Shown: positions 1 to 64,000 of the stretch, one piece after another
How the letters are laid out: the number at the start of each line of letters is the position of its first letter
How positions within the stretch are numbered: position 1 is the first letter of the stretch
DNA from: Asanoa ferruginea
GTDB lineage: Bacteria; Actinomycetota; Actinomycetes; Mycobacteriales; Micromonosporaceae
Assembly (NCBI RefSeq): GCF_003387075.1
Contig: NZ_QUMQ01000001.1
Span: forward strand, 1,178,001 to 1,242,000
DNA: 64,000 nucleotides
Direction of reading: 5' to 3'
Translations under genes and position numbers: made by a program
Notes under the pieces: model-generated
Databases searched by the model: none
Seen by the model: the letters and a program-made list of their open reading frames with translations, nothing else
What the model was told of the DNA's origin: nothing

Positions 1-269
1 TCACGCCCGTCATATTCGACGGCAATCTCGAGGTGAGCTTCATGCTCTTCGACGAGCTGTGGACGTCGTTCGAAGAGCGCTTCGGCGAGCCCGAGATCCT
101 CGCCGTCGCGCCGGCCCGCGACATCCTCGCCTTCTGCCCTGCCAGCAGCGACGAGGGCCGCAAACAACTCGGCGAGCTCGTCGACCGGATCTGGCCCGGC
201 GGGGATCACCTGCTCACCCGCGATTTCTACCGCCGGGTCGACGGAGCATGGCAGCTAGACGAGGCGTAG
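1..269 (+). CDS. C-terminal fragment of a hypothetical protein, cut by the window start
   Basis: An open frame enters at the left edge (first full codon at position 3) and ends at TAG 267-269, giving 88 visible residues with no internal stop. A GTG at 33-35 is in frame but has no convincing ribosome binding site, and the preceding codons (TPVIFDGNLEVSF) read as protein, so the real start lies outside the window. The end is rich in acidic residues and aromatics (DFYRRVDGAWQL). It vaguely recalls the C-terminus of DUF1444/YtpQ-like proteins, but I cannot assign a family. It is convergent with the RraA-like gene, 6 bp away. Confidence 0.6.
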   Translation, partial: TPVIFDGNLEVSFMLFDELWTSFEERFGEPEILAVAPARDILAFCPASSDEGRKQLGELVDRIWPGGDHLLTRDFYRRVDGAWQLDEA

Positions 270-275
270 CGAGGT

Positions 276-893
276 CTATGCCTCGATGAAGCCGCCGTCA
301 AGGAGGATGGCCTCGATGCGGGCGTGGTGCGACCGCTCCCAGTCGTCGAGTGACTCGGCCGCCTCCTTGGCCAGCCTCGCTTTGGCGTCGCGGAGGATCT
401 GCTCTCGTCGGGCTTGCGGCACGACCACGACGCCTTCCTCATCCGCGACCACCGTGTCGCCAGGGTGAACGAGGGCGCCGCCGCACCGGACGGCGGTGTT
501 CAGCGGAGCCACCGCCGCCTTCGTGCCCGGGATCGGGATCACGCCGCGGGCGAAGACCGGAAAGCCCATCTCACGAACCTCGGCCACGTCGCGGATCACG
601 CCGTCGATGACGAAGCCCGCGATGCCGCGCCGCTGGGCCACGGCGCAGACGTTGCCGCCCGCCACCGCGTAGTCGACGTCGCCCGCCTCGACCACGACGA
701 CCGAGCCGGGCGCCGCCCGATAGATCGCGGCGTGCAGCATCAAGTTGTCGCCCGCCGGGCAGCGCACCGTGAACGCCGGCCCGGCGAGCTGCGGCATCGA
801 CGTCCATAGTGGCCGGATGCCGATGTCGAGCACCTGTTCGCGGCTCAGCAGGTCAGCGAGCGTGGTCGTCGGGATGGCGGCGAAGTCGGTCAA
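276..893 (-). CDS. RraA-like protein / 4-hydroxy-4-methyl-2-oxoglutarate aldolase family
   Basis: The 205-residue product spans the RraA/MenG-like fold. The family hallmark is visible as the stretch around VIDGVIRD, containing the Arg-Asp pair that binds substrate and metal in HMG/CHA aldolases, preceded by a Gly-rich GGNVCAVAQRRG segment. Members cleave pyruvate-type substrates with a divalent metal; the substrate here is unknown. I place the start at TTG 893 because GGAGGA (900-905) lies 6 nt upstream. The frame stays open to 914, where a TTG would overlap the MFS stop but lacks a binding site. It is the second gene after the MFS transporter, probably one transcript, so a transport-plus-catabolism pair is plausible. 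Confidence 0.75.
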   Translation of the reverse strand: MTDFAAIPTTTLADLLSREQVLDIGIRPLWTSMPQLAGPAFTVRCPAGDNLMLHAAIYRAAPGSVVVVEAGDVDYAVAGGNVCAVAQRRGIAGFVIDGVIRDVAEVREMGFPVFARGVIPIPGTKAAVAPLNTAVRCGGALVHPGDTVVADEEGVVVVPQARREQILRDAKARLAKEAAESLDDWERSHHARIEAILLDGGFIEA

Positions 894-910
894 CGCGGAT
901 CCTCCGATGT

Positions 911-2137
911 TCAAGCGGCTACCAGCGGGGGCGTTTCAACAAGTGCCGGGCGGCGGCGCAACGCCCAGCGGACGATCGACGGATAGACCAGCCCGGCGCC
1001 AGCGAAGATCGATGCCAGGGCCAGCCAGCCGGGCTCGCCCAAGCCTATTACCAGGGCCGTGAGCAGCGGCGGAGCCACCATGTCGCCGAGCTGCCGGCCG
1101 GTCTGGAGCGCGCCCTGATACTGGCCCTGGGCCCAGTCCGGGGCCAGGTCGAAGACCACCGCGAACGTCCCGGCCGACAGCCACAGCTCGCCGATCACGT
1201 GCACCACCGCGGCCGCCAGCACCAGCGCGCCGACCAGGCGGGCCGAGCGGCCGGCCGTCAGTCCGAAGAGGACGCAGGACGCGCCGACCAGCAGGGCGCC
1301 GCGCCGGCTGACCGGGACGGCGTCGACGGCCGTGTGCGTGCCACGCGAGATCCACACCTGAAGGGTGACGCAGCCGATGGTGTTGACCAGCAGGGCCGCC
1401 GAGACGAGATAGGCCGGCGCGTGCGTGTAGGCCAGCAGGAACAGCGGCAGCGCCAGGCTCAGCAACGCGTTGTAGAGCGACGCGACCAGGCCGTCGACCA
1501 GCACGAAAGCCACGAACGGGCGGTCTCGGAGGACGGCCAGCCGGGAGACGCCGGCCGGGCGCGCCACCCGATCGACCGCGTCGGCCCGGCCCACCACGGC
1601 GGCCGCGACCAGGAACGTCGCCGTGTTGGCGAGCAGCACGGCCAGGTAGCCGGCGCGGCTGTCGAGCAGCAGAGGCACGGCGCCCAGCGCGGTGCCGAGC
1701 CCCAGGCCAGCGTTGTTGGTCGAACGGATGAACGCCCGGGTGCGTACCCGCTCCGCCGGCGGCACCGCGCCCGCGATCATCGCGCCGGTCGAGGCCTTCA
1801 CCGTCGCGTTGGCGACCGCGATGACGGACGCGACCACGGCGTACGACCAGAGGTGGTGCACCTGGGTCAACCCGGCGAAGCAGGCCGCCAGCACCAGCAG
1901 CGCCACGATCTGCACCTGCTTCGGGCCGCGCCGGTCGGCGACCGCGCCCATCGGCGTGGTCAGCACGATCCCGGCGAGCGCCGCGAGGCTGAGGCCGGCC
2001 GCGACCTGGCCCGGGGTCAGGCCGACCGAGCGGGTGAGGAAGAGCGCGCTGGTCGCCAGGTAGGCGCCGTTGCCCAGGGTGTTCACCAGGGTCGCGAACA
2101 TCAGCACGCGCGGCGTGCCCGGGGCAGGAAGGATCAC
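911..2137 (-). CDS. MFS transporter
   Basis: A 408-residue hydrophobic protein with about 12 predicted membrane spans and the MFS loop 2-3 signature GAVADRRGPKQ near residues 66-76. This places it in the drug/solute-proton antiporter-like superfamily at the cytoplasmic membrane. The GTG start at 2137 has only AGGGG two bases away. A TTAGAT hexamer at 2148-2143 would put the transcript start almost on this GTG, so leaderless translation is likely; an ATG 12 codons in is the alternative. The gene runs into the RraA-like gene and is preceded by a self-complementary CGTACGTACG. The substrate cannot be told. Confidence 0.85.
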   Translation of the reverse strand: MILPAPGTPRVLMFATLVNTLGNGAYLATSALFLTRSVGLTPGQVAAGLSLAALAGIVLTTPMGAVADRRGPKQVQIVALLVLAACFAGLTQVHHLWSYAVVASVIAVANATVKASTGAMIAGAVPPAERVRTRAFIRSTNNAGLGLGTALGAVPLLLDSRAGYLAVLLANTATFLVAAAVVGRADAVDRVARPAGVSRLAVLRDRPFVAFVLVDGLVASLYNALLSLALPLFLLAYTHAPAYLVSAALLVNTIGCVTLQVWISRGTHTAVDAVPVSRRGALLVGASCVLFGLTAGRSARLVGALVLAAAVVHVIGELWLSAGTFAVVFDLAPDWAQGQYQGALQTGRQLGDMVAPPLLTALVIGLGEPGWLALASIFAGAGLVYPSIVRWALRRRPALVETPPLVAA

Positions 2138-2142
2138 GCCCC

Positions 2143-2166
2143 TGATCTAACAATACGTACGTACGG
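2143..2166 (-). promoter_or_regulatory. Probable promoter/operator of the MFS gene
   Basis: CGTACGTACG at 2156-2165 is a perfect 10-bp palindrome just upstream of TTAGAT (2148-2143), a plausible -10 for the minus-strand MFS gene. Short ACGT-alternating palindromes are typical of TetR-type operators, but no TetR gene is adjacent, so the binding protein is unknown. Confidence 0.35.
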
Positions 2167-2175
2167 TTTGCAACC

Positions 2176-2499
2176 TCAGCGAGCGAGGGCCCGCTCCAAC
2201 TGCGCCTTGGTCATCGTCGAGCGGCCCTTGAGGTTGCGCTGCTTGGCCTCGTTGTAGAGCTGCGCCTTGGTGCGACCCTGCGCCCCGGTGTGCGACCGCT
2301 TGCCGCCCCGGTGCCCGGACGAAACGTCCTGTGTGGAGGATCGGCTCGCCGTGCGCGCTTCACCGGACCGGGCCCGCTCCTTGTTGACCGTCCGGGCGGC
2401 GATCTCCTCGGCCACCCCGGTCGACACGCCGCGCTTCTTCGCGCTGGCCTTGATGTGCTCGTACTGCCTCTCGCGTTTCGGGCTTGATCCCGCCGGCAT
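2176..2499 (-). CDS. Small basic Rho_N-domain (plasmid-stabilisation-like) protein
   Basis: The 107-residue product starts at ATG 2499 with AAGGAGG 6-7 nt upstream, a strong binding site; longer readings of this frame have no signal. The N-terminal half is Lys/Arg-rich and reads like Ku/plasmid-stabilisation-associated proteins (RERQYEHIKASAKKRG). The C-terminal ~40 residues (TKAQLYNEAKQRNLKGRSTM) match the SAP-like Rho_N fold, a small helical nucleic-acid-binding motif. Such proteins are common in actinobacteria and poorly characterised. A nucleic-acid-binding role is inferred only from domain and charge. Confidence 0.75.
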   Translation of the reverse strand: MPAGSSPKRERQYEHIKASAKKRGVSTGVAEEIAARTVNKERARSGEARTASRSSTQDVSSGHRGGKRSHTGAQGRTKAQLYNEAKQRNLKGRSTMTKAQLERALAR

Positions 2500-2551
2500 C
2501 GCGGCCTCCTTCCGTCGCTGGCGACGAAGGAAATTCCCGACCGGAAGACAA

Positions 2552-3205
2552 TCAAACGCCGGGGGTACGCGCGACCCGGAACCCCAGGTCTTCGACCTGG
2601 AACGTCGGATGGCTGCGGCGCCGCACGGAGGCCCGGCAGCTCCACTGCTCGTCGCACCAACCACCGCCGCGCAGCACCCGGTAGGTGCCGTAGACCTCCG
2701 CGTCGTAGATGTCCCAGCACCAGTCCCACACGTTGCCGAGCATGTCGTGGAAGCCCCACGCGTTGGGTCGCCGGCCACCGACCTCGTGGATCCGTTCGCC
2801 GGAGTTGCCGCGATACCAGGCGATCTCGTCGAGCGGCCCGTAACGGGGACCGGTGGTGCCGGCTCGGCACGCGTATTCCCACTCGGCCTCGGTCGGCAGC
2901 CGGTAGCCGGAGGCGGACCGGTCCCACTCGACCTCTTCGCCGTCGACCCGGTAGGGCGGCGTCAGGCCTTCCTGTTCCGAGAGCGCGTTGCAGAACCGGA
3001 CCGCGTCCCACCACGAGACGCTCTCGACCGGCAGGTTTTCCCCGCGGGCCGCGCTGGGCCGCTCACCGGTGACCGACGCGTAACCAGCCTGGGTGACGGG
3101 GACCGCGGCCAGCAGGTAGGGCTCGACCTCGACGTCCCACGTGCGCTGGGTGCGCCGGTCCGACAGGGTCACCCGGCCGCGCGGCACGGCGATGAGAGAT
3201 TCCAC
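2552..3205 (-). CDS. Formylglycine-generating-enzyme (SUMF1/FGE-sulfatase) family protein
   Basis: The 217-residue protein carries the family landmarks in order: VESVSWWDAVRFCNALS, GYRLPTEAEWEYACRAG (res ~99-115), MLGNVWDWCWD and VLRGGGW, ending in DLGFRVAR. True FGE oxidises a sulfatase cysteine using a C-x4-C pair near the C-terminus. Here the comparable region reads WCDEQWSC (C-x5-C), so the cysteine spacing differs and sulfatase activation is not assured. Other family members are non-catalytic or act in EgtB-like reactions. No sulfatase is visible in the window. The gene lies 52 bp upstream of the Rho_N gene on the same strand. Confidence 0.8.
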   Translation of the reverse strand: MESLIAVPRGRVTLSDRRTQRTWDVEVEPYLLAAVPVTQAGYASVTGERPSAARGENLPVESVSWWDAVRFCNALSEQEGLTPPYRVDGEEVEWDRSASGYRLPTEAEWEYACRAGTTGPRYGPLDEIAWYRGNSGERIHEVGGRRPNAWGFHDMLGNVWDWCWDIYDAEVYGTYRVLRGGGWCDEQWSCRASVRRRSHPTFQVEDLGFRVARTPGV

Positions 3206-3233
3206 GAGAAGACGATCGTAGCCAGGTTGTCGA

Positions 3234-4034
3234 TCAACGGTCGGCGCGCTTCCAGAAGTCGGTGATCACATCCGCGGTGGCCGGGTCGAAGAGCGGCGCC
3301 AGGTGGCCGGCACCGGGCAGCACGAGGTCGCGGCCGGCCGGCATCCGGGCGACCCAGCCGGCGACATCGGCCGGCGGGCACATGGGATCGTCGGCGCCGG
3401 TCGCCATCAGGGTCGGCGCGCTGATCTCGGTGAGCCGGTCGGTGGCGTCGGGCCGGTCGAGGCTGATCGAGCCGATGGCCTGCCGCATGCCGGCCCGGTC
3501 GGCGCGGATGAACGACGACCGGACGACGGCCGCGGCGGCCGGGTCCTGGCGGCGGAGCGCCTTGCCCAGCAGGACGTCGGCCGGGATGCCGGCCACCGGG
3601 CGCGGCCCGACCAGCCGGTGCAGCGTCCGCAGCAACTGGACCGACCGGCGGTCGGCGGGCGCCAGCGCGTTGATGGGCGAGGCGATGGTGACCAGGCTGC
3701 GGCAGGCGGCCGGGTGCTCGGCGGCGAAGAAGACGCCGACATGGCCGCCCCAGGCGTTGCCGAGCCAGTCGACCGGCCCGCTGACATCGAGCGCGGCGAG
3801 GATCTCAACGACCGCAAGAGCACAGTCCGAGAGGGTGTACGGGCCCGGCGCCGCGCTGCTGCGGCCGTGGCCCGGGCCGTCGATCAGGATGAGCGTGCGC
3901 ACCGAAGCCAGGGCCGGACGCAACCGACCCCACGTCGTCGCGTCGACGAACAGGCTGTGCCAGACGACGGCCGGCGGGCCGGAGCCCTCGATCTCCACGT
4001 GTAGCTGACCCACCCGGGTCGACACGGTCGGCAT
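3234..4034 (-). CDS. Alpha/beta-fold hydrolase-like protein with Ala at the nucleophile position
   Basis: A 266-residue alpha/beta hydrolase fold. LIDGPGHGRS (oxyanion region), an acidic-residue segment GADDPMCPP and a C-terminal GAGHLAPLF histidine are all present. The nucleophile elbow reads LGNAWGGHVG, so the usual Ser of G-x-S-x-G is Ala (codon GCC). If correct, this copy lacks the classic nucleophile, as known for some non-hydrolytic members. It starts at ATG 4034 with GGAGG upstream and is divergent from a MarR regulator across a 64-bp region holding two palindromes, so it is probably that regulator's target. Confidence 0.82.
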   Translation of the reverse strand: MPTVSTRVGQLHVEIEGSGPPAVVWHSLFVDATTWGRLRPALASVRTLILIDGPGHGRSSAAPGPYTLSDCALAVVEILAALDVSGPVDWLGNAWGGHVGVFFAAEHPAACRSLVTIASPINALAPADRRSVQLLRTLHRLVGPRPVAGIPADVLLGKALRRQDPAAAAVVRSSFIRADRAGMRQAIGSISLDRPDATDRLTEISAPTLMATGADDPMCPPADVAGWVARMPAGRDLVLPGAGHLAPLFDPATADVITDFWKRADR

Positions 4035-4053
4035 CGCGCCGCCTCCAAATTTA

Positions 4054-4083
4054 CTTCGGTTACCAAAGCTTCGGTTTCCGAAG
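4054..4083. promoter_or_regulatory. Twin abutting 15-bp palindromes, likely MarR operators
   Basis: CTTCGGTTACCAAAG (4054-4068) is immediately followed by CTTCGGTTTCCGAAG (4069-4083). The second has perfect 6-bp arms and the first one mismatch per arm. They fill the space between the divergent hydrolase and MarR genes. The second ends where TATTAT (4084-4089), the probable MarR -10, begins. Binding by the adjacent MarR protein is inferred from position and symmetry. Confidence 0.7.
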
Positions 4084-4098
4084 TATTATCCTGCTGTC

Positions 4099-4548
4099 AT
4101 GCCGACGTCAAGCGACCTGCCGACCGACCGCGCCGCCATCGGGCAGCTCCTGGTCCGCCTGCTCCGCGAGTTCCGCGCCGAGATGTTCGAGCCGGCGGCG
4201 GCGTCGGGCTACGACGACCTGCGCGAGCCGCACCTCCAGATCTTCGGCAACATCTACGGCGGCGCGCGGCTCACCGACCTGGCCGCCAGGGCCCAACTCA
4301 GCCTCGCCGCGACCTCGGAACTGGTGAACGACCTGCAACGGCTCGGCTATCTCGAACGGCAGCCCGACCCGCAGGACGGCCGGGCCAAGCTGATCATCCC
4401 GACCGAACGGGGCCGCGCCGCGCTGGCCGACGCCGGCGACCGGGTGGCCGAGATCGAGCAGCACTGGGGCGAACTCATCGGCCAGGCGCGGTTCGCCGAG
4501 ACCTGCCGTGCGCTCCAGGACCTGCTGGACTCTCTCGACGCGGGTTAG
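4099..4548 (+). CDS. MarR-family transcriptional regulator
   Basis: A 149-residue winged-helix protein. RLTDLAARAQLSLAATSELVNDLQRLGYLERQPDPQDGRAKLI shows recognition helix and wing in the standard MarR arrangement, flanked by N- and C-terminal helices for dimerisation. TATTAT at 4084-4089 puts the transcript start only a few bases before ATG 4099, and no ribosome binding site is seen, so the mRNA is probably leaderless. It is divergent from the alpha/beta hydrolase-like gene and likely represses both genes through the paired palindromes. The ligand is unknown. Confidence 0.88.
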   Translation: MPTSSDLPTDRAAIGQLLVRLLREFRAEMFEPAAASGYDDLREPHLQIFGNIYGGARLTDLAARAQLSLAATSELVNDLQRLGYLERQPDPQDGRAKLIIPTERGRAALADAGDRVAEIEQHWGELIGQARFAETCRALQDLLDSLDAG

Positions 4549-4566
4549 GGGACAGCACGGGCCAAG

Positions 4567-6072
4567 ATGATCATCTATTCTCCGCTCGTGCGCACACACC
4601 GTTGGATCGCCGCGCTGGTCGGGGCTCTCGCCACCGCCAGCATCACCGTCGTGGGCTCGCCGGCCACAGCGGCTCCGGCACCGGGCCCGGCCGCGACCAT
4701 CACCGGCACCGCCGCCTGCGACGCCGACGCCAGCGACTGGGTCATCACGTGGACGATCACCAACAGCGCCGACGTGCCGCTCACGGTGCGGAGCGTCAGT
4801 GGCCTGCCGACGGCGCCGACGCACGTGGTGACCGGCATCGCCATCGGTGACGTCGTGCCGGTCGGCCCGGCCACGGTGACCGCGACCTCCACCTTGCACA
4901 GCTATCTGCCCGACACGACCGTCACCCTCGGGCTGGGATTCCTCCAGCCCGACGGCACGCCGAGGGTCGGCAGTCCGGGCCAGCTGAAGCTGCCCGCCGT
5001 CTGCGGCGAACCGGTCATGCCGGTCGCCGAGTTCGCGTCGACCTGCGACGGCCTGGTGGTCAACGTCGCGATGCCGGCCGGCGGCTACCCCGTGTCGGTC
5101 GAGGTCTCGGCCCAGCTCGCGGCGGGTTGGGTCACACTCGCGGGCTTCCAGGTCGAGCCCGGCGCCCCGGCGAAGGCGACGACGGTGATCCCGGCTCAGG
5201 CGGCGTCCGTGCGGGTCGGCATCGCGCGCGTCCCCGGCTATTTCGCGGCCGGCAACTGGGTCCAACCGAGAAACTGCCGGCCGCCGTCGATCGGCACGAC
5301 GCAGCTCCTCGCCAGCGCCAACCTCAACTATGTGACCGCGTTCTACCCACCGACGCTCGCCGCCTGGACCATCGACAACGACGGCCCGGGCAACGATTTC
5401 GAGTTCTACGACGCCGGCGCCGGTGACGTCGCGATCCGGTCGGTCTTCGCAGACCAGTTCCTCACCGTCAACGCGGCCACCGGGCTGATCGAGGCCAACA
5501 CCGGCCGGATCCTCGGCGACGCGCAGAAGTTCCATCTGGTCACGAACGCGGACGGCACGATCAGCCTGCGCGCGAAGATCAACGACCGTTACGTCACGGC
5601 CGAGGCGGCCGGAAAAGAGCCGCTGGTCGCCAACCGCACTGCGGTCGGTCCGTGGGAGAAGTTCAGCCGGTACGCACCCGGCACCGGTCCCGAGCCGATC
5701 ATCGCGCAGGTCAACAACGCCTTCGTGACCGCCGAGTCGGCCGGCAAGAAGCCGCTGATCGCCAACCGGGGCAACCTCGGCCTGTGGGAGAGGTTCTCGA
5801 TCGAAGACCTCGGCAACGGCGACGTGGCGATCAAGTCGCTGGTCAACGGCAAATACGTGTGCGCCGAGTCGGCCGGCCGCAACCCGCTGATCGCCAACCG
5901 TGCCGCGGTCGGACCCTGGGAGACGTTCCGGATCGTCGAGAACGCCGACTACACCATCAGCTTCCAGGCGAAGATCAACGGCCGTTATGTCACCGCCGAG
6001 TCGGCCGACAGGAAGCCGTTGATCGCCAACCGCACCGCGATCGGCCCGTGGGAGAAGTTCGCCACCACCTAG
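4567..6072 (+). CDS. Secreted protein with fascin-like beta-trefoil repeats
   Basis: A 501-residue frame. The start may be ATG 4567 or GTG 4588; the latter gives a standard Sec signal (RTHR, a hydrophobic stretch, then ATAAPAPG). The first ~230 residues are an unassigned beta-rich region. The C-terminal ~260 hold at least four near-identical repeats of the type (I/V)N-x-(R/K)YVTAESAG-(K/R)-PLIANR-x-GPWE-F, plus a degenerate first copy with FLTVNAATG. This matches fascin/actin-cross-linking-like trefoil modules, often carbohydrate- or surface-binding in bacteria. No catalytic domain is visible, so adhesion or glycan binding is an inference. Confidence 0.78.
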   Translation: MIIYSPLVRTHRWIAALVGALATASITVVGSPATAAPAPGPAATITGTAACDADASDWVITWTITNSADVPLTVRSVSGLPTAPTHVVTGIAIGDVVPVGPATVTATSTLHSYLPDTTVTLGLGFLQPDGTPRVGSPGQLKLPAVCGEPVMPVAEFASTCDGLVVNVAMPAGGYPVSVEVSAQLAAGWVTLAGFQVEPGAPAKATTVIPAQAASVRVGIARVPGYFAAGNWVQPRNCRPPSIGTTQLLASANLNYVTAFYPPTLAAWTIDNDGPGNDFEFYDAGAGDVAIRSVFADQFLTVNAATGLIEANTGRILGDAQKFHLVTNADGTISLRAKINDRYVTAEAAGKEPLVANRTAVGPWEKFSRYAPGTGPEPIIAQVNNAFVTAESAGKKPLIANRGNLGLWERFSIEDLGNGDVAIKSLVNGKYVCAESAGRNPLIANRAAVGPWETFRIVENADYTISFQAKINGRYVTAESADRKPLIANRTAIGPWEKFATT

Positions 6073-6839
6073 CCGGCGGCGATCAACTGGACCTCGATCG
6101 GCGCGGCGACCGCGCCGGACGGGTCGACGAACGGTGCCAGCGCGCGCCGGCTGTCGTCGAGGATGGCGGCGCGTACGCCATCGTCGATCGTCTCGAGAAT
6201 CGGCAGCAGTTCGGCGGCGAGGAACGTGTCCAGCGATGCCGACCTGGTGGCGCCCATCCAGGTCTCGAACTGGTCGATGCGCAACCCGGCCCGCTCGAAC
6301 AACTCCTTGAGAAGCGCGGGCTCGCCCACGTTGAAATAGGCGCCGAGCAGGTCGCGTGCCGCGGGACCGGCCCGGCGCGCGATCACCTCGGCCAGCGCCT
6401 CGTAGCCGGGACTCGCCGCCAGCCGCCCGGGCACCTGGATCACGACCCGGCCGGCCACCCGGCGCATTTCCCGCAGGACGGCCACCCGGTCGCCGAAGAA
6501 CATCAGCGCGGCCTGGGAGATCGCGGCGTCGAAGGAGTCGTCGTCGAACGGCAGGTCGTGTGCGTCGCCCGGCACCCACCGCAGGTCCGGACGCAGTCGC
6601 CGGGCGACGGCGAGCATCGCCTCGTTGGCGTCGAGCCCGACGACCGTGCCGGACGGGCCGACCCGGTCGGCCGCCGCGCGGGCCACCACGCCGGTGCCGC
6701 AGGCCACGTCGAGGACCCGCTGACCCACGCCCACCCCGGCGGCCGAGACCGCCCGCGGCGCCCAGGGGGCGAACAGCGCCGGCACCATCGTCGTCTCGTA
6801 GAACTCGGCGGCCCGCATCGACAGCGAATAGTCGGACAT
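6069..6839 (-). CDS. Class I SAM-dependent methyltransferase (UbiE-like)
   Basis: The 256-residue product starts at ATG 6839 (MSDYSLSMRAAEFYETTMVP). Motif I is VLDVACGTGVVARAA, followed by VVGLDANEAML (ribose-binding acidic residue), PGDAHDLPFDDDSFDAAISQ (motifs II/III) and VLREMRRVAGRVVIQVPG. This is the layout of small-molecule methyltransferases of the Methyltransf_11/25 type. The acceptor is not evident. It is convergent with the secreted repeat protein, overlapping by 4 bp at the stops. A longer frame extends upstream to 7067 but would run into the pentapeptide gene and lacks a binding site. Confidence 0.85.
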   Translation of the reverse strand: MSDYSLSMRAAEFYETTMVPALFAPWAPRAVSAAGVGVGQRVLDVACGTGVVARAAADRVGPSGTVVGLDANEAMLAVARRLRPDLRWVPGDAHDLPFDDDSFDAAISQAALMFFGDRVAVLREMRRVAGRVVIQVPGRLAASPGYEALAEVIARRAGPAARDLLGAYFNVGEPALLKELFERAGLRIDQFETWMGATRSASLDTFLAAELLPILETIDDGVRAAILDDSRRALAPFVDPSGAVAAPIEVQLIAAG

Positions 6840-6880
6840 GGCTCCAGCCAACTCCGGACCGGGCCGCCGCGAAAGCCCCC

Positions 6881-7483
6881 TCAGGCCTCGACGATGGCGC
6901 CGTAGTTGGCGGCCACAAGGGCCGCCTGGGCGAGGTCGATCTTGACCCCGGTCAGGTCGACCTCGTTGAGCCGGACGCCGCTGAGGTCGGCGCCGCGTAG
7001 GTCGGCGCCCTTCAGCGCGGTCTGCCGGAGCTGGGCGCCGGCCAGATCGGCACCGCGCAGGTCGCACTTGGTCAGGTCGGCGTCGCTGAGGTCGGCGTCG
7101 CGCATCCGGACCCCGGCGAACGAGACGCCGCCGAGCTTGGCGCCGCGGGCGACCACGAACGACCAGTCGCCTGCGGTGACGGTCAGCGGGCGCAGATCGC
7201 AGTCGTCGAACGTCGTACCCGTCAGCTTGCAGTCATCGAGCGAAGCGTTGAAGAACGCGGACTTGCGGATCGTGCAGCGCAACAGCGCGCACCGGGTGAG
7301 CACCGCGCTGCTGAACTTGACCCGGGACAGGTCGCATTCGACGAACTGGCACCCGGTCAGCTCGGCCTCGGTGAGATCGACCTCGTCGAACGCGCACCCG
7401 GTGAACGTGAGCCGATCCAGCGACTCGAGTGCCCAGTCTTCGACCGCGAACCGCTCGCCAGTGAACGTCGACCCCGACTCCAT
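6881..7483 (-). CDS. Pentapeptide-repeat protein
   Basis: The 200-residue product from ATG 7483 is built largely of A(D/N)Lxx-type five-residue units, clearest at the end (DADLSDADLTKCDLRGADLAGAQL) and in a more cysteine-rich form earlier (GCAFDEVDLTEAELTGCQF). Such proteins fold as a right-handed quadrilateral beta-helix. Qnr/MfpA members mimic DNA and protect gyrase, but many have no known role and resistance cannot be claimed. An in-frame ATG 20 codons upstream (7543) would place the start within the icd terminator, so 7483 is preferred. Confidence 0.85.
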   Translation of the reverse strand: MESGSTFTGERFAVEDWALESLDRLTFTGCAFDEVDLTEAELTGCQFVECDLSRVKFSSAVLTRCALLRCTIRKSAFFNASLDDCKLTGTTFDDCDLRPLTVTAGDWSFVVARGAKLGGVSFAGVRMRDADLSDADLTKCDLRGADLAGAQLRQTALKGADLRGADLSGVRLNEVDLTGVKIDLAQAALVAANYGAIVEA

Positions 7484-7500
7484 GCGGCCCAGCATGCCAA

Positions 7501-7533
7501 GAGGCCCACCCGCGCGCAGCGTGGGTGGGCCTC
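7501..7533 (-). terminator. Terminator hairpin downstream of icd
   Basis: GAGGCCCACCC (7501-7511) pairs perfectly with GGGTGGGCCTC (7523-7533) over an 11-nt loop, just after the icd stop on the minus strand. There is no strong U tract, as is common in high-GC actinobacteria. Confidence 0.8.
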
Positions 7534-7546
7534 CGAAGACCAAAAC

Positions 7547-8761
7547 TCAGCCGATCTTGCGGGCCAGGTTCTCGTCGAGCGCGTTCATGAACTCATCGGT
7601 GGTCAGCCACGGGGCGTCGCGGGAGATGAGCAGGGCCAGGTCCTTGGTCATCTGACCGCCCTCGACGGTGTCGATGCAGACCCGCTCGAGCTTGTTGGCG
7701 AAGTCGGTGACCGCCGGGGTGTTGTCGACCTTGCCCCGGTGTGCGAGGCCACGGGTCCAGGCGAAGATCGACGCGATCGGGTTGGTCGACGTCTTCTCGC
7801 CCTTCTGCCACTGGCGGTAGTGCCGGGTGACCGTGCCGTGCGCGGCCTCGGCCTCGACGGTCTGGCCGTCGGGGGTCATCAGCACCGAGGTCATCAGGCC
7901 CAGCGAGCCGAAGCCCTGCGCCACGGTGTCCGACTGCACGTCGCCGTCGTAGTTCTTGGCGGCCCAGACGAAGCCGCCCTCCCACTTGAGCGCCGCCGCG
8001 ACCATGTCGTCGATCAGCCGGTGCTCGTAGGTGATGCCGGCCGCCGCGAAGGCTTCCTTGAACTCGGCGTCGAACACCTCCTGGAACAGGTCCTTGAAGC
8101 GGCCGTCGTAGGCCTTCAGGATCGTGTTCTTGGTGGAGAGGTAGACCGGGTAGGTGCGCTCCAGGCCATACCGGAACGACGCCCGCGCGAAGTCGCGGAT
8201 CGAGTCGTCGAAGTTGTACATGCCCATCGCGACACCGCCGCCGGCGAAGTCGGCGATCTCGAACTCCATCGGCGCGGAGCCGTCGGTGGGGGTGTAGGTC
8301 ATGGTGACGCGACCCGGGCCGGGGACCACGAAGTCGGTCGCCTTGTATTGGTCACCGTGTGCGTGACGGCCGATGACGATCGGCTTGGTCCAACCGGGGA
8401 CCAGCCGCGGCACGTTGGACATCACGATCGGCTCGCGGAACACGACGCCGCCGAGGATGTTGCGGATGGTGCCGTTGGGCGAGCGCCACATCTTCTTCAG
8501 GCCGAACTCTTCGACCCGCGCCTCGTCGGGCGTGATGGTCGCGCACTTGACGCCCACCCCGTGCCGCTTGATGGCGTTGGCCGCGTCGACGGTCACCTGG
8601 TCGTCGGTCGCGTCGCGGTGCTGGATCGACAGGTCGTAGTACTCGAGGTCGACGTCGAGGTACGGCTGCACCAGCTGCTCGCGGATCTGCTTCCAGATGA
8701 TCCGGGTCATCTCGTCGCCGTCGAGCTCGACGACCGGATTCGCTACCTTGATCTTGGCCAT
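7547..8761 (-). CDS. icd: Isocitrate dehydrogenase (NADP+), eukaryote-like homodimeric type
   Basis: A 404-residue enzyme that oxidatively decarboxylates isocitrate to 2-oxoglutarate in the TCA cycle, producing NADPH. The opening [21 protein letters not shown], the substrate loop [14 protein letters not shown] and the C-terminal [26 protein letters not shown] (shown in pieces: [21 protein letters not shown]) identify the type-II subfamily shared with eukaryotic NADP-IDH, not the monomeric enzyme of Streptomyces. Length matches the family. The gene is followed by a strong hairpin at 7501-7533 and lies 1 kb from mdh, two steps away in the same pathway. Confidence 0.96.
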
Positions 8762-8870
8762 CGGCCGGCGCTCCTCTCGGACTTCTCGTTAGCAGTACGA
8801 GCGTACTGCATACCGAAGACCAGCCGAGGAGGGGGCCTCGTCGCCGCCCTCAGCGTGGGACCATCAGGCG

Positions 8871-9671
8871 ATGCCCCTCCAGCGCCAGGTCGGAGAAGCC
8901 ACGATCGTCGCCCTATCCGACGGCGAAGGTCCCTTTTTCGAGTCCCGAACGAAGGCATTCCCCACCGCAACACCGGATGATTGGCGCAAAGCCGACGAAA
9001 CCGATCCGGCAAGCGTGACCGCGGGCGGCGGCTGGCTGCTGCGCTTCCGCTGCTTCGCGATCCGCCTCGGCAACCGCACCGTGATCGTCGACACCGGCAT
9101 CGGCCCGGCCGACGCACCCGCCGCGTCCTGGGCGCCGGTTCCCGGCCGGCTGCCCGCCGCGCTCGACGAGGCCGGCATCCACCCCGACGAGGTCGACACC
9201 GTGGTGCTGACCCACCTGCACACCGACCACATCGGCTGGGCCGTCCAGGCCGGCAAGCCGTTCTTCGCCAACGCGCGCTACCTCATGCAGCAGACCGAGA
9301 TCAAAGCCATCGAGGAATACGCGTCTCCGGCCGGCCCTTACGCGCTGGACCCGCTGCGGGCCGCAGGTCAACTCGACGCGGTCGACGGCGAGCACCGGCT
9401 CGCGCCGGGGTTACGCGTGATCCACACCCCGGGGCACACCCCCGGCCACCAGTCGGTGCTGGTCGAAAGCGACTCCGGCGCCCTGCTGGTCACCGGCGAC
9501 CTGCTGGTGCACGCCGTGCAGTTGGTCGCGCCGGAGACGGCCTACACGCATGAAATGGACTCTGACCTGGCCCGCACGACGCGGGTGGCGCTGCTGCGCG
9601 ACCTGGCCGGCCGCGAAGGAGGGGCCACCCTGGCGGTTCCCCACCTGGGTGACCCCTTCGTCGATCTTTAA
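8871..9671 (+). CDS. Metallo-beta-lactamase-fold hydrolase
   Basis: A 266-residue MBL-fold protein. The metal-binding signature is THLHTDHIGW (near residues 108-117), with further ligands in HTPGHTPGHQS and the aspartate of LLVTGDLLVH. The layout fits quorum-quenching-lactonase-like or generic MBL hydrolases rather than true beta-lactamases. The substrate is unknown. It lies between divergent icd and convergent mdh, with only 3 bp between its stop and that of mdh. Confidence 0.85.
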   Translation: MPLQRQVGEATIVALSDGEGPFFESRTKAFPTATPDDWRKADETDPASVTAGGGWLLRFRCFAIRLGNRTVIVDTGIGPADAPAASWAPVPGRLPAALDEAGIHPDEVDTVVLTHLHTDHIGWAVQAGKPFFANARYLMQQTEIKAIEEYASPAGPYALDPLRAAGQLDAVDGEHRLAPGLRVIHTPGHTPGHQSVLVESDSGALLVTGDLLVHAVQLVAPETAYTHEMDSDLARTTRVALLRDLAGREGGATLAVPHLGDPFVDL

Positions 9672-9674
9672 CGA

Positions 9675-10625
9675 TCAGAGGTTCGCGACGTCGCCCTGCT
9701 TGGCGCGGACCGCCTCGGCGGCCTCGCCCAGGGCGGCCCGCTCGGACTCGGTGAGCTCGGTCTCGACGACCCGCTTCACGCCGCCGGCACCGATCTCGGC
9801 CTCGACACCCAGGTAGACGCCGGAGATGCCGTATTCGCCGTCGACCCAGGCGCAGACCGGCAGCACGACGCCGCTGTCCTCGGCGACCGCGCGGGCCATC
9901 TTGGCGGCGGCGGCCGACGGTGCGAAGTAGGCCGAACCGGTCTTGAGCAGCGCGACCACCTCGGCACCACCGTTGCGGGTGCGGGTGACCAGCTCGTCGA
10001 TCTTCTCGGCCGGGAGCAGCTCGCCCAGCGGCTTGCCGTTGACCGTGCACTGCGACGGCACCGGCACCATGGTGTCGCCGTGCGAGCCGAGGGTCAGCGT
10101 CTTGACCGCGCCGACCGGCACGGCCAGCGTCTCGGCGACGAAGTTGCTGAACCGGGCGGTGTCGAGCATGCCGGCCTGGCCGAGCACCTGGTTCTTCGGG
10201 AAGCCGGTGGCGAGCTGGGCCAGCGCGGTCATCTCGTCGAGCGGGTTGGAGACGACGATCACCACGGCGTCCGGCGCGTGGCGGGCGACCTGCTCGGCGA
10301 CGCCCCGAACGATCTTGGCGTTGGTCTCCAGGAGGTCCATCCGGCTCATGCCCGGCTTGCGCGGCAGGCCAGCCGTGATGACGACGATGTCGGAGCCGGC
10401 GATCTTCTCGTAGCCGGAGCCGTCGGTGCCGGTGGTGACGCCGACGACCTGGGTCTCGAAGCCCTCGATCGGCCGCGACTGGTTGATGTCGAGGGCCAGG
10501 CCCTCGGGCTTACCGTCGATGATGTCGGTGAGTACGACCGTGTCGAAGACGTCGTATTCAGCCAGCCGCTGCGCCGTCGTCGAGCCGTAGAAACCGGCAC
10601 CGACGACGGTGACCTTCTTGCCCAT
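9675..10625 (-). CDS. mdh: Malate dehydrogenase (LDH-like type)
   Basis: The 316-residue enzyme interconverts malate and oxaloacetate with NAD(H) in the TCA cycle. Visible elements are the Rossmann glycine motif VVGAGFYGSTTAQ, the NAD-ribose aspartate in VVLTDI, the substrate loop LPRKPGMSRMD with its arginines, VVSNPLDEMT and the catalytic histidine in LGSHGDTMV. Arg rather than Gln in the mobile loop supports malate over lactate specificity. GGGAG lies upstream of ATG 10625. The gene is separated from the upstream M23 peptidase by the long structured element at 10694-10861. Confidence 0.95.
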   Translation of the reverse strand: MGKKVTVVGAGFYGSTTAQRLAEYDVFDTVVLTDIIDGKPEGLALDINQSRPIEGFETQVVGVTTGTDGSGYEKIAGSDIVVITAGLPRKPGMSRMDLLETNAKIVRGVAEQVARHAPDAVVIVVSNPLDEMTALAQLATGFPKNQVLGQAGMLDTARFSNFVAETLAVPVGAVKTLTLGSHGDTMVPVPSQCTVNGKPLGELLPAEKIDELVTRTRNGGAEVVALLKTGSAYFAPSAAAAKMARAVAEDSGVVLPVCAWVDGEYGISGVYLGVEAEIGAGGVKRVVETELTESERAALGEAAEAVRAKQGDVANL

Positions 10626-10693
10626 GGTCGTCTCAACTCCCTGTTACCGGCAGATTTCCCGCACCGTATCAGCGCCGGCCAGGGGTTTCAGGG

Positions 10694-10861
10694 TAGGGGT
10701 CTGTCCTGGTGATCAGTGCGATCCGAGACGGAGTCCAGGCGTCGTCTGGTGGTGGCCCGGGATTGCCGGGATACCGGTGTTGTATCTCGGTGATCCCGGG
10801 ACGCCGCCAGGCGGCGCCTGGGCCCGTCGCAGGACGCGCTGATTGCCAGGACAGACCCCTA
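10694..10861 (-). repeat. Long structured hairpin element, copy A
   Basis: The ends are a perfect 16-bp inverted repeat (10694-10709 with 10846-10861). Further in, 10733-10748 pairs with 10808-10823 (16/16 with G-U) and CCCGGGAT 10756-10763 pairs with 10793-10800. The tip is GGATACCGGTGTTGTATCT (10769-10787), in which GATAC/GTATC close a 7-nt loop. The whole element can fold as one imperfect hairpin. The stop codon of the minus-strand M23 gene (10859-10861) lies inside the outer arm. Copy B at 43632-43797 shares the tip and spacing exactly. It could act as terminator/3'-UTR structure, mobile palindrome or ncRNA. Confidence 0.85.
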
Positions 10862-12022
10862 GGGGCACCAGCCGTTGACCGGGTCACTGCGGCCGGTCCA
10901 GAGGAACGCGTCGCTGATCCAGGAGCCGTCGGTGAGCTTGTTCCACATCTTCGTGGTGTAGCCGTAGCGCCCGGTCTGCGCGGTGCCGTTGGCCGAGCAG
11001 GCGATATCGACGGTCGCGCCGTCGGCGGTCGTGCCGGCGACGGCGTACCCGGTGCCGGGGCCTTTCCGCCGGTTGAGCTTGGTGCCGCCGTTGGTGTCGA
11101 CGATGCCCTGCCGGAAGCCCAGCTTGCCGTAGTTGTAGAGGCCACCGCCGACATTGACCCGGGTCGAACCGTGCAGCGCGTAGCCGCCGTAGGCCGCGCC
11201 CTCCTGCCGGATCGTCCACTTGCCGACCCCGTAGCGGTCGATGGGCACGTATTTGTTGTTGTAGCGCAGCGAGAAGTGCACGTGCGCGCCGGTCGACGAG
11301 CCGCCGCAGGTGACGTCGTTGCCGATGTTGCCGAGGAAGTCGCCCTCCTGGACCTGCTTGCCGCTGGCCTTGATGTTGCCGGAGAGGTGGTAGTAGTCGG
11401 TCGCGTACCCGCGGTCGTGAATCACCCGCATCCACCCCGTGCCCGACGAGCACATCGTGTACGCGAGCCCGCCGCGCGCCGCGAGCACCCGCCCGTCGCC
11501 GCCGGACAGGTCGATCGAACTCAGCGGGCCGCCGCTCATCGGGTGCGGTCCGCCGGTCAGCCGCCAGGTCTGGCCGAGCGCCCACGGCAACCGCAGGCCG
11601 GTGCGCCGGTCGAGACCAGCCTCGGTGCGGCTCCGGTCGACACCGAAGACCCGCCGTTCCTCGCCGCTGAGGATGCTCGCCTTGCTGGCCATGTTGGCGA
11701 ACGCGGACTCACCCTCGAACGCGGCGGTCCAGACACCCTTGGTGCGGCGGGCGACGAAGAGCCAACCCTCCGGGTAGGCGCCGGCGCTCTCCCGGGCCGG
11801 CAGCACGGCCGTGCCGAAGCCCCAGGTGCGATTGGTCCGCTTCGCGACGGTCACCTGCGGGTCGGGCGCCGCGGCGGTGGTCGTCTTACTGCGCGAGATC
11901 AGCAGTTGCCGCACCACGTCGACGAGGTCATCCTTGGGACCGGCATGAGCCTGGGCGACTCCGGCAGATCCGATCAGTGTGGTTAGGACAGCAGATACGG
12001 CAATTGCGATACGGAGTCGCAT
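10859..12022 (-). CDS. Secreted M23 (LytM-type) peptidase with C-terminal SH3-like region
   Basis: The 387-residue protein has a Sec signal (RLRIAIAVSAVLTTLIGSAGVAQAHA). The middle carries the M23 peptidase region: the HDRGYATDYYHLSG stretch, a QEGDFLGNIGN turn and the C-terminal metal motif GAHVHFSLRYN. It should be a zinc endopeptidase acting on peptidoglycan or wall peptides outside the cell. The last ~80 residues (GPGTGYAVAGTTADG through DAFLWTG) look like a bacterial SH3 wall-binding domain. The usual first H-x4-D ligand motif is less clear, so activity is likely but not certain. The stop codon lies within repeat copy A. Confidence 0.82.
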   Translation of the reverse strand: MRLRIAIAVSAVLTTLIGSAGVAQAHAGPKDDLVDVVRQLLISRSKTTTAAAPDPQVTVAKRTNRTWGFGTAVLPARESAGAYPEGWLFVARRTKGVWTAAFEGESAFANMASKASILSGEERRVFGVDRSRTEAGLDRRTGLRLPWALGQTWRLTGGPHPMSGGPLSSIDLSGGDGRVLAARGGLAYTMCSSGTGWMRVIHDRGYATDYYHLSGNIKASGKQVQEGDFLGNIGNDVTCGGSSTGAHVHFSLRYNNKYVPIDRYGVGKWTIRQEGAAYGGYALHGSTRVNVGGGLYNYGKLGFRQGIVDTNGGTKLNRRKGPGTGYAVAGTTADGATVDIACSANGTAQTGRYGYTTKMWNKLTDGSWISDAFLWTGRSDPVNGWCP

Positions 12023-12502
12023 ACCCCGATGATCGGGAATTCGGGCATCTCGGTCACGTCGCCACGCCGACGGGTGTGTTCGTCAACTTCGCCCGGCCCG
12101 GGCGACCGACCTGGGCCGCCGAGCCAGGGTCGCGGCGCAGCCAAAAAGTGCGGCGGTTCCCCATAGACCAGCCCATCTCGGGCACCGGTCACAGTGGGTA
12201 GTCGAACGCTCGCCGGAACCCGTCCTTTCTTTCCGACATATCGGTCTTGGGTACGGGCTCATTCGACCCAAATCCTGAGGCATAATTTCCCCCGGCCCAC
12301 TCGTGACCTTGCGGAGTGTGCCCGTTCCACAACAGACGAAGAGCTTGATCCGCAATATCTGGCGGCCCGCGTCGTGACCTCGTCGTGATCCTCCGGTTTG
12401 GGCTGGGGCAGTCGATTGACTTACCTTTGCCGACGTTGCACTGCGTCACCCGACCGGTGGCGCGTCGACCCGCGCGCGAGCACGTGCCATCAAGGAGGCT
12501 CC
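12023..12502. other. Intergenic region between divergent M23 peptidase and oligopeptide operon
   Basis: About 480 bp with no supported gene; short overlapping frames on both strands lack ribosome binding sites and family resemblance. TTGACT near 12417 and AAGGAGG at 12491-12497 belong to the rightward transport operon. Base composition is less GC-rich around 12220-12300. I checked for a ydaO/c-di-AMP riboswitch upstream of the M23 gene and did not find its conserved 3' core. Confidence 0.6.
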
Positions 12503-14134
12503 ATGCAGGTTCGCAGGCTGATCGCCCGAGCCGTCGTCCCCCTCGTCGCCACCGCTGGTCTGGTCGCCTGCAACAGCGGTGATTCGGCGAAGGTCGACCC
12601 GGCCGGGGTCGTCAGCATCCAGATCGCCGAACCGCAGCACCTCCTGCCGACCAACACCAACGACGCGAGCGGTGTCCAGGTGATCACCGCGCTGTTCGAA
12701 CCGCTGGTCAACTACGACGCCGAGTTCAAGCCGGTGCCGGACGCCGCCGAGTCGATCGAGTCCAAAGACCACAAGGTCTGGACGATCAAGCTCAAGCCCG
12801 GCTACACGTTCCACAACGGCGAGAAGGTCACCGTCGACAACTACATCGACGCGTGGAACTACGGCGCCTACGGCCCCAATGGCCAGAACAACGGCTACTT
12901 CTTCAGCCGGATCGACGGCTACGCCGACACCCAGAGCGAGAAGGACCCCGACGGCGACGGCCCGGAGAAGGCGCCGGCGCCGAAGGCGAAGACGATGAGC
13001 GGCCTCAAGAAGATCGACGACCTGACCATGCAGGTCACGCTCTCCGAGCCGTTCACCGAGTTCGAGACGATCCTCGGCTACACCGCGTTCGTCCCGTTGC
13101 CGAAGGCCGCGTTCTCGTCACCCGGCGTGATCAACGAAGACTACGAGAGCGCGCCGATCGGCCAGGGCCCGTTCCAGATGAACGGCAAGTGGGAGCACGA
13201 CGCCAAGGTCGAGGTCGCGAAGTACGACGCGTTCCCGGGCACCAAGCCCAAGGTGGGCGGCGTCGAGTTCCGGATCTACCTCCAGCCCAGCGCCGCGTAC
13301 GCCGATGTGCTGTCGGACAACCTCGACGTGATCCCGCAGATCCCGACCGAGAGCATCGCCACCGCCAGCGACGACCTCGGTGACCGGTTCGAGCGCAGTT
13401 CGGCGTCGCAGTTCCAGTTCCTGGCGTTCCCGACCTACGACCCCGAGTTCAAGAGCCCCGAGGTGCGCAAGGCGATCTCGATGGCGATCGACCGCGACGA
13501 GATCGTCCGGTCGGTGTTCAAGGGCTCGCAGCAGTCGGCCCGGTCGTTCGTCTCGCCGGTCGTCGCCGGTTACCGCGAGAACACCTGCGGTGAGGCCTGC
13601 GAATACAACCCGGGCAAGGCCAAGACGCTCTACACGTCTAACAACGGCCCGGCGAAGCTGGAGCTGTCCTACAACGCCGACGGTCCGCACAAGGACTGGA
13701 TCGACGCGACCTGCAACCAGCTCCAGGCCAACCTGGGTGTGGAGTGCACGACGGTGCCCGAGGCCAAGATCGCCGACCTGCTGACCAAGGTGCAGAAGCA
13801 CGACAAGGTCGGCATCTTCCGGCTCGGCTGGACCATGGACTACCCGTCGATGGAGAGCTACCTCGGCCCGCTCTACGCGACCACCGGCTCGTCGAACTAC
13901 TACGGCTACAGCAACCCCGCGTTCGACAAGCTGGTCAAGGAGGGCTCGGCCGCGGCGACCCCGGAAGAGTCGATCAAGAAGTACCAGGACGCCGAGGACA
14001 TCCTCGCGAAGGACCTTCCGGTCATCCCGCTGCGGTTCGCCCAGAACAACTACGGCTACTCGACCCGGGTGCGCAACGTGGTGGTCAACCTGTTCAGCCA
14101 GATCGACCTCAACCAGATCGAAGTGCTCAGCTGA
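12503..14134 (+). CDS. Oligopeptide ABC transporter substrate-binding lipoprotein
   Basis: A 543-residue SBP_bac_5 family protein starting at ATG 12503 behind AAGGAGG. The N-terminus is a lipoprotein signal with lipobox LVAC at Cys ~23, so it is tethered outside the membrane. Family marks include EPLVNYDAEFKPVPDAAESIE, WTIKLKPGYTFHNGEKVT and the conserved EVRKAISMAIDRDEIV segment. It captures oligopeptides or similar solutes for the permease and ATPase genes that follow at 14254-18271. A strong hairpin at 14148-14179 separates it from the first permease gene, which probably lets this subunit be made in excess. Confidence 0.92.
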   Translation: MQVRRLIARAVVPLVATAGLVACNSGDSAKVDPAGVVSIQIAEPQHLLPTNTNDASGVQVITALFEPLVNYDAEFKPVPDAAESIESKDHKVWTIKLKPGYTFHNGEKVTVDNYIDAWNYGAYGPNGQNNGYFFSRIDGYADTQSEKDPDGDGPEKAPAPKAKTMSGLKKIDDLTMQVTLSEPFTEFETILGYTAFVPLPKAAFSSPGVINEDYESAPIGQGPFQMNGKWEHDAKVEVAKYDAFPGTKPKVGGVEFRIYLQPSAAYADVLSDNLDVIPQIPTESIATASDDLGDRFERSSASQFQFLAFPTYDPEFKSPEVRKAISMAIDRDEIVRSVFKGSQQSARSFVSPVVAGYRENTCGEACEYNPGKAKTLYTSNNGPAKLELSYNADGPHKDWIDATCNQLQANLGVECTTVPEAKIADLLTKVQKHDKVGIFRLGWTMDYPSMESYLGPLYATTGSSNYYGYSNPAFDKLVKEGSAAATPEESIKKYQDAEDILAKDLPVIPLRFAQNNYGYSTRVRNVVVNLFSQIDLNQIEVLS

Positions 14135-14147
14135 CCACAGGCACGGT

Positions 14148-14179
14148 GACCGCCGGTCCCTTTCCAGGGGCCGGCGGTC
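14148..14179 (+). terminator. Intra-operon hairpin between binding protein and permease
   Basis: GACCGCCGG (14148-14156) pairs perfectly with CCGGCGGTC (14171-14179), with an inner CCC/GGG extension. No U tract follows, so partial termination or mRNA stabilisation is more likely than complete termination. An analogous hairpin lies in the second peptide-transport operon at 62140-62179. Confidence 0.7.
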
Positions 14180-14253
14180 TTCGCCTGTTGGGGAACGCGG
14201 GGTAAGTTCACGTTCCTGCTCCTGCCCTGACACACGCACAGAGACTGGCTCGC

Positions 14254-15180
14254 ATGGCTCGCTACATCATCAGGCGTCTACTCCAGATGGTCGTCACCTT
14301 CATCGGGACGACCTTCGTGGTGTATGCGCTGATGTTCGCGAACCAGAACGACCCGATCCAGGCGCTCGCGGGTGACCGGCCGGTCAGCGACAACGTCCGG
14401 CAGGTGCTGACCGAGCAATACCACCTCAACGACCCGTTCCTGGTGCAATACGGCTACTACATGCGCGGCCTGCTCACCGGCGATTTCGGGAAGACGCTCA
14501 CCGGCCGGCCGATCGGCGACATCATGGTCGACGCCTGGCCCAACACCATCAAGCTGGCATTGCTCGCGCTGCTCTTCGCCACCCTGTTCGGCATCACCGC
14601 GGGCCTGGTCGCCGGGCTGCGCCGGGGCACCGTCTTCGACAACTCCACGCTGGCGCTCACGCTGCTGGTCGTCGGCCTGCCGATCATCGTGCTGGCGCCG
14701 GTCGCCCAGCTCATCTTCGGCGTCAAGCTCGGCTGGTTCCCCACCACCGCCGGCGCCAGACCCAGCCTCTACGGGCTGATCCTGCCGGCGCTGGTGCTGG
14801 GCGCCGCGTCGACCGCGACCGTGCTGCGGCTGACCCGCGCGTCGGTCGCTGAGAACGTGCGCGCCGACTACGTGCGCACCGCCCGTGCCAAGGGGCTCTC
14901 CGCCCGCCGGGTGGTCGCCGTGCACGTGCTGCGCAACTCGATGATCCCGGTGATCACCCTGATCGGCGTCGACCTCGGCAACCTGATGGCCGGCGCGATC
15001 GTCACCGAGGGCGTGTTCAACATCCCCGGCGTCGGCTCCAAGCTGTTGCAGGGCATCCAGACCGAAGACGGGCCGCTGGTCGTCGGCTTCGTCAGCGTCC
15101 TGGTCGTCGTCTTCCTGGTCACGAACCTGCTCGTCGACCTGCTCTACGCCGTACTCGACCCGAGGATCCGGTATGAGTGA
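14254..15180 (+). CDS. Oligopeptide ABC transporter permease, DppB/OppB type
   Basis: A 308-residue inner-membrane protein with the DppB-type N-terminus (MARYIIRRLLQMVVTFIG) and six predicted spans. The cytoplasmic EAA loop lies around YVRTARAKGLSARRVVAVHVLRN, the coupling site for the ATPases. It starts at ATG 14254, 119 bp after the binding-protein gene, and overlaps the second permease gene by 8 bp, indicating coupled translation. With the 15173-16120 product it forms the translocation pore. Confidence 0.93.
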   Translation: MARYIIRRLLQMVVTFIGTTFVVYALMFANQNDPIQALAGDRPVSDNVRQVLTEQYHLNDPFLVQYGYYMRGLLTGDFGKTLTGRPIGDIMVDAWPNTIKLALLALLFATLFGITAGLVAGLRRGTVFDNSTLALTLLVVGLPIIVLAPVAQLIFGVKLGWFPTTAGARPSLYGLILPALVLGAASTATVLRLTRASVAENVRADYVRTARAKGLSARRVVAVHVLRNSMIPVITLIGVDLGNLMAGAIVTEGVFNIPGVGSKLLQGIQTEDGPLVVGFVSVLVVVFLVTNLLVDLLYAVLDPRIRYE

Positions 15181-16120
15181 CCTGGAGATGGCCGCGACCA
15201 GCGAGCTGGGCGTCCGGCCGCTGGCCGACCCCGGCAAACCACCGGACCCGGCGGCGAACGCGCGAACCCGCAGCCTGGCCGGCGACGCCTGGTATGACCT
15301 GCGGCGCAACTGGATCTTCTGGGTGGCGGCCGCCCTGGTCGTGCTGGTCATCCTGATGGCGGTCGCGCCCGGCCTGTTCAGCTCCGCCGACCCCAACGCC
15401 TGCAACACCCGGCGCCAGTTCGCCGGCCCGTCCGGCGGTGCGTTCTTCGGCTACGACTTCCAGGGCTGCGACGTCTTCTCCCGCACCGTGCACGGCGCCC
15501 GCGCCTCGGTCCTGGTCGGCGTCTTCGCCGTACTCATGACAGGTGTTATCGGTCTGGTCTTCGGCATGCTGGCCGGTTACTTCGGCGGCTGGCTCGACGC
15601 GCTGCTCTCCCGGGTGGTCGACGTCGTGCTCGGCATCCCGCTGCTGCTGGCGGCCATCGTGCTGAGCAAGCGCCTCAGCGCCGACCGCCAGGGCTCCGGC
15701 ATCGTGACCGTGGTGATCGTGCTCGGCATCCTGGGCTGGACCACGGCGGCCCGGGTGATGCGCTCGTCGGTGCTCGCCGCCCGCAGCCAGGATTATGTGG
15801 CCGCGGCCAGGATGCTCGGCGCCGGCCCGCTGCGGATCATGTGGCGGCACATCCTGCCCAACGCCCTCGCGCCGTTCATCGTGGTGCTCACGATCGCGCT
15901 CGGCACGTTCATCGCCACCGAGGCCACCCTGTCGTTCCTCAACATCGGGCTGCGCCCACCGGCGATCTCGTGGGGCATCGACATCTCCACCGCCGGCAAG
16001 CACGTCCGGGAGGCGGCCATGCCACTGATCGCGCCCTCGCTCTTCCTCACCCTGACGGTGCTCGCGTTCATCATGCTCGGCGACGCCATCCGGGACGCCT
16101 TCGATCCGAAGCTGCGCTGA
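15173..16120 (+). CDS. Oligopeptide ABC transporter permease, DppC/OppC type
   Basis: A 315-residue permease with a cytoplasmic N-terminal tail of ~45 residues, then spans and an extracellular segment (NTRRQFAGPSGGAFFGYDFQG) in which GYDFQG resembles the DppC family's GTDxxGRD motif. The EAA loop reads DYVAAARMLGAGPLRIMWRHILPN. It overlaps the upstream permease by 8 bp and the downstream ATPase by 1 bp, so the operon is tightly coupled. Confidence 0.93.
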   Translation: MSDLEMAATSELGVRPLADPGKPPDPAANARTRSLAGDAWYDLRRNWIFWVAAALVVLVILMAVAPGLFSSADPNACNTRRQFAGPSGGAFFGYDFQGCDVFSRTVHGARASVLVGVFAVLMTGVIGLVFGMLAGYFGGWLDALLSRVVDVVLGIPLLLAAIVLSKRLSADRQGSGIVTVVIVLGILGWTTAARVMRSSVLAARSQDYVAAARMLGAGPLRIMWRHILPNALAPFIVVLTIALGTFIATEATLSFLNIGLRPPAISWGIDISTAGKHVREAAMPLIAPSLFLTLTVLAFIMLGDAIRDAFDPKLR

Positions 16121-17277
16121 TGAGCTACTCGCCGTACCCCCCACACGACCAGCGCTATCCCGCGGCTGACGCTCCGGTGGTGGCGGGCGGCTCCTCCTGG
16201 GATCCCGGCGGCGCCTCCTGGGACACCCCGACCGCGGCGTGGACGACCGCGCCGGCCCGGGTCACGGTCACCCCGCCGCGCTCCGGCGAACACCTGCTCG
16301 ACGTGCGCGACCTGCGGATCGAGTTCAACAGCCGCGACGGCGTGGCCCGGGTGGTCAACGGCATCTCGTTCCACGTCGACCCGGGCGAGACGCTCGCGAT
16401 CCTGGGCGAGTCCGGTTCCGGCAAATCGGTCACGGCCCAGGCCGTCATGGGCATTCTCGACACACCCCCAGCGGTCGTACGCGGCGGCCAGGTGCTCTTC
16501 GCCGGCGAAGACCTGCTGACCGTGGCGCCGGAACGCCGCCGCCAGGTGCGCGGCCAGGAGATCGCGATGGTCTTCCAGGACGCCCTGTCGGCGCTCAACC
16601 CGGTCTTCCCGGTCGGCTGGCAGATCACCGAGGCGCTCCGCTCCCGCCGCGGCATCGGCAAGGCCGACGCCCGCCGCCGCGCGGTCGAACTGATGGACAT
16701 GGTCCAGATCCCGGCGGCGTCGCAACGCGTCGACGACTACCCGCACCAGTTCTCCGGCGGCATGCGCCAACGCGTCATGATCGCGATGGCCCTGGCGATG
16801 CGCCCGAAGGTGCTGATCGCCGACGAGCCCACCACCGCCCTCGACGTGACGGTCCAGGCCCAGATCATGGACCTACTGGCGACGCTGCGCGCCGAGCTCG
16901 AGATGGCGCTGATCCTGATCACCCACGACCTGGGCGTGGTGGCCGACGTGGCCGACCGCATCACGGTCATGTACGCGGGCCGGGTGGTCGAGCACGCCGA
17001 CGTGCACACGCTGTATGCGGCGCCGGCTCACCCGTACACCCGTGGTCTGTTGGCTTCGGTCCCCCGCCTGGACCACCGCGGCCATGGCCTGCACTCGATC
17101 GCCGGCACCCCACCCAACCCGACAGCGGTCCCCGACGGTTGCCCGTTCCACCCGCGCTGCCCCTACGCGCAGCAGATGTGCCGCATGACCGAGCCGGCGC
17201 TGATGCGCATCGGCCGCCTGGACCGGGCGAGCGCCTGCCACTTCCCGCCGGAGGCGCTCGATGCCCGTATTGCCTGA
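16120..17277 (+). CDS. Oligopeptide ABC transporter ATP-binding protein, DppD/OppD type
   Basis: A 385-residue ATPase starting at ATG 16120, which shares one base with the preceding TGA. The first ~50 residues are an unusual Pro/Ser/Gly/Tyr-rich, probably disordered extension ([20 protein letters not shown]). Then follow Walker A GESGSGKS, signature FSGGMRQR and Walker [12 protein letters not shown]. The C-terminal oligopeptide-family extension carries the cysteine cluster [14 protein letters not shown]. It energises import together with the next gene, which it overlaps by 17 bp. Confidence 0.94.
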
Positions 17278-18271
17278 ACCGATCCTGCGGGTCGAGAACG
17301 CGGTCAAGCACTACCCGATCACGCGGGGCGTGGTGCTGCCGAAGAAGGTCGGCGCGGTCAAGGCCGTCGACGGCGTGAGCTTCGAACTCCGTCCCGGGGA
17401 GACGCTCGGCCTGGTCGGCGAGTCGGGGTGCGGCAAGTCGACGCTGGCGAAGCTGCTGATGCGCCTGGAGTCACCGACGGCCGGCCGGGCGTATCTCAAG
17501 GGACACGACCTGTTCCGGATGCGGGCGGGCGACCTGCGCCGCCTCCGGCGGTCGATGCAGATGGTGATGCAGGACCCCTACACGTCGCTGAACCCGCGGA
17601 TGACGGTGGCCGACATCGTCGGCGAGCCGTTCGACATCCACCCGGAGGCTGCTCCGAAGGGCAACCGCGACGCTGCCGTTCGGGAGTTGTTGGCGCAGGT
17701 CGGCTTGTCGCCGGAGCACGCCAACCGTTATCCACACCAGTTCTCCGGCGGTCAGCGGCAGCGGATCGGCATCGCCCGGGCCCTGGCGCTGCGCCCCGAG
17801 GTCATCATCTGCGACGAGCCGGTGTCGGCGCTGGACGTGTCGGTCCAGGCGCAGGTGGTCAACCTGCTGGAGCGGCTACAGGACGAGTTGGGGCTGGCCT
17901 ACATCTTCATCGCCCACGACCTGTCGGTGGTCCGCCACATCAGCGACCGGATCGCGGTGATGTATCTCGGTCGGATCGTCGAGACGGGGACGTCGGACCA
18001 GGTGTATCTGCGGCCGACGCATCCCTATACGCAGGCGTTGCTGAGTGCCGTGCCGGTGCCGGACCCGACCGCGCGCAGCCGGCGGCAGATCATCCGGCTG
18101 GTCGGGGACGTGCCGTCGCCGGCGGATCCGCCGAGCGGATGCCGGTTCCGCACGCGGTGCTGGAAGGCTCAGCCACGCTGTGCGGCCGAAGAGCCGCCAC
18201 TGTCCCAGCGGGCAGTAGACCCCCACCCGTCGGCGTGCCACTACGCCGAACTGCACCGCGTCATCGCCTAG
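17261..18271 (+). CDS. Oligopeptide ABC transporter ATP-binding protein, DppF/OppF type
   Basis: A 336-residue ATPase with Walker A GESGCGKS, signature FSGGQRQR, Walker [13 protein letters not shown] and the C-terminal Cys motif [14 protein letters not shown]. It pairs with the upstream ATPase as the heterodimeric motor of the importer. It starts at ATG 17261 inside the end of the preceding gene and is last in the operon. No clear terminator hairpin was seen before the next gene at 18349. Confidence 0.94.
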   Translation: MPVLPEPILRVENAVKHYPITRGVVLPKKVGAVKAVDGVSFELRPGETLGLVGESGCGKSTLAKLLMRLESPTAGRAYLKGHDLFRMRAGDLRRLRRSMQMVMQDPYTSLNPRMTVADIVGEPFDIHPEAAPKGNRDAAVRELLAQVGLSPEHANRYPHQFSGGQRQRIGIARALALRPEVIICDEPVSALDVSVQAQVVNLLERLQDELGLAYIFIAHDLSVVRHISDRIAVMYLGRIVETGTSDQVYLRPTHPYTQALLSAVPVPDPTARSRRQIIRLVGDVPSPADPPSGCRFRTRCWKAQPRCAAEEPPLSQRAVDPHPSACHYAELHRVIA

Positions 18272-18348
18272 CCCGAGCGGGGGTCGGCGGGGCTCTCCAT
18301 CCATCGTGGAACATCGACACCCTGGCCTGCCGTCGTTATGGTGCTGCG

Positions 18349-18855
18349 ATGGCTAAGCGACTGAGTGGCGTGTCTTTTCCGTGGGGCGGTATCCAGTGGG
18401 AGACCGTCGACGGCGACAAGGATGTCGCCCGACGAGTGATCAACTTCCTGGAGGATCGTCGTTTGCTGTTCGGCGATCGCCATATGGAGGACTCGATGCA
18501 CTGCATCAGGTCGGCCATCGAAATCCGACAGATGTTGACGCGAGAGATGAACGCCTCCAAGCCGGGCGAGACGCTTGAACATAGCTTAAGAGCGATGCGA
18601 GCCGCCTGCCGCAAATTCGTTGACGCCGCCGGCCCAGACGCCGAGAACTTCACCAGGCGCCTACTCCCTCAGGAAGCAGGCAACTTTGGTCTTGCCCTTG
18701 GCGATCTCCGGACTTCCATCGGCGTCCAGATCGCGTTGATCGCCGAGCAGTTCGGCCTCTCGGTGGATGAGTATCTAGCGACCATTCTTCCGCCGAGCGA
18801 TGACGACGATGCCTCGTGGGTGCCTGGCTTCCCGGTGCGGTACGACTACGAATAG
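18349..18855 (+). CDS. DUF6650-like hypothetical protein
   Basis: The 168-residue product from ATG 18349 begins MAKRLSGVSFPWGGIQWE, followed by KDVARRVINFLEDRRLLF and ECIR-type text (HCIRSAIEIRQMLTREM) and an LRAMRAACRKFVD helix. I recognise this as the actinobacterial DUF6650-type family, function unknown. It is soluble, mostly helical, with an acidic Asp-rich run (PPSDDDDASW) near the end. Codon choice is less GC-biased than in its neighbours (e.g. GAA CAT AGC TTA AGA), suggesting a different history. It sits alone between the transport operon and the convergent NYN-domain gene. Confidence 0.75.
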   Translation: MAKRLSGVSFPWGGIQWETVDGDKDVARRVINFLEDRRLLFGDRHMEDSMHCIRSAIEIRQMLTREMNASKPGETLEHSLRAMRAACRKFVDAAGPDAENFTRRLLPQEAGNFGLALGDLRTSIGVQIALIAEQFGLSVDEYLATILPPSDDDDASWVPGFPVRYDYE

Positions 18856-18961
18856 GCGAGAGAGTCGCCGATCACTTCTCCGGTGCGGTGTGCGAAAAGG
18901 TGCCCAACGTCAAGGATTACTGCACGTCCGTGGATCTACATCTGATCATGTCGTTGGACCG

Positions 18962-20257
18962 TCAGGCGGGCGGCGCGAACCAGGTCCGCACGGCGGTCGT
19001 CTCGTCGTCGGTGAGGCTGACATCTGCCGCGTCGGCGCGGCTGAGCACGTTGTTGACGAAGGCGTCCCGGATTTCCTGGTCGTTGGGAGGTGGCTGCCGG
19101 TAGAGAGGGCACCCGCCGAACGTCGCGCCGCGGACGACGAACGCAAGCGCGTTGCGCCTCACATCCACGCCCTCCGCGGCTAGCCGGTCGCGTGACCATC
19201 GAGTGGCCTCGGTGAGGTTGAACCGGTGATTCGAGGCGTATTCGGCCAGCACCGGATAGATCGAAGACCACGTTTCCGAGCTCAGTCGGGGAATTCCGAG
19301 CAGCTTGGACAAGCGGGCCACCGGCTCGGGCAGGTCGACTCCGGGCCCGGCCGCCTGCGCGGAGGCCGGCGCGACGTGTCGGTCGGCGTGCCAGAGGAAA
19401 TGCTGGGAGAACATCGCCCCGGGCAGGTCGAGGCTCTCCAGCGTGCGGACGAAGCCGCCATGACCGAACCAGTTTGTCTCGTCCACTATGGAGCCGAGCG
19501 TGCGGCGCAGTTCGGCGGCAAATCCGGCCAGGTTGATCGGGGCGGTCGTCGCGGCGTATCGGCCCGAAACGATGTCGGCGAATCGTCGCATCGCTTCGTC
19601 TGCCTCGAGGCTCGGCTTCTCCGCGTCGACGGGTGCCAGGCCGGCGTGGTCGGTAGGTTCTGGCGCCGAGGCGTCATCGTCGGCCTCGACCGGCTCGCCC
19701 TGGATCAGTTCCAACAGTTGCTCGCTGCCGATCAACCGGTCCGCGACCGAGGTGAACGCTTCGGCGGCGTCCAGCGGCGACACCACGGTGGTGCGCCGAT
19801 CGGCGCGCCGCAGGCGCACCAACAGCGGAGTCATGTCCGAGTCGCCGGAGAGGATGACGAACTCGTCGCACGCGGTGTCGTGCAACGCGTCGAGCGCGTC
19901 CACCACGATGCGGATATCGGCGGCGTTCTTGGTGTGCGTCAACCGCGGGCAGTCGATCACCTCGAAGCCCGCGTTCGTGAAGAACGGCCGGAACTTCGAG
20001 AAATACAACCGCGGCGTGCCGGAGTCGGCATCGGGATGCGGCACCCAGCCGGACGGGTTCATATAGCACCGCAGGATGAGCCAGCGGCGCGGACCGTTGA
20101 CCGGCAGCGCGGTGGCCAACTGCGACGCCCAGCCGCCCGGATCCTCCGCGAACTGCATCGCGACGTCTGGATCCTGCCGAATCAGCCCGGTGAAGACGTT
20201 GTCGAAATCCAGATAGAGCGCCGCCCGCACGCGATCCAGGCCACCCGCCGCGCTCAT
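18962..20257 (-). CDS. NYN-domain (PIN-like nuclease) protein with probable OST-HTH/LOTUS modules
   Basis: A 431-residue protein. Residues ~1-155 form a NYN domain: ALYLDFDNVF, NAADIRIVVDALD and FVILSGDSDMTPLLVRLRRADR supply the acidic residues that coordinate metal in this RNase fold. After an Asp/Glu-rich linker, residues ~210-290 (MRRFADIVSGR through TNWFGHGGFVRTLESLDL) and ~310-410 look like tandem OST-HTH/LOTUS-type RNA-binding modules. This LabA/MARF1-like pairing suggests RNA processing. The LOTUS assignment is by eye. It is not clearly in an operon. Confidence 0.8.
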   Translation of the reverse strand: MSAAGGLDRVRAALYLDFDNVFTGLIRQDPDVAMQFAEDPGGWASQLATALPVNGPRRWLILRCYMNPSGWVPHPDADSGTPRLYFSKFRPFFTNAGFEVIDCPRLTHTKNAADIRIVVDALDALHDTACDEFVILSGDSDMTPLLVRLRRADRRTTVVSPLDAAEAFTSVADRLIGSEQLLELIQGEPVEADDDASAPEPTDHAGLAPVDAEKPSLEADEAMRRFADIVSGRYAATTAPINLAGFAAELRRTLGSIVDETNWFGHGGFVRTLESLDLPGAMFSQHFLWHADRHVAPASAQAAGPGVDLPEPVARLSKLLGIPRLSSETWSSIYPVLAEYASNHRFNLTEATRWSRDRLAAEGVDVRRNALAFVVRGATFGGCPLYRQPPPNDQEIRDAFVNNVLSRADAADVSLTDDETTAVRTWFAPPA

Positions 20258-20302
20258 CGCTGATTCCGCCCGTCTCGGGCTGACCTGACGTCAAGGCTGG
20301 CC

Positions 20303-20347
20303 GGTGCCGCACCTTCCACCCGGTCGGCGGCGTTCCAATGCGGCACC
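20303..20347. repeat. Inverted repeat between NYN and ArsR-type genes
   Basis: GGTGCCGCA (20303-20311) is repeated inverted as TGCGGCACC (20339-20347) across 27 nt, downstream of the ArsR-type gene and upstream of the NYN gene on the minus strand. It could be a weak terminator or a regulatory site; no U tract follows. Confidence 0.4.
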
Positions 20348-20465
20348 GCGGCGGCGGGCCTTTCGGCTGAGAGCATGCCCCTAGTCTGGACGCTCGCGAG
20401 CCCGCGGTCGTCAGCCGACCGGCGCGTCGCCGAGCCCGTGCACTTGACCGGAAGCTGGTGCGATG

Positions 20466-21437
20466 TCAGAGGCGCTCCGCGACTGACTCCGGGGATGCGG
20501 TGGCACGGACGAGGCGGTCGCCGTCGGGCGTGCGGTAGTAGAGAACCGAGCGGCCGGCCCGGCGGCGGCGGACGAGTTGCGAGTCCAGCAGGATCTTGAG
20601 GTGGTTGCCCACGGAGCCGAGGGCGAAACCGCTCACGGATACGAGCTGGGTGGTGCTCATCGGGCTGTCGAGCAGGCTCAGCAGCGTCGCCCGGGCCGGG
20701 CCGATCAGGCGGCGCAGGGCGCCCGGTGCGGTCTGCCCACCCGCGGCGAGCAGGCCGGCGCAGGGGTAGACCACGGAGTAGCGGCTCGGCCGACGCCAGC
20801 CGACCCAGCCGCGCTCGCTGGTGCTGGGGATGAACAGCAGCTGTCCGTCGGTCAGGTCGTGCGGCGGATAGTCGTACGCGTTGATCTGTAGTCGCCCCTC
20901 GCCCAGCCACCGCATGCCGGGCCGCATGTCGTCGAGCGCCGACGCCCAGCCGCTCGTGCTCAACCGGCGGGTCCGGGCGATGATGTCGGCCTCGAACGCC
21001 CGCTGGCGGCGCTCCCAGTCTGGTGCGACCACCTCGGCCCAGACCCAGTCGAGCACGGCCGCGATCCGATCCGGCAGGTCCGGCACGTGCAGGACGGGGT
21101 CGTCGCCGGCCAGATCGGCGCGCAGCGACTCGGGCGACGCCGTGCGGATGCGGCGCATCTCATCGTCGAAGGTGTGCTCGTCGTCGTCGGGCGGCGGGCA
21201 GAGGATGTCGGTCAGCCAGTTGGGCCGCAGCGCGCCCCGCACGAACGCCTGGCCGACCGGGTCGCCGGCCAGGCGGGCCCGGAACGCCGCCCGCTGTTGT
21301 GCCGGCCGGGCGAGTTGGCCGGGTCGCAGGGGGCGCCGCTCCGCCAGCACGCCGAGGGTCGCCACGGTCTCGACCAGCGCCGAGGTGCGGAACCGGCTGC
21401 CGGCGAGGACGTCGGCGTCGATCAGCCAGATTCCCAC
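20466..21437 (-). CDS. ArsR-type winged-helix regulator with long N-terminal domain
   Basis: A 323-residue protein. The last ~80 residues form an ArsR-like winged helix ([51 protein letters not shown]). The N-terminal ~230 residues are a separate conserved domain of the kind attached to actinobacterial ArsR proteins (DUF5937-like by overall pattern), possibly ligand sensing. No metal-binding Cys cluster is visible. It starts at GTG 21437 with GGAGG 7 nt upstream and is divergent from the VOC gene across a perfect palindrome, so autoregulation is likely. Confidence 0.82.
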   Translation of the reverse strand: MGIWLIDADVLAGSRFRTSALVETVATLGVLAERRPLRPGQLARPAQQRAAFRARLAGDPVGQAFVRGALRPNWLTDILCPPPDDDEHTFDDEMRRIRTASPESLRADLAGDDPVLHVPDLPDRIAAVLDWVWAEVVAPDWERRQRAFEADIIARTRRLSTSGWASALDDMRPGMRWLGEGRLQINAYDYPPHDLTDGQLLFIPSTSERGWVGWRRPSRYSVVYPCAGLLAAGGQTAPGALRRLIGPARATLLSLLDSPMSTTQLVSVSGFALGSVGNHLKILLDSQLVRRRRAGRSVLYYRTPDGDRLVRATASPESVAERL

Positions 21438-21457
21438 GTTTCGCCTCCGCGCGAAAC
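21438..21457. promoter_or_regulatory. Palindromic operator enclosing the ArsR-type gene's ribosome binding site
   Basis: GTTTCGC (21438-21444) and GCGAAAC (21451-21457) form perfect 7-bp arms around CTCCGC, which on the minus strand supplies GGAGG. TAAAGT at 21463-21458 is a plausible -10. The palindrome touches the GTG start of the ArsR-type gene and lies 38 bp before the divergent VOC gene. Confidence 0.6.
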
Positions 21458-21495
21458 TTTACCGGTGCCGGCATCCCGTTGCCGAGACTGTAAGC

Positions 21496-21939
21496 ATGAT
21501 CGAGCGAATGGACCACGTGAGCGTCGTCGTTGACGACCTCGAGGCGGCTAAGGCGTTCTTCGTCGAACTTGGTATGGAGCTGGAGGGCGAGGCGCCGATC
21601 GCGGGGCCATCGGTCGACGCGGTCAACGCGCTCGACGACGTGCGGGTCGACATCGCGATGATGCGGACCCCGGACGGTCACGGCCGGCTCGAGCTGACGA
21701 AGTTCCACCACCCGGCGGTGATCGACCCCGAACCGCGGCACGCGCTGGGCAACACACTGGGCCTGCGTAGCGTCATGTTCGCCGTCGACGACATCGACGC
21801 GACCCTGGCCGGCCTGCGCGCCCACGGCGCGGAACTGGTCGGCGAGCTGGTGCAGTATGAGAACAGCTACCGGCTCTGTTACGTCCGCGGGCCCGCGGGG
21901 ATCATCGTCGCCCTCGCCCAGCAGCTCCAGGAGGCCTGA
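21496..21939 (+). CDS. VOC-family (glyoxalase/dioxygenase-fold) protein
   Basis: A 147-residue vicinal-oxygen-chelate protein starting at ATG 21496 (MIERMDHVSVVVDDLEAAKAFF). The two beta-alpha-beta-beta-beta modules are visible, the second opening at GLRSVMFAVDDIDATLAGL. Candidate metal ligands are His near residue 7, the E/H region of LELTKFHHP and the late Glu in LVQYENSYRLCYVRGPAGIIVAL. The substrate is unknown. It is divergent from the ArsR-type regulator and 2 bp from the PPOX-family gene, with which it is probably cotranscribed. Confidence 0.83.
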   Translation: MIERMDHVSVVVDDLEAAKAFFVELGMELEGEAPIAGPSVDAVNALDDVRVDIAMMRTPDGHGRLELTKFHHPAVIDPEPRHALGNTLGLRSVMFAVDDIDATLAGLRAHGAELVGELVQYENSYRLCYVRGPAGIIVALAQQLQEA

Positions 21940-21941
21940 CC

Positions 21942-22430
21942 ATGCGACCGGACGAGATCACCGAGGTGCTCAACCGACCGCTCAGCCGGGAACTGCTGGC
22001 CCGCGACCTGACCCGGCTGGCCTACGTCGCCAAGGACGGCACGCCGCGCAACGTGCCGATCGGGTTCAGCTGGAACGGCTCCGAGATCGTGATGTGCACG
22101 GCGTTGAACGCCCCGAAGCTTCCGGCGCTGCGCAAGAACCCGGCGGTGGCGCTGACCATCGACACCGAGGTGCACCCGCCCAAGATCCTGCTCATCCGCG
22201 GCCAGGCCGAGCTCGACGTCGTCGACGGCATCCCCGACGAATATCTGGAGATGAACACCACCTACGAGATGACGCCCGAGCAGCGGGTCGAGTGGGAGGC
22301 GGGGGTGCGGGAGCTCTACGACGGCATGGTCCGGATCGTGGTGACGCCGACCTGGGCGAAGCTCATCGACTTCGAGACGACGCTGCCGAGCGCGGTCGAG
22401 GAACTGATCCGTCGGCGCGCGCAACGGTAA
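21942..22430 (+). CDS. Pyridoxamine 5'-phosphate oxidase-fold (FMN/F420-binding-like) protein
   Basis: A 162-residue split-barrel protein. RLAYVAKDGTPRNVPIGFSWNGSEIVMCTALNAPKLPALRKNPAVALTID in overlapping short motifs is the typical PPOX/FDOR-like core. Such actinobacterial proteins bind FMN, F420 or heme; the cofactor cannot be decided here. It starts two bases after the VOC stop, so the two genes likely form an operon under the divergent ArsR-type regulator. The 3' end overlaps the oxidoreductase remnant on the other strand. Confidence 0.83.
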   Translation: MRPDEITEVLNRPLSRELLARDLTRLAYVAKDGTPRNVPIGFSWNGSEIVMCTALNAPKLPALRKNPAVALTIDTEVHPPKILLIRGQAELDVVDGIPDEYLEMNTTYEMTPEQRVEWEAGVRELYDGMVRIVVTPTWAKLIDFETTLPSAVEELIRRRAQR

Positions 22431-22820
22431 ATCGCGTGCGGTGGTGTCGGGGGCGTTCGACCTCCTCCAACAGCGGCAGAGCGAGGTCCTCGCAGGAGAT
22501 CGTGGAGAGGCCCGATGAATCGACCAGCAGCTCGTCGGTGCCGATCCGGTAGGAACCGGTGCGCTCGCCCGGCTCCAGGATCGCCGGCGGGCTGAGATAG
22601 CTGCAGTCCACATCGGTGCTGGTGCGGAACGCGGCGAGTTGGTCGTTGCCCGCACGTGCGATCGCCCTCCAGGCCGGTGCTACGTGGGCCGGGTCGTCCA
22701 CCGCGAGGGTGCCGCCCGAGCCCGGCACGAGGAGGCTGCCGGCGCCACCGACGGCGACCAGCCGCACGCCGGCGCCGCGGAGCCCGGCGAGCAGCGCCTT
22801 CGCGGTGGTGAGCCGGGAAA
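22363..22820 (-). pseudogene. N-terminally truncated NAD(P)H-binding oxidoreductase/epimerase remnant
   Basis: Reading leftward from about 22820, the frame encodes the C-terminal two thirds of a YwnB-like NAD(P)-binding (PF13460-type) protein: ALLAGLRGAGVRLVAVGGAG, then WRAIARAGNDQLAAFR, CSYLSPPAILEPGERTGSYR and LSTISCEDLALPLLEEVE. The first ~80 residues, including the Rossmann GxxGxxG, are absent. Upstream the sequence switches to the C-terminal half of a MarR gene on the opposite strand. Reading continues past the usual FTV end into the PPOX gene to a stop at 22363. It is probably non-functional. Confidence 0.7.
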
Positions 22821-23017
22821 CCGACCCCAGCAACCGCCGCAGCGTCCTGATCACGCTGACCGATCTCGGCTACGAAACCGTCGACAACGCGATGTCCGAC
22901 CACGTCGCCAATGAGGCGCGGATGCTCGCCGCACTCGGCCCCGACGAGCGGGAACAACTCGCAAATCTGTTGCGTACGATGCTGACCGCGCTCGGCGATG
23001 TCCCGCGGTCGGGTTGA
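22820..23017 (+). pseudogene. C-terminal remnant of a MarR-family regulator
   Basis: From ~22820 the plus strand encodes SRETDPSNRRSVLITLTDLG, then VANEARMLAALGPDEREQLANLLRTMLTALG, the wing and C-terminal dimerisation helices of a MarR protein. The N-terminal helices and recognition helix are missing. The upstream in-frame sequence belongs to the antisense of the oxidoreductase fragment. Together the two fragments look like a formerly divergent gene pair from which the shared promoter and both N-termini were deleted. Confidence 0.7.
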
Positions 23018-23063
23018 GCACACGACGGCGTGCCACGGCCGGACGCCGTGGCACGCCGCGGTG

Positions 23064-23468
23064 TCAGGCGGCGTCAAGCGCCTTGGTGATCTTGCCGATC
23101 AGGTCCGTCACGACCGGGCTCGGCTTGGCGTTCTGGGTGGCCGACTCGATCGCCAGCAGGACCGCGCCGCGGAAGTTGTCGGCCTCGTCCGGCGCCTGTG
23201 CCGTGAGCAGCGCCATGGCCTCGGTCAGCGCCGGCAGCACCCGGTCGGCGATCTCGGCCACCGACTTGCCGTTGATCTCCTTACCCTTCGGGTATTCGGC
23301 GAGCACGTGCCCGACCAGGCCGGTGCCCGAACCCAAGGCGATGCTGCCGTTGGTGGCGATCTTGTGCGGCGAACCACCCGCGACACCAGCCGCGGACAGC
23401 AACGCCACGGCACCGTACGCCGCGACCCGCATGGTGTTCTTGTCCTGGTCGGAAAGGGTGATAGCCAT
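23064..23468 (-). CDS. Hypothetical protein, 134 aa
   Basis: It starts at ATG 23468 with AAGGAG 8-9 nt upstream, which decides against a longer reading. The product (MAITLSDQDKNTMRVAAYGAV) has a mildly hydrophobic N-terminal helix (AAYGAVALLSAAGVAGG), a Gly/Ser stretch and a helical C-terminus (ADRVLPALTEAMALLT, DNFRGAVLLAIESATQ). No family is recognised. It could be a small membrane-associated or cytosolic helical protein. It lies near decayed genes but has a normal start, so it is probably intact. Confidence 0.65.
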   Translation of the reverse strand: MAITLSDQDKNTMRVAAYGAVALLSAAGVAGGSPHKIATNGSIALGSGTGLVGHVLAEYPKGKEINGKSVAEIADRVLPALTEAMALLTAQAPDEADNFRGAVLLAIESATQNAKPSPVVTDLIGKITKALDAA

Positions 23469-23518
23469 GGTGACGCACTCCTTAGAAGGCCGCCGAAGGG
23501 ATGTCCTCCGTCGTGCGA

Positions 23519-24183
23519 TCACCATCGCGGCCCGGCCTGACGCGGCCCTGACACGCCCCTGACACGGGCGGCGCGGGCGCCTCGCATCAGTCGCGAGGGG
23601 CCAGCCGACGGGCGTTGCAGCATCCGCTGTCTGCGGTCGACGAGGATGAACTTGAACGGGTAGCGCGGCTCGGCCGTCTCGAGGATGACGTTGGTGCGGC
23701 CGGCATCGCGCAGGTTGACCATCGACTTGAAGTGCGCCTCGTAAGCGGGGCTGGCCGACGACAACGCCTCGGGGCGCTTCAGCTGGATGATGCGGTAGTA
23801 GGCCAGGTCCGGTTCCGACTCGACCTTCGCGGCCAGGGCCTCGAGGAAGCCGGCCAAGAGCGGATCGTCCATTGCGGACGCTGGGTGGTCGCCCGACCGG
23901 TCGAGCTGTTGGCCGAGTCGATGGCCCGGCTGTGTTGGTCGGCGGATGCCTCGACGGTTCGCTCGATGACGCTCGCGTGCCGCTCGAACGCGCGCACCAG
24001 CAGTTGCATCACCGCCGCGAAAACGCCGATCGCCAGCGCCGCCGCGATCGCGGTGGTGCTGGCGATGCCCAGCGATCCGCCCGCGAGGTCGTCGGCGACG
24101 GCGCCGAGGACGGCGCCGGCGATGAGTCCCGCGAGGGCGACGGAGACCGAGGAGATCGTCGTGAGCCGGCGGTGAGTCGTCAT
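23519..24183 (-). pseudogene. Frameshifted small membrane protein gene
   Basis: The N-terminal part (ATG 24183) encodes about 100 residues with two hydrophobic spans (LAGLIAGAVLGAVADD, TTAIAAALAIGVFAAVMQLL) followed by a helical FERHASVIERTVEAS segment. Near 23880 the sensible protein continues in another frame: DDPLLAGFLEALAAKVESEP, YYRIIQLKRPEALSS, then RYPFKFILVDRRQRM. Neither frame alone spans both parts, so a frameshift or small deletion divides the gene. A sequencing error cannot be excluded. No function is assigned. The final ~30 residues before the stop at 23519 are low-complexity Arg/Pro and may lie beyond the true end. Confidence 0.6.
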
Positions 24184-24265
24184 CGGTCAAGGTTCAGGCG
24201 TGGCCGCACCGCCACGATCGAAGCGATCGCCTCCAACGGACTGTGCTGCCCGATCACCTTCGCCG

Positions 24266-25177
24266 TCAGCCAGCCACCGAGATGATCGTTTTGCCAGGTG
24301 TACGACGATCGCGCGCGAACGCCGACGCCGTCTCGGAAAGCGGTCGCACCTCGCCGACGATGGGCTTGAGCCGGCCGGCCCGCACAAGGCGAATCAGGTC
24401 GGCCAGCCGGACGCGATCCGGCTCGACGACGAAGAACAGGGCCCGCCCGTCCTTGGGCCGCACGGTCGGCGGCGCGGCGATGGTGACGACGGTGCCACCC
24501 GGGCGCACCAGCTCGGTCGATCGCTCGAGCACGTCGCCGCCGATGACGTCGAACAGCACGTCCACCTCACCGGCCGGCCGCGGATCGGAGACGTCGACGA
24601 AGCTGTGCGCACCGAGCCCGAGCACGACATCGCGGTCGTCGGCCCGGCCCACGCCGATCACCCGGGCGCCCGCGTCGCGCGCGAGTTGGACGGCGATCGA
24701 GCCGACGCCGCCAGCGGCGCCGTTGACGAGGACCGTCTGGCCGGTCGTGAGCTGGGCGTGTTCGAAGAGTCCCTGCCACGCGGTCAGCCCGGAGATGGGC
24801 AGCGCGGCCGCGACGGTGTGGTCGACGTCGGCCGCGAGGGGCGCGAGGTTGCGCGCCTCCACCGCGGTGAATTCGGCCAGGGAACCGTTGCGGGTCCAGT
24901 CGGTCAGCCCGAACACCCGCTGGCCCACGGTCAGGCCGGTGGTGCCATAGCCGAGTTCGGCCACGGTCCCGGACAGCTCGTGCCCCGGGGTGGTCGGCGT
25001 CCGGTCGCGGCCGGCGCGGTCGGTCCACGTGCCCGGCCAGTCGAGCTCTCCGGGGGTGAAGCCGGCAGCGTGCACGCGGACGATGACGTCGTTTTCCGCG
25101 GCGTGCGGGTAGGGCATGTCGGTCAGGGTGAGGCCGGCGACACCCGCGGCCCGGTCGCGGGCGGTGATCGCGCGCAT
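24266..25177 (-). CDS. Zinc-type alcohol dehydrogenase-like / quinone-oxidoreductase family NADP-dependent oxidoreductase
   Basis: A 303-residue MDR-superfamily protein. The N-terminal GroES-like domain includes MPYPHAAENDVIVRVHAAGF and GHELSGTVAELGYG; the Rossmann motif is VNGAAGGVGSIAVQLAR. No structural or catalytic zinc Cys cluster is seen, as in quinone-oxidoreductase-type members, so NADPH-dependent reduction of an enone or quinone is likely. Its ATG shares one base with the TGA of the upstream HD-domain gene, indicating translational coupling. Confidence 0.85.
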   Translation of the reverse strand: MRAITARDRAAGVAGLTLTDMPYPHAAENDVIVRVHAAGFTPGELDWPGTWTDRAGRDRTPTTPGHELSGTVAELGYGTTGLTVGQRVFGLTDWTRNGSLAEFTAVEARNLAPLAADVDHTVAAALPISGLTAWQGLFEHAQLTTGQTVLVNGAAGGVGSIAVQLARDAGARVIGVGRADDRDVVLGLGAHSFVDVSDPRPAGEVDVLFDVIGGDVLERSTELVRPGGTVVTIAAPPTVRPKDGRALFFVVEPDRVRLADLIRLVRAGRLKPIVGEVRPLSETASAFARDRRTPGKTIISVAG

Positions 25178-25803
25178 CAGCTCGGCCAGGGCGAAGCGAC
25201 GACGCGCTCGACCATTGTCGTGCGCGGGAAACCGGGACTGAAATGCTCGAGCACGTCGGAGTTCATCGTGCCGTTCGTGGTTTCCGGGCGGTTCTTCTGC
25301 CCGTCGAACTGGGCCCGCAGAAACTCGTTCTTGAAGTCTCCGCGCGGGTGGGCGGCAAGAATTTCGGCGACCTGGTCGCGGTCGATTCCGTCCAGACCCA
25401 GGCCGAGCACGTCGGTCACCACGCCGAGTTGGGTCAGCGCGACTTCCGGTGCCATCCGGCCGGGGATGCCCGGCGTGGTGTGCAACGCGACCGCCTCCCA
25501 GACGGTCTCGGCCGCGGCCGGTGAGAAGCCCCGGTCGAGGAGAAACTTGCGGGCGTGGTCGGCGCCGTCGACTTCGAATCGCTGCTCCGCCTCGGAAAAC
25601 GGGGTCATCAGCCCGAGGTCGTGGAACAGGGCCGCGACATAGAGCAGTTCCGGGTCCGGTTTCAGCGAAAGCCGCTGTGCGTGGATCAGACCGAACAGGA
25701 AGACCCGCCGCGAGTGGTGATAGATGAGCGGGCTGGTCGACTCTTCGATGAATCCGGTCGCTTCTGTCTCAGGAATCTCAAATCCCGCGATGACCTCAGA
25801 CAT
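25177..25803 (-). CDS. HD-domain phosphohydrolase-like protein
   Basis: A 208-residue protein starting at ATG 25803. The HD signature is visible as YHHSRRVFLF (His), ALFHDLGLM (His-Asp), DHARKFLLDRG and VALHTTPGIPG, the arrangement of cyanamide-hydratase-like/HDIG metal-dependent hydrolases. It probably binds divalent metals through these His/Asp residues. The substrate is unknown. It overlaps the downstream oxidoreductase by 1 bp and is divergent from the GlxA-type regulator. Confidence 0.85.
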   Translation of the reverse strand: MSEVIAGFEIPETEATGFIEESTSPLIYHHSRRVFLFGLIHAQRLSLKPDPELLYVAALFHDLGLMTPFSEAEQRFEVDGADHARKFLLDRGFSPAAAETVWEAVALHTTPGIPGRMAPEVALTQLGVVTDVLGLGLDGIDRDQVAEILAAHPRGDFKNEFLRAQFDGQKNRPETTNGTMNSDVLEHFSPGFPRTTMVERVVASPWPS

Positions 25804-25923
25804 AACCTCTGACTTCCTGTTTGGGCTCAACCTCCATGCTGCCCACCGCGCGGCCCGCGGCGCCGCAACGGTCCAGCCAGGAATCCCTCGTATCCAGACA
25901 TGGCGGGGTGCTAACAATGAACC

Positions 25924-26880
25924 GTGCCCAGGCCCGCCGTCGCCTTCTTCGTCTACGACGGGGTGACGCTGCTGGACGTCGCCGGTCCTGCCGAGGTGTT
26001 CAAGGAGGCCAACCGGCTCGGCGCCGACTACCGGATCGTGCTGCTGTCACCGACCGGTGCCGACGTCACGTCAAACCTCGGAGTCCGGATCGCGGTCGAC
26101 CGCGCCGTGGCCGGTGAGCCGGCGTTCGACACGTTCCTGGTGCCCGGGTCCGACCGCTATCCGCGCGGCCCGGTACCCGCCGACCTGGCCGACGCCGTGC
26201 GGGCACCCGCGGCGACGGCTGGCCGGGTCGCGTCGGTCTGCACGGGGGCGTTCCTCCTGGCCGCCGCCGGCCTGCTCGACGGCAAGCGCGCCACCACGCA
26301 CTGGCGGGCGGCGCACGAACTCGCCGCGCGCTGCCCGACGTGCCGGGTCGAGCCCGACGCGATCTACGTGCGCGACGGCACGACGTACACCTCCGCAGGG
26401 GTGACCGCCGGAATCGACCTGGCGCTTGCCCTCGTCGAAGAGGACCACGGCCCCGACCTGGCCCGCGACGTGGCCCGTGCGCTGGTGGTCTACATGCAGC
26501 GCGCGGGCGGCCAGTCGCAGTTTTCCGCGCCGCTGCAAGGACCGCCGCCCCGCTCGGCGACGCTGCGCTCCGTCACCGACCTGGTGACGGCGAACCCGCG
26601 CGGGGAACACTCGCTCGGCGAACTCGCGAAGCACCTCAACGTGAGCACCCGGCAGCTCAGCCGGCTCTTCCACGACGAGTTGTCGACGACACCGGCCCGC
26701 TACGTGGAAAGCATCCGCTTCGACCTGGCCCGCGCGCTGCTCGACCAGGGACACACCGCGACGCAGGCCGCGACCCAGGCCGGCTTCCCCAGCTACGAGA
26801 GCATGCGCCGGGTCTTCGCCCGGAAGCTGTCGATCAGCCCCGCCGCCTACCAACGCCGGTTCAGCACGACCCGCCGCTAG
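25924..26880 (+). CDS. GlxA-type transcriptional regulator (DJ-1/PfpI domain plus AraC HTH)
   Basis: A 318-residue protein from GTG 25924. Residues ~5-165 are a DJ-1/PfpI-like class I glutamine-amidotransferase fold (FFVYDGVTLLDVAGPAEVF), with the nucleophile-elbow Cys in VASVCTGAFLLAAAG. Residues ~220-315 are an AraC DNA-binding domain with two HTH motifs (HSLGELAKHLNVSTRQLSRL, TATQAATQAGFPSYESMRRV). It is divergent from the HD-domain/oxidoreductase pair, which it probably controls. It overlaps the convergent TetR gene by 4 bp. Confidence 0.92.
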   Translation: MPRPAVAFFVYDGVTLLDVAGPAEVFKEANRLGADYRIVLLSPTGADVTSNLGVRIAVDRAVAGEPAFDTFLVPGSDRYPRGPVPADLADAVRAPAATAGRVASVCTGAFLLAAAGLLDGKRATTHWRAAHELAARCPTCRVEPDAIYVRDGTTYTSAGVTAGIDLALALVEEDHGPDLARDVARALVVYMQRAGGQSQFSAPLQGPPPRSATLRSVTDLVTANPRGEHSLGELAKHLNVSTRQLSRLFHDELSTTPARYVESIRFDLARALLDQGHTATQAATQAGFPSYESMRRVFARKLSISPAAYQRRFSTTRR

Positions 26881-27584
26881 TGCGCTGAGCGCCAGCCCTG
26901 CTGGCGCAGGTCGTCGATGCCGTTCAGCAACAGGTCCAGCGCGAACTCGAACTCGAACTGGTCGTCGCAGCCGTCACCGACGACCGACGCGTCGTCGTGT
27001 GAGGCGGCCGTCGCGATCGCCGCCAGGTGTGGGAAGCGGGCCGCCGCCTCGGGCGGAAAGGCCGCCGGTGGCTCGGGTTCGGCCGCGCCGGACCGGCCCG
27101 CGCGCCGCGAGGCGTCGAACAACTCCTGGCTGAAGCCCAGCATCCGGCTGCCCATCGCGTGCATCACGTGGTGGGCCAGGTCGGTGGAGAAGCCGCCGTC
27201 GCGGAGGATCCCGACCATCGTGTTGAGGTAGTCGAGGATGGCCGGCGTCGCGTCGTTGCGCGACTCGATCGCGAGTGGCGCCCACGGGTGGCGCAGCAGC
27301 ACGTCGCGTGCCGACAGGATGCGCGCGCGGATGACGCGCTTCCAGTCAGGGTCGGGCACCGGCGGGTCGATCTCGCCGACCACCACGTCGATCATGCCGC
27401 CGAGCAGCTCGTCTTTGTTGGCCACGTGCTTGTAGAGGGCCATCGGCACGACGCCCAGCTCGACGGCCAGGTTGCGCATGCTGAGCGACTCGATGCCGGA
27501 CTCGTCGGCGAGCGCGACGGCGGCCCGCAGGACCCGATCCTTGCTCAGCGGGGTCCGGCGCAGCGTCCCAGTCTGCTCAGCCAT
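26877..27584 (-). CDS. TetR-family repressor
   Basis: A 235-residue protein from ATG 27584 (a GTG at 27587 is also in frame). The N-terminal HTH reads RVLRAAVALADESG, SLSMRNLAVELGVVPMALYKHVANKDEL, the classical TetR/TetR_C layout; the C-terminal ligand domain is helical (HPWAPLAIESRND, HHVMHAMGSRMLGFSQELFD). It is divergent from the MDR dehydrogenase gene. Two identical palindromes between them are the likely operators. Ligand unknown. Confidence 0.92.
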   Translation of the reverse strand: MAEQTGTLRRTPLSKDRVLRAAVALADESGIESLSMRNLAVELGVVPMALYKHVANKDELLGGMIDVVVGEIDPPVPDPDWKRVIRARILSARDVLLRHPWAPLAIESRNDATPAILDYLNTMVGILRDGGFSTDLAHHVMHAMGSRMLGFSQELFDASRRAGRSGAAEPEPPAAFPPEAAARFPHLAAIATAASHDDASVVGDGCDDQFEFEFALDLLLNGIDDLRQQGWRSAH

Positions 27585-27605
27585 CACGACAAAACCCTAA
27601 CCGCC

Positions 27606-27664
27606 TTGACAGGTGTACGCCGTACACCTACCGTGATTTCTCAGCAGGTGTACGCCGTACACCT
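27606..27664 (+). promoter_or_regulatory. Promoter with two identical TetR operators
   Basis: AGGTGTACGCCGTACACCT occurs at 27611-27629 and 27646-27664, each with 9-bp perfect arms around one central base. TTGACA (27606-27611) and TACCGT (27629-27634) are spaced 17 bp, so the first operator fills the -35/-10 spacer. The second ends at the AGGAGG ribosome binding site (27665-27670) of the dehydrogenase gene. TetR binding is inferred. Confidence 0.8.
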
Positions 27665-27677
27665 AGGAGGGACAGCG

Positions 27678-28847
27678 ATGAAGGCAATCGTTCAAGACCA
27701 ATACGGCCCGCCGGAGATGCTCAGGCTCGCCGACGTCGAGAAGCCCACACCCGGTCCCGGCGAGGTGCTCGTGCGCGTCGAGGCCGCGGCGCTCAACGCG
27801 CACGACTGGCACATCATGCGGGGCGACCCACGGCTGGCGCGGCTGTCCATCGGCCGGTCAGCGCCGCGGGCCCGGATCCGCGGCCGCGACTTCGCCGGCC
27901 GGGTCGAGGCCGTCGGCACCGACACCGGGCAGGTGCGGCCGGTCGAGGCCGTCGGCACCGACACCGGGCAGGTGCGGCCGGTCGAGGCCGTCGGCACCGA
28001 CACCGGGCAGGTGCGGCCGGTCGAGGCCGTCGGCACCGACACCGGGCAGGTGCGGCCGGTCGAGGCCGTCGGCACCGACACCGGGCAGGTGCGACCGGGC
28101 GAGGCCGTCGGCGGGCGGGTGCAGCCGGGCGACGCCGTCTTCGGCGACCTCGGCAACGCCGACGGTGCGTTCGCCGAATACGTGTGCCTGCCGGAGACCC
28201 TGGTCGCGCGCCAGCCCGCGAACCTCACGCCACAGCAGGCGGCCGCCCTGCCGTTGGCCGGGATCACCGCGCTCATGGGCCTGTGCGACGTCGGCCAGGT
28301 CGAAGCCGGCCAACGCGTCCTGATCAACGGCGCGTCCGGCGGCGTCGGCACCCTGGCCGTCCAACTCGCCAAGGCGCTCGGCGCGACCGTGACCGGCGTG
28401 TGCAGCACCCGCAACGTGGACCTGGTCCGCAAACTCGGCGCCGACCAGGTCGTCGACTACACCCGCGCCGACTTCACCCACGCCACCGGCCGCCACGAGC
28501 TGGTGCTCGACCTGGTCGGCAACCGATCGCTGAGCGCGCTCCGGCGAGCGACGACCCCGACCGGCACGCTCGTGCTCTCCGGTGGTGGCGTCTACGCCGG
28601 CGGCAGCCTCCTCGGGCCGGTCTGGCTGATCGCGCGCGGGCAACTGCTGTCACCGTTCGTCCGGCAGCGCATCCTCCCGCTGCCCACCGCGCCCAGCCGG
28701 CAGCACCTCGAGACGCTCCGCGAGCACGTCGAGGCCGGCCGCCTCACGCCGGTCATCGACCGGACCTATCCGCTGCACGAGGTGCCCGAGGCCATGCGCT
28801 ACCTGGAGAGCGACCACGCGCGGGCGAAGGTGGTGATCACGATATGA
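27678..28847 (+). CDS. MDR-superfamily NAD(P)-dependent alcohol dehydrogenase/quinone reductase with internal 13-residue tandem repeat
   Basis: A 389-residue protein, longer than the usual ~320-335. GroES-like N-terminus (MKAIVQDQYGPPEMLRLADV), Rossmann motif LINGASGGVGTLAVQLAK and a late YPLHEVPEAMRYLESDHARAKVV are standard. At residues 76-140 the VEAVG...RPG strand after RGRDFAGR is expanded into five in-frame copies of VEAVGTDTGQVRP. This adds roughly 52 residues to the catalytic domain; whether activity survives is unknown. It is behind AGGAGG under a TetR-controlled promoter and overlaps the DUF2306 gene (ATGA). Confidence 0.88.
   Translation: MKAIVQDQYGPPEMLRLADVEKPTPGPGEVLVRVEAAALNAHDWHIMRGDPRLARLSIGRSAPRARIRGRDFAGRVEAVGTDTGQVRPVEAVGTDTGQVRPVEAVGTDTGQVRPVEAVGTDTGQVRPVEAVGTDTGQVRPGEAVGGRVQPGDAVFGDLGNADGAFAEYVCLPETLVARQPANLTPQQAAALPLAGITALMGLCDVGQVEAGQRVLINGASGGVGTLAVQLAKALGATVTGVCSTRNVDLVRKLGADQVVDYTRADFTHATGRHELVLDLVGNRSLSALRRATTPTGTLVLSGGGVYAGGSLLGPVWLIARGQLLSPFVRQRILPLPTAPSRQHLETLREHVEAGRLTPVIDRTYPLHEVPEAMRYLESDHARAKVVITI
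27903..28097 (+). repeat. In-frame 39-bp minisatellite, five copies
   Basis: Five tandem 39-bp units (27903-27941, 27942-27980, 27981-28019, 28020-28058, 28059-28097) encode VEAVGTDTGQVRP each. Copies are identical except for one base near the end of the fifth, followed by a partial sixth (GGCGAGGCCGTCGGC). Near-perfect identity implies recent expansion by slippage or unequal crossover. Confidence 0.97.
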
Positions 28848-29476
28848 CCCGGGACTGGAGGCTGCCTGCGGCGCTGGTGCTGCTCACCCTCGTGCCGGTC
28901 GTCGCCGGCTCGCTGCGGCTCATCGAGGTCGCCGGCGGCCCGCAGGTGCTGTCGACCAACCCGCGGGTCGACGCCTCCCCCGCACCCGTCGTCGTGCACG
29001 TGCTGGCCGCGGCCCTCTACGCCTTCGTCGGCGCGTTCCAGTTCGCGGCCAGGCTGCGCCGCCGCCGGCCGCAGTGGCACCGCCGGGCCGGCCGGGTCCT
29101 GGTCGCGGCCGGTCTGATCGTGGCCGGTTCAGCGCTCTGGATGACGCTGTTCTACCCCGGCGCACCGGGCGGCGACCTGCTGTGGGGCATCCGGCTCGTG
29201 GTCGGATCGGCGATGGCCGGCGCCATCGTGCTGGGGTTCGCCGCGATCCGCCGCCGCGACATCGCCGCCCATCGAGCCTGGATGATCCGGGCCTACGCAC
29301 TCGCCGTCGGCGCCGGAACCCAGGTGTTGACCGCCGGCATCGGTGAACCCCTGCTCGGCACCAGCGACCTGAGCACCGCCATCTCCGTCGGGTCCGGCTG
29401 GGTCATCAACGCGATCGTCGCCGAATGGGCCATCCGGCGCGCCGGGGCCTACAGGCCGACCGCGCGCCTGGTGTAG
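28844..29476 (+). CDS. DUF2306-like membrane protein
   Basis: A 210-residue integral membrane protein with about six hydrophobic spans, starting at ATG 28844 overlapping the dehydrogenase stop by 4 bp. The pattern of a His after a basic stretch (QWHRRAGRVLVAAGL) and RRDIAAHRAWMIRAYAL with conserved His/Arg fits the DUF2306 family, heme- or redox-linked in some speculation but uncharacterised. Coupling to the TetR-controlled dehydrogenase suggests a shared inducible function. Its 3' end overlaps the convergent lipoprotein gene by 28 bp. Confidence 0.8.
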   Translation: MTRDWRLPAALVLLTLVPVVAGSLRLIEVAGGPQVLSTNPRVDASPAPVVVHVLAAALYAFVGAFQFAARLRRRRPQWHRRAGRVLVAAGLIVAGSALWMTLFYPGAPGGDLLWGIRLVVGSAMAGAIVLGFAAIRRRDIAAHRAWMIRAYALAVGAGTQVLTAGIGEPLLGTSDLSTAISVGSGWVINAIVAEWAIRRAGAYRPTARLV

Positions 29477-30708
29477 CTCAGGCACGTCGACTGAACGGTC
29501 TTCCAACTCGCGCCCAACGCGGTCGGCGCGGCGTCGGCACCACTGGCGTCGTGCCGCACCAGCGCGTCGACCAGCGCCATCAGCTTCTTACGCCCGTATT
29601 TCTCGTCGATGCACCGGGTCGCGTAGTAGGCGATGCCGTATTTGGCGCTGATCACGTCGTCGGTGGCCTTCTCGCTCGGCCAGGCGGTTGCCAGATCACC
29701 CTTGTAGCTGTTCTTGCCCAGGTAGCGGCGGACGTCCTCGCGCCGGCCGTAGTCGCCCAACGCCGCGCCGTTCTCCCCGGCCAGTTCGGCCAGCCCCTCG
29801 TTGAGCCACCAGGCCGAACCGTCGTAGTCGCTGAGCGCCGCGTTGGCACCCGAGGCCACGTGGGTCATCTCGTGCCGGAGCAGCATGCCGGTCTCGCCGA
29901 TCGGGGAAGCCTTCAGCCGCAGCACCAGGTCGGTGCCCTCGATCCGGCGGGGCACCGCGAAACCGATGTAGGAGTCGTCGAAGCTGGTGTTGTCATACCA
30001 GGCCTTCCACTCCTTCTGGCCTGCCAGATAGACGACGTAGCGGTAGGGCTTGGTCTCGCCGAGCGAGAACTTGTCGGCCACGGTGGCGGCCGCGTCGGCC
30101 AGCCGCAGCGCGGTAGGCAGATCCTTGGCGTAGGGCTTGGTGGTCGCGACCACGACCCGCTTGCCGAAGCGCACGACCAGATCGCTGACCTCCCACGGCC
30201 GCGGCCCGTCGGTCGTCTGGTCGAGGTCGGCGATCCGGAACCCGGCCGGCGTCCGCACGAACGCGGTCGAGCTGATCGGGCCGACAGACTTACAACCAGG
30301 AGCGCCGAGGCAGTACGCCATGCCGATCTCGGTGCTCCAGCGGTCGGGCTCGCCACCCGGCGAGGGCCCGACGGCGATGGTCTGCCGCACGTCGGAAACC
30401 CGCAGCGCGCGCAGTGCGGTGAACCGCTGCTTGAGCACCTTCTCGACCGCGGGATAGCCGGCCGCCGGCGCCAGGTAGGCGGCCAGGTCGCCCTTGACCA
30501 ACGCCGCGCTCTGCGCCTCGAGAATCCCCTCGATCGCTGCCTGCGCCTCGGCGGCCGGCGCGTTCTTGTCGGGACTGGCCGAGACCGAGCCGGCCGGCGA
30601 TGGTGCCGGGCCGGCCGCCGAGCTCGGGCTGGTGCAGGCGGCCGCGCCCCCGACGGCGAGCGCGGCCACGACCGCGCAGACGAACCGACGACCCCGTGTG
30701 TTGATCAC
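29449..30708 (-). CDS. Secreted lipoprotein with zinc-metallopeptidase-like HEMTH motif
   Basis: A 419-residue protein with a lipoprotein signal (FVCAVVAALAVGGAAAC, lipobox AAAC). Residues ~50-200 are an unassigned domain. Near residues 277-281 is RHEMTHVAS (HExxH), followed ~20 residues on by WWLNEGLAELAGE, whose Glu would be the third zinc ligand: the gluzincin arrangement. It is therefore probably a membrane-anchored zinc peptidase facing the cell exterior. The substrate is unknown. It is convergent with the DUF2306 gene. Confidence 0.8.
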   Translation of the reverse strand: MINTRGRRFVCAVVAALAVGGAAACTSPSSAAGPAPSPAGSVSASPDKNAPAAEAQAAIEGILEAQSAALVKGDLAAYLAPAAGYPAVEKVLKQRFTALRALRVSDVRQTIAVGPSPGGEPDRWSTEIGMAYCLGAPGCKSVGPISSTAFVRTPAGFRIADLDQTTDGPRPWEVSDLVVRFGKRVVVATTKPYAKDLPTALRLADAAATVADKFSLGETKPYRYVVYLAGQKEWKAWYDNTSFDDSYIGFAVPRRIEGTDLVLRLKASPIGETGMLLRHEMTHVASGANAALSDYDGSAWWLNEGLAELAGENGAALGDYGRREDVRRYLGKNSYKGDLATAWPSEKATDDVISAKYGIAYYATRCIDEKYGRKKLMALVDALVRHDASGADAAPTALGASWKTVQSTCLSYTRRAVGL

Positions 30709-30761
30709 GATCGTCGAACATACGGCCTGCCGCGCTCCGCGTGATCATCCGTTCGGCCTGC

Positions 30762-31712
30762 TCAGAAACAGTAGGTGCGGACCCGGATCACCTTCACCGG
30801 CAACGCCGGAAGCGCGGCCGCGAACGCCTCGGCGTCGGCCTCGCTCGCGAAGTAGACCGCCGTGTAGTAGTTGCCCAACCCGGTCAGCCCGAGCGCGCTG
30901 TCGGCGCCTTCGTCGCAGACCGTCGGCACGACAGCGGCGTGGTAGCCCAACTCGGCCGCGGCCGCGACGGTCTCACCGGGAAGTTGTGGCCGGTCGGTCA
31001 CCTTGAGCACGCCGACGGCCGCGACCCACGCCTGTTCGCCATCGGCGATCACCGACTGCGTCGCCGGCAGGCCAGCACGGGGTGCGCAGTCGAGGTCGTA
31101 GAAACACAGCCGGCCCGCGATGGCCCGCGCGTCCTGGTCGATCTGCGCGACCTCGGGGTAGCCCGTGATCTCGACGATCGCCCCGCCGACCCGAACCACG
31201 TCGTAGCGCACCCGGGCGCCGGTGTGCTCGCCGGCACCGTCGGCCGGCTTGGCGAGCGTGATGGTCGCCGCTTCGTCGCCCCAGGCCGGGCTCGCGGGCG
31301 GATCGAGCACCGTGGCGCCCCCGAACCCGCTGCAGGTCGCCAGCTTCGTTCGAAGCTTGCCCAGCACCGACCTGGCCGTGTTCTCGTCGGCGTAGACGTA
31401 GAGGCTCTGGGTGACGCCGACCTCGCCGGGACCGACCGACAGCCGGCCGGACCGGTGCATCATCGGCTCGCCGAAACACTCGGGCGAGACCTGGAAGTCG
31501 TCGCTCACGTCGGTCATCTCCCGCTCGTGCAGCAGGAAGCCATCCGGGATCTTGGTGGCTGCCACGCGCGAGCCGCTCGGCGTCACTTTGGCCGGAGCCG
31601 GCGCGGCGGGCGGGCCGCCCACGGCGACGCAGCCGCCGGCGAGCATCGCGAGCACCGCGACCCCGGCGAGCGTGACGGGTGCGGCAAGGCGCGGGGATCT
31701 CGTTCCAGCCAT
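30762..31712 (-). CDS. Hypothetical lipoprotein
   Basis: A 316-residue protein with signal peptide and lipobox (GVAVLAMLAGGC) followed by a Pro/Ala linker. The remainder contains two similar halves (VTQSLYVYADENTARSVLGKL and YYTAVYFASEADAEAFAAAL), as in duplicated sensor-like lipoproteins of the PknH-sensor type, with several cysteines. No function is assigned. It is the gene upstream of the peptidase-like lipoprotein on the same strand (53 bp), so the two may be cotranscribed. Confidence 0.72.
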   Translation of the reverse strand: MAGTRSPRLAAPVTLAGVAVLAMLAGGCVAVGGPPAAPAPAKVTPSGSRVAATKIPDGFLLHEREMTDVSDDFQVSPECFGEPMMHRSGRLSVGPGEVGVTQSLYVYADENTARSVLGKLRTKLATCSGFGGATVLDPPASPAWGDEAATITLAKPADGAGEHTGARVRYDVVRVGGAIVEITGYPEVAQIDQDARAIAGRLCFYDLDCAPRAGLPATQSVIADGEQAWVAAVGVLKVTDRPQLPGETVAAAAELGYHAAVVPTVCDEGADSALGLTGLGNYYTAVYFASEADAEAFAAALPALPVKVIRVRTYCF

Positions 31713-31721
31713 GCCTGATAG

Positions 31722-31764
31722 ACGTCTATGTCCCGCCGTGCGTTGCGCGACGGGACATAGACGT
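31722..31764 (-). terminator. Terminator hairpin after the PotABCD-like operon
   Basis: ACGTCTATGTCCCG (31722-31735) pairs perfectly with CGGGACATAGACGT (31751-31764), a 14-bp stem with a 15-nt loop, 11 bp after the stop of the ATPase gene on the minus strand. No U tract. Confidence 0.78.
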
Positions 31765-31775
31765 TTCCGCGAGAG

Positions 31776-32819
31776 CTAGGCGGCCGAGACGACCACCGGA
31801 ACGGGGCGCAGGATGACCCGCACGGCGGTGCCCGGCGGCAGTTCCGGGAGCCGGGCGCTGGCCATCTGGGCGACCACGATCGCGTCGTCGGGCAGGGCCA
31901 CGGTGACCCGGGCCGTCGGCCCGAGGAAGCTCACCGCCACGACCCGGCCCGTTCCCGTCGGGTCGGCCGTCACGTCGACCGACTCGGGGCGGACCAACGC
32001 GGTGGCCGGGCCATTGTGGACGCTCGCGGCGTCGACCAACGGCAGCTTGGTGTCGAGCACCTCGACCACGTCGTCGGTGACGCGACCGGCGAGCCGGTTG
32101 CTCAGGCCGACGAACTCGGCGACGAACGGCGTTGCCGGGCTGCGGTAGATGTCTTCCGGCGAACCGATCTGCTCGAGCCGGCCGGAGCGCATCACGCCGA
32201 CGCGGTCGGCGATGGCCAGCGCCTCTTCCTGGTCGTGCGTCACGAACAGGGTGGTGGTGCCGACCTCGAGCTGGATCCGGCGGATCTCCTCGCGGAGCTG
32301 GACCCGGACCTTCGCGTCGAGAGCCGAGAGCGGCTCGTCGAGCAGCAGCACCTGGGGCTGGAACGCGAGCGCCCGCGCCAACGCCACGCGCTGCTGCTGG
32401 CCACCGGACATCTGCTGCGGGTAGCGGTCGGCGTGCGTGCCGATGCCGACCAGCTCGAGCATCTCGCGGGCCCGCTTGCGCCGGTCGACCGCGTTCTGGC
32501 GACGCAGGCGCAGCCCGAACTCGACGTTCTCCGCCGCGGTCAGGTGCGGGAAAAGGCTGTAGGCCTGGAACACCATGCCCATGTCGCGGCGGTTGGCCGG
32601 CACGTTCGCGACGTCCTTGCCACCGACGACGATCCGGCCCGAGTCGGCGTCTTCCAGCCCGGCCAGGATGCGCAGTGCCGTGGTCTTGCCGCAGCCGGAG
32701 GGCCCGAGCAGGGCCACCAGCTCGCCCGGCGCCATGTCGAGGTCGAGCCCGTCGAGCGCGGCCACGTTTCCGAATTGGCGACGCAGGCCGTCGAGGCGGA
32801 CCCCCACGCTGACAGTCAC
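31776..32819 (-). CDS. ABC transporter ATP-binding protein, spermidine/putrescine/iron type
   Basis: A 347-residue ATPase with Walker A GPSGCGKTT, signature MSGGQQQRVALARAL, Walker B LLLDEPLSALD and switch His in VTHDQEEAL. The C-terminal ~110 residues are a TOBE/MOP-like regulatory domain (VRPESVDVTADPTGTGRV). I choose GTG 32819 because it overlaps the permease stop as GTGA; a longer frame runs antisense-free upstream but through the permease gene. It powers the importer of this operon. Confidence 0.9.
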   Translation of the reverse strand: MTVSVGVRLDGLRRQFGNVAALDGLDLDMAPGELVALLGPSGCGKTTALRILAGLEDADSGRIVVGGKDVANVPANRRDMGMVFQAYSLFPHLTAAENVEFGLRLRRQNAVDRRKRAREMLELVGIGTHADRYPQQMSGGQQQRVALARALAFQPQVLLLDEPLSALDAKVRVQLREEIRRIQLEVGTTTLFVTHDQEEALAIADRVGVMRSGRLEQIGSPEDIYRSPATPFVAEFVGLSNRLAGRVTDDVVEVLDTKLPLVDAASVHNGPATALVRPESVDVTADPTGTGRVVAVSFLGPTARVTVALPDDAIVVAQMASARLPELPPGTAVRVILRPVPVVVSAA

Positions 32820-33634
32820 GATGTCTTCCTTTCCCGATAGCGCCTGCGACCGGCGAAGGAGAGCAGGAACAGCAATACGAACGCGAGCACCAGCGCGGCG
32901 AGCGAGACCGCGACGGACATCGTTGCGCTGCTCTTGCCGAGCTGGTTGACGGCGACCTGGATGTTGTCGCGGTTGAGCAGGGACGCGATGGTGAACTCGC
33001 CGAGCACCAGGGCGACGGTCAGGAACGCGGCGGAGAGCACGGCGGAGCGGATGTTCGGCAGCACCACCCGCCACATCACCGTCGCCCAGCTCGAGCCCAG
33101 GCTGCGGGCCGCCTCCGACAACGTCCGCACGTCGATCGCCGACAGCCCGGCGTCGATGGCGCGATAGGCGAAGGGCAGGGCGAGAATGGTGTACGCGAAG
33201 AAGAGCGTCACCGACGAGCCACCGATGAAGTAGACGACCCACGCGTATACCGGTGCCAGGCCGACCACGAGCACGATGGCCGGGATCGTCAACGGCAGCA
33301 GGCTGATGAACTCGACCAAGCGCCGCAGGCGGGGCAGCCGCAGGCGCACCCAGACGACGGTCGGCACGAGCAGCACCAGGGTGAGCGTCACCGACAGCAG
33401 CACGAGCCAGAACGAGGCCTTCATGCCCGTCCAGAGGATCGGATAGGTCTCCGCCAGCGTGCCCCAGTCGAAGAAGACCCGCCAGGTCTCCCACGTGAAG
33501 CTGTCGCCGGCGCCCCGGGTGGTGAACTCGAACATCGCGTAGAGGGGCAGCAGGACCAGCACCGCGAACAGGGTGACGACGATCCAGCGCAGGGTGCGTT
33601 GCCGGCGGGCCCGGCGCTGCCTCAGTCCAGCCAT
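32816..33634 (-). CDS. ABC transporter permease, PotC-like
   Basis: A 272-residue membrane protein from ATG 33634 with about six spans. The EAA loop reads RTLSEAARSLGSSWATVMWRV. It overlaps the upstream permease by 13 bp and the ATPase by 4 bp, so the operon order on the minus strand is binding protein, permease, permease, ATPase. The long N-terminal loop (FEFTTRGAGDSFTWETWRVFF) is typical of the spermidine/Fe3+/phosphonate class. Confidence 0.88.
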   Translation of the reverse strand: MAGLRQRRARRQRTLRWIVVTLFAVLVLLPLYAMFEFTTRGAGDSFTWETWRVFFDWGTLAETYPILWTGMKASFWLVLLSVTLTLVLLVPTVVWVRLRLPRLRRLVEFISLLPLTIPAIVLVVGLAPVYAWVVYFIGGSSVTLFFAYTILALPFAYRAIDAGLSAIDVRTLSEAARSLGSSWATVMWRVVLPNIRSAVLSAAFLTVALVLGEFTIASLLNRDNIQVAVNQLGKSSATMSVAVSLAALVLAFVLLFLLSFAGRRRYRERKTS

Positions 33635-34560
33635 CGTGTCGTCCTTCGCTGTAGCAGGCCGTAGAGCCACATGACCAGCGCCACGACGACGACCATGCCC
33701 AGCGCCATCGCCTTGCCCAGGTTCTCGCGGCCGAGGAGCACCTCGCTGGTCAGCGCGGAGCGGATCTGCAGCGGCACGATCGGGCTGCCCTGGCTGACCA
33801 GTGCGGCCGCGGTCGCGTACGCCGAGAAAGCGTTGGCGAACAGCAGCAGGGTGGAGCCGAGGAACGCCGGTGCCAGCAACGGGCCCGCGACGTGTCGCCA
33901 GTAATACCAGGTCGACCCGCCGAGGCTCTCGGTCGCGTCGCGCCACTGTGGACGGATGCCGTCGAGCGCGGGCAGGAACACGATGACCATCAAGGGAATC
34001 TGGAAGTAGGTGTAGACGAGCACCAGACCGGGCAGGTCGAAGAGCCAGACCCCGCCGGCGAAGATGTCGATGCCGAGGTGGTCGTGCAGGAACACCGTGA
34101 CGAAGCCGCTGAGCCCGATCGTGGCGATGAACGCGAACGCCAGCGTGACACCGCCGAACTGGGCCAGCACGCCACACGCGGACGTGACGATCCGGCGGAC
34201 GAGACTGTCCGGCCCTGCGGTCACGACGGCGTAGCCGACCAGCGCGCCGATCGCCGCGCCGAGGACCGCCGTCACCGCCGACAGCGTGATGCTGCGAACG
34301 AACGCGTCGACGATGTAGCCGTCGGCCAGTGCCGAGATGTTGTCGAGCGTGGGCCGGCCGTCGTCACCGGCGAACGCGCCGATGATGACGACGAGCGTCG
34401 GTATGAACAGGAAGATGGCGACGAAGACGAAGAACGGCAGGACACCCAGCAGGTCGCGGCGCAGCCACCGGCGGCGCCAGGACGGGCGCCGACCACCCCG
34501 TACACCGGTGGTGGTCGGCGCCTTGACCTGGTCCAGCGTCCCCGTTGTGGGGGCGGTCAT
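33622..34560 (-). CDS. ABC transporter permease, PotB-like
   Basis: A 312-residue permease with a cytoplasmic, basic N-terminus (RGGRRPSWRRRWLRRD) and six or more predicted spans. The EAA-type loop is QWRDATESLGGSTWYYWRHV. It lies 6 bp downstream of the binding-protein gene and overlaps the second permease. Partner of the 32816-33634 product in the membrane pore. Confidence 0.88.
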   Translation of the reverse strand: MTAPTTGTLDQVKAPTTTGVRGGRRPSWRRRWLRRDLLGVLPFFVFVAIFLFIPTLVVIIGAFAGDDGRPTLDNISALADGYIVDAFVRSITLSAVTAVLGAAIGALVGYAVVTAGPDSLVRRIVTSACGVLAQFGGVTLAFAFIATIGLSGFVTVFLHDHLGIDIFAGGVWLFDLPGLVLVYTYFQIPLMVIVFLPALDGIRPQWRDATESLGGSTWYYWRHVAGPLLAPAFLGSTLLLFANAFSAYATAAALVSQGSPIVPLQIRSALTSEVLLGRENLGKAMALGMVVVVALVMWLYGLLQRRTTRWLD

Positions 34561-34566
34561 CGGCGG

Positions 34567-35697
34567 TTAACCGATGGCCTTCGCCCAGTTGGCGGCGAGA
34601 TAGTCGTTGGCGGACTTGGTCTGCGCGTCGGTCAGGAAGACCGGCGTGCCGCTGACCGCGGGCAGCGCCTGGAACAGCGCGTTATCGAGCGTGCCGGCCG
34701 TCTTCATCGCGTCGGCGCGAACCGGGCGGGCACCGCCCTTGAGCCACAGGTTCTGGCCCTCGTCGCTGTAGAGGAACTCCTGCCACAACCGGGCGGCCGC
34801 GGGGTGCGGCGCGTCGGCGTTGATGGCCTGGACGTAGTAGGAGCCGAGGACCGCGTTCGCGGGTACGACGGTCTTCCAGTCGACCTTGCCCTTGAGCTTG
34901 GCGCCCTGCGCGACGTTGAGATAGTCCCAGTCGAAGACGACCGGGGTCTGGCCCGACTCGATCGTCGCCGGGGTCGGGTCGACGGGCAGGAAGTTGCCCG
35001 ACTTCTTGAGCTGGCCGAAGAAGTCGACGCCCTTGGAGATGTCGTCGGCCGAGCCGCCGTTGCCCAGCGAGGCCGCGACGACGCCGTTGAACGCCGCGCC
35101 GGCCTGGGTCGGGTCACCGTTGAGGGCGACCTTGCCCTTGTATTCCGGCTTGAGCAGGTCGGCGATGCTGGTCGGAGCGGGCACCTTCGACGAGTCGTAC
35201 CCGATCGACATGTAGCCGCCGTAGTCGTTGACCCACGTGCCGCTGGCGTCCTTCAGCGCGGCCGGGATGTCGTTCCAGGTCGTGACCTGGTAAGGCGCGA
35301 ACGTGGCCGTGTTGGCCAGCGCCACCGAGGCGCCGAGGTCGAACACGTCCGGCGCGCCACCCTGGCCCTTGAGCTGCTTGGCGGCGTTGATCTCGTCCTG
35401 GCTGGAAGCGTCGGGCTGCGCGGAGTTGACGGTGATGCCGTACTTCGCGGTGAAAGCCTTGGTGATCTCGCCGTAGTTGGCCCAGTCCGGCGGCAACGCG
35501 ATGACGTTGAGCGCGCCTTCCTTCTTGGCGGCCTCGACCAGCTTGTCGATCCCACCGAGGGCGGCGGCGTTGGTGGCCTTGGCCGCGTCACTCGCGGCGG
35601 CCTCGTTGTTGCTCGACGGCGGGGAGCAGGCGGAAAGGCCCACCATCGCAGCGGTAACCGCGACCAGGGCGGTCCCGCGGGCAATCGAGAATCGCAC
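34567..35697 (-). CDS. ABC transporter substrate-binding lipoprotein, PotD/FbpA-like
   Basis: A 376-residue protein with lipobox VGLSAC and a low-complexity Ala/Asn linker. SBP_bac_6/8-type text follows: KKEGALNVIALPPDWANYGE, GGAPDVFDLGASVALA, WVNDYGGYMSIGYDSSKV. The family binds polyamines, Fe3+, thiamine or phosphonates; the visible residues do not decide which. First gene of a four-gene minus-strand operon. Upstream lies the palindrome CATAGGTCCTATG. Confidence 0.88.
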   Translation of the reverse strand: MRFSIARGTALVAVTAAMVGLSACSPPSSNNEAAASDAAKATNAAALGGIDKLVEAAKKEGALNVIALPPDWANYGEITKAFTAKYGITVNSAQPDASSQDEINAAKQLKGQGGAPDVFDLGASVALANTATFAPYQVTTWNDIPAALKDASGTWVNDYGGYMSIGYDSSKVPAPTSIADLLKPEYKGKVALNGDPTQAGAAFNGVVAASLGNGGSADDISKGVDFFGQLKKSGNFLPVDPTPATIESGQTPVVFDWDYLNVAQGAKLKGKVDWKTVVPANAVLGSYYVQAINADAPHPAAARLWQEFLYSDEGQNLWLKGGARPVRADAMKTAGTLDNALFQALPAVSGTPVFLTDAQTKSANDYLAANWAKAIG

Positions 35698-35738
35698 GGA
35701 TCCTCCCTTCTCGCGCCGACCCTTGGACCGGCCGGCGT

Positions 35739-35751
35739 CATAGGTCCTATG
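35739..35751. promoter_or_regulatory. Palindrome upstream of the PotABCD-like operon
   Basis: CATAGGTCCTATG is a perfect 13-bp palindrome flanked by GCCGG and CCGGC, 42 bp before the binding-protein start, in a 275-bp spacer shared with a rightward hydrolase gene. It may be an operator; the regulator is unknown. Nothing else was seen in the spacer. Confidence 0.4.
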
Positions 35752-35972
35752 CCGGCCTTGGCCGGTCGGTGATCATCATGGGGTCGGCCGGACAGCCCGC
35801 CGGGCAACGCCGGAAGGCGACTCCGTGGCGATTGGTCGACGCGACGATGACCAGGCAGCAGGCCGCGCGGCACGATGGGCGCCAACGTCCGGATCATGCC
35901 TCGGCATCACTTCTGAGCGTCGCGGCCGGGCGTAGCGTCGAGTAACGAGACCCCAACCGCAGAGGCAAGGTC

Positions 35973-36830
35973 ATGACGCAGCTGACATCACCTACGCGCA
36001 CGGTCGAAGCCGACAACGGCACCACGTTCGCCTACCGGCGCTTCGGGAAGCAGTCCGACGTACCCCTGCTGCTCCTGCAATGTTTCCGGGGCAACATCGA
36101 CCTCTGGGACCCGATCATGGTCGACACGATCGCCGCCGAACGCGAGGTGATCACCGTCGACGCGAGCGGCGTCGGCCGTTCGACGGGCAGCACGCCACAC
36201 AACGTGCCTGACTACGCCCGCGACATCATCTCGTTCGTCGACGCGCTCGGCCTGCACAACATCGACCTGCTCGGCTTCTCGATGGGCGGCTTCGTCGCGC
36301 AGGAACTGACGCTGATGCGCCCCTACCTGATCCGCCAACTCGTGCTGGCCGGCACCGGCCCCGAGGGTGGCCGCGGCTTCCACAAATGGGCCGACGAGCT
36401 GCAAAGCCACGCCTTCAAGGAAGAGCAGGACGCCGAAGACCTGCTCTACCTGTTCTTCACGCCGTCGGAGGCCAGCCGGGCCAAGGGCATGGACTACCTC
36501 GGCCGCATCTTCAGCCGGGAGAGCGACCAGGACGCGGTGACGTCGCTGGAGACCCGCGACGCTCAGATCGACGCGATCGCCGACTGGGGCATCCCGGACC
36601 CCAGCAAGTTTTCGCGCCTGGCCGGCCTGCGCCAGCCAACGCTGGTCGTCAACGGCGACCGCGACATCATGGTGCCGACCCCGAACACCTTCCTACTGGC
36701 CGGCCATCTCCCCAACGCCGAGTTGGTCCTCTACCCCGACGCGGCACACGGCGCGCTGTTCCAATACCCGGAAGACTTCGGCAACCGGGTCAACGAGTTC
36801 CTCGAGGCCGCGGAAGACCCGGCCTGGTAG
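35973..36830 (+). CDS. Alpha/beta-fold hydrolase
   Basis: A 285-residue protein with an intact triad pattern: nucleophile elbow LLGFSMGGFV (Ser ~107), acidic residue in VVNGDRDIMVP and His in YPDAAHGALFQ. It resembles AB_hydrolase_1 proteins of the haloperoxidase/esterase kind. The oxyanion region reads LLLQCFRGNIDLWD. Substrate unknown. It is followed 13 bp later by an SRPBCC gene, probably in one transcript, and is divergent from the PotABCD-like operon. Confidence 0.87.
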   Translation: MTQLTSPTRTVEADNGTTFAYRRFGKQSDVPLLLLQCFRGNIDLWDPIMVDTIAAEREVITVDASGVGRSTGSTPHNVPDYARDIISFVDALGLHNIDLLGFSMGGFVAQELTLMRPYLIRQLVLAGTGPEGGRGFHKWADELQSHAFKEEQDAEDLLYLFFTPSEASRAKGMDYLGRIFSRESDQDAVTSLETRDAQIDAIADWGIPDPSKFSRLAGLRQPTLVVNGDRDIMVPTPNTFLLAGHLPNAELVLYPDAAHGALFQYPEDFGNRVNEFLEAAEDPAW

Positions 36831-36843
36831 GGAGTTTGCGAAC

Positions 36844-37287
36844 ATGGACATCGACCGCCAGGCACCGGCCATCGTCGAGGTCTCCCGAATCATCCGGGCG
36901 CCGTTGATGACGCTCTGGCTTTTGCACGTCGACATCGACGCCTGGCCACGCTGGAACCGACACATTTCCAGCGCGGCCCTGCGCGGCCCGATCGGCGTCG
37001 ACGCGACGTTCGACTGGGAAACCGAGGGCTTGAAAATCACGTCGACCATCACGGAGTACGACCCGATGCGGCGGATCGCCTGGACCGGCACGGCCAGCGG
37101 CATCGAGGCTCGACACGTCTGGACCTTCGCGCCGCGCACGGAGCAGGCGGCACAGGTGCAGACCGTCGAGTCGTGGGCCGGCGACCCGGTGCGCGCCGAC
37201 CCCGCGGCGATGCGGGCGGCCCTGGACGGCAGCTTGCAGGGTTGGCTGACCGCCCTGGAAAGCGAAAGCGAACGCGTCACCCACTAG
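36844..37287 (+). CDS. SRPBCC (START-like/polyketide-cyclase-like) protein
   Basis: A 147-residue protein of the Bet v1-like fold: an N-terminal strand (APAIVEVSRIIRAPLMTLW), DIDAWPRWNRHISSAAL, FDWETEGLKITSTITEYDP and a long C-terminal helix. These domains bind hydrophobic ligands in a central cavity. It follows the hydrolase by 13 bp with GGGAG upstream. The 3' end overlaps the convergent GNAT gene by 11 bp. Ligand unknown. Confidence 0.82.
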   Translation: MDIDRQAPAIVEVSRIIRAPLMTLWLLHVDIDAWPRWNRHISSAALRGPIGVDATFDWETEGLKITSTITEYDPMRRIAWTGTASGIEARHVWTFAPRTEQAAQVQTVESWAGDPVRADPAAMRAALDGSLQGWLTALESESERVTH

Positions 37288-37801
37288 CCAGGGTGATCCA
37301 GTAGCGGCGCACCGGGCCGTGGTCGGTGTCGCGGACGCCCTCCAGCACGCCGCCGTTGCGTTCGATCGTGCGGGCCGAGGCGAGGTTGTCCCGCAGGCAG
37401 GGAATGAGGATGCGGTCCAGGCCCAGCACGGCGCGGGCCTCCACGAGCATCTCCCCCAACGCCCAACTGGCCAGACCACGGCGGCGCGCCGAAGGACGTA
37501 CCCCATAGCCGATCTGGCCCAGGTCGTCGTCGAACTTGTGCCGCAGCGCGATCCCGCCGAGCACCTGGCCGTTTTCGACGATCCACCGCGGCGAGGCGTG
37601 CCGCTCGTCGGGACACGGTTCGCCGGCCGCGTGGGTCAGGTAGAGGCGCTGGCGCACCCAGGTGGCGAAGCCGTCCGGCGAGCGCACATCGTCGTCGGCG
37701 CCCAGGCCGAAGCCGTCTTCGTGTAGCCCCGGACCCCAGTCGTCGCAGCACTCCACGAAGGCGGCGTGCAGGCGGGTGGTTGGCACGATGAGTTCAGGCA
37801 T
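37277..37801 (-). CDS. GNAT-family N-acetyltransferase
   Basis: A 174-residue protein from ATG 37801. The acetyl-CoA pyrophosphate loop is visible as IGYGVRPSARRRGLASWALGEML, followed by RDNLASARTIERNGGVLEG, the usual C-terminal GNAT strand-helix. This is the pattern of the COG3981-type GNAT predicted acetyltransferases. Acceptor substrate unknown. It is convergent with the SRPBCC gene and divergent from the HTH_42 gene; the 262-bp spacer upstream shows no other feature. Confidence 0.87.
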   Translation of the reverse strand: MPELIVPTTRLHAAFVECCDDWGPGLHEDGFGLGADDDVRSPDGFATWVRQRLYLTHAAGEPCPDERHASPRWIVENGQVLGGIALRHKFDDDLGQIGYGVRPSARRRGLASWALGEMLVEARAVLGLDRILIPCLRDNLASARTIERNGGVLEGVRDTDHGPVRRYWITLASG

Positions 37802-38063
37802 GCGCGCCACGCTAGGCGCGGACCGGCCCCGTGACGACCCGCTCCAAACCCGATCAGCGGGCCAACACAACCAAAAGAGCCCAATCCTTCAGGGGAGTAC
37901 GCCGCCCGCGCCAGCAACGGCTTGACGGCTAGCTCACAGTCCCCAAAGGAGGTTCGGCGAGAAGTCGGCGCAGGCTCGGTCACGGCTCGGGTTGTGATCT
38001 GCGCCACAATCCGTGCTGGACCCGCTGGCCCAGGTGCGGCGGGGGTTTGGCAGGCTGCTGGAC

Positions 38064-39257
38064 ATGGCAGCCGAAAGGATCTCCGAGCGGGTGCTCAACC
38101 GGGCTTTGCTGGAGCGGCAGTTTCTGCTCGCCCGCACCGGGCGCGGCCCGCTCGAGGTGATCAGACGGCTGGTGGCCGTGCAGGCGCAGGAGCCCAACTG
38201 GGCCTTTGTCGGGCTGTGGACCAGGATCGACGGGTTCCGGCAGGCCGCGCTTACCGCGTTGCTCGAAGACGGGCAGGTGGTTCGGTCCGGTCTGCTGCGC
38301 AGCACCCAGCATCTCGCCGCCAGCGCCGACTTCCGGCGGTTGCGGCCCTTGCTCCAGCCGGTGCTCGACCGCACCGCGAGCACGCCGCACTTCGCCCGCA
38401 ACCGGGCCGGGCTGGGCACCGAGGAGTTGCTCGCCAGCGGGCGTGAGGTGCTCGCCGGCGGCACGGTGACACGCAAGGAACTCGCGCGGCGGCTGGCCGA
38501 ACGGCACCCTGGGCGCGATGGCAAGCTGCTGGCCGGTGAGGTCGAGTTGCGCGTCCCGCTGGTGCACGGGCCGGCCACCGGCGGGTGGGGCGCGTGGGGC
38601 AACCGTTCCGCGGTCTCCGTCACGCCCGCCGAGCCCCAGGGGCGGCCGATGACCGTCGAAGAGCTCATCCGGCGCTATCTGGCCGGCTTCGGGCCGGCGG
38701 GCGTACGCGACGTGCAGGCCTGGTGCGGGTTGACCCGGCTGTCCGAAGTGGTCGATCGGATGCGCGGCGAGCTGCGCGGCTATCTCGACGCCGAAGGGAA
38801 AGAACTGTTCGATCTCGCCGATGCCGAGTTGCCCGATGCCGACTGCCCCGCACCCGTGCGGCTGCTGCCGGCCTTCGACAACGCCCTGCTCGGCCATGCC
38901 GACCGGACCCGGATCATCAGCGACCAGGACCGAAGCGCGGTGATGCCCGGTCAGGCCCGCGTGCGACCGACGTTCCTGGTCGACGGCCGGGTGCACGGGA
39001 CCTGGGCGCTGCGCGACGGGACGGTGGAGGTCAACCCGTTCCGGCCACTCGGCGCCGACGACCAGGCGAGCCTGGAAGCGGAAGCCGATCGGCTGCTGTC
39101 GTTCACCGGCGACAGCGGGGGCACCGGACCGGTGCCCCCGCACGTCCCAGGTCAGCCGATCGGCGACCGGGGCCAGGTTGTGGGGTCGTCCGGGTCGCCG
39201 GCCGGCACCAGCCCGGCCACGACCGCCGATGCCTCGGTCTCGCCGCCCGGTTGGTAA
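38064..39257 (+). CDS. HTH_42 winged-helix protein, AlkZ-like
   Basis: A 397-residue frame from ATG 38064. The N-terminal text LLERQFLLAR...VAVQAQEPNW places Q-A-Q at residues 40-42, matching position and form of the QxQ motif of AlkZ-type DNA glycosylases, which unhook interstrand crosslinks. FLVDGRVHGTWAL and DRTRIISDQDR are family marks. A DNA-repair glycosylase role is thus possible but not shown. The last ~35 residues overlap the convergent gene by 106 bp and are low-complexity, so the true C-terminus may be unconserved. Confidence 0.82.
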   Translation: MAAERISERVLNRALLERQFLLARTGRGPLEVIRRLVAVQAQEPNWAFVGLWTRIDGFRQAALTALLEDGQVVRSGLLRSTQHLAASADFRRLRPLLQPVLDRTASTPHFARNRAGLGTEELLASGREVLAGGTVTRKELARRLAERHPGRDGKLLAGEVELRVPLVHGPATGGWGAWGNRSAVSVTPAEPQGRPMTVEELIRRYLAGFGPAGVRDVQAWCGLTRLSEVVDRMRGELRGYLDAEGKELFDLADAELPDADCPAPVRLLPAFDNALLGHADRTRIISDQDRSAVMPGQARVRPTFLVDGRVHGTWALRDGTVEVNPFRPLGADDQASLEAEADRLLSFTGDSGGTGPVPPHVPGQPIGDRGQVVGSSGSPAGTSPATTADASVSPPGW

Positions 39258-40411
39258 GCGACCCAGGCACCCATTCCCGGACCTAGCTTCCGCACCGGGG
39301 TCTGGTCGGTCGACGTCAGCCGGCCGCTCTCCTCCGTCGCGGTGACGCCCGTCGGCACCGGCGGCTGCACCGTGGGGTCGACGAGCGGACTCGGTGAGTT
39401 CGGCGAGCCAGGCGAACCCGATGACGTCGGATCGGTCGTGGCCGGCGCCGTCGGGATCGGGTCGGGCGAATCGGTTGCCGGCTCCGCCGTCTCCGCGGGG
39501 TCGCCGGTCAGGGTGCGGTAGTCGACCTCGACCAGCCGGGTCCCGTTGGAGAACAGCAGCGAGCCGTTGCGGATCCCATGTCCCGGCCCGACCGCCATCA
39601 CGCTGCCGGAGCAGTTGAGCAGCTGCCCGCCGCTCGGCACGACCGATAGCCGGAACGGCGCCGAGCAGGCCGTCGTCGTGTCGAGCCGGACGGCACTGGC
39701 GAAGGCCTTCAGCTCGTCGACCCCGACCACTGTCGCCTGGGTGGAGGTGCCGTCGACCGACCCCACGAAGCCCGACGCGACCAGGCTGACCTCGACGGTC
39801 ACGTCCTCGGCCGGATGCCAGCTGAGCCACTGGTTCGGACCCCAGTCGAACTGCTCCTGCTCCAGGTTGGCCGGATGACCGTCGATCTCGACCGTCGAAC
39901 TCTTGTTGGGCACGGACGCGTTGTCGGACTGGCCCCGGTCGGCGCCCCGCCACATCGACACCCGGCCGCTGACCTGCACGTCGCCCGACATCATCTGGAC
40001 GTCGATCTGCTCGACCCCGTCGTGGCTGGTCCAGCCCACCGCCTGCACCGGCAGCGGCGCCCACGGCACCGCGAACCGCAATACCGTGGGATCCTCGCCG
40101 ACCAGGTCAGGGCGGGCCGCGGCGCCCAGCTCACCGTAAACCGCCGGCAAGACCGGCACCGTGTCCCAGCTTGTCGGCCCGTTGCCAGAGCCGTCACCGG
40201 TCACCACCGCCGGGCCGCCGCCGCCCGTGTTGACCAGCAATGATGCCGCGACCACGCCGGCCACCCCGGCACTGACCACCGCGTAGGCGGCGTGCCGGCG
40301 GCGCTTGCGGGCCCGGCCGGCGGCGAGCGCGCCGGCGAGCAGGGCGTCGGCGTCGACGGGCCGGTCCGCACGCTCGTGCATCAGCCCGGAGAGCTTGTCC
40401 TCGATCATCAT
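39152..40411 (-). CDS. Single-pass membrane protein coupled to the ECF sigma factor (possible anti-sigma/sensor)
   Basis: A 419-residue protein. The first ~40 residues are cytoplasmic (DKLSGLMHERADRPVDADAL), then a basic RKRRR and one span (AVVSAGVAGVVAASLLV). A ~280-residue extracytoplasmic region of unknown fold and a Pro/Ser/Thr-rich tail (SSGSPGSPNSPSPLVDP) follow. ATG 40411 overlaps the sigma-factor stop as ATGA, the usual layout for sigma/anti-sigma pairs. No HxxxCxxC zinc anti-sigma motif is present, so a regulator role is inferred from context only. Confidence 0.72.
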   Translation of the reverse strand: MMIEDKLSGLMHERADRPVDADALLAGALAAGRARKRRRHAAYAVVSAGVAGVVAASLLVNTGGGGPAVVTGDGSGNGPTSWDTVPVLPAVYGELGAAARPDLVGEDPTVLRFAVPWAPLPVQAVGWTSHDGVEQIDVQMMSGDVQVSGRVSMWRGADRGQSDNASVPNKSSTVEIDGHPANLEQEQFDWGPNQWLSWHPAEDVTVEVSLVASGFVGSVDGTSTQATVVGVDELKAFASAVRLDTTTACSAPFRLSVVPSGGQLLNCSGSVMAVGPGHGIRNGSLLFSNGTRLVEVDYRTLTGDPAETAEPATDSPDPIPTAPATTDPTSSGSPGSPNSPSPLVDPTVQPPVPTGVTATEESGRLTSTDQTPVRKLGPGMGAWVAYQPGGETEASAVVAGLVPAGDPDDPTTWPRSPIG

Positions 40412-40923
40412 GGCTTGCTCCTCATCGGGAGAGCGGAGGGAAAACCGGCGGGACCGACCTTCGCGCGCAGCGCGGCGATCCCGCGCATCACGTGTGTCCG
40501 GACCGTGACGGCCGAACAGCCCAGGATCTCCGCGATCGCCGCGTCGTCGAGATCCTCGTAGTAGCGCAGCACGAGGGCCGCCCGCTGCCGCGCCGGAAGC
40601 GCGGCCACCAGTTGCCACAACGCGTCGCGGTCGGCACTGTCCACACCGGAGGGAGACGCGGGCAGGGCGTCGACGCCGGCCAGCGATATCTCCCGCCGCC
40701 GCACCGCCCGCCGCCACCACGAGTTGCGCGCGTTGACCAGCATCCGACGCACGTAGCGGTCGGGATCGTCGGCGCGGGCGATCCGGGCCCAGCGGGGATA
40801 GGCCTTGGCCAGGACCTCCTGCACCAGGTCATCGGCGCGGTGGTCGTCGGCCAGCAGCAACCGCGCCAGGCGGACCAGGGCGGGGCCCCGGGTGAGCACG
40901 TACTCCTCGAACGTCACGCCCAA
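40408..40923 (-). CDS. SigE-family ECF RNA polymerase sigma factor
   Basis: A 171-residue sigma factor with region 2 (RLARLLLADDHRADDLVQEVLAKAYPRW, RYVRRMLVNARNSWWRR) and region 4 (LPARQRAALVLRYYEDLDDAAIAEILGCSAVTVRTH). It directs RNA polymerase to a small promoter set, presumably including its own. It overlaps the membrane-protein gene downstream. A palindrome at 40945-40960 lies just upstream. Confidence 0.92.
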   Translation of the reverse strand: MGVTFEEYVLTRGPALVRLARLLLADDHRADDLVQEVLAKAYPRWARIARADDPDRYVRRMLVNARNSWWRRAVRRREISLAGVDALPASPSGVDSADRDALWQLVAALPARQRAALVLRYYEDLDDAAIAEILGCSAVTVRTHVMRGIAALRAKVGPAGFPSALPMRSKP

Positions 40924-40944
40924 CAGACGCCAAGCGCAGCCGCC

Positions 40945-40960
40945 GCGTTGACATCAACGC
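40945..40960. promoter_or_regulatory. Palindrome upstream of the ECF sigma gene
   Basis: GCGTTGACATCAACGC has 7-bp perfect arms about CA/TG, centred 30 bp before the sigma-factor start. It could be an operator. No regulator gene is adjacent. Confidence 0.4.
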
Positions 40961-40979
40961 CCGGAAACCTTGCCCAACC

Positions 40980-40998
40980 GCCACGGCTAGGCCGTGGC
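40980..40998 (-). terminator. Terminator hairpin after purH
   Basis: GCCACGGC (40980-40987) pairs with GCCGTGGC (40991-40998) over a 3-nt loop, 9 bp after the purH stop on the minus strand. Confidence 0.65.
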
Positions 40999-41006
40999 CT
41001 GAACAA

Positions 41007-42563
41007 CTAGTGGAAGAAGTGCCGGGCCCCGGTCAGATACATGGTCACGCCCGCCGCCGAAGCGGCCGCGATCACCTCGTCGTCACGGATCGAGCCACCC
41101 GGCTGCACGACCGCCCGCACCCCGGCGTCGGCCAGGATCTGGAAGCCGTCCGGGAACGGGAAGAACGCGTCGGACGCGGCGACCGAGCCCGCGGCCCGGT
41201 CGGCACCGGCCCGCGACACCGCCAACCGCGCCGAGTCGACCCGGTTGACCTGGCCCATGCCGACCCCGACCGACGCGCCGTCGTGGGCGAGCAGGATCGC
41301 GTTGGACTTCACCGACCGGACGGCCCGCCACGCGAACGCCAGGTCGGCCAGCACGTCGGCCTCGGCCGGGGTGCCCGCGACCAGGCGCCAGGCGGCCGGG
41401 TCGTCGCCCGGCGCGTCGATCGCGTCGCGCATCTGCACCAGGACGCCGCCGGTGATCGGCTTCCACTCGGCCGGCAGCGGCGCGAACACCGGCGCCTTCA
41501 GCAGGCGGATGCTCTTCTTGCGGCTCAGGATGTCGAGCGCACCATCGGCGAAGGCCGGCGCGACCAGCACCTCGGTGAAGATGTCGGCCACCTGGGTCGC
41601 CATCTCCACGCTCACCTCGCGGTTGACCGCGATCACGCCGCCGTAGGCCGACACCGGGTCACAGGCGTGCGCCTTGCGGTGCGCCTCGGCCACGTCGTCG
41701 CCGACCGCGATGCCACACGGGTTGGCGTGCTTGATGATCGCCACCGCGGGCGCGTCGAAGTCGTGCGCGGATCGCCAGGCCGCGTCGGCGTCGACGTAGT
41801 TGTTGTAGGACATCTCCTTGCCGTGCAACTGCTCGGCCTGGGCGAGCCCGGCCGGCGCCGCCGGGTTGGCGTAGAGCGCGGCCTGCTGGTGCGGGTTCTC
41901 GCCGTAGCGCAGCGGCGTCTCGACGTGCAGGGTGAGCCCGGCGAACGTCGGCCAGTCGGCCGGCGCCACGGTGGTCGCGAAGAACTCCGCCACCGCCACG
42001 TCGTAGTCGGCGATGTCGGCGAACGCCCGGGCCGCCAGCGCGCGCCGCTCGGCCAGCGTGAAACCGCCAACGGCCAGAGCATTCACGATGCCGGGGTACG
42101 CCGCGGGCGAGGTCACCACGGCCACCGAGGCGTGGTTCTTGGCGGCCGCGCGTACCATCGCCGGTCCGCCGATGTCGATCTGTTCGATGCACTCGTCGAC
42201 CGTCGCGCCCGACGCGACCGTCTCCTGGAACGGGTAGAGATTGGACACCAGCAGCTCGAACGGTGCGATATCCAGATCGGACAGTGCCGCGACGTGGCTC
42301 TCCAGCCGCGTGTCGGCGAGCAGCCCGGCGTGCACCCGGGGGTGCAGGGTCTTGACCCGCCCGTCGAGCACCTCGGGGAAGCCGGTCAGGTCTTCCACCC
42401 GGGTGACCGGCACACCGGCGGCCGCGATGGCCGCGGCCGTCGAGCCGGTCGACACGATCTCCACGCCGCCGGCGTGCAGGGCGGTCGCGAGCTCCGCCAG
42501 CCCGGTCTTGTCGTAAACGCTGACCAGGGCTCGCCGCAGCGGACGCCGCGCTTCGTCGTTCAC
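41007..42563 (-). CDS. purH: Bifunctional AICAR formyltransferase/IMP cyclohydrolase
   Basis: A 518-residue enzyme catalysing the last two steps of de novo IMP synthesis. The N-terminal MGS-like cyclohydrolase domain ([44 protein letters not shown]) is followed by the transformylase domain ([41 protein letters not shown]). GTG 42563 overlaps the purN stop as GTGA, so the two genes are translationally coupled. The predicted product is full length. Confidence 0.97.
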
Positions 42564-43183
42564 GGGATGGTGACCTTTCTTCCGGTGATGGTCCAGCCCT
42601 CGCGGACCAGGCGGCCGACGTTGTCGACGAGCTGGCGCCGTTCGGCGACCTTGATCCGCTCGGTGAGCGTGTCCTCGGTGTCGTCGTCGAGGACCGGCAC
42701 GGCGACCTGGGCGACGATCGGTCCGGTGTCGACACCCGCGTCGACGAAGAACAGCGTCGCGCCGGCCAGCTTGACCCCGTAGTCGAGCGCGTCGCGCGGC
42801 CCGTGGATGCCGGGGAACGCGGGCAGCAACGCGTTGTGGGTGTTGAGGTAGCGGTCGCCGAACGCGGTGAGGAAATGGGTGCCGACCAGCTTGAGGAAGC
42901 CGGCGGAGACGACCAGGTCGGGCTTGTGCTGGGCGACCCGGTGGGTCAGCGCGACATCCCAGGCGTCCCTGGTGGGGTGGTCTTTCACCCGTTCGACGAA
43001 GGTCGGCAGCCCGGCGGCGGCCGCACGCTCCAGCCCGGCGATGTCGTCGCGGTCGGCGCCGACGGCCACCACCGCCGCGCCGTAGCCGGGATCGGCGCAG
43101 GCATCGAGCAGGGCAGCCAGGTTGCTGCCGGAACCGGAGATCAGGACCACGATGCGAGCGGGCGCGGGCACGTAGGTAGACAC
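42560..43183 (-). CDS. purN: Phosphoribosylglycinamide formyltransferase (GAR transformylase 1)
   Basis: A 207-residue folate-dependent enzyme transferring formyl from 10-formyl-THF to GAR in purine synthesis. Visible are the phosphate-binding loop [28 protein letters not shown] with [14 protein letters not shown] (catalytic Asn and His) and [13 protein letters not shown] (catalytic Asp). First gene of the purN-purH pair on the minus strand. Confidence 0.96.
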
Positions 43184-43278
43184 TACCGGCCGGCCGGTCC
43201 ACCCCCTGCCACCGGCCTTGACGCAGTGATGATCTTCCAGGAATATCTGCTGGCCAACTACCCTGGAAGGACTCCTTC

Positions 43279-43599
43279 GTGAGCAACCCCTACCCGCCGG
43301 AGGGCTACGGGCCGCCCGGTTATGGCCCGCCCGCCCAGCCGCAGAACACGCTCGGGCTCGTGTCGATGATCCTCGGCATCATCTCGATCCCGCTGTCCTG
43401 CTGCCGCGGCATCGGCCTGGTCTTCGGCATCGCCGCCATCGTGCTCGGTTATCTGGGCAAGCAGAAGGTGGCGCAGGGCCTGGCCAACAACGGCAGCCAG
43501 GCGCAGGCCGGTTTCATCTGCGGCATCGTCGTTGCCGGCCTCGGCCTCCTGCTGATCATCCTGACGGTCGTCCTCAACGTCGCCCTGCCCGGCAACTGA
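43279..43599 (+). CDS. DUF4190-domain small membrane protein
   Basis: A 106-residue protein from GTG 43279 behind GGAAGGA. A Pro/Gly/Tyr-rich N-terminus ([20 protein letters not shown]) is followed by two hydrophobic spans ([37 protein letters not shown]) around an ALGYLGKQK-like basic loop. This is the DUF4190 layout common in actinobacteria; function unknown. It is divergent from purN and terminated by the hairpin at 43620-43644. Confidence 0.82.
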
Positions 43600-43619
43600 T
43601 CCAGCGTTCCGGGTCCTCG

Positions 43620-43644
43620 CGAGGCAGGCCGAAGGCCTGCCTCG
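43620..43644 (+). terminator. Hairpin after the DUF4190 gene
   Basis: CGAGGCAGGCC (43620-43630) and GGCCTGCCTCG (43634-43644) form an 11-bp stem over a GAA triloop. The right arm is also the left end of repeat copy B, and the left-arm sequence recurs at 43785-43795, so alternative pairings compete. Confidence 0.7.
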
Positions 43645-43797
43645 TGGATCACGGTGGTGCTCCGGCGAGGTCCAGGCGGCGTCCGGGCGTGCGCGGAGAG
43701 TGGTCGGATACCGGTGTTGTATCTGGCCGGTCTTCGCGTGCGGTCGGACGTCGTCTGGGCCCGGCGGAGTGCCGCCTTGGTCCACGAGGCAGGCCTT
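43632..43797 (-). repeat. Long structured hairpin element, copy B
   Basis: A perfect 17-bp inverted repeat forms the ends (43632-43648 with 43781-43797). Stem 43670-43684 pairs with 43746-43760 (15/15 with G-U). The tip GGATACCGGTGTTGTATCT is at 43706-43724. Distances from stem to tip (36 nt left, 30 nt to the CTGGGCCCG block right) equal those in copy A, while the end sequences differ. The stop codon of the minus-strand DUF6350 gene (43796-43798) overlaps its end, as in copy A. Confidence 0.85.
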
Positions 43798-45223
43798 AAG
43801 GGCCGGCGAGGGCCCGGGTCGCGGCGGCGCCGACCGTGGCGCCGATCGTCACGACGATCGTGCCGGCCAGCGCGACCTGCCAGGCCACGGGTCCCATGTC
43901 GACCAGCAGCGGCCCGCCGACCGAGCCGCGGGAGACCTGCGCGGCCAGGCCGAGCAGCAGCCCGGCGACCGGCCCGCCGACCGCGGCGGCACCGACCAGG
44001 GCACCCCACGAGCGGTCGCGGCCGTAGCGGTCGCCGGCCCGCAACCGGAGCACCCGGCGGGCCAGCAGCCAGCCGGCGATCATGCCGGCCAGCAGCGGCA
44101 GCGCGAGCAGCAACGCGCCCAGGCCGCCGACCGGACCTTGCGGAATCCCGGCGGCCAGCGGCACCGGCAGCAGCGAACCGACGTCGACCTCGGTGGTCCG
44201 CACGGTGGTGTCGACACCCACCGCGAAGCCGGGACCGAGCAGGTAGGCGGCGGCCCAGACGGCGGCGTTCGGCGCGTAGGCCAGGCAGATCAGCGTGATG
44301 CCCACCTGGCCGGCGACCCCGGTGCGGTAGGCGCCGAGCACGTCGGCGGCGTCACCACCGCTGAGCGCGACCGAAAGCCCGGCCATCGCGGCACCGGCGC
44401 CGAGCACCAGGACCGCGCCGACCACGCCGGTGCGGATCCCGTCGCGCAGCACCGGCCGCATCCGGACCGCGGTGACCCGCAGGGCTCCGGTCACCCGCAG
44501 CGCACCGACCAGTGCCGCGACCGTGCCGAAGACGGTCAGGTTGAGGAACGCCCGCAGCGCGGAGACCTGCATCCCGGGCTGGTCGACGAGCAGCGCGGCG
44601 GCCGTGCCGACCACGCCGTAGCCGAGTCCGACGGTGAGCGCCACGGTCGCGGCCTGCAACGGTGACCCGCGCTGGGCGATGCCGTAGGCGCGGCTGGTGT
44701 GCACCCCGGCGCGGGCCACCCGCCAGGCGGCGAAGACGGCGACGGCGAGGGGCGGAAGACCGAGCGGACCCAGAGACGTGCCCAGGGGTACGCCGTGCGC
44801 GAGCAGCCAGCCGGCCAGCCCGGCGCGGGTGGCCCCGCCGAGTTCGCTGACCCCCGCGGTGAGCTGGGCCAGGGTGAGCGCGACGGCGACCGGCAGGAAC
44901 GAGACGGTCGCGGCGAACAGGGCGGCGACCGAGCCGGCGATCAGCAGCGGCGCCCGGCCGGCGTCGCGCGGCGCCGGTCGCTGGCGGGGCAGCCGGACCG
45001 TCTCGCGGTTGCCCACGTCGATCCGCTCGGTGATCCGGTTGTCCGGCTCCGGCTGGAGATCAGGTTCGGGCTCCGGTGCGCGGCGCAACGGCGGGTCGTC
45101 GTGGCGCGGCAGGTCGAAACCGATCGCCGATTGGTCCGTGCCCATGCCGGGGATCGGGCCCGCCGGCGGGTCCCGCTGGTCGTCGGCGGCCGGGGACTGG
45201 CCGTCGGGGGTCGGACTGCGCAT
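43796..45223 (-). CDS. DUF6350-family polytopic membrane protein
   Basis: A 475-residue protein with a ~115-residue charged N-terminal cytoplasmic region and roughly ten or more hydrophobic spans (LLIAGSVAALFAATVSFLPV, VALTVGLGYGVVGTAAALLV). I recognise it as the actinobacterial DUF6350 family, sometimes labelled a cell-division membrane protein. Its position next to purN-purH and sucCD is conserved across many actinobacteria (from general knowledge). Function unknown. The stop lies in repeat copy B. Confidence 0.82.
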   Translation of the reverse strand: MRSPTPDGQSPAADDQRDPPAGPIPGMGTDQSAIGFDLPRHDDPPLRRAPEPEPDLQPEPDNRITERIDVGNRETVRLPRQRPAPRDAGRAPLLIAGSVAALFAATVSFLPVAVALTLAQLTAGVSELGGATRAGLAGWLLAHGVPLGTSLGPLGLPPLAVAVFAAWRVARAGVHTSRAYGIAQRGSPLQAATVALTVGLGYGVVGTAAALLVDQPGMQVSALRAFLNLTVFGTVAALVGALRVTGALRVTAVRMRPVLRDGIRTGVVGAVLVLGAGAAMAGLSVALSGGDAADVLGAYRTGVAGQVGITLICLAYAPNAAVWAAAYLLGPGFAVGVDTTVRTTEVDVGSLLPVPLAAGIPQGPVGGLGALLLALPLLAGMIAGWLLARRVLRLRAGDRYGRDRSWGALVGAAAVGGPVAGLLLGLAAQVSRGSVGGPLLVDMGPVAWQVALAGTIVVTIGATVGAAATRALAGP

Positions 45224-45376
45224 CGCCGCCTACTTTTTCACGCCTGCCCCACCGGCCCGGCGCGACACCACGGACATCGATCATCGCGTCAAGCGGCGAA
45301 AGCGGACAACCTTCGTAAAGTAGGGGATAACATACGGCGAACCATGTAATCGGTCCGAACGACCGGGAGGCGTCGT

Positions 45377-46111
45377 ATGACCGCCGAGTATCCGCCCCGC
45401 GGGCAGGAGCCGGACGAGCCGCAGCACGGCTCGACACCGCCCGGCGCCGCCGGCTCCGGGCCGCCCGGGCCGCCGTCGGATCCCACCTACGGGCCGAGCG
45501 GACCGACCGGGCCGTCATACCCACCCGGCGGCCCGGTGACGCCGGGCACCCAGCCGGACCCACCGGGTGCCTACCCCTCGCCGCCCGGCAGTCCCGCGGG
45601 CTACCCGGGCGAGCCGGCCAACTACCCCGGCCAGGAGGCCGGCTACCCGTCCTACCCGCCACCGGGTCAGGAGCCGCCGCCGGGCGGTGGCTATCCGCCT
45701 CCCGCGGGCTACCCGCCGGGTCAGGAGCCGCCCTACGGCCCACCCGGCGGCTATCCACCGGGCCAGCAGCCGCCACCCGGCTACGGGCCGCCGGGATACC
45801 CGCCACCGGGCGGCGGCGGAGGCGGTCCGGGAGGTCCACGGGGGCCGGGTGGGTTCGGTGGGCGTTACGGCCGCTCCGGCTGGGGCGCGCAGGACCACAC
45901 CACGTTCTGGGGCGCGCTCGGCATCGTGATCGGCCTGATCTGCTGCGGCGTCCTGGGCATCATCTTCGGCATCCTGTCGCTGCGCGATGCCCGCCGGTTC
46001 GGCAAGTCGCAGCTGCTCGGCTGGCTGGCGATCGGGCTCAGCGTGGTCAACATCGTGGCCAGCCTGGTGCTCAACTTCACCCGGCAGTACCCGGGCGTCT
46101 ACTACCACTGA
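45377..46111 (+). CDS. Pro/Gly/Tyr-rich membrane protein with C-terminal DUF4190-like domain
   Basis: A 244-residue protein from ATG 45377. Residues ~1-165 are a low-complexity Pro/Gly/Tyr sequence (YPPPGQEPPPGGGYPPPAGY), probably disordered and outside or along the membrane surface. The last ~75 residues contain two spans (LGIVIGLICCGVLGIIFGI, WLAIGLSVVNIVASLVL) around a basic DARRFGKSQ loop, as in DUF4190 proteins. It is the second such protein in the window. Function unknown. Convergent with sucD. Confidence 0.8.
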   Translation: MTAEYPPRGQEPDEPQHGSTPPGAAGSGPPGPPSDPTYGPSGPTGPSYPPGGPVTPGTQPDPPGAYPSPPGSPAGYPGEPANYPGQEAGYPSYPPPGQEPPPGGGYPPPAGYPPGQEPPYGPPGGYPPGQQPPPGYGPPGYPPPGGGGGGPGGPRGPGGFGGRYGRSGWGAQDHTTFWGALGIVIGLICCGVLGIIFGILSLRDARRFGKSQLLGWLAIGLSVVNIVASLVLNFTRQYPGVYYH

Positions 46112-46115
46112 CAGC

Positions 46116-46150
46116 AGTACGGGGGACGGCAGTGCGCCGTCCCCCGTACT
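46116..46150. terminator. Bidirectional terminator between convergent genes
   Basis: AGTACGGGGGACGGC (46116-46130) pairs perfectly with GCCGTCCCCCGTACT (46136-46150) over a 5-nt loop, between the 45377-46111 gene and sucD. A 15-bp stem serving both strands. Confidence 0.88.
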
Positions 46151-46161
46151 CCATCGTGGTC

Positions 46162-47049
46162 TTAGCCGTTCTGGATGACGTCGCGCATCAGTCGCGCGGT
46201 CTCGCTCGGCGTCTTGCCGACCCGCACCCCGGCCGCCTCCAGCGCCACCTTCTTGGCGTCGGCGGTGCCGGACGAGCCCGAGATGATCGCGCCCGCGTGG
46301 CCCATGGTCTTGCCGGGCGGGGCGGTGAAGCCGGCGATGTAGGCGACCACCGGCTTGGTCACGTTCTCCTTGATGAACGCGGCCGCCCGCTCCTCGGCGT
46401 CGCCACCGATCTCACCGATCATGACGATCGCGTCGGTGTCGGGGTCGTCCTGGAAGGCGGCCAGCGCGTCGATGTGCGTCGTGCCGATCACCGGGTCGCC
46501 GCCGATGCCCACGCTGGTCGAGAAGCCGATGTCGCGCAGCTCGTACATGAGCTGGTAGGTCAGCGTGCCGCTCTTGCTGACCAGGCCGATCCGGCCGGCG
46601 GGGGTGATGTCGGCGGGGATGATGCCCGCGTTGGACGCGCCGGGCGAGGCGATGCCGGGGCAGTTGGGCCCGATGATCCGGGTCTTCTGGCCCTTCTCGA
46701 CGTTGTAGGCCCAGAACGCGGCGGTGTCGTGCACCGGCACGCCCTCGGTGATCACCACGGCCAGCGGGATCTCGGCGTCGATCGCCTCGACCACGGCGGC
46801 CTTGGTGAACTGCGGCGGCACGAAGATGACCGACACGTCGGCGCCGGTCTCCTTGATCGCGTCGGCGACCGACGCGAAGACCGGCAGCGAGGTGCCGTCG
46901 AAGTCGACGGTCGTGCCCGCCTTACGCGGGTTGACGCCGCCGACGACGTGGGTGCCCGCGGCCAGCATGCGCCGGGTGTGCTTGGAACCCTCGGAGCCGG
47001 TCATCCCTTGCACGATGACCTTCGAGTCCTTGGTCAGCCAGATTGCCAT
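46162..47049 (-). CDS. sucD: Succinyl-CoA synthetase (ADP-forming) alpha subunit
   Basis: A 295-residue TCA-cycle enzyme subunit. The CoA-binding N-terminal domain reads [32 protein letters not shown]; the phosphohistidine region is [20 protein letters not shown], whose His carries the phosphoryl group. It follows sucC by 2 bp and forms the heterodimer with it, converting succinyl-CoA to succinate with nucleotide phosphorylation. Confidence 0.97.
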
Positions 47050-47051
47050 CT

Positions 47052-48230
47052 TCAGACCCCCGCAGCCGCGAGTTCGGCGGCGCGCTCGGCCGCACCATCC
47101 ATTGTGTCTACCCGCTCGACGAGCGGGTTGGCCGCGCCGCCGAGGATCGCGCGACCGGCCTCGGCGTTGTTGCCGTCCAGGCGGACGACCAGCGGCTTGG
47201 TGACCGCCTCGCCGCGCTGCTCGAGCAGCGCCAGCGCCTGGATGATGCCGTTGGCGACCTCGTCGCAGGCGGTGATCCCGCCGAAGACGTTGACGAAGAC
47301 GCTCTTCACGCTCGGGTCGGAGAGCACGATCTCCAGGCCGTTGGCCATCACGGCCGCGCTCGCGCCGCCGCCGATGTCGAGGAAGTTGGCCGGCTTGACG
47401 CCGCCGTGCCCCTCGCCCGCGTAGGCGACCACGTCGAGGGTCGACATGACCAGCCCAGCACCGTTGCCGATGATGCCGACCTCACCGTCGAGCTTGACGT
47501 AGTTGAGGTCCTTGGCCTTGGCGGCCTGCTCGATCGGGTCGACCGCGCTCTGGTCGACCAGCGCCTCGTGGTCGGGGTGCCGGAAACCGGCGTTCTCGTC
47601 CAGGGTGATCTTGGCGTCGAGGCAGAGCACCCGGCCGCTGGCCACCTTCGCCAGGGGGTTGACCTCGACCAGCGTGGCGTCTTCGGCGACGAACGCCCGC
47701 CACAGCTTGATCGCGATCTCGATGATCTCGTCGGCAACCTCGGCCGGGAACTGCGCCTTGGTGACGATCTCCCGCGCGGTCGCGACGTCGACGCCCTTGT
47801 TGGGGTCGATGGCGACCTTGGCGACCTTGTCGGGGGTCTCCACGGCGACCTGCTCGATGTCCATGCCGCCGGCCACGCTCGCGATGCACAGGAACGTGCG
47901 GTTGGCGCGGTCGAGCAGGTAGGAAAAGTAGTATTCCTCGACGATGTCGGCGGTCTCGGCCAGCATCACCTTGTGGACCGTGTGGCCCTTGATATCCATC
48001 CCGAGGATGTCGGTCGCCCGGGCAACCGTCTCCTCCGGCCCCTCGGCCAGCTTGACGCCGCCGGCCTTGCCGCGGCCGCCGACCTTGACCTGAGCCTTAA
48101 CGACCACGCGGCCACCGAGCCGTTCGGCGATCGCGCGGGCCTCCTCGGGGGTCTCGGCGACACCGCCGGCGAGCACGGGGAGCCCGTGTCGCTCGAAGAG
48201 ATCGCGCCCCTGGTACTCGTACAGGTCCAC
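47052..48230 (-). CDS. sucC: Succinyl-CoA synthetase beta subunit
   Basis: A 392-residue ATP-grasp subunit from GTG 48230 ([20 protein letters not shown]). Nucleotide-binding elements [28 protein letters not shown] and the CoA-ligase domain [20 protein letters not shown] plus [10 protein letters not shown] are intact. No clear ribosome binding site precedes the GTG, and no in-frame ATG is near. Cotranscribed with sucD. Confidence 0.96.
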
Positions 48231-48548
48231 GTTTACGCGTCCCGTCCTCGTCTCCGCGGCGCACCCTTGCGCCGCGCCCATTCTGGTGTTTGACAGGAGC
48301 CTATCCACGCCGGCGGCGGCGGCAACCCGGCCGGGTCGCGGGTGTGCGGCACTCCACAGGGGGCCCGGGTCCGGAAATTTCTGAGATGGCGCGTAACCGC
48401 CGGATAAGGGCGTCGTTGACTTCAGTGTCGGCACGCAAGCGACAAAGCCGGCGAAGACGGCCGATGCCCTGTCGGTCGAGGGGTGGCGGCGGGGCATCGT
48501 GCATAGAGAGGCCGGGCGTGTGAGGGGTGCGTCCGGCCTCTCCCTTAA
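48231..48548. other. Intergenic region upstream of sucC with a terminator at its right end
   Basis: No convincing gene in 318 bp; short frames on both strands lack binding sites. GAGAGGCCGG (48506-48515) pairs with CCGGCCTCTC (48533-48542), a terminator for the leftward cobalamin-binding gene whose stop is at 48549. The remainder presumably holds the sucC promoter, which I could not place. Confidence 0.65.
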
Positions 48549-48953
48549 CTAACTGACTGGTTGAGCGACGTTTTCCCGCACCCAGTCGACGATGGTCTGG
48601 GTGGCCGCGCCCGGCGTGAAGATCTTTGCCACGCCTATCCGCTTAAGCTCGGGAATGTCGGCTTCGGGAATGATGCCGCCACCGAACACCACGATATCGG
48701 CGGCGCCGCGGGATTCGAGTAGTTCGAGAACCCGCTTGAACAGCGTCATATGCGCGCCGGACAGCACCGATAGGCCGACCGCGTCGGCATCTTCCTGGAT
48801 GGCGGTCTCGACAATCTGCTCCGGTGTCTGGTGCAGACCGGTGTAGACGACCTCCATGCCCGCGTCACGCAACGCGCGCGCGACAATCTTGGCGCCACGG
48901 TCGTGCCCGTCCAGGCCGGGCTTGGCGACCACCACCCGCACACGTGAGCTCAT
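48549..48953 (-). CDS. Stand-alone cobalamin-binding domain protein (methylmalonyl-CoA mutase C-terminal-like)
   Basis: A 134-residue protein from ATG 48953. [26 protein letters not shown] contains the D-x-H-x-x-G motif whose His coordinates cobalt; [18 protein letters not shown] and [13 protein letters not shown] complete the Rossmann-like B12 domain. Full mutases carry this as a C-terminal domain; here no catalytic barrel gene is in the window. It may pair with a separate large subunit or serve as a B12-binding regulator. Confidence 0.88.
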
Positions 48954-49298
48954 CGGTCCTCCACAGGGCTTCATTGCCTGAACGAACGGTAACCCGGTCA
49001 AGCCCTTAGGGGCGACACCGGGCTCGGCGTGCCACATAACAATAAGTAATGCTCAATGTGACAGAGAGCTATTAACGAGGCTCCCCACAAAAGGTTACGA
49101 AATCAGGCATTCCCGTGCGGGCGGTCGGACTTAATGTCCGCGAAACGCTCGTCCAACTTGAGAGTCGCTTAAGGGTTGGTTACCGTGTCCCACGGCTGCC
49201 AATCCGTTCCCCCCGGAAAGGCACTGCGGATCACCGGCGTTCACCCCCCGTGACAAACGCCATGACCGCCCAAGCTGTTCCGACAACGGAGGGTGTGC
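48954..49298. other. Long leader region upstream of an M23 peptidase gene
   Basis: 345 bp without a supported protein gene. The left part holds the leftward promoter of the cobalamin-binding gene. CGGACTTAATGTCCG (49128-49142) is a small hairpin. The right part contains the C-rich hairpins annotated separately. GGAGGG at 49288-49293 serves the M23 gene. I did not find a c-di-AMP riboswitch core here. Confidence 0.55.
49202..49261 (+). ncRNA. Candidate 6C-like RNA (two hairpins with poly-C loops)
   Basis: Hairpin 1: ATCCG (49202-49206) with CGGAT (49227-49231), inside which TTCC/GGAA close a C-only loop. Hairpin 2: GGCGT (49236-49240) with ACGCC (49257-49261), inside which TCAC/GTGA (49241-49244, 49250-49253) close a loop of five C. 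Both contain a run of six C. Two adjacent hairpins with at least six C in the loops define the actinobacterial 6C RNA class. The match is by eye, the context differs from the known one, and it could instead be a 5'-UTR structure of the M23 gene 38 nt downstream. Confidence 0.35.
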
Positions 49299-50003
49299 GT
49301 GCGCCAGCGCTTGTCGTCTGAGAAGGACCGATATCGCGGTCGGCGACGCGTCCCTACCCCGCCTCGCAGCCGTTACGCGATCGTCGTCACCGGTGCGTTC
49401 GTCGGAGCGGGCGTGGTCGCCCTCGGCGCCAGCGCGATGCCCGACGCCAAGACTGTCGACCCCCAGGTCCTCGCCGGCCTGCACGAAACCGGTGTCGACA
49501 ACGCTCTGCACGAGCGCGCACAAGACGCCACCAAGGCCTCGCGGTCCGAGCGCTCGCCGAAGCTGGAGACCTCGCTCGCCGAGTCTCCCGACGTCTGGCA
49601 GCTCCCGCTCTCCGGCTACACCTTCACCACCCCCTATGGCATGCAGGGCGACGAGCTGCACGCCGGCATCGACCTGGTCGCGCCCGAGGGTGCGCCGTTC
49701 TCCGCCGTGCACGCCGGCGTCGTCAAGGAAGCCGGCTGGATCGGTGGCTACGGCATGGCCGTGATCATCGACAACGGCGACGGCAGCGAGGTCATCTACG
49801 CCCACGCGCGCCAGCTCCTCGTGCAGAAGGGCCAGCAGGTCAAGGCCGGCGACATGATCGGCCTGGTCGGCAGCACCGGCCACTCGCGCGGGCCGCAGCT
49901 GACCATCGAAACGCAGGTCAATGGCGAGTCCACCGACCCGATCCCGTTCTTCAAGGAGCGCGGAGTGGACATCCAGCTACAAGTGGACTCAATCTACGGC
50001 TGA
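49299..50003 (+). CDS. M23-family peptidase-like protein, membrane-anchored
   Basis: A 234-residue protein from GTG 49299, chosen because GGAGGG ends 5 nt before it; GTG 49293 overlaps that site. A basic N-terminus (RYRGRRRVPTPPRSRY) precedes one hydrophobic segment (AIVVTGAFVGAGVVALGASA), a signal or anchor. The LytM domain shows ELHAGIDLVAPEGAPF (H-x3-D ligands) and VIYAHARQLLVQKGQQV, but the last motif, H-x-H in active peptidases, reads GPQLTIETQ. A zinc ligand is therefore lost and the domain may be inactive or regulatory. Confidence 0.82.
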   Translation: MRQRLSSEKDRYRGRRRVPTPPRSRYAIVVTGAFVGAGVVALGASAMPDAKTVDPQVLAGLHETGVDNALHERAQDATKASRSERSPKLETSLAESPDVWQLPLSGYTFTTPYGMQGDELHAGIDLVAPEGAPFSAVHAGVVKEAGWIGGYGMAVIIDNGDGSEVIYAHARQLLVQKGQQVKAGDMIGLVGSTGHSRGPQLTIETQVNGESTDPIPFFKERGVDIQLQVDSIYG

Positions 50004-50037
50004 GTAGCCGCCCCTGCACCCAGGGTGCTGTCCACCG

Positions 50038-50071
50038 AACCGCCCGTCGCCAACGCGATGGGCGGTTTTTT
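50038..50071 (+). terminator. Rho-independent terminator
   Basis: AACCGCCC (50038-50045) pairs with GGGCGGTT (50060-50067), followed by a T run to 50071. The best canonical terminator in the window, 35 bp after the M23-like gene. Confidence 0.92.
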
Positions 50072-50295
50072 GGTGCCCCTGACCAGGCAAAGTTTCCTGC
50101 GCCACAGCCGCCGGTGTGACGGCGGCCACTCCGCTGGGCGGAACCCGTACCGGTGTGTAGCGGGCCAGATCGGGACATAGCCGCCCTCACTCAGCGTGGC
50201 CATCACCACGGCGTACGCATGGCCGTCGCTGGGCTGAATGCGGCTCGTACCAACATTTGCCGGTCCGTGCCGCACAACCACGGAGGTTCCCCCTC

Positions 50296-51165
50296 GTGCA
50301 ATCGAACTACCCGTACGACCCGCAGCACCGCGAGCCCGAGTCCCAAGCTCAGGACGCGTTTACCGAGCCGACGCCCCGGTCGCCGCTCGGCCTGCGCGAC
50401 CGAGTGCTCTCGAGCTTCGCCGGGCGCGGTCGCGTGGTCGCGCTGGCCGCCGTGGGCCTGCTCAGCCTCGGCATAGCGGGTGGCGCCATCGCTACTGTCG
50501 GTAACGACAAGTCGGAAACCCCCGATACGATCGCCGTGGCCGACCAGCAGGCCCGGGTCGACGCGCTCAGCCGAGCCGACCGCTCCGCCCGCTCCCCCCT
50601 CGCGGTTCCCACCGTGAACCCCACCACCGCGAGCGCCACCCCCAAGGCCTCGCTGAAGCTCGCACCGCCCAAGGCGGTGGCCAAGCCCCCCGCGGTCAAG
50701 AAGGTCGCGCCCAAGGCGACGAAGAAGGCCGCTCCGAAGAAGGCCGGCCCAGTCATTTCCAACGCCGGCTGGACCTCCCCGATGCCGGGCTCCGACGTCA
50801 CGTCGTGCTTCGGCATCCGCTGGGGCGTCCCGCACCAGGGCATCGACTTCGCGATGCCGGAGAACACGCCTGAGCTCGCCGCCGCCGCGGGCACCGTGTT
50901 CGCCGCCGGCTGGAACTACACCGGCTACGGCCTGTCCGTCGTGATCGACCACGGCGACGGCATCTTCACGCACTACGCACACATGAACGCCGCCGCCGTC
51001 GAGGTCGGCCAGACCGTCAAGGCCGGTCAGGTCATCGGCTACGAAGGCTCGACCGGCGACTCGACCGGCCCGCACCTGCACTTCGAGGTGCACCAGGGCA
51101 TGTGGAACCAGATCGACCCGGCGCCGTTCCTGAAGGCCAAGGGCGTGCCGATCGTCGGCTGCTGA
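50296..51165 (+). CDS. M23-family (LytM) peptidase with membrane anchor and Lys/Ala/Pro linker
   Basis: A 289-residue protein from GTG 50296 with GGAGG 9 nt upstream. Order: cytoplasmic ~45 residues, one span (VVALAAVGLLSLGIAGGAIATV), a Lys/Ala/Pro-rich wall-spanning linker (KKVAPKATKKAAPKKAGP), then an intact M23 domain with GVPHQGIDFAMP, THYAHMNAAAVEVGQ and GPHLHFEVHQG. All zinc ligands (H, D, H-x-H) are present, so it is probably an active peptidoglycan endopeptidase. The 220 bp before it, after the previous terminator, hold a CCGCCG/CGGCGG hairpin near 50113 and no gene. Confidence 0.9.
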   Translation: MQSNYPYDPQHREPESQAQDAFTEPTPRSPLGLRDRVLSSFAGRGRVVALAAVGLLSLGIAGGAIATVGNDKSETPDTIAVADQQARVDALSRADRSARSPLAVPTVNPTTASATPKASLKLAPPKAVAKPPAVKKVAPKATKKAAPKKAGPVISNAGWTSPMPGSDVTSCFGIRWGVPHQGIDFAMPENTPELAAAAGTVFAAGWNYTGYGLSVVIDHGDGIFTHYAHMNAAAVEVGQTVKAGQVIGYEGSTGDSTGPHLHFEVHQGMWNQIDPAPFLKAKGVPIVGC

Positions 51166-51189
51166 ACTGCCATCCCCCCGGTAGATGGT

Positions 51190-51218
51190 GGGCCCGGTCC
51201 GTTAATCGGACCGGGCCC
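51190..51218. terminator. Bidirectional terminator between M23 and pcrA genes
   Basis: GGGCCCGGTCCG (51190-51201) pairs perfectly with CGGACCGGGCCC (51207-51218) over TTAAT, between convergent genes. Confidence 0.88.
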
Positions 51219-51227
51219 CCGTCAGTT

Positions 51228-53642
51228 TCAGAGCTTTTCGACCGGGGCGTGCCGGAGGACCAGCCACATGGTCTGGTCGCCGAAGTCGATCTGGGCCCGC
51301 GCGTTGGGGCCCTGACCTTCGACGGCCAGGACCCGGCCGAGGCCGTAGCGCTGGTGGTTGACCCGGTCGCCGACCGCCACCTTGGGCGCCTGGCGCAGCT
51401 CGCTGGCCGTCGAGAGCTTGCTGGCGTCGATGCCGAGCCGCTGAGCCAGGGCCGCGGCCTTCGGGGTGCCACCCGAGAAGCCGCCACCGCGGGCCGCGCC
51501 GCCGCTCGGTGACGTGGTCGACCGGCCGCCCACGCCGCCGCCGCTGCCGGACCACGACGTGTAGGCGCCTTCGGTGCGCTCCCAGCGGACCAGCTCTTCG
51601 GGCAGCTCGGCGACGAACCGGGAGGTCGGGTTGTAAGACGGCGCACCCCAGGCCGAGCGGGTGACCGCACGGGAAAGGTAGAGCCGCTGGCGGGCCCGGG
51701 TGATGCCGACGTAGGCCAGCCGGCGCTCTTCTTCGAGCTCGGTGTTGTCGCCGAGCGCGCGCATGTGCGGGAAGACGCCGTCTTCGAGGCCGGTCAGGAA
51801 GACGATCGGAAACTCGAGGCCCTTGGCGGTGTGCAGCGTCATCAGGGTGACCACGCCCTGGTGGTCGGGGTCGTCGGAGGGCACCTGGTCGGCGTCGGCG
51901 ACCAGCGCGACCTGCTCAAGGAAGCCGGCCAGGCTGGCCTGCTCGTCGTTGCCCTCGACCCGCTCGGTGAACTCGCGGGCGACGCTGACCAGCTCCTGAA
52001 GGTTTTCCACCCGGCCGGCGTCTTGCGGGTCGGTGCTCTCCTCGAGCTCGGCGAGGTAGCCGGATCGGGTCAGCGCCGCCTCGAGCACCTCTTCGGGCGG
52101 GGCCGTGTCGGACAGCTCGCGCAGGCCCTCGAGCAGGCCGACGAAGTCGCCGATGCCGTTGAGCGCCCGGCTGGAGATGCCCGGCGCGTCGCTGGCCCGG
52201 CGCATCGCGGCGCCGAACGAGATGCGGTCGCGGGTGGACAGCGCCTCGATCGCGCCCTCGGCCCGGTCGCCGATGCCGCGCCGCGGCGTGTTCATCACGC
52301 GGCGGATGCTGACCGTGTCGTCGTCGTTGACGATCGCGCGGAGGTAGGCCAACGCGTCGCGGACCTCGCGCCGCTCGTAGAAGCGGACGCCGCCGACCAC
52401 CTTGTAGGGCAGGCCGACCCGGATGAAGACCTCTTCGAAGACCCGGGACTGCGCGTTGGTGCGGTAGAACACGGCCACGTCGCCGGGGCGGGCCTCGGTG
52501 TCGTCGGTCAGCCGGTCGATCTCGCGGGCCACCCAGTCGGCCTCGGCGTGCTCGGTGTCGGCCACGTAGCCGACGATGCTCTCGCCGGGGCCCTGATCGC
52601 TCCACAGGCGCTTGGGCTTGCGCGACGGGTTGCGGGAGATCACCGCATTGGCGGCGTTGAGGATGGTCTGGGTGGAGCGGTAATTCTGCTCCAGCAGGAT
52701 CGTGCGGGCGTTGGTGTAGTCGCGCTCGAACTCGAGGATGTTGCGGATCGTCGCGCCGCGGAACGCGTAGATCGACTGGTCGGCGTCGCCGACCACGCAC
52801 AGCTCGGCCGGCTCGACGCCCTCGGTGCCGGAGACCAGCTCCTTGATGAGCTGGTATTGCGCGTGGTTGGTGTCCTGGTATTCGTCGACCAGCACGTGCC
52901 GGAAGCGCCGCCGGTAGGTCTCGGCGACGTGTGGGTGCGACTGGAACAGGTGCACCGTCGTCATGATCAGGTCATCGAAGTCGAGCGCGTGTGCCTCTTT
53001 GAGGCGGCGCTGGTAGAGCGTGTAGGCCTCGGCGACGGCGCGCTCCATCGGGCCCTTGGCCCGGTCGGCGAAGGTCTCCGGGTCGACCAGCTCGTTTTTC
53101 AGGTTGGACACCTGCGCGGCCAGGCCGCGAGCCGGGTGGCGCTTGGGGTCGAGGTCGAGCTCGCGCGCGACGAGCTGCATCAGCCGGCGCGAGTCGTCGG
53201 CGTCGTAGATCGAGAACGTCGACTTGAGACCGGCGTGGTCGTGCTCGGCCCGCAGGATGCGCACGCAGGCCGAGTGGAACGTGGACACCCACATCAGCCG
53301 GGCGCGCGGGCCGACCAGCGCCGCCACCCGCTCCTTCATCTCGCCGGCGGCCTTGTTGGTGAACGTGATCGCGATGACCTGGCCGGGATGCACGTCGCGG
53401 GCCGCGAGCAGGTAGGCGATGCGGTGGGTCAGGACCCGGGTCTTGCCCGAGCCGGCGCCGGCCACGATCAGCAGCGGTGACCCGGCATGGGTCACCGCGT
53501 CGCGCTGTGGGCCGTTGAGGCCGGACAGCAGCGCCTCGGGGTCGAGTTTGGGGCGCGCGGGCCGGCGCGGCTGGTCGCCGTCGGGCGCGGGCACCGCGGC
53601 TTCGCCGCCGTCGGACATCGGGATTTCGAAGAGAGCACGCAT
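51228..53642 (-). CDS. pcrA: UvrD/PcrA-type ATP-dependent DNA helicase
   Basis: An 804-residue SF1A 3'-5' helicase from ATG 53642 (a second ATG 8 codons in is possible). Motifs in order: LNGPQRDAVTHAGSPLLIVAGAGSGKTRVLTHR (Q motif and Walker A, given here as GAGSGKTR), FTNKAAGEMKERV (Ia), VDEYQDTNHAQ (II), VGDADQSIYAFRGA (III), LEQNYRSTQ (IV), LMTLHTAKGLEF (V), VGITRARQRLYL (VI). The C-terminal Tudor-like segment VGDRVNHQRYGLGRVLAVEG is typical of PcrA and mediates RNA-polymerase contacts. Acts in nucleotide excision repair and conflict resolution. Confidence 0.95.
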   Translation of the reverse strand: MRALFEIPMSDGGEAAVPAPDGDQPRRPARPKLDPEALLSGLNGPQRDAVTHAGSPLLIVAGAGSGKTRVLTHRIAYLLAARDVHPGQVIAITFTNKAAGEMKERVAALVGPRARLMWVSTFHSACVRILRAEHDHAGLKSTFSIYDADDSRRLMQLVARELDLDPKRHPARGLAAQVSNLKNELVDPETFADRAKGPMERAVAEAYTLYQRRLKEAHALDFDDLIMTTVHLFQSHPHVAETYRRRFRHVLVDEYQDTNHAQYQLIKELVSGTEGVEPAELCVVGDADQSIYAFRGATIRNILEFERDYTNARTILLEQNYRSTQTILNAANAVISRNPSRKPKRLWSDQGPGESIVGYVADTEHAEADWVAREIDRLTDDTEARPGDVAVFYRTNAQSRVFEEVFIRVGLPYKVVGGVRFYERREVRDALAYLRAIVNDDDTVSIRRVMNTPRRGIGDRAEGAIEALSTRDRISFGAAMRRASDAPGISSRALNGIGDFVGLLEGLRELSDTAPPEEVLEAALTRSGYLAELEESTDPQDAGRVENLQELVSVAREFTERVEGNDEQASLAGFLEQVALVADADQVPSDDPDHQGVVTLMTLHTAKGLEFPIVFLTGLEDGVFPHMRALGDNTELEEERRLAYVGITRARQRLYLSRAVTRSAWGAPSYNPTSRFVAELPEELVRWERTEGAYTSWSGSGGGVGGRSTTSPSGGAARGGGFSGGTPKAAALAQRLGIDASKLSTASELRQAPKVAVGDRVNHQRYGLGRVLAVEGQGPNARAQIDFGDQTMWLVLRHAPVEKL

Positions 53643-53826
53643 CGCACCGCGAAGTCTATTCCGACCGTCCGACAACTTCCCGGCTCCCCAACGGCAGGTC
53701 CGTGCGCCTATCCGACACCGTGTTGTCATCGATGGACCTCTGGTGTCTTGTCGACCGAAAGAGAACGATGACCTTGTCGCGTCCCCTCGTCCGGGTGACG
53801 CCCCCCTCGATCACACAGGAAGTGAC

Positions 53827-55659
53827 ATGCCGATCACGAGTCGACCTGGCCGCTTGCTGCGCTACCTCGCAGCCCCGGCCCTCGCCCTGGGGGTGATCGT
53901 CGCCCTGCCCGGTGCGGGCGCCTCCCCCGCGGCGGCCGCACCCGCGCTGACGCCCGTCTCCGTGACGTTCGGGAACTCGCACGGTGCCAAGCTCGCACAG
54001 GGCAACCTGCTCGCCTTCAACGACTTCCACGGCTCCATCGACCCGCCCACCGGGTCGGGTGCCGCGGTCAACGGGGTCCCGGCCGGTGGCTCCGAATATC
54101 TGACCACCGCGGTCAAGCGGCTGCGCGCCGAGGCCAAGGGCGAACACCGCCTGAGCACCACGGTCGGCGCCGGCGACATGGTCGGCGCGTCGCCGCTGGT
54201 CAGCGCCGCGTTCCACGACGAGCCCACGATCGAGATGCTCAACGTGCTGGGCATGGAGATCACCTCGGTCGGCAACCACGAGTTCGACGAGGGCACCGAC
54301 GAGCTCCAGCGCCTCCAGTTCGGCGGCTGCCACCCGGTCGACGGCTGCCAGGACGGCGACCCGTTCTACGGCGCCGACTTCACCTACCTCGCCGCCAACG
54401 TGGTGACCAAGCGGCTCAACCTGCCGCTGCTGCTGCCGTTCAACATCCGGATCGTCGACGGCGTGCCGGTCGGCTTCGTGGGCATGACTCTCGAAGGCAC
54501 CCCGGGCATCGTCAACCCGGCCGGCATCACCTCGGTCACCTTCAAGGACGAGATCGAGACCGCCAACAAATACGCGACCCTGCTGCGGCTGCTCGGCGTC
54601 AAGTCGATGGTGCTGCTGCTGCACGAGGGCGGCGCGCAGTCCGGCACGCCGCAGACGGTCGACAGCTGCACCAACTTCAGCGGGCCGGTCGTCGACATCG
54701 TCAAGGGCCTGCGGCCCGAATACGGCATCGTCGTCTCCGGGCACACCCACCGCTTCTACTCGTGCAAGCTGCCCAACTCGGCGGGCAACGACGTGGTGGT
54801 CACCAGCGCCGGCACCAACGGCCAGATCGTCACCGACATCGACTACTCGCTCGACAAGAAGACCGGCAAGTTCGCCGAGATCACCGCACGCAACGTGGTC
54901 GCCGAAAACGGCGTCCGCAACGAGAACGGCACCTACCAGACCAACCCCGACGGCACGTTCGTCCGCAACCCGGCGCTGGTCGACCCGGCCGCGAAGCAGC
55001 TGGCCGACAAATACCGCGCCGCGGTCGCGCCGATCAGCAACCGGATCGTCGGCTCGATCACCAAGGACATCGTCCGCGACACCGGGACCAACCAGGAAAG
55101 CCCGCTCGGTGACGTGATCGCCGACGCGCAGCTCGCCTGGACGCAGGCCGACGGCGCCCAGATCGCGTTCATGAACCCGGGCGGCATCCGGGCCTCGCTC
55201 CCGTTCGCCAACTCACCCGGCGGCGAGGCACCCGGCCAGGTCACCTACGGCGAGGCGTTCACCGTCCAGCCGTTCAACAACCTGGTGGTCACCCAGACCG
55301 TGACGGGCGCGCAGCTCAAGGACGTGCTCGAGCAGCAGTTCCCGGGCTTCGCCGGGCAGACCACCCAGCGGGTGTTGCAGGTGTCGGGTGGCTTCACCTA
55401 CACCTACGACACGCGGCTGGCGGCGGGCTCGCGGGTGTCCAACCTCGCGCTCAACGGCACGCCGATCGACCCGGCCGCCACCTACCGGCTCACCACCAAC
55501 GACTTCCTGGCCAACGGTGGCGACGGTTTCACCAACCTGACCGCGGGCACCAACCGCACCACGGCGCCCGGTTTCGACGTCGACGCGCTGGTCGGCTATC
55601 TGGGCGCCAACGCCCCGGTGGCACCCGGCCCGGCCAACCGGATCACCCGGCTCGGCTGA
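53827..55659 (+). CDS. Secreted bifunctional metallophosphatase/5'-nucleotidase
   Basis: A 610-residue protein from ATG 53827 with a Sec signal (LLRYLAAPALALGVIVALPG ending at AAAAP). The calcineurin-like domain has NLLAFNDFHG (metal-binding D-x-H), VGAGDMVGAS, TSVGNHEFDEG and VVSGHTHRFYSC. The C-terminal 5_nucleotid_C domain (NRIVGSITKD, QESPLGDVIADAQLAW, AFMNPGGIRASL, YGEAFTVQPFNN) follows. It should release phosphate from nucleotides outside the cell. A terminator hairpin follows. Confidence 0.94.
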   Translation: MPITSRPGRLLRYLAAPALALGVIVALPGAGASPAAAAPALTPVSVTFGNSHGAKLAQGNLLAFNDFHGSIDPPTGSGAAVNGVPAGGSEYLTTAVKRLRAEAKGEHRLSTTVGAGDMVGASPLVSAAFHDEPTIEMLNVLGMEITSVGNHEFDEGTDELQRLQFGGCHPVDGCQDGDPFYGADFTYLAANVVTKRLNLPLLLPFNIRIVDGVPVGFVGMTLEGTPGIVNPAGITSVTFKDEIETANKYATLLRLLGVKSMVLLLHEGGAQSGTPQTVDSCTNFSGPVVDIVKGLRPEYGIVVSGHTHRFYSCKLPNSAGNDVVVTSAGTNGQIVTDIDYSLDKKTGKFAEITARNVVAENGVRNENGTYQTNPDGTFVRNPALVDPAAKQLADKYRAAVAPISNRIVGSITKDIVRDTGTNQESPLGDVIADAQLAWTQADGAQIAFMNPGGIRASLPFANSPGGEAPGQVTYGEAFTVQPFNNLVVTQTVTGAQLKDVLEQQFPGFAGQTTQRVLQVSGGFTYTYDTRLAAGSRVSNLALNGTPIDPAATYRLTTNDFLANGGDGFTNLTAGTNRTTAPGFDVDALVGYLGANAPVAPGPANRITRLG

Positions 55660-55665
55660 CCCGGT

Positions 55666-55703
55666 GGTGTGGCGCCGACCACGAGAGCGGTGGGCGCCAC
55701 ACC
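55666..55703 (+). terminator. Terminator hairpin after the nucleotidase gene
   Basis: GGTGTGGCGCC (55666-55676) pairs perfectly with GGCGCCACACC (55693-55703), insulating the nucleotidase gene from the chorismate mutase promoter immediately downstream. Confidence 0.82.
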
Positions 55704-55713
55704 CCGGTCGCTC

Positions 55714-55742
55714 TTGCGCCGGTTTGGGCACGCGGGCATACT
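55714..55742 (+). promoter_or_regulatory. Promoter of the chorismate mutase attenuator
   Basis: TTGCGC (55714-55719) and CATACT (55737-55742) are separated by 17 bp. The expected transcript start, ~7 nt downstream, coincides with the GTG of the leader peptide at 55750, and no ribosome binding site precedes that codon, so the leader is probably translated leaderlessly. Confidence 0.7.
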
Positions 55743-55749
55743 TGCGAAC

Positions 55750-55818
55750 GTGATCCAGAGGTCGCGATTTTACTTTTACTACGGCACCGGGAGTCCGGCA
55801 GCCGTAGGTCGCGCCTGA
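55750..55818 (+). CDS. Aromatic amino-acid leader peptide (FYFYY)
   Basis: GTG 55750 opens 22 codons ending at TGA 55816-55818: MIQRSRFYFYYGTGSPAAVGRA. Codons 7-11 are TTT TAC TTT TAC TAC, five consecutive Phe/Tyr codons. TTT is rare in this GC-rich sequence, which would strengthen stalling. Position right after a promoter, lack of a Shine-Dalgarno and the downstream hairpins match attenuation leader peptides. It should sense Phe-tRNA and Tyr-tRNA charging for the chorismate mutase gene, whose product makes prephenate. Confidence 0.8.
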   Translation: MIQRSRFYFYYGTGSPAAVGRA

Positions 55819-55867
55819 GAGCACAAGACCTGCGAGAAGCCCCGGGCTCCTGGAGCCCGGGGCTTTT
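55779..55867 (+). promoter_or_regulatory. Ribosome-mediated transcription attenuator upstream of chorismate mutase
   Basis: Hairpin 1:2 is CTACGGC (55779-55785) with GCCGTAG (55801-55807), enclosing CCGG-GAGT-CCGG. The terminator is AGCCCCGGGCTC (55838-55849) with GAGCCCGGGGCT (55853-55864) plus TTTT. The alternative antiterminator pairs CCGGGAGTCCGG (55787-55798) with CCGGGCTCCTGG (55842-55853): 12 continuous pairs, two of them G-U. It uses both the centre of hairpin 1:2 and the 5' arm of the terminator, so the structures exclude each other. Stalling at the Phe/Tyr codons would cover 55779-55785 and favour read-through. Confidence 0.8.
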
Positions 55868-55935
55868 CTCGCCTCGGGGTCCAGGCGGCCCGACCAGCCA
55901 AGAGAATCAGTGAGATGGCCCCCGAGGAGCACGAA

Positions 55936-56229
55936 ATGAGCACCAACATCGTCGCCCAGCCGAGCACCGGGACCGAAGACGCCGACGCGGCAAAACGCAT
56001 CCGCGGTATGCGTGAACGCATCGACGAGATCGACGCCGCCATGATCGAGCTGTGGCAGGAGCGCGCGGCGCTGTCCCAGCAGGTCGGCGCCACCCGCGTG
56101 GCGTCCGGCGGCACCCGCCTCGTGCTCTCCCGCGAGCGGGAGATCCTGGAGAAGTTCCGCACCGCCCTGGGCGCCGACGGCACCCAACTCGCGCTGCTGA
56201 TCCTCCGGGCCGGCCGCGGCGCACTCTGA
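55936..56229 (+). CDS. Chorismate mutase (AroQ type)
   Basis: A 97-residue all-helical enzyme converting chorismate to prephenate, the committed step to Phe and Tyr. RIRGMRERIDEIDAAMIELWQERAALSQQVG shows the AroQ first-helix Arg and the Asp/Glu-rich pattern, RLVLSREREILEKFR the second; chopped here as RERIDEIDAAMIELW and REREILEKFR. ATG 55936 is preferred over 55915 because GAGGAG lies 6 nt before it. Expression is likely controlled by the attenuator 70-185 bp upstream. Confidence 0.88.
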   Translation: MSTNIVAQPSTGTEDADAAKRIRGMRERIDEIDAAMIELWQERAALSQQVGATRVASGGTRLVLSREREILEKFRTALGADGTQLALLILRAGRGAL

Positions 56230-56278
56230 CTCGCCGGTTCGGCCGCGCGGCCCAGGGCCGCGGGCGCAGCATGGGGAT

Positions 56279-57241
56279 ATGCCCATCTACGACCGGACGA
56301 GCATCCCCGCGTCAGTAGGCCGGGGCACCCTCGACCCCGAACTCGCCGAATGGCTGCCGCACGGCCCGACCCTCGGCGCCGACGTCTCGATCGCGGAGGG
56401 GCGGCGTGACCACGAGATGCTGGGCGAGGGCCCGTGGCCCGAGATCGGCGCGATGGACACGCTCGTCCTGCCGGGCCCGCACGGTTCGCTGACGGTGCGC
56501 CGGCACACGCCGGCGCGGCAGCCCCGGGCCCCGGCGGGCGCGCTGGTCTACGTGCACGGCGGCGGCTTCACCTACGGCACCCTCGACGAGTTCGAAGTGC
56601 CGATGCGGCTGATCGCGCAGCGGGCCGGGATCCTCACCTACGCGCTCGACTACCAGTTGGCGCCGGAGGCGAAGTTCCCGGTCCAGATCGACGAGATCGA
56701 ATATTTTGTACGTTGGCTCTTCGACAACGCCGACGACGAGGGCGTCGACCCCGCCCGGATCGCCCTCGGCGGCGACTCGGCCGGCGGCAACATGACCTGC
56801 GTGGTCGCGCTCAAGCTGCGCGACGAGGCCGGTCCGGTGCTGGCGTTGCAGGTGCCGCTGTTCCCCGAGGCGGCGTTCCCGGGTGACACGCCGGCGGGCA
56901 GCGAGAACCGCTCCGGGCTCTACCTGGAGACCAACGGCATCTACGAGATGGTCCGCAACTACCTGAAGAACACCGATGACGGCCGGCATCCCTACGTGAC
57001 GCCGATGAACGCGGCGTCGCACGCCGACCTGCCGCCCGCGATCCTGGTCACCAACGGGTTCGACCCGCTCCGCGACGTCGGCCACGAGTACGCGCTCCGG
57101 CTGGCCGCTGCCGGCAACGACCTGACCTACGTACACAATCCGGATCTGACCCACGGGTTTCCGCAGTTCACCCGCCACTCCGCCGCCTGTCACGAGGCGA
57201 CGATGCTGCTGGCCGACCTGATCGGCGAGCAGATCGGCTAG
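56279..57241 (+). CDS. Alpha/beta hydrolase, HSL-type esterase/lipase
   Basis: A 320-residue protein of the hormone-sensitive-lipase family: oxyanion motif YVHGGGFTYG, YALDYQLAPEAKFP, nucleophile elbow ALGGDSAGGNM, late acidic residue in NGFDPLRDVG and catalytic His in LTHGFPQF. It probably hydrolyses short-chain esters in the cytoplasm. No export signal. It overlaps the convergent GNAT remnant by 4 bp. Confidence 0.9.
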   Translation: MPIYDRTSIPASVGRGTLDPELAEWLPHGPTLGADVSIAEGRRDHEMLGEGPWPEIGAMDTLVLPGPHGSLTVRRHTPARQPRAPAGALVYVHGGGFTYGTLDEFEVPMRLIAQRAGILTYALDYQLAPEAKFPVQIDEIEYFVRWLFDNADDEGVDPARIALGGDSAGGNMTCVVALKLRDEAGPVLALQVPLFPEAAFPGDTPAGSENRSGLYLETNGIYEMVRNYLKNTDDGRHPYVTPMNAASHADLPPAILVTNGFDPLRDVGHEYALRLAAAGNDLTYVHNPDLTHGFPQFTRHSAACHEATMLLADLIGEQIG

Positions 57242-57989
57242 GCCGGCAGGAACACGGCCCAGGTCTGCGCGGTCCGGAAGCCCATCGACTCGTAGAGCGG
57301 CACGCCGAGCGGGGTGGCGTGCAGGAAGGCGTGGCGCGCACCGGCCGCATACCGTCGCGGAGCACCGCCGCGGTGGCCGCCCGGCCGTAGCCGCGCCGCC
57401 GGTGCTCCGGCGGGACGGAGATGTTGAAGACGCCGACCTGGTCGTCGATCAGCACGCCGAACGACGTGGCCACCACCGTGCCGGCGACCTCGACGACATA
57501 GCCGCGCATCGCCGGGTGATCGAGCAGGGCGGGCCGGCTGAACCCGTCGAAGATCGACTCAGGGCCTTCGTAGCCGTCGGCGAGCGCCTTGCGGTAGAGG
57601 TCGCCGTCGGCACCGGTCACCCGGCGAACACCCGGACCGGCGTCGACCGGCCCGGTGAGTTCCTTGAGCATGAACGGCAGCGGTAGCCGCTGGGTCAGGC
57701 CGTGCCCCGCCGCGAGCGCCGCGACCCGCTCGGCGTCGTCACCGCCGCGCACCTGGACGCTCCAGGGCAACTCGGAAAGCCGCGGCGAGTCGGCGAACGC
57801 CGACACCTCGTCGACGTCGACCGGGCCGGTGACGGCGAGCACCCCGTTGAGCGTCGGCACCGGAATGCCGGTGATCATCTCGGTGGTGCCGCGCGGCCCG
57901 GTTTGATGAAAGCCGCCGGGCAGCGCCTCCACGCACAGTGCGATCGCCCGCACCCACGCCCGCGCCGCGGCGGTTACCTGTTCCCCCAT
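57238..57989 (-). pseudogene. GNAT-family acetyltransferase gene with a frameshift
   Basis: From ATG 57989 the frame encodes a GNAT-like protein through VFNISVPPEHRRRGYGRAAT and AAVLRDGMR. Near 57345 it departs into Arg/Pro-rich nonsense, while a neighbouring frame continues the family pattern (AGARHAFLHATPLGVPLYESMGF..., then RTAQTWAVFLPA) to TAG at 57240-57238. One base is missing after the ATG codon of DGM. It is either a true mutation disabling the last third of the enzyme or a sequencing error. It is divergent from the MerR gene. Confidence 0.75.
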
Positions 57990-58011
57990 GCGGCCACCGT
58001 AGCCAACGGGG

Positions 58012-58042
58012 TTGCATCTCCACCTGGTGGAGGTCGCAGAGT
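58012..58042 (+). promoter_or_regulatory. MerR-type promoter with 19-bp spacer and palindromic operator
   Basis: CTCCACCTGGTGGAG (58018-58032) has perfect 6-bp arms. It lies between TTGCAT (58012-58017) and CAGAGT (58037-58042), which are 19 bp apart, the overlong spacing MerR activators correct by twisting DNA. The -10 match is weak. It precedes the MerR gene at 58050. Confidence 0.6.
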
Positions 58043-58049
58043 TGTCGGC

Positions 58050-58985
58050 ATGCGGGAGCACTACTCGATCGGTGACCTGGCGCGCCGCACCGGGCTGCCG
58101 GTGCGCACGATCCGGTTCTACTCCGACGCGGGCCTGCTGCCGCCGACCGACCGCAGCACCGCCAACCACCGCCGCTACGACCTCGAAGCGGTCGCCCGCC
58201 TCGACCTCATCCGCACGCTGCGCGAACTTGGCCTGGACCTGGCCACGATCCGTGGGGTGCTGGCCGAGGAGCTTTCGGTGGCGCAGGCCGCCGCGCGGCA
58301 CGCCGACGCGCTCGACGTGCAGATCCGCATCCTGCGGCTGCGCCGCGGGGTGCTGCGCGCGGTCGCGAGGCGGGGCTCAGACCCGAAGGAGATGGAGCTC
58401 ATGCACCGCGTCGTCCAACTGTCCGAAGACGAGCGACACCGGCTGATCAACGATTTCATCGACCGCACGTTCGGCGACCTCGACGCCAACGAGGATTTCG
58501 TCGCGCTACTCCGGTCGATGCGGCCCTACCTGCCCGACGAGCCGACCACCGAACAGGTCGACGCCTGGATCGAGCTGGCCGAGTTGGTGCGCGACCCCGA
58601 CTTCATCGCCAGCGTCCGGCGGATGGCCGAGCACCAGGCGGCCGAACGCGCCGACGGCGGCCGGATGGGCCTGCACCACCAGCTGACGATGAAGGTGCGC
58701 GATCGGGTCACGTCGGCGATGGAGGCGGGCATCGAGCCCGCCTCGCCGGCCGCGGCCGCGGTGCTCGACGAGATCGTGGCGAGCTACGCGGAGACGTTCG
58801 AGACCACCGACACCGCCGCCTACCGGGCCAAGCTGCTGACCCGGCTGCGGACCGCGAACGAGCCACGGACCGAGCGCTATGTGCACCTGATCGACATCAT
58901 CAACGACACGCCGGTGGCGGCGCCGCTAGGGCCGGTCTTCGACTGGCTCATAGCGGCGCTCGAACACCACCCGGCTGCTATTTGA
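58050..58985 (+). CDS. MerR-family transcriptional regulator
   Basis: A 311-residue protein. The first ~70 residues are a MerR winged HTH (YSIGDLARRTGLPVRTIRFYSDAGLLPP, RRYDLEAVARLDLIRTLRELG), followed by a coiled-coil dimer helix and a ~170-residue helical C-terminal domain of unknown ligand. ATG 58050 lies 8 bp after the putative -10, so translation may be leaderless. It is divergent from the broken GNAT gene, its likely former partner. The 3' end overlaps the convergent transport operon by 8 bp. Confidence 0.9.
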   Translation: MREHYSIGDLARRTGLPVRTIRFYSDAGLLPPTDRSTANHRRYDLEAVARLDLIRTLRELGLDLATIRGVLAEELSVAQAAARHADALDVQIRILRLRRGVLRAVARRGSDPKEMELMHRVVQLSEDERHRLINDFIDRTFGDLDANEDFVALLRSMRPYLPDEPTTEQVDAWIELAELVRDPDFIASVRRMAEHQAAERADGGRMGLHHQLTMKVRDRVTSAMEAGIEPASPAAAAVLDEIVASYAETFETTDTAAYRAKLLTRLRTANEPRTERYVHLIDIINDTPVAAPLGPVFDWLIAALEHHPAAI

Positions 58986-60015
58986 TGGTGCCGTCTTCCG
59001 GGAAGTGGCAGGCGGCGAGCGATCCGTTGGGCTTGATGCTCAGCGGCGGCTCCTGGGTGGCGCAGATTTCCTGCGCCTTCCAGCAGCGCGTGCGGAAGCG
59101 GCAGCCCGACGGCGGGTTGAGCGGCGTCGGCACGTCGCCTTCCAGCCGGATCCGGCCGGAGGCGCCCATCTTCGTCACGTCGGGCACCGCCGAGAGCAGC
59201 GCGCGGGTGTAGGGGTGCGCCGGGCGCTCGTAGATCATGTTGCGGTCGCCGACCTCGACCATCTTGCCGAGGTACATCACCGCGATCCGCTGGCAGAAGT
59301 GGCGGACCACGGCCAGGTCGTGCGCGATGAAGACGAACGCCAGGTCGAGCTCGCGCTGCAACTCGCGCAGCAGGTTGATGACCTGGGCCTGGATCGACAC
59401 GTCGAGCGCGGAGACCGGCTCGTCGGCGACGATGATCTTCGGGCGCAGCGCGAGCGCGCGCGCCACACCGATGCGCTGCCGCTGGCCGCCGGAGAACTCG
59501 TGCGGGTAGCGGTTGTAGTGCTCGGGGTTGAGGCCGACCAGCTCCAGCAGCTCCTGGACGCGCTTCTTCACGCCACCCGGCGGCTTGATGCCGTTGACCT
59601 GGAGCGGCATCGCGACGATCCGGCCGACCGTGTGGCGCGGGTTGAGCGACGCGTAGGGGTCCTGGAAAATGATCTGCATGTCCTGCCGGAGCTGACGCAG
59701 CCCGGAGCCCTTCGCGTGGCTGATGTCCTTGCCCTCGAAGGTGATCTTTCCGCTGGTCGGCTCGAGCAGGCGGACCAGCATCCGGCCCGTCGTGGTCTTG
59801 CCGCAGCCGGACTCGCCGACGAGACCGAGGGTCTCGCCCGCGTCGACCGAGAAGCTGACGCCGTCGACGGCACGCACCAGCGCGGACCGGCCGAACATCC
59901 CCGACCGCACCGGGAAGTGCTTGGTCAGGTCGTCGACGACCAGCAGCGGCTCGGCCCGGCGGCGGGACGGCTCGACCGGCGCGGCGCCGGGCTCCTGAAC
60001 CAGGGTCTCGGTCAT
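58978..60015 (-). CDS. Peptide ABC transporter ATP-binding protein, DppF type
   Basis: A 345-residue ATPase with Walker [10 protein letters not shown], signature [15 protein letters not shown], Walker [13 protein letters not shown] and C-terminal Cys motif [14 protein letters not shown]. Last gene of the second peptide-transport operon on the minus strand; its ATG overlaps the stop of the DppD-type gene by 4 bp (ATGA). Confidence 0.94.
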
Positions 60016-61094
60016 TGCGCGACTCCAGCGGACGGTGCGATGTCTTCGGCGTAGAACCTCTTGCGGTCGGCCTCGGACAGATGACAGGCGACCAGGTGGC
60101 CACGCTCCTGGACCTGGTGCAGCTCGGGCACCTCGGTGAACGAGCGGTCGCCGTTGCGGCCGGCGTAGCGACAGCGCGGGTGGAACGCGCAGCCGGTCGG
60201 CAGGTTGATCAGCGAGGGCGGGTTGCCCTTGATCGGCACCAGCTCGGCGTCGGCGTCGCCGTGCAGCGACGGGACGCTGGCCAGCAGGCCCCAGGTGTAG
60301 GGGTGCTGCGGGCGGCGCATGACCTGCTCGACGCTGCCGAACTCGACCTGGCGGCCGCCATACATCACGAGGACGTCGTCGGCGACCTGGGCGACCACGC
60401 CGAGGTCGTGGGTGATCATGATGATCGCCGAGTTGAACTCACTCTGGAGGTCTTCGAGCAGGTCGAGGATCTGCGCCTGCACGGTCACGTCGAGCGCGGT
60501 GGTCGGCTCGTCGGCGATCAGCAGGTCGGGGTCGTTGACCAGGGCCATCGCGATCATCGCGCGTTGCCGCATACCGCCGGAGAACTCGTGCGGGTATTGG
60601 TCGGCGCGGCGCGCGGGCTGCGGGATGCCGACCCGGCCGAGCATGTCGACGGCGTGCTTGCGCGCTTCGCTCTTCGAGGCCTTCGGGTGGTGCACCTGGT
60701 AGGCCTCGGCGATCTGCGAACCCACCTTGAAATAGGGGTGCAGCGCCGACAGCGGGTCCTGGAAGATCATCGACATGTCGCGGCCACGCAGGCGGCGGGT
60801 CTGCTCTTCGGACATGCCGACCACGTTGCGACCACCGACCAGGATCTCTCCCGAGATCCGGGCCCGCTTGGTGTTGTGCAGGCCCATGATGGTCAGCGAC
60901 GTGACGCTCTTGCCCGACCCGGACTCGCCGACGATGCCCAGCGTCTTGCCGCGCTCGACCGAGAACGACACGCCTTCGACGGCCTTGACGACGCCGTCTT
61001 CGGTGGGGAAGTGCACTCGCAGGTCGTTGACCCGCAGGTAGGCACCCGTGTCGGCGGTTGCCGAGCTCTGTGGCGCCGAGGTTGGTGCGGTCAC
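60012..61094 (-). CDS. Peptide ABC transporter ATP-binding protein, DppD type
   Basis: A 360-residue ATPase: Walker A GESGSGKS, signature [15 protein letters not shown], Walker [13 protein letters not shown] and Cys motif CAFHPRCRYAGRNGDRSF, in which the second Cys pair is incomplete compared with the first operon. It lies 19 bp after the permease gene and overlaps the next ATPase by 4 bp. Confidence 0.93.
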   Translation of the reverse strand: MTAPTSAPQSSATADTGAYLRVNDLRVHFPTEDGVVKAVEGVSFSVERGKTLGIVGESGSGKSVTSLTIMGLHNTKRARISGEILVGGRNVVGMSEEQTRRLRGRDMSMIFQDPLSALHPYFKVGSQIAEAYQVHHPKASKSEARKHAVDMLGRVGIPQPARRADQYPHEFSGGMRQRAMIAMALVNDPDLLIADEPTTALDVTVQAQILDLLEDLQSEFNSAIIMITHDLGVVAQVADDVLVMYGGRQVEFGSVEQVMRRPQHPYTWGLLASVPSLHGDADAELVPIKGNPPSLINLPTGCAFHPRCRYAGRNGDRSFTEVPELHQVQERGHLVACHLSEADRKRFYAEDIAPSAGVAQ

Positions 61095-61113
61095 TGTTGT
61101 TCTCCCTCGCGCT

Positions 61114-62115
<1,002 letters not shown>

Positions 62116-62139
62116 CTATCCGATGGAGACTGCCGCGCC

Positions 62140-62179
62140 GGGTGCGGGTGGCCTCCTTGTAGGAGAACCACCCGCACCC
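62140..62179 (-). terminator. Intra-operon hairpin between binding protein and permease
   Basis: GGGTGCGGGTGG (62140-62151) pairs perfectly with CCACCCGCACCC (62168-62179), with an inner CTCCT/AGGAG stem (62153-62157, 62161-62165). It lies between the SBP stop and the permease start on the minus strand and probably limits read-through or protects the upstream mRNA. Confidence 0.78.
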
Positions 62180-62206
62180 ACCTAACGGCGTTGCGAGGTT
62201 ACTGAG

Positions 62207-63946
62207 CTACTGCTTGACGAAAATCTTGTTGAGCTGCAGGAGGCCGAACGCGTCACTGAGGTACGCGTTGCCGACCTTCGAGCCGTGGAGCACGTACGTG
62301 GCGTCGTAGTAGGCCGGGATCTCGGGCACGAAGTCCGTCATGAGCTTCTTGTCGAGAGCCATCCATGCCGCGTCCTGCTCGGCCGCGGGCAGCTTCTTGA
62401 CCCGGTCGATCTCGGCGCTGATGGTCGGGTCGTTGAAGTACGACAGGTTGTTGTTGCCCTCAGGCCTGAGCTCACGACCGTCGTAGAGCGGCGGGATGAT
62501 CGTCGAGCCGGTCGGCCAGTCCGAACCCCAACCGTGCAGGTAGAGGTCGTACGGGTTGTTCTTGCGACCGATCTCGTCGTAGTAGCTGGTCGACTCGATC
62601 GGCTTCAAGGTGACCTTGAACCCGGACTTCTCCAGGCCTTCCTTGATCGCGGCGGCCTGCGCGGTGCGGAGCGGGGTGTTGCTGTGCGCGAGAACCAGCG
62701 CCGGCGGCGTGGTGCTGCCGAGGATCTCCTTGACCTTCGCCGGGTCACCGGTGGCCGGGGCGTTGTAGGCGTCGTAGGCCTCGAAGCCCGCGGTGGTCGG
62801 CGACATCAGCGTGCTGGCCGGCGAGCCGGCGGAGGTGCCACCGATCGCCTTGAGCGCGCCGTCACGGTCCAGGCCGTAGTAGAGCGCCTCGCGGACCTTC
62901 TTGTCGGTGATCCGCTGGTTGTTGATGCCCACGTACCAGACGTATTGCGTGGGGCCCTTGACGACGCGCGGCGCGACGGCCGGGTCGGTCGTGCGGGGAA
63001 GCACGGCCGGGGGAACGTCGGTCCAGGTCAGACCGGTCTGGTCGGCCGGCGCGTCAGCGACCAGCCGCTCAGCGATCTGCTCGGCCTCAAGGGTGAACGT
63101 GAACTTCACGTTGTCCGGGTAGGCGTTGCGGATCGGGTCGGTGTTGGGGTCCCAGTTGGTGTTGCGCTCGAGCTCGAGCGTGTTGTCCCGGGTGTAGGAC
63201 TTCACCTTGTAGGGGCCGGACGAGAACGGACGCAGGTCGTACTGCGCGCGGGTGTCCTTGGCCTGCGGAACCGGCGCGGACGTCGGCAGCGCGGCCGCGT
63301 ACGGCATGTCGCAGTGGGGGTCCGCGAACGTGAACCTGATCGTCTTGTCATCCGGGGTCTCGACGCCCTGCGGAGTCGGCGCACCACCGTTGTAGGGGCC
63401 CTTGTAGGTGGCGCCGCCCGGGTAGAGCCACTGCTGGATGTATTGCGGACCCTCGTTGAGCTCGTCGGCGAAGCTACGGGCGATGCCGTAGGCGACGTCC
63501 TTCGAGGTGATCGCCGAGCCGTCCTCGTACTTCAGGCCGTCGCGGAGCTTGAACTCCCAGACCTTGCAGTCCTTGTTGACGTCGGTGCCCGGGTTGGTCG
63601 CCAGGTCGCCGACCAGTTTCATCTGGCCGGAGCCGTTCTCCTGGTAGCCGTTGAGCGACCGGTAGATCAGGTTGGCGGTAACCTGCTGCGTGTTGACGTA
63701 GTTACGGGCCGGGTCCAGGTGCTCGAAGTCGCCCACCTGGAACACGTTGATGGTGCCGCCCTTGGTGGCACCGTCGACCGCCTTGGCCGGGCCGGTGTTG
63801 TCGGCGGCGTCGTATGAGATCGCACCGCTCTGGGTCTTGGCGGGCTCGTTGGAGCTGCCGTCATTCTGGGTGGTTTCACTGCAAGCCGAGGCGCTGAGCG
63901 CCACGGCAAGAGCGCCGACGATCAGCGCTCCTCCTTTAAATCGCAC
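62207..63946 (-). CDS. Peptide ABC transporter substrate-binding lipoprotein
   Basis: A 579-residue SBP_bac_5 protein with lipobox LSASAC. Family marks: NVFQVGDFEHLDPARNYV, KVWEFKLRDGLKYEDGSAIT, KVREALYYGLDRDGALKAIG and LYLHGWGSDWPTG. It binds extracellular peptides or related solutes for the permease/ATPase genes at 58978-62115. GGGAGAAG lies upstream of ATG 63946. The remaining 54 bp to the window end show no identifiable gene. Confidence 0.92.
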   Translation of the reverse strand: MRFKGGALIVGALAVALSASACSETTQNDGSSNEPAKTQSGAISYDAADNTGPAKAVDGATKGGTINVFQVGDFEHLDPARNYVNTQQVTANLIYRSLNGYQENGSGQMKLVGDLATNPGTDVNKDCKVWEFKLRDGLKYEDGSAITSKDVAYGIARSFADELNEGPQYIQQWLYPGGATYKGPYNGGAPTPQGVETPDDKTIRFTFADPHCDMPYAAALPTSAPVPQAKDTRAQYDLRPFSSGPYKVKSYTRDNTLELERNTNWDPNTDPIRNAYPDNVKFTFTLEAEQIAERLVADAPADQTGLTWTDVPPAVLPRTTDPAVAPRVVKGPTQYVWYVGINNQRITDKKVREALYYGLDRDGALKAIGGTSAGSPASTLMSPTTAGFEAYDAYNAPATGDPAKVKEILGSTTPPALVLAHSNTPLRTAQAAAIKEGLEKSGFKVTLKPIESTSYYDEIGRKNNPYDLYLHGWGSDWPTGSTIIPPLYDGRELRPEGNNNLSYFNDPTISAEIDRVKKLPAAEQDAAWMALDKKLMTDFVPEIPAYYDATYVLHGSKVGNAYLSDAFGLLQLNKIFVKQ

Positions 63947-64000
63947 GATCTTCTCCCTTCCCGCCCGGCTGGGGCCACCTAAGCTCCCGAGACGACCGAA

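Follow-up and report, generated by a model that had tools for sequence, protein, structure and literature searches.

The window analysed here, a stretch of 64,000 nucleotides from Asanoa ferruginea, holds two copies of one long hairpin element. Copy A occupies positions 10694..10861 with its tip strand on the plus strand, and this span takes in the whole element and two TA target duplications; it is defined by the end-to-end fold, the flank pattern, the covariance-model match and the empty site in relatives. The left TA (10694..10695) is read from the flank pattern of 63 copies and the single CTAG in the empty sites, and the right TA (10860..10861), which lies within the stop codon of a peptidase M23 gene, from the flank pattern and the empty sites. 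Between them, on the plus strand, are a left outer arm (10696..10718), a structured core hairpin (10719..10836) and a right outer arm (10837..10859) pairing with the left one. On family-level evidence the arms are probably matching terminal inverted repeats of the IS5 type, and the core is kept across end types in alignment A2 and model R2. The conserved tip, GGATACCGGTGTTGTATC (stem GATAC/GTATC, 7-nt loop), is at 10769..10786 on the plus strand.

The M23 gene (10859..12022, minus strand; PF01551, 42.2 bits) has a TAG stop that is regenerated by the element's end. The preliminary description had the element start at this codon; since the gene is on the minus strand, its TAG is the right end of copy A, at 10859-10861, and not position 10694. 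The other flank is formed by a gene of the lactate/malate dehydrogenase family (9675..10625, minus strand; PF00056, PF02866), which runs away from copy A. Copy B, recognized by its fold and flank pattern and having no clean TA at its left end, extends from AGG to CCT at 43633..43796, again with the tip strand on the plus strand and the tip at 43706..43723. The TAA stop of a DUF6350 gene (43796..45223, minus strand; PF19877) overlaps its right end. A small gene (43279..43599, plus strand, stop at 43599), with a DUF4190 match of 30.7 bits that is below the Pfam cut-off of 35, converges on it from the left. In the relatives, the convergent genes are separated by a short, ordinary terminator-like stem whose loop corresponds to the copy-B site (window 43605-43815; L358, L361), and in the window copy B is inserted inside that stem.

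Folding of 201-nt stretches gave -162 kcal/mol for copy A and -171 kcal/mol for copy B, with z-scores of -14.6 and -14.9 and none of 200 shuffles as good in either case. Both copies are thus end-to-end hairpins, as had been proposed, and the differing terminal arms reported for them are real, the arms of each copy still pairing within that copy. In the same 9.07-Mb genome, the tip occurs 13 times exactly, three more times with two mismatches and once with three, and a reversed control pattern does not occur at all. By eye, a whole hairpin is formed at 15 of these 17 places and is absent from L014 (two mismatches) and L017 (three mismatches). The AGG-to-CCT spacing of the 15 copies is nearly uniform at 164-166 bases, and in 34 of the 65 consensus pairs the pairing is kept with both sides changed. 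The preliminary description had made its reading depend on the existence of further copies with conserved pairing, and such copies are plainly present.

A structural-model search of the genome and its relatives, as that description had advised, was run with a covariance model (R1) built from the 15 own copies. It returned the same 15 at 130-174 bits (170.6 bits for copy A, itself part of the model) with only a few weaker places at 58 bits or below, and it matched in 25 of 61 genomes, counting the own genome and five others of the genus. Scanning GTDB genomes for the exact tip yielded at least 120 tip-bearing stretches outside the own genome; since the scan selects the exact tip, tip conservation in this set is partly built in. 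Among the matches listed, 114 of 120 carry record names of genera that we take to be Micromonosporaceae. The other six of the 120 listed come from Glycomyces, Streptomyces, Adlercreutzia, Sediminibacillus and two MAGs. A phylum search with the model R2, which scored the best 10 candidates per genome and recovered 10 of the 15 own copies, matched in at least 5 of 346 genomes. Both window copies therefore belong to a family of about 165 bp in actinobacteria, mainly Micromonosporaceae.

A loose tip pattern gave 170 elements that were kept, with 12 set aside for poor outer pairing and eight for lying at an edge. Five of the 12 (L146, L165, L189, L199, L247) are in unrelated genomes and look like chance. 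Six were refolded: L176, L267 and a second place in L149 are long hairpins, and L186, L198 and L246 lack one arm, the right arm being present and the left replaced or lost, which suggests one-sided intermediates or decayed copies.

The core of the hairpin covaries strongly. In an alignment of 40 diverse copies, 38 of 41 core pairs showed double-sided changes, a value reached by none of 500 shuffles and far above slid controls, with the proviso that the core structure was derived from the same alignment and so favours its own covariation score; 93% of the cells in this alignment are paired. Some pairs stay wobble in most sequences, and one is mostly wobble in both forms, being U-G in 15 and G-U in 14 of the 40. 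Read by eye, the cores of distant families (L323, L326, L330, L049, L052, L055, Micromonospora copies) share GCAAGGCGGAG on their left side and GACAACGC on their right side, and A's there are unpaired or may form G-A contacts; the shared region could be a protein-binding internal loop.

Named RNA classes do not account for the element. Searches with Rfam 15 at the gathering score gave no matches in the window or in 14 related loci. At E<1 around copy A, seven weak matches appeared, all under the cut-off. These (viral intronic RNA, miRNAs, VA RNA, DUF3800-IV at 31.8 vs 60.7 bits) were set aside, as they look like scores that any long hairpin would obtain. Copy A had no blastn match in plasmid or phage collections, and the exact tip had none in IMG/VR.

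The flanks of the copies show how they came to their places. Over 63 copies the majority pattern is YTA[GG...CC]TAR, that is, the element starts with GG, ends with CC and has TA duplicated on either side; T is at -1 in 49 copies, A at +1 in 47, and A or G at +2 in 58. All five other genomes of the genus have the empty site CCTAGGGG in place of copy A at the M23 gene end, the tip being found nowhere in their 3.3-kb copy-A loci. Copy B is likewise absent from 5/5 of these genomes, with no clean TA on its left and no clear CTAG in the relatives' empty sites. When the joined flanks of eight further elements were searched, seven had junction-spanning matches in at least one relative, and for five of the seven the old site is a plain CTAG: L004 (5/5 relatives), L069 (3/3), L100 (2/2), L057 (1/1) and L006 (2/3). 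The old site is not a plain CTAG for L008 (0/4 relatives) and L010 (0/1), and L071 gave no junction-spanning match. Because of the empty sites, the target duplications and the IS-type ends described below, the hairpin is a mobile element and not a standing RNA gene of the host.

The outer 22 bp or so of the elements resemble the terminal inverted repeats of IS5-family insertion sequences. For comparison, 19 IS copies with inverted repeats and a TA or TNA duplication, corresponding to about ten distinct IS, were obtained from 43 DUF4096-family loci. At one end or more, 17 of these agree with an arm of some element in 16-20 of the first 20 bases, as against 2000 random stretches drawn from element-holding loci, whose median is 12, 99th centile 15 and maximum 20. 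The ends of L117 (12/20) and L314 (15/20) are not above chance, and copy A's own arm is the best match only for IS L117, at 12/20 positions. Of 38 IS ends compared, just one is identical to an arm at 20/20 positions, and the best-matching arm for a given IS is usually in another genome. The proteins of all four IS scanned matched NF033580 (NCBIfam, IS5 family); three scores exceed the cut-off, and that of L314 is under it (67.6 vs 110); DUF4096 was found in 4/4 and a DDE domain in 3/4. The genome of KJ-029 holds an IS with the terminal inverted repeat GAGACTGTCGGG and the target duplication TAA beside elements carrying GAGACTGTCGGG ends.

The genomes G004, G035 and KJ-029 contain IS5 copies whose ends resemble those of the elements. 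The own genome has no match to PF01609 (DDE_Tnp_1) and a single match to PF13340 (DUF4096), L110 (G000:C1:8344382-8344600), around which no pair of terminal repeats with a duplication was found; it is possibly a helper remnant. The elements of the own genome therefore look like orphans today, with no intact helper visible. The core was not seen in six IS compared, where the likeness stops after about 22-24 bp. The search for an IS origin of the core in these six gave only short weak matches, the best with E 7e-4 and outside the IS bounds. In G004:C1, 12 of the 13 DUF4096 matches lie on the contig's minus strand, to either side of the origin.

The best explanation is a family of non-autonomous, IS5-helped miniature elements (MITEs) of about 165 bp with matched ends, a core hairpin and a TA or TNA duplication, a reading to which we give a probability of roughly 0.85. 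Judged from sequence comparison, its mobility most likely depends on IS5-type transposases acting in trans. A transposase of the IS5 family encoded elsewhere would bind both ends and insert the element at CTAG. The features by which MITEs are recognized are found here: the elements are short (the 15 own copies), lack a transposase gene and have terminal inverted repeats; target duplications and empty sites are present, for copy B only in part as it lacks a clean TA; and the ends are shared with autonomous elements, 17 of the 19 IS copies reaching at least 16/20 to some arm. The earlier statement that no named class matches the hairpin thus holds for Rfam 15 and fails for the broad kind, the MITE. 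No description of this element family was found in the open-access literature.

Several known elements are comparable. YPAL (RU-2) of Yersinia is described in PMC2229807 as a palindromic, mobile element of about 168 bp with empty and filled sites, having termini without a TA motif, duplications of 3 to 26 bp and internal repeats. On that account it is like the present family in length, palindromic form and mobility, and differs in that the present family has IS5-type end repeats and TA or TNA duplications and lives in an unrelated host group. PMC2229807 also presents Correia/NEMIS, ERIC and RUP as non-autonomous elements of <200 bp with terminal inverted repeats, TA ends and foldable RNA, and the present family shares all of these traits as given there. 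It also has one core with several end types and duplication lengths, and matched-pair changes at the ends, which may set it apart from Correia/NEMIS, ERIC and RUP. With the IS5-family IS themselves (NF033580, DUF4096 + DDE) the elements share the terminal inverted repeats and the duplication, TA at CTAG or TNA, the core being no part of the six IS compared.

The position of the copies relative to host genes bears on whether the hairpin could be a structured RNA selected in the host, such as a 3' UTR stabiliser, a terminator or a regulatory RNA placed after stop codons. The count of stop-codon distances proposed in the preliminary description was made for 148 of the 170 elements, with genes taken not from annotation but as frames that are 270 nt or longer and rich in G+C at the third position; it put a gene end within 60 nt of 119 of them. 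This proximity, the core covariation and the preference of one strand for G-U pairs all favour a host RNA. The orientation to the genes is random, however, with 39 elements sense only, 39 antisense only, 41 between two such genes and 29 with neither, and on this ground a role in the host 3' UTR was rejected. The A and B sites are empty in 5/5 related genomes, no Rfam family is reached at the gathering score, and the target CTAG is often already a stop. Intrinsic terminators are not matched either: orientation is random, and the right flanks are mostly AR, rich in G+C and free of a T run. A host-selected RNA is accordingly a highly improbable reading.

The link with stop codons can be understood from the target. 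YPAL elements also lie near stop codons. Exact coincidence of the stop with an element end was seen in 95 of 160 cases, and the stop was TAG in 115 of the 160. Among the 72 of the 170 elements scored for this comparison (89 had no TAG/CTA at both ends and nine were at an edge), 23 have a stop on both sides, 38 on one and 11 on none, vs 9, 64 and 118 of 191 unoccupied CTAG sites; 73 of the 191 are a stop themselves. The excess must be in part due to selection against insertions in genes. As can be seen in the sequence, the leading G and the duplicated TA restore TAG on each side, and convergent genes sharing one CTAG keep their stops. With TAG regenerated on each side, the element can lie between convergent genes and damage neither, which suggests how elements of this sort can occupy stop codons harmlessly.

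The two strands of the element are unequal. In 62 disjoint sister pairs, pairing being scored alike for G-U and A-C, one-sided changes on the tip strand were of the Watson-Crick/G-U kind 164 times and of the Watson-Crick/A-C kind 22 times, with a split of 97 to 13 in the core and 67 to 9 in the outer arms. By sister pair, 50 lean to G-U, two to A-C and 10 tie. Over all cells, G-U is in excess in 141 of the 170 elements, A-C in 19 (mostly Micromonospora), and the two are equal in 10; in the middle region the two kinds are balanced at 196 to 186, in part from A-C mismatches fixed in subfamilies. One strand has evidently been kept foldable, because G-U and A-C should be about equal without selection on a single strand. 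The asymmetry speaks for RNA or a single DNA strand and against a symmetric cruciform, in which the palindrome would be used as double-stranded DNA. Near-perfect palindromes of about 165 bp are what a cruciform needs, but it treats both strands alike and so predicts equal G-U and A-C counts instead of 164 and 22; only in the middle region, where some subfamilies have fixed A-C mismatches, are the counts about equal. Of all the readings considered, the cruciform has the smallest probability. The claim that the element is a selected RNA or cruciform structure and no simple repeat thus survives in its covariation and its one foldable strand, and finds no support for the cruciform or for a standing RNA of the host. 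Under the MITE reading, the fold of the tip strand, as single-stranded DNA or as RNA, would serve the element and not the host, and the core may hold the strand in the fold or bind a protein.

A relation to replication is also seen. With dnaA as the origin and the terminus set opposite to it, 45 of 58 copies have their tip strand as the leading-strand template (p = 3e-5; 49 of 63 when counted with the model strands); five of the 24 places of G004 are outside the set of 58 as they have no tip fitting the pattern. By chromosome, the count is 12 of 15 in the own genome, G000 (p = 0.035), and 18 of 19 in G004 (p = 8e-5). G035, with its sequence in three contigs, has 15 of 24, which is not significant (p = 0.31). 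Where the genes around an element are arranged symmetrically, the bias is seen as well (23 of 28 with the tip strand as the leading-strand template, p = 0.0009). The count of strand bias proposed earlier has therefore given a replication bias in two of three chromosomes and a random orientation to host genes (39:39). The bias may reflect replication-linked insertion or the loss of copies with the better-folding strand in the lagging-strand template.

Strand-specific folding and replication-biased orientation are also what would be expected of a single-strand mobile element of the HUH, IS200-IS605 or REP type that moves as a folded DNA strand. The direction of the bias is, however, opposite to that expected of a tip strand taken from and put into the lagging-strand template, and the TA or TNA duplications and the inverted repeats are common to the DDE-type IS5 elements. 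To our knowledge, HUH elements have no target duplication and no such inverted repeats; REP/RAYT and IS200-IS605 elements are likewise recognized by the lack of a target duplication, which is present here. This makes a very improbable case for an HUH-type element.

The changes in the outer arms are mostly paired. The 62 sister pairs from all genomes used 124 of the 170 elements, and in each sister pair the RNAfold structure of one member supplied the pairing. Their outer arms have 118 double and 91 single changes, their cores 13 double and 144 single ones (p = 1.6e-23). In the 54 pairs with at most four outer double changes, the counts are 64 to 78 for the arms vs 10 to 122 for the core (p = 6.6e-13). 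A greater age of the arms was considered as the cause and rejected: at matched divergence (0.116 changed pairs per bp in the arms of 41 younger pairs, 0.110 in the cores of 21 older pairs) double changes still make up 58% in the arms vs 10% in the core (p = 3.5e-14). In the 24 copies of G035, counted as sequences and not as events, the 24 outer pairs have 94 double cells that go from one Watson-Crick pair to another (105 double in all) vs 35 one-sided ones, and the inner stem five double vs 103 one-sided. Many of the double cells in G035 come from whole arms of another type; single-base double changes also occur there in copies with the common arm (L082, L083, L087, L088, L089, L091, L096).

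Two independent mutations could hardly give double arm changes when the cores of the copies compared differ at 0-3 places. Because the paired changes occur between copies with almost identical cores, they agree better with one arm having been copied from its partner than with slow mutation followed by selection. The core of the same molecule is an inner control for the double-sided changes of the arms. Selection for symmetric ends alone was discarded on reasoning, as the second change away from the helper's sequence would not help. A higher symmetry of element arms than of IS ends was considered and is unsupported, 479 of 4285 outer cells being not Watson-Crick.

Copying of this kind might be purely mutational, by template switching at quasipalindromes during replication with no selection on structure. 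According to PMC8794818 and PMC8604942, template switching homogenises arms and inverts spacers. Double changes do occur between copies with identical cores, and by eye L140 and L148 have a body that looks inverted relative to the tip, as arm-to-arm template switching would give. Template switching should, however, be no weaker near the tip than near the ends, and the core has 13 double vs 144 single changes; nor does it predict G-U over A-C at 164:22 or the survival, judged by eye, of similar internal loops in distant families. A purely mutational origin is therefore unlikely. The RNA hairpins maintained by template switching, whose compensatory changes arise together according to PMC8794818, differ in that the double changes here gather in the terminal arms of a mobile element and are not spread over the whole stem. 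Since the core should not escape ordinary template switching, the copying is better placed at the element ends, most simply with one strand folded out. The exposed single strand of the MITE would fold and one arm would be recopied from the other, the ends staying matched. A one-sided change or a newly gained end would by this route spread to both arms, and a change of helper might become possible.

The ends have indeed differed around one core. The end types GGGNCTGTC (TA), GTGCGGTGTCC (TA), GAGACTGTCGGGAAA (TNA) and GAGGTCCTAACT (TNA) are found on the same core, and further end types occur in other actinobacterial families. KJ-029 (Micromonosporaceae) has three end types with cores 82-89% and arms 32-44% identical. 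In M. musae, the TA-type L145 and the TNA-type L222 have cores 93% identical and arms 58% identical. Across end classes within one genome the core identity is 77-93%, as shown in two genomes other than that of the window. Therefore the ends, and with them likely the helper, have changed around a standing core.

As a tentative extension, which we hold to be possible but doubtful, the core could be a selfish single-strand module that folds in a replication-linked manner, gains an IS end, copies this end across the hairpin and switches between helper transposases. If this is true, the element is a helper-switching hitchhiker, and its 'covariation' is written by its own life cycle. Such a course suggests a way for a non-autonomous element to escape dependence on one helper. 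Covariation is a standard sign of functional RNA, and here it may have been produced by how the element moves; pipelines for RNA discovery in actinobacteria could miscall these hairpins as new RNA classes.

Shorter hairpins of about 60 to 115 bp with like ends, in which the tip or much of the core is deleted, were also seen: L107 (G004:C1:2860097), L105 (G000:C1:1170792-1170891), L101 (G000:C1:367377) and L256-L259 (G035). They are probably derivatives by internal deletion. Two elements of different subfamilies, L012 and L015 (G000:C1:8087986-8089094), lie in the same orientation about 0.9 kb apart.
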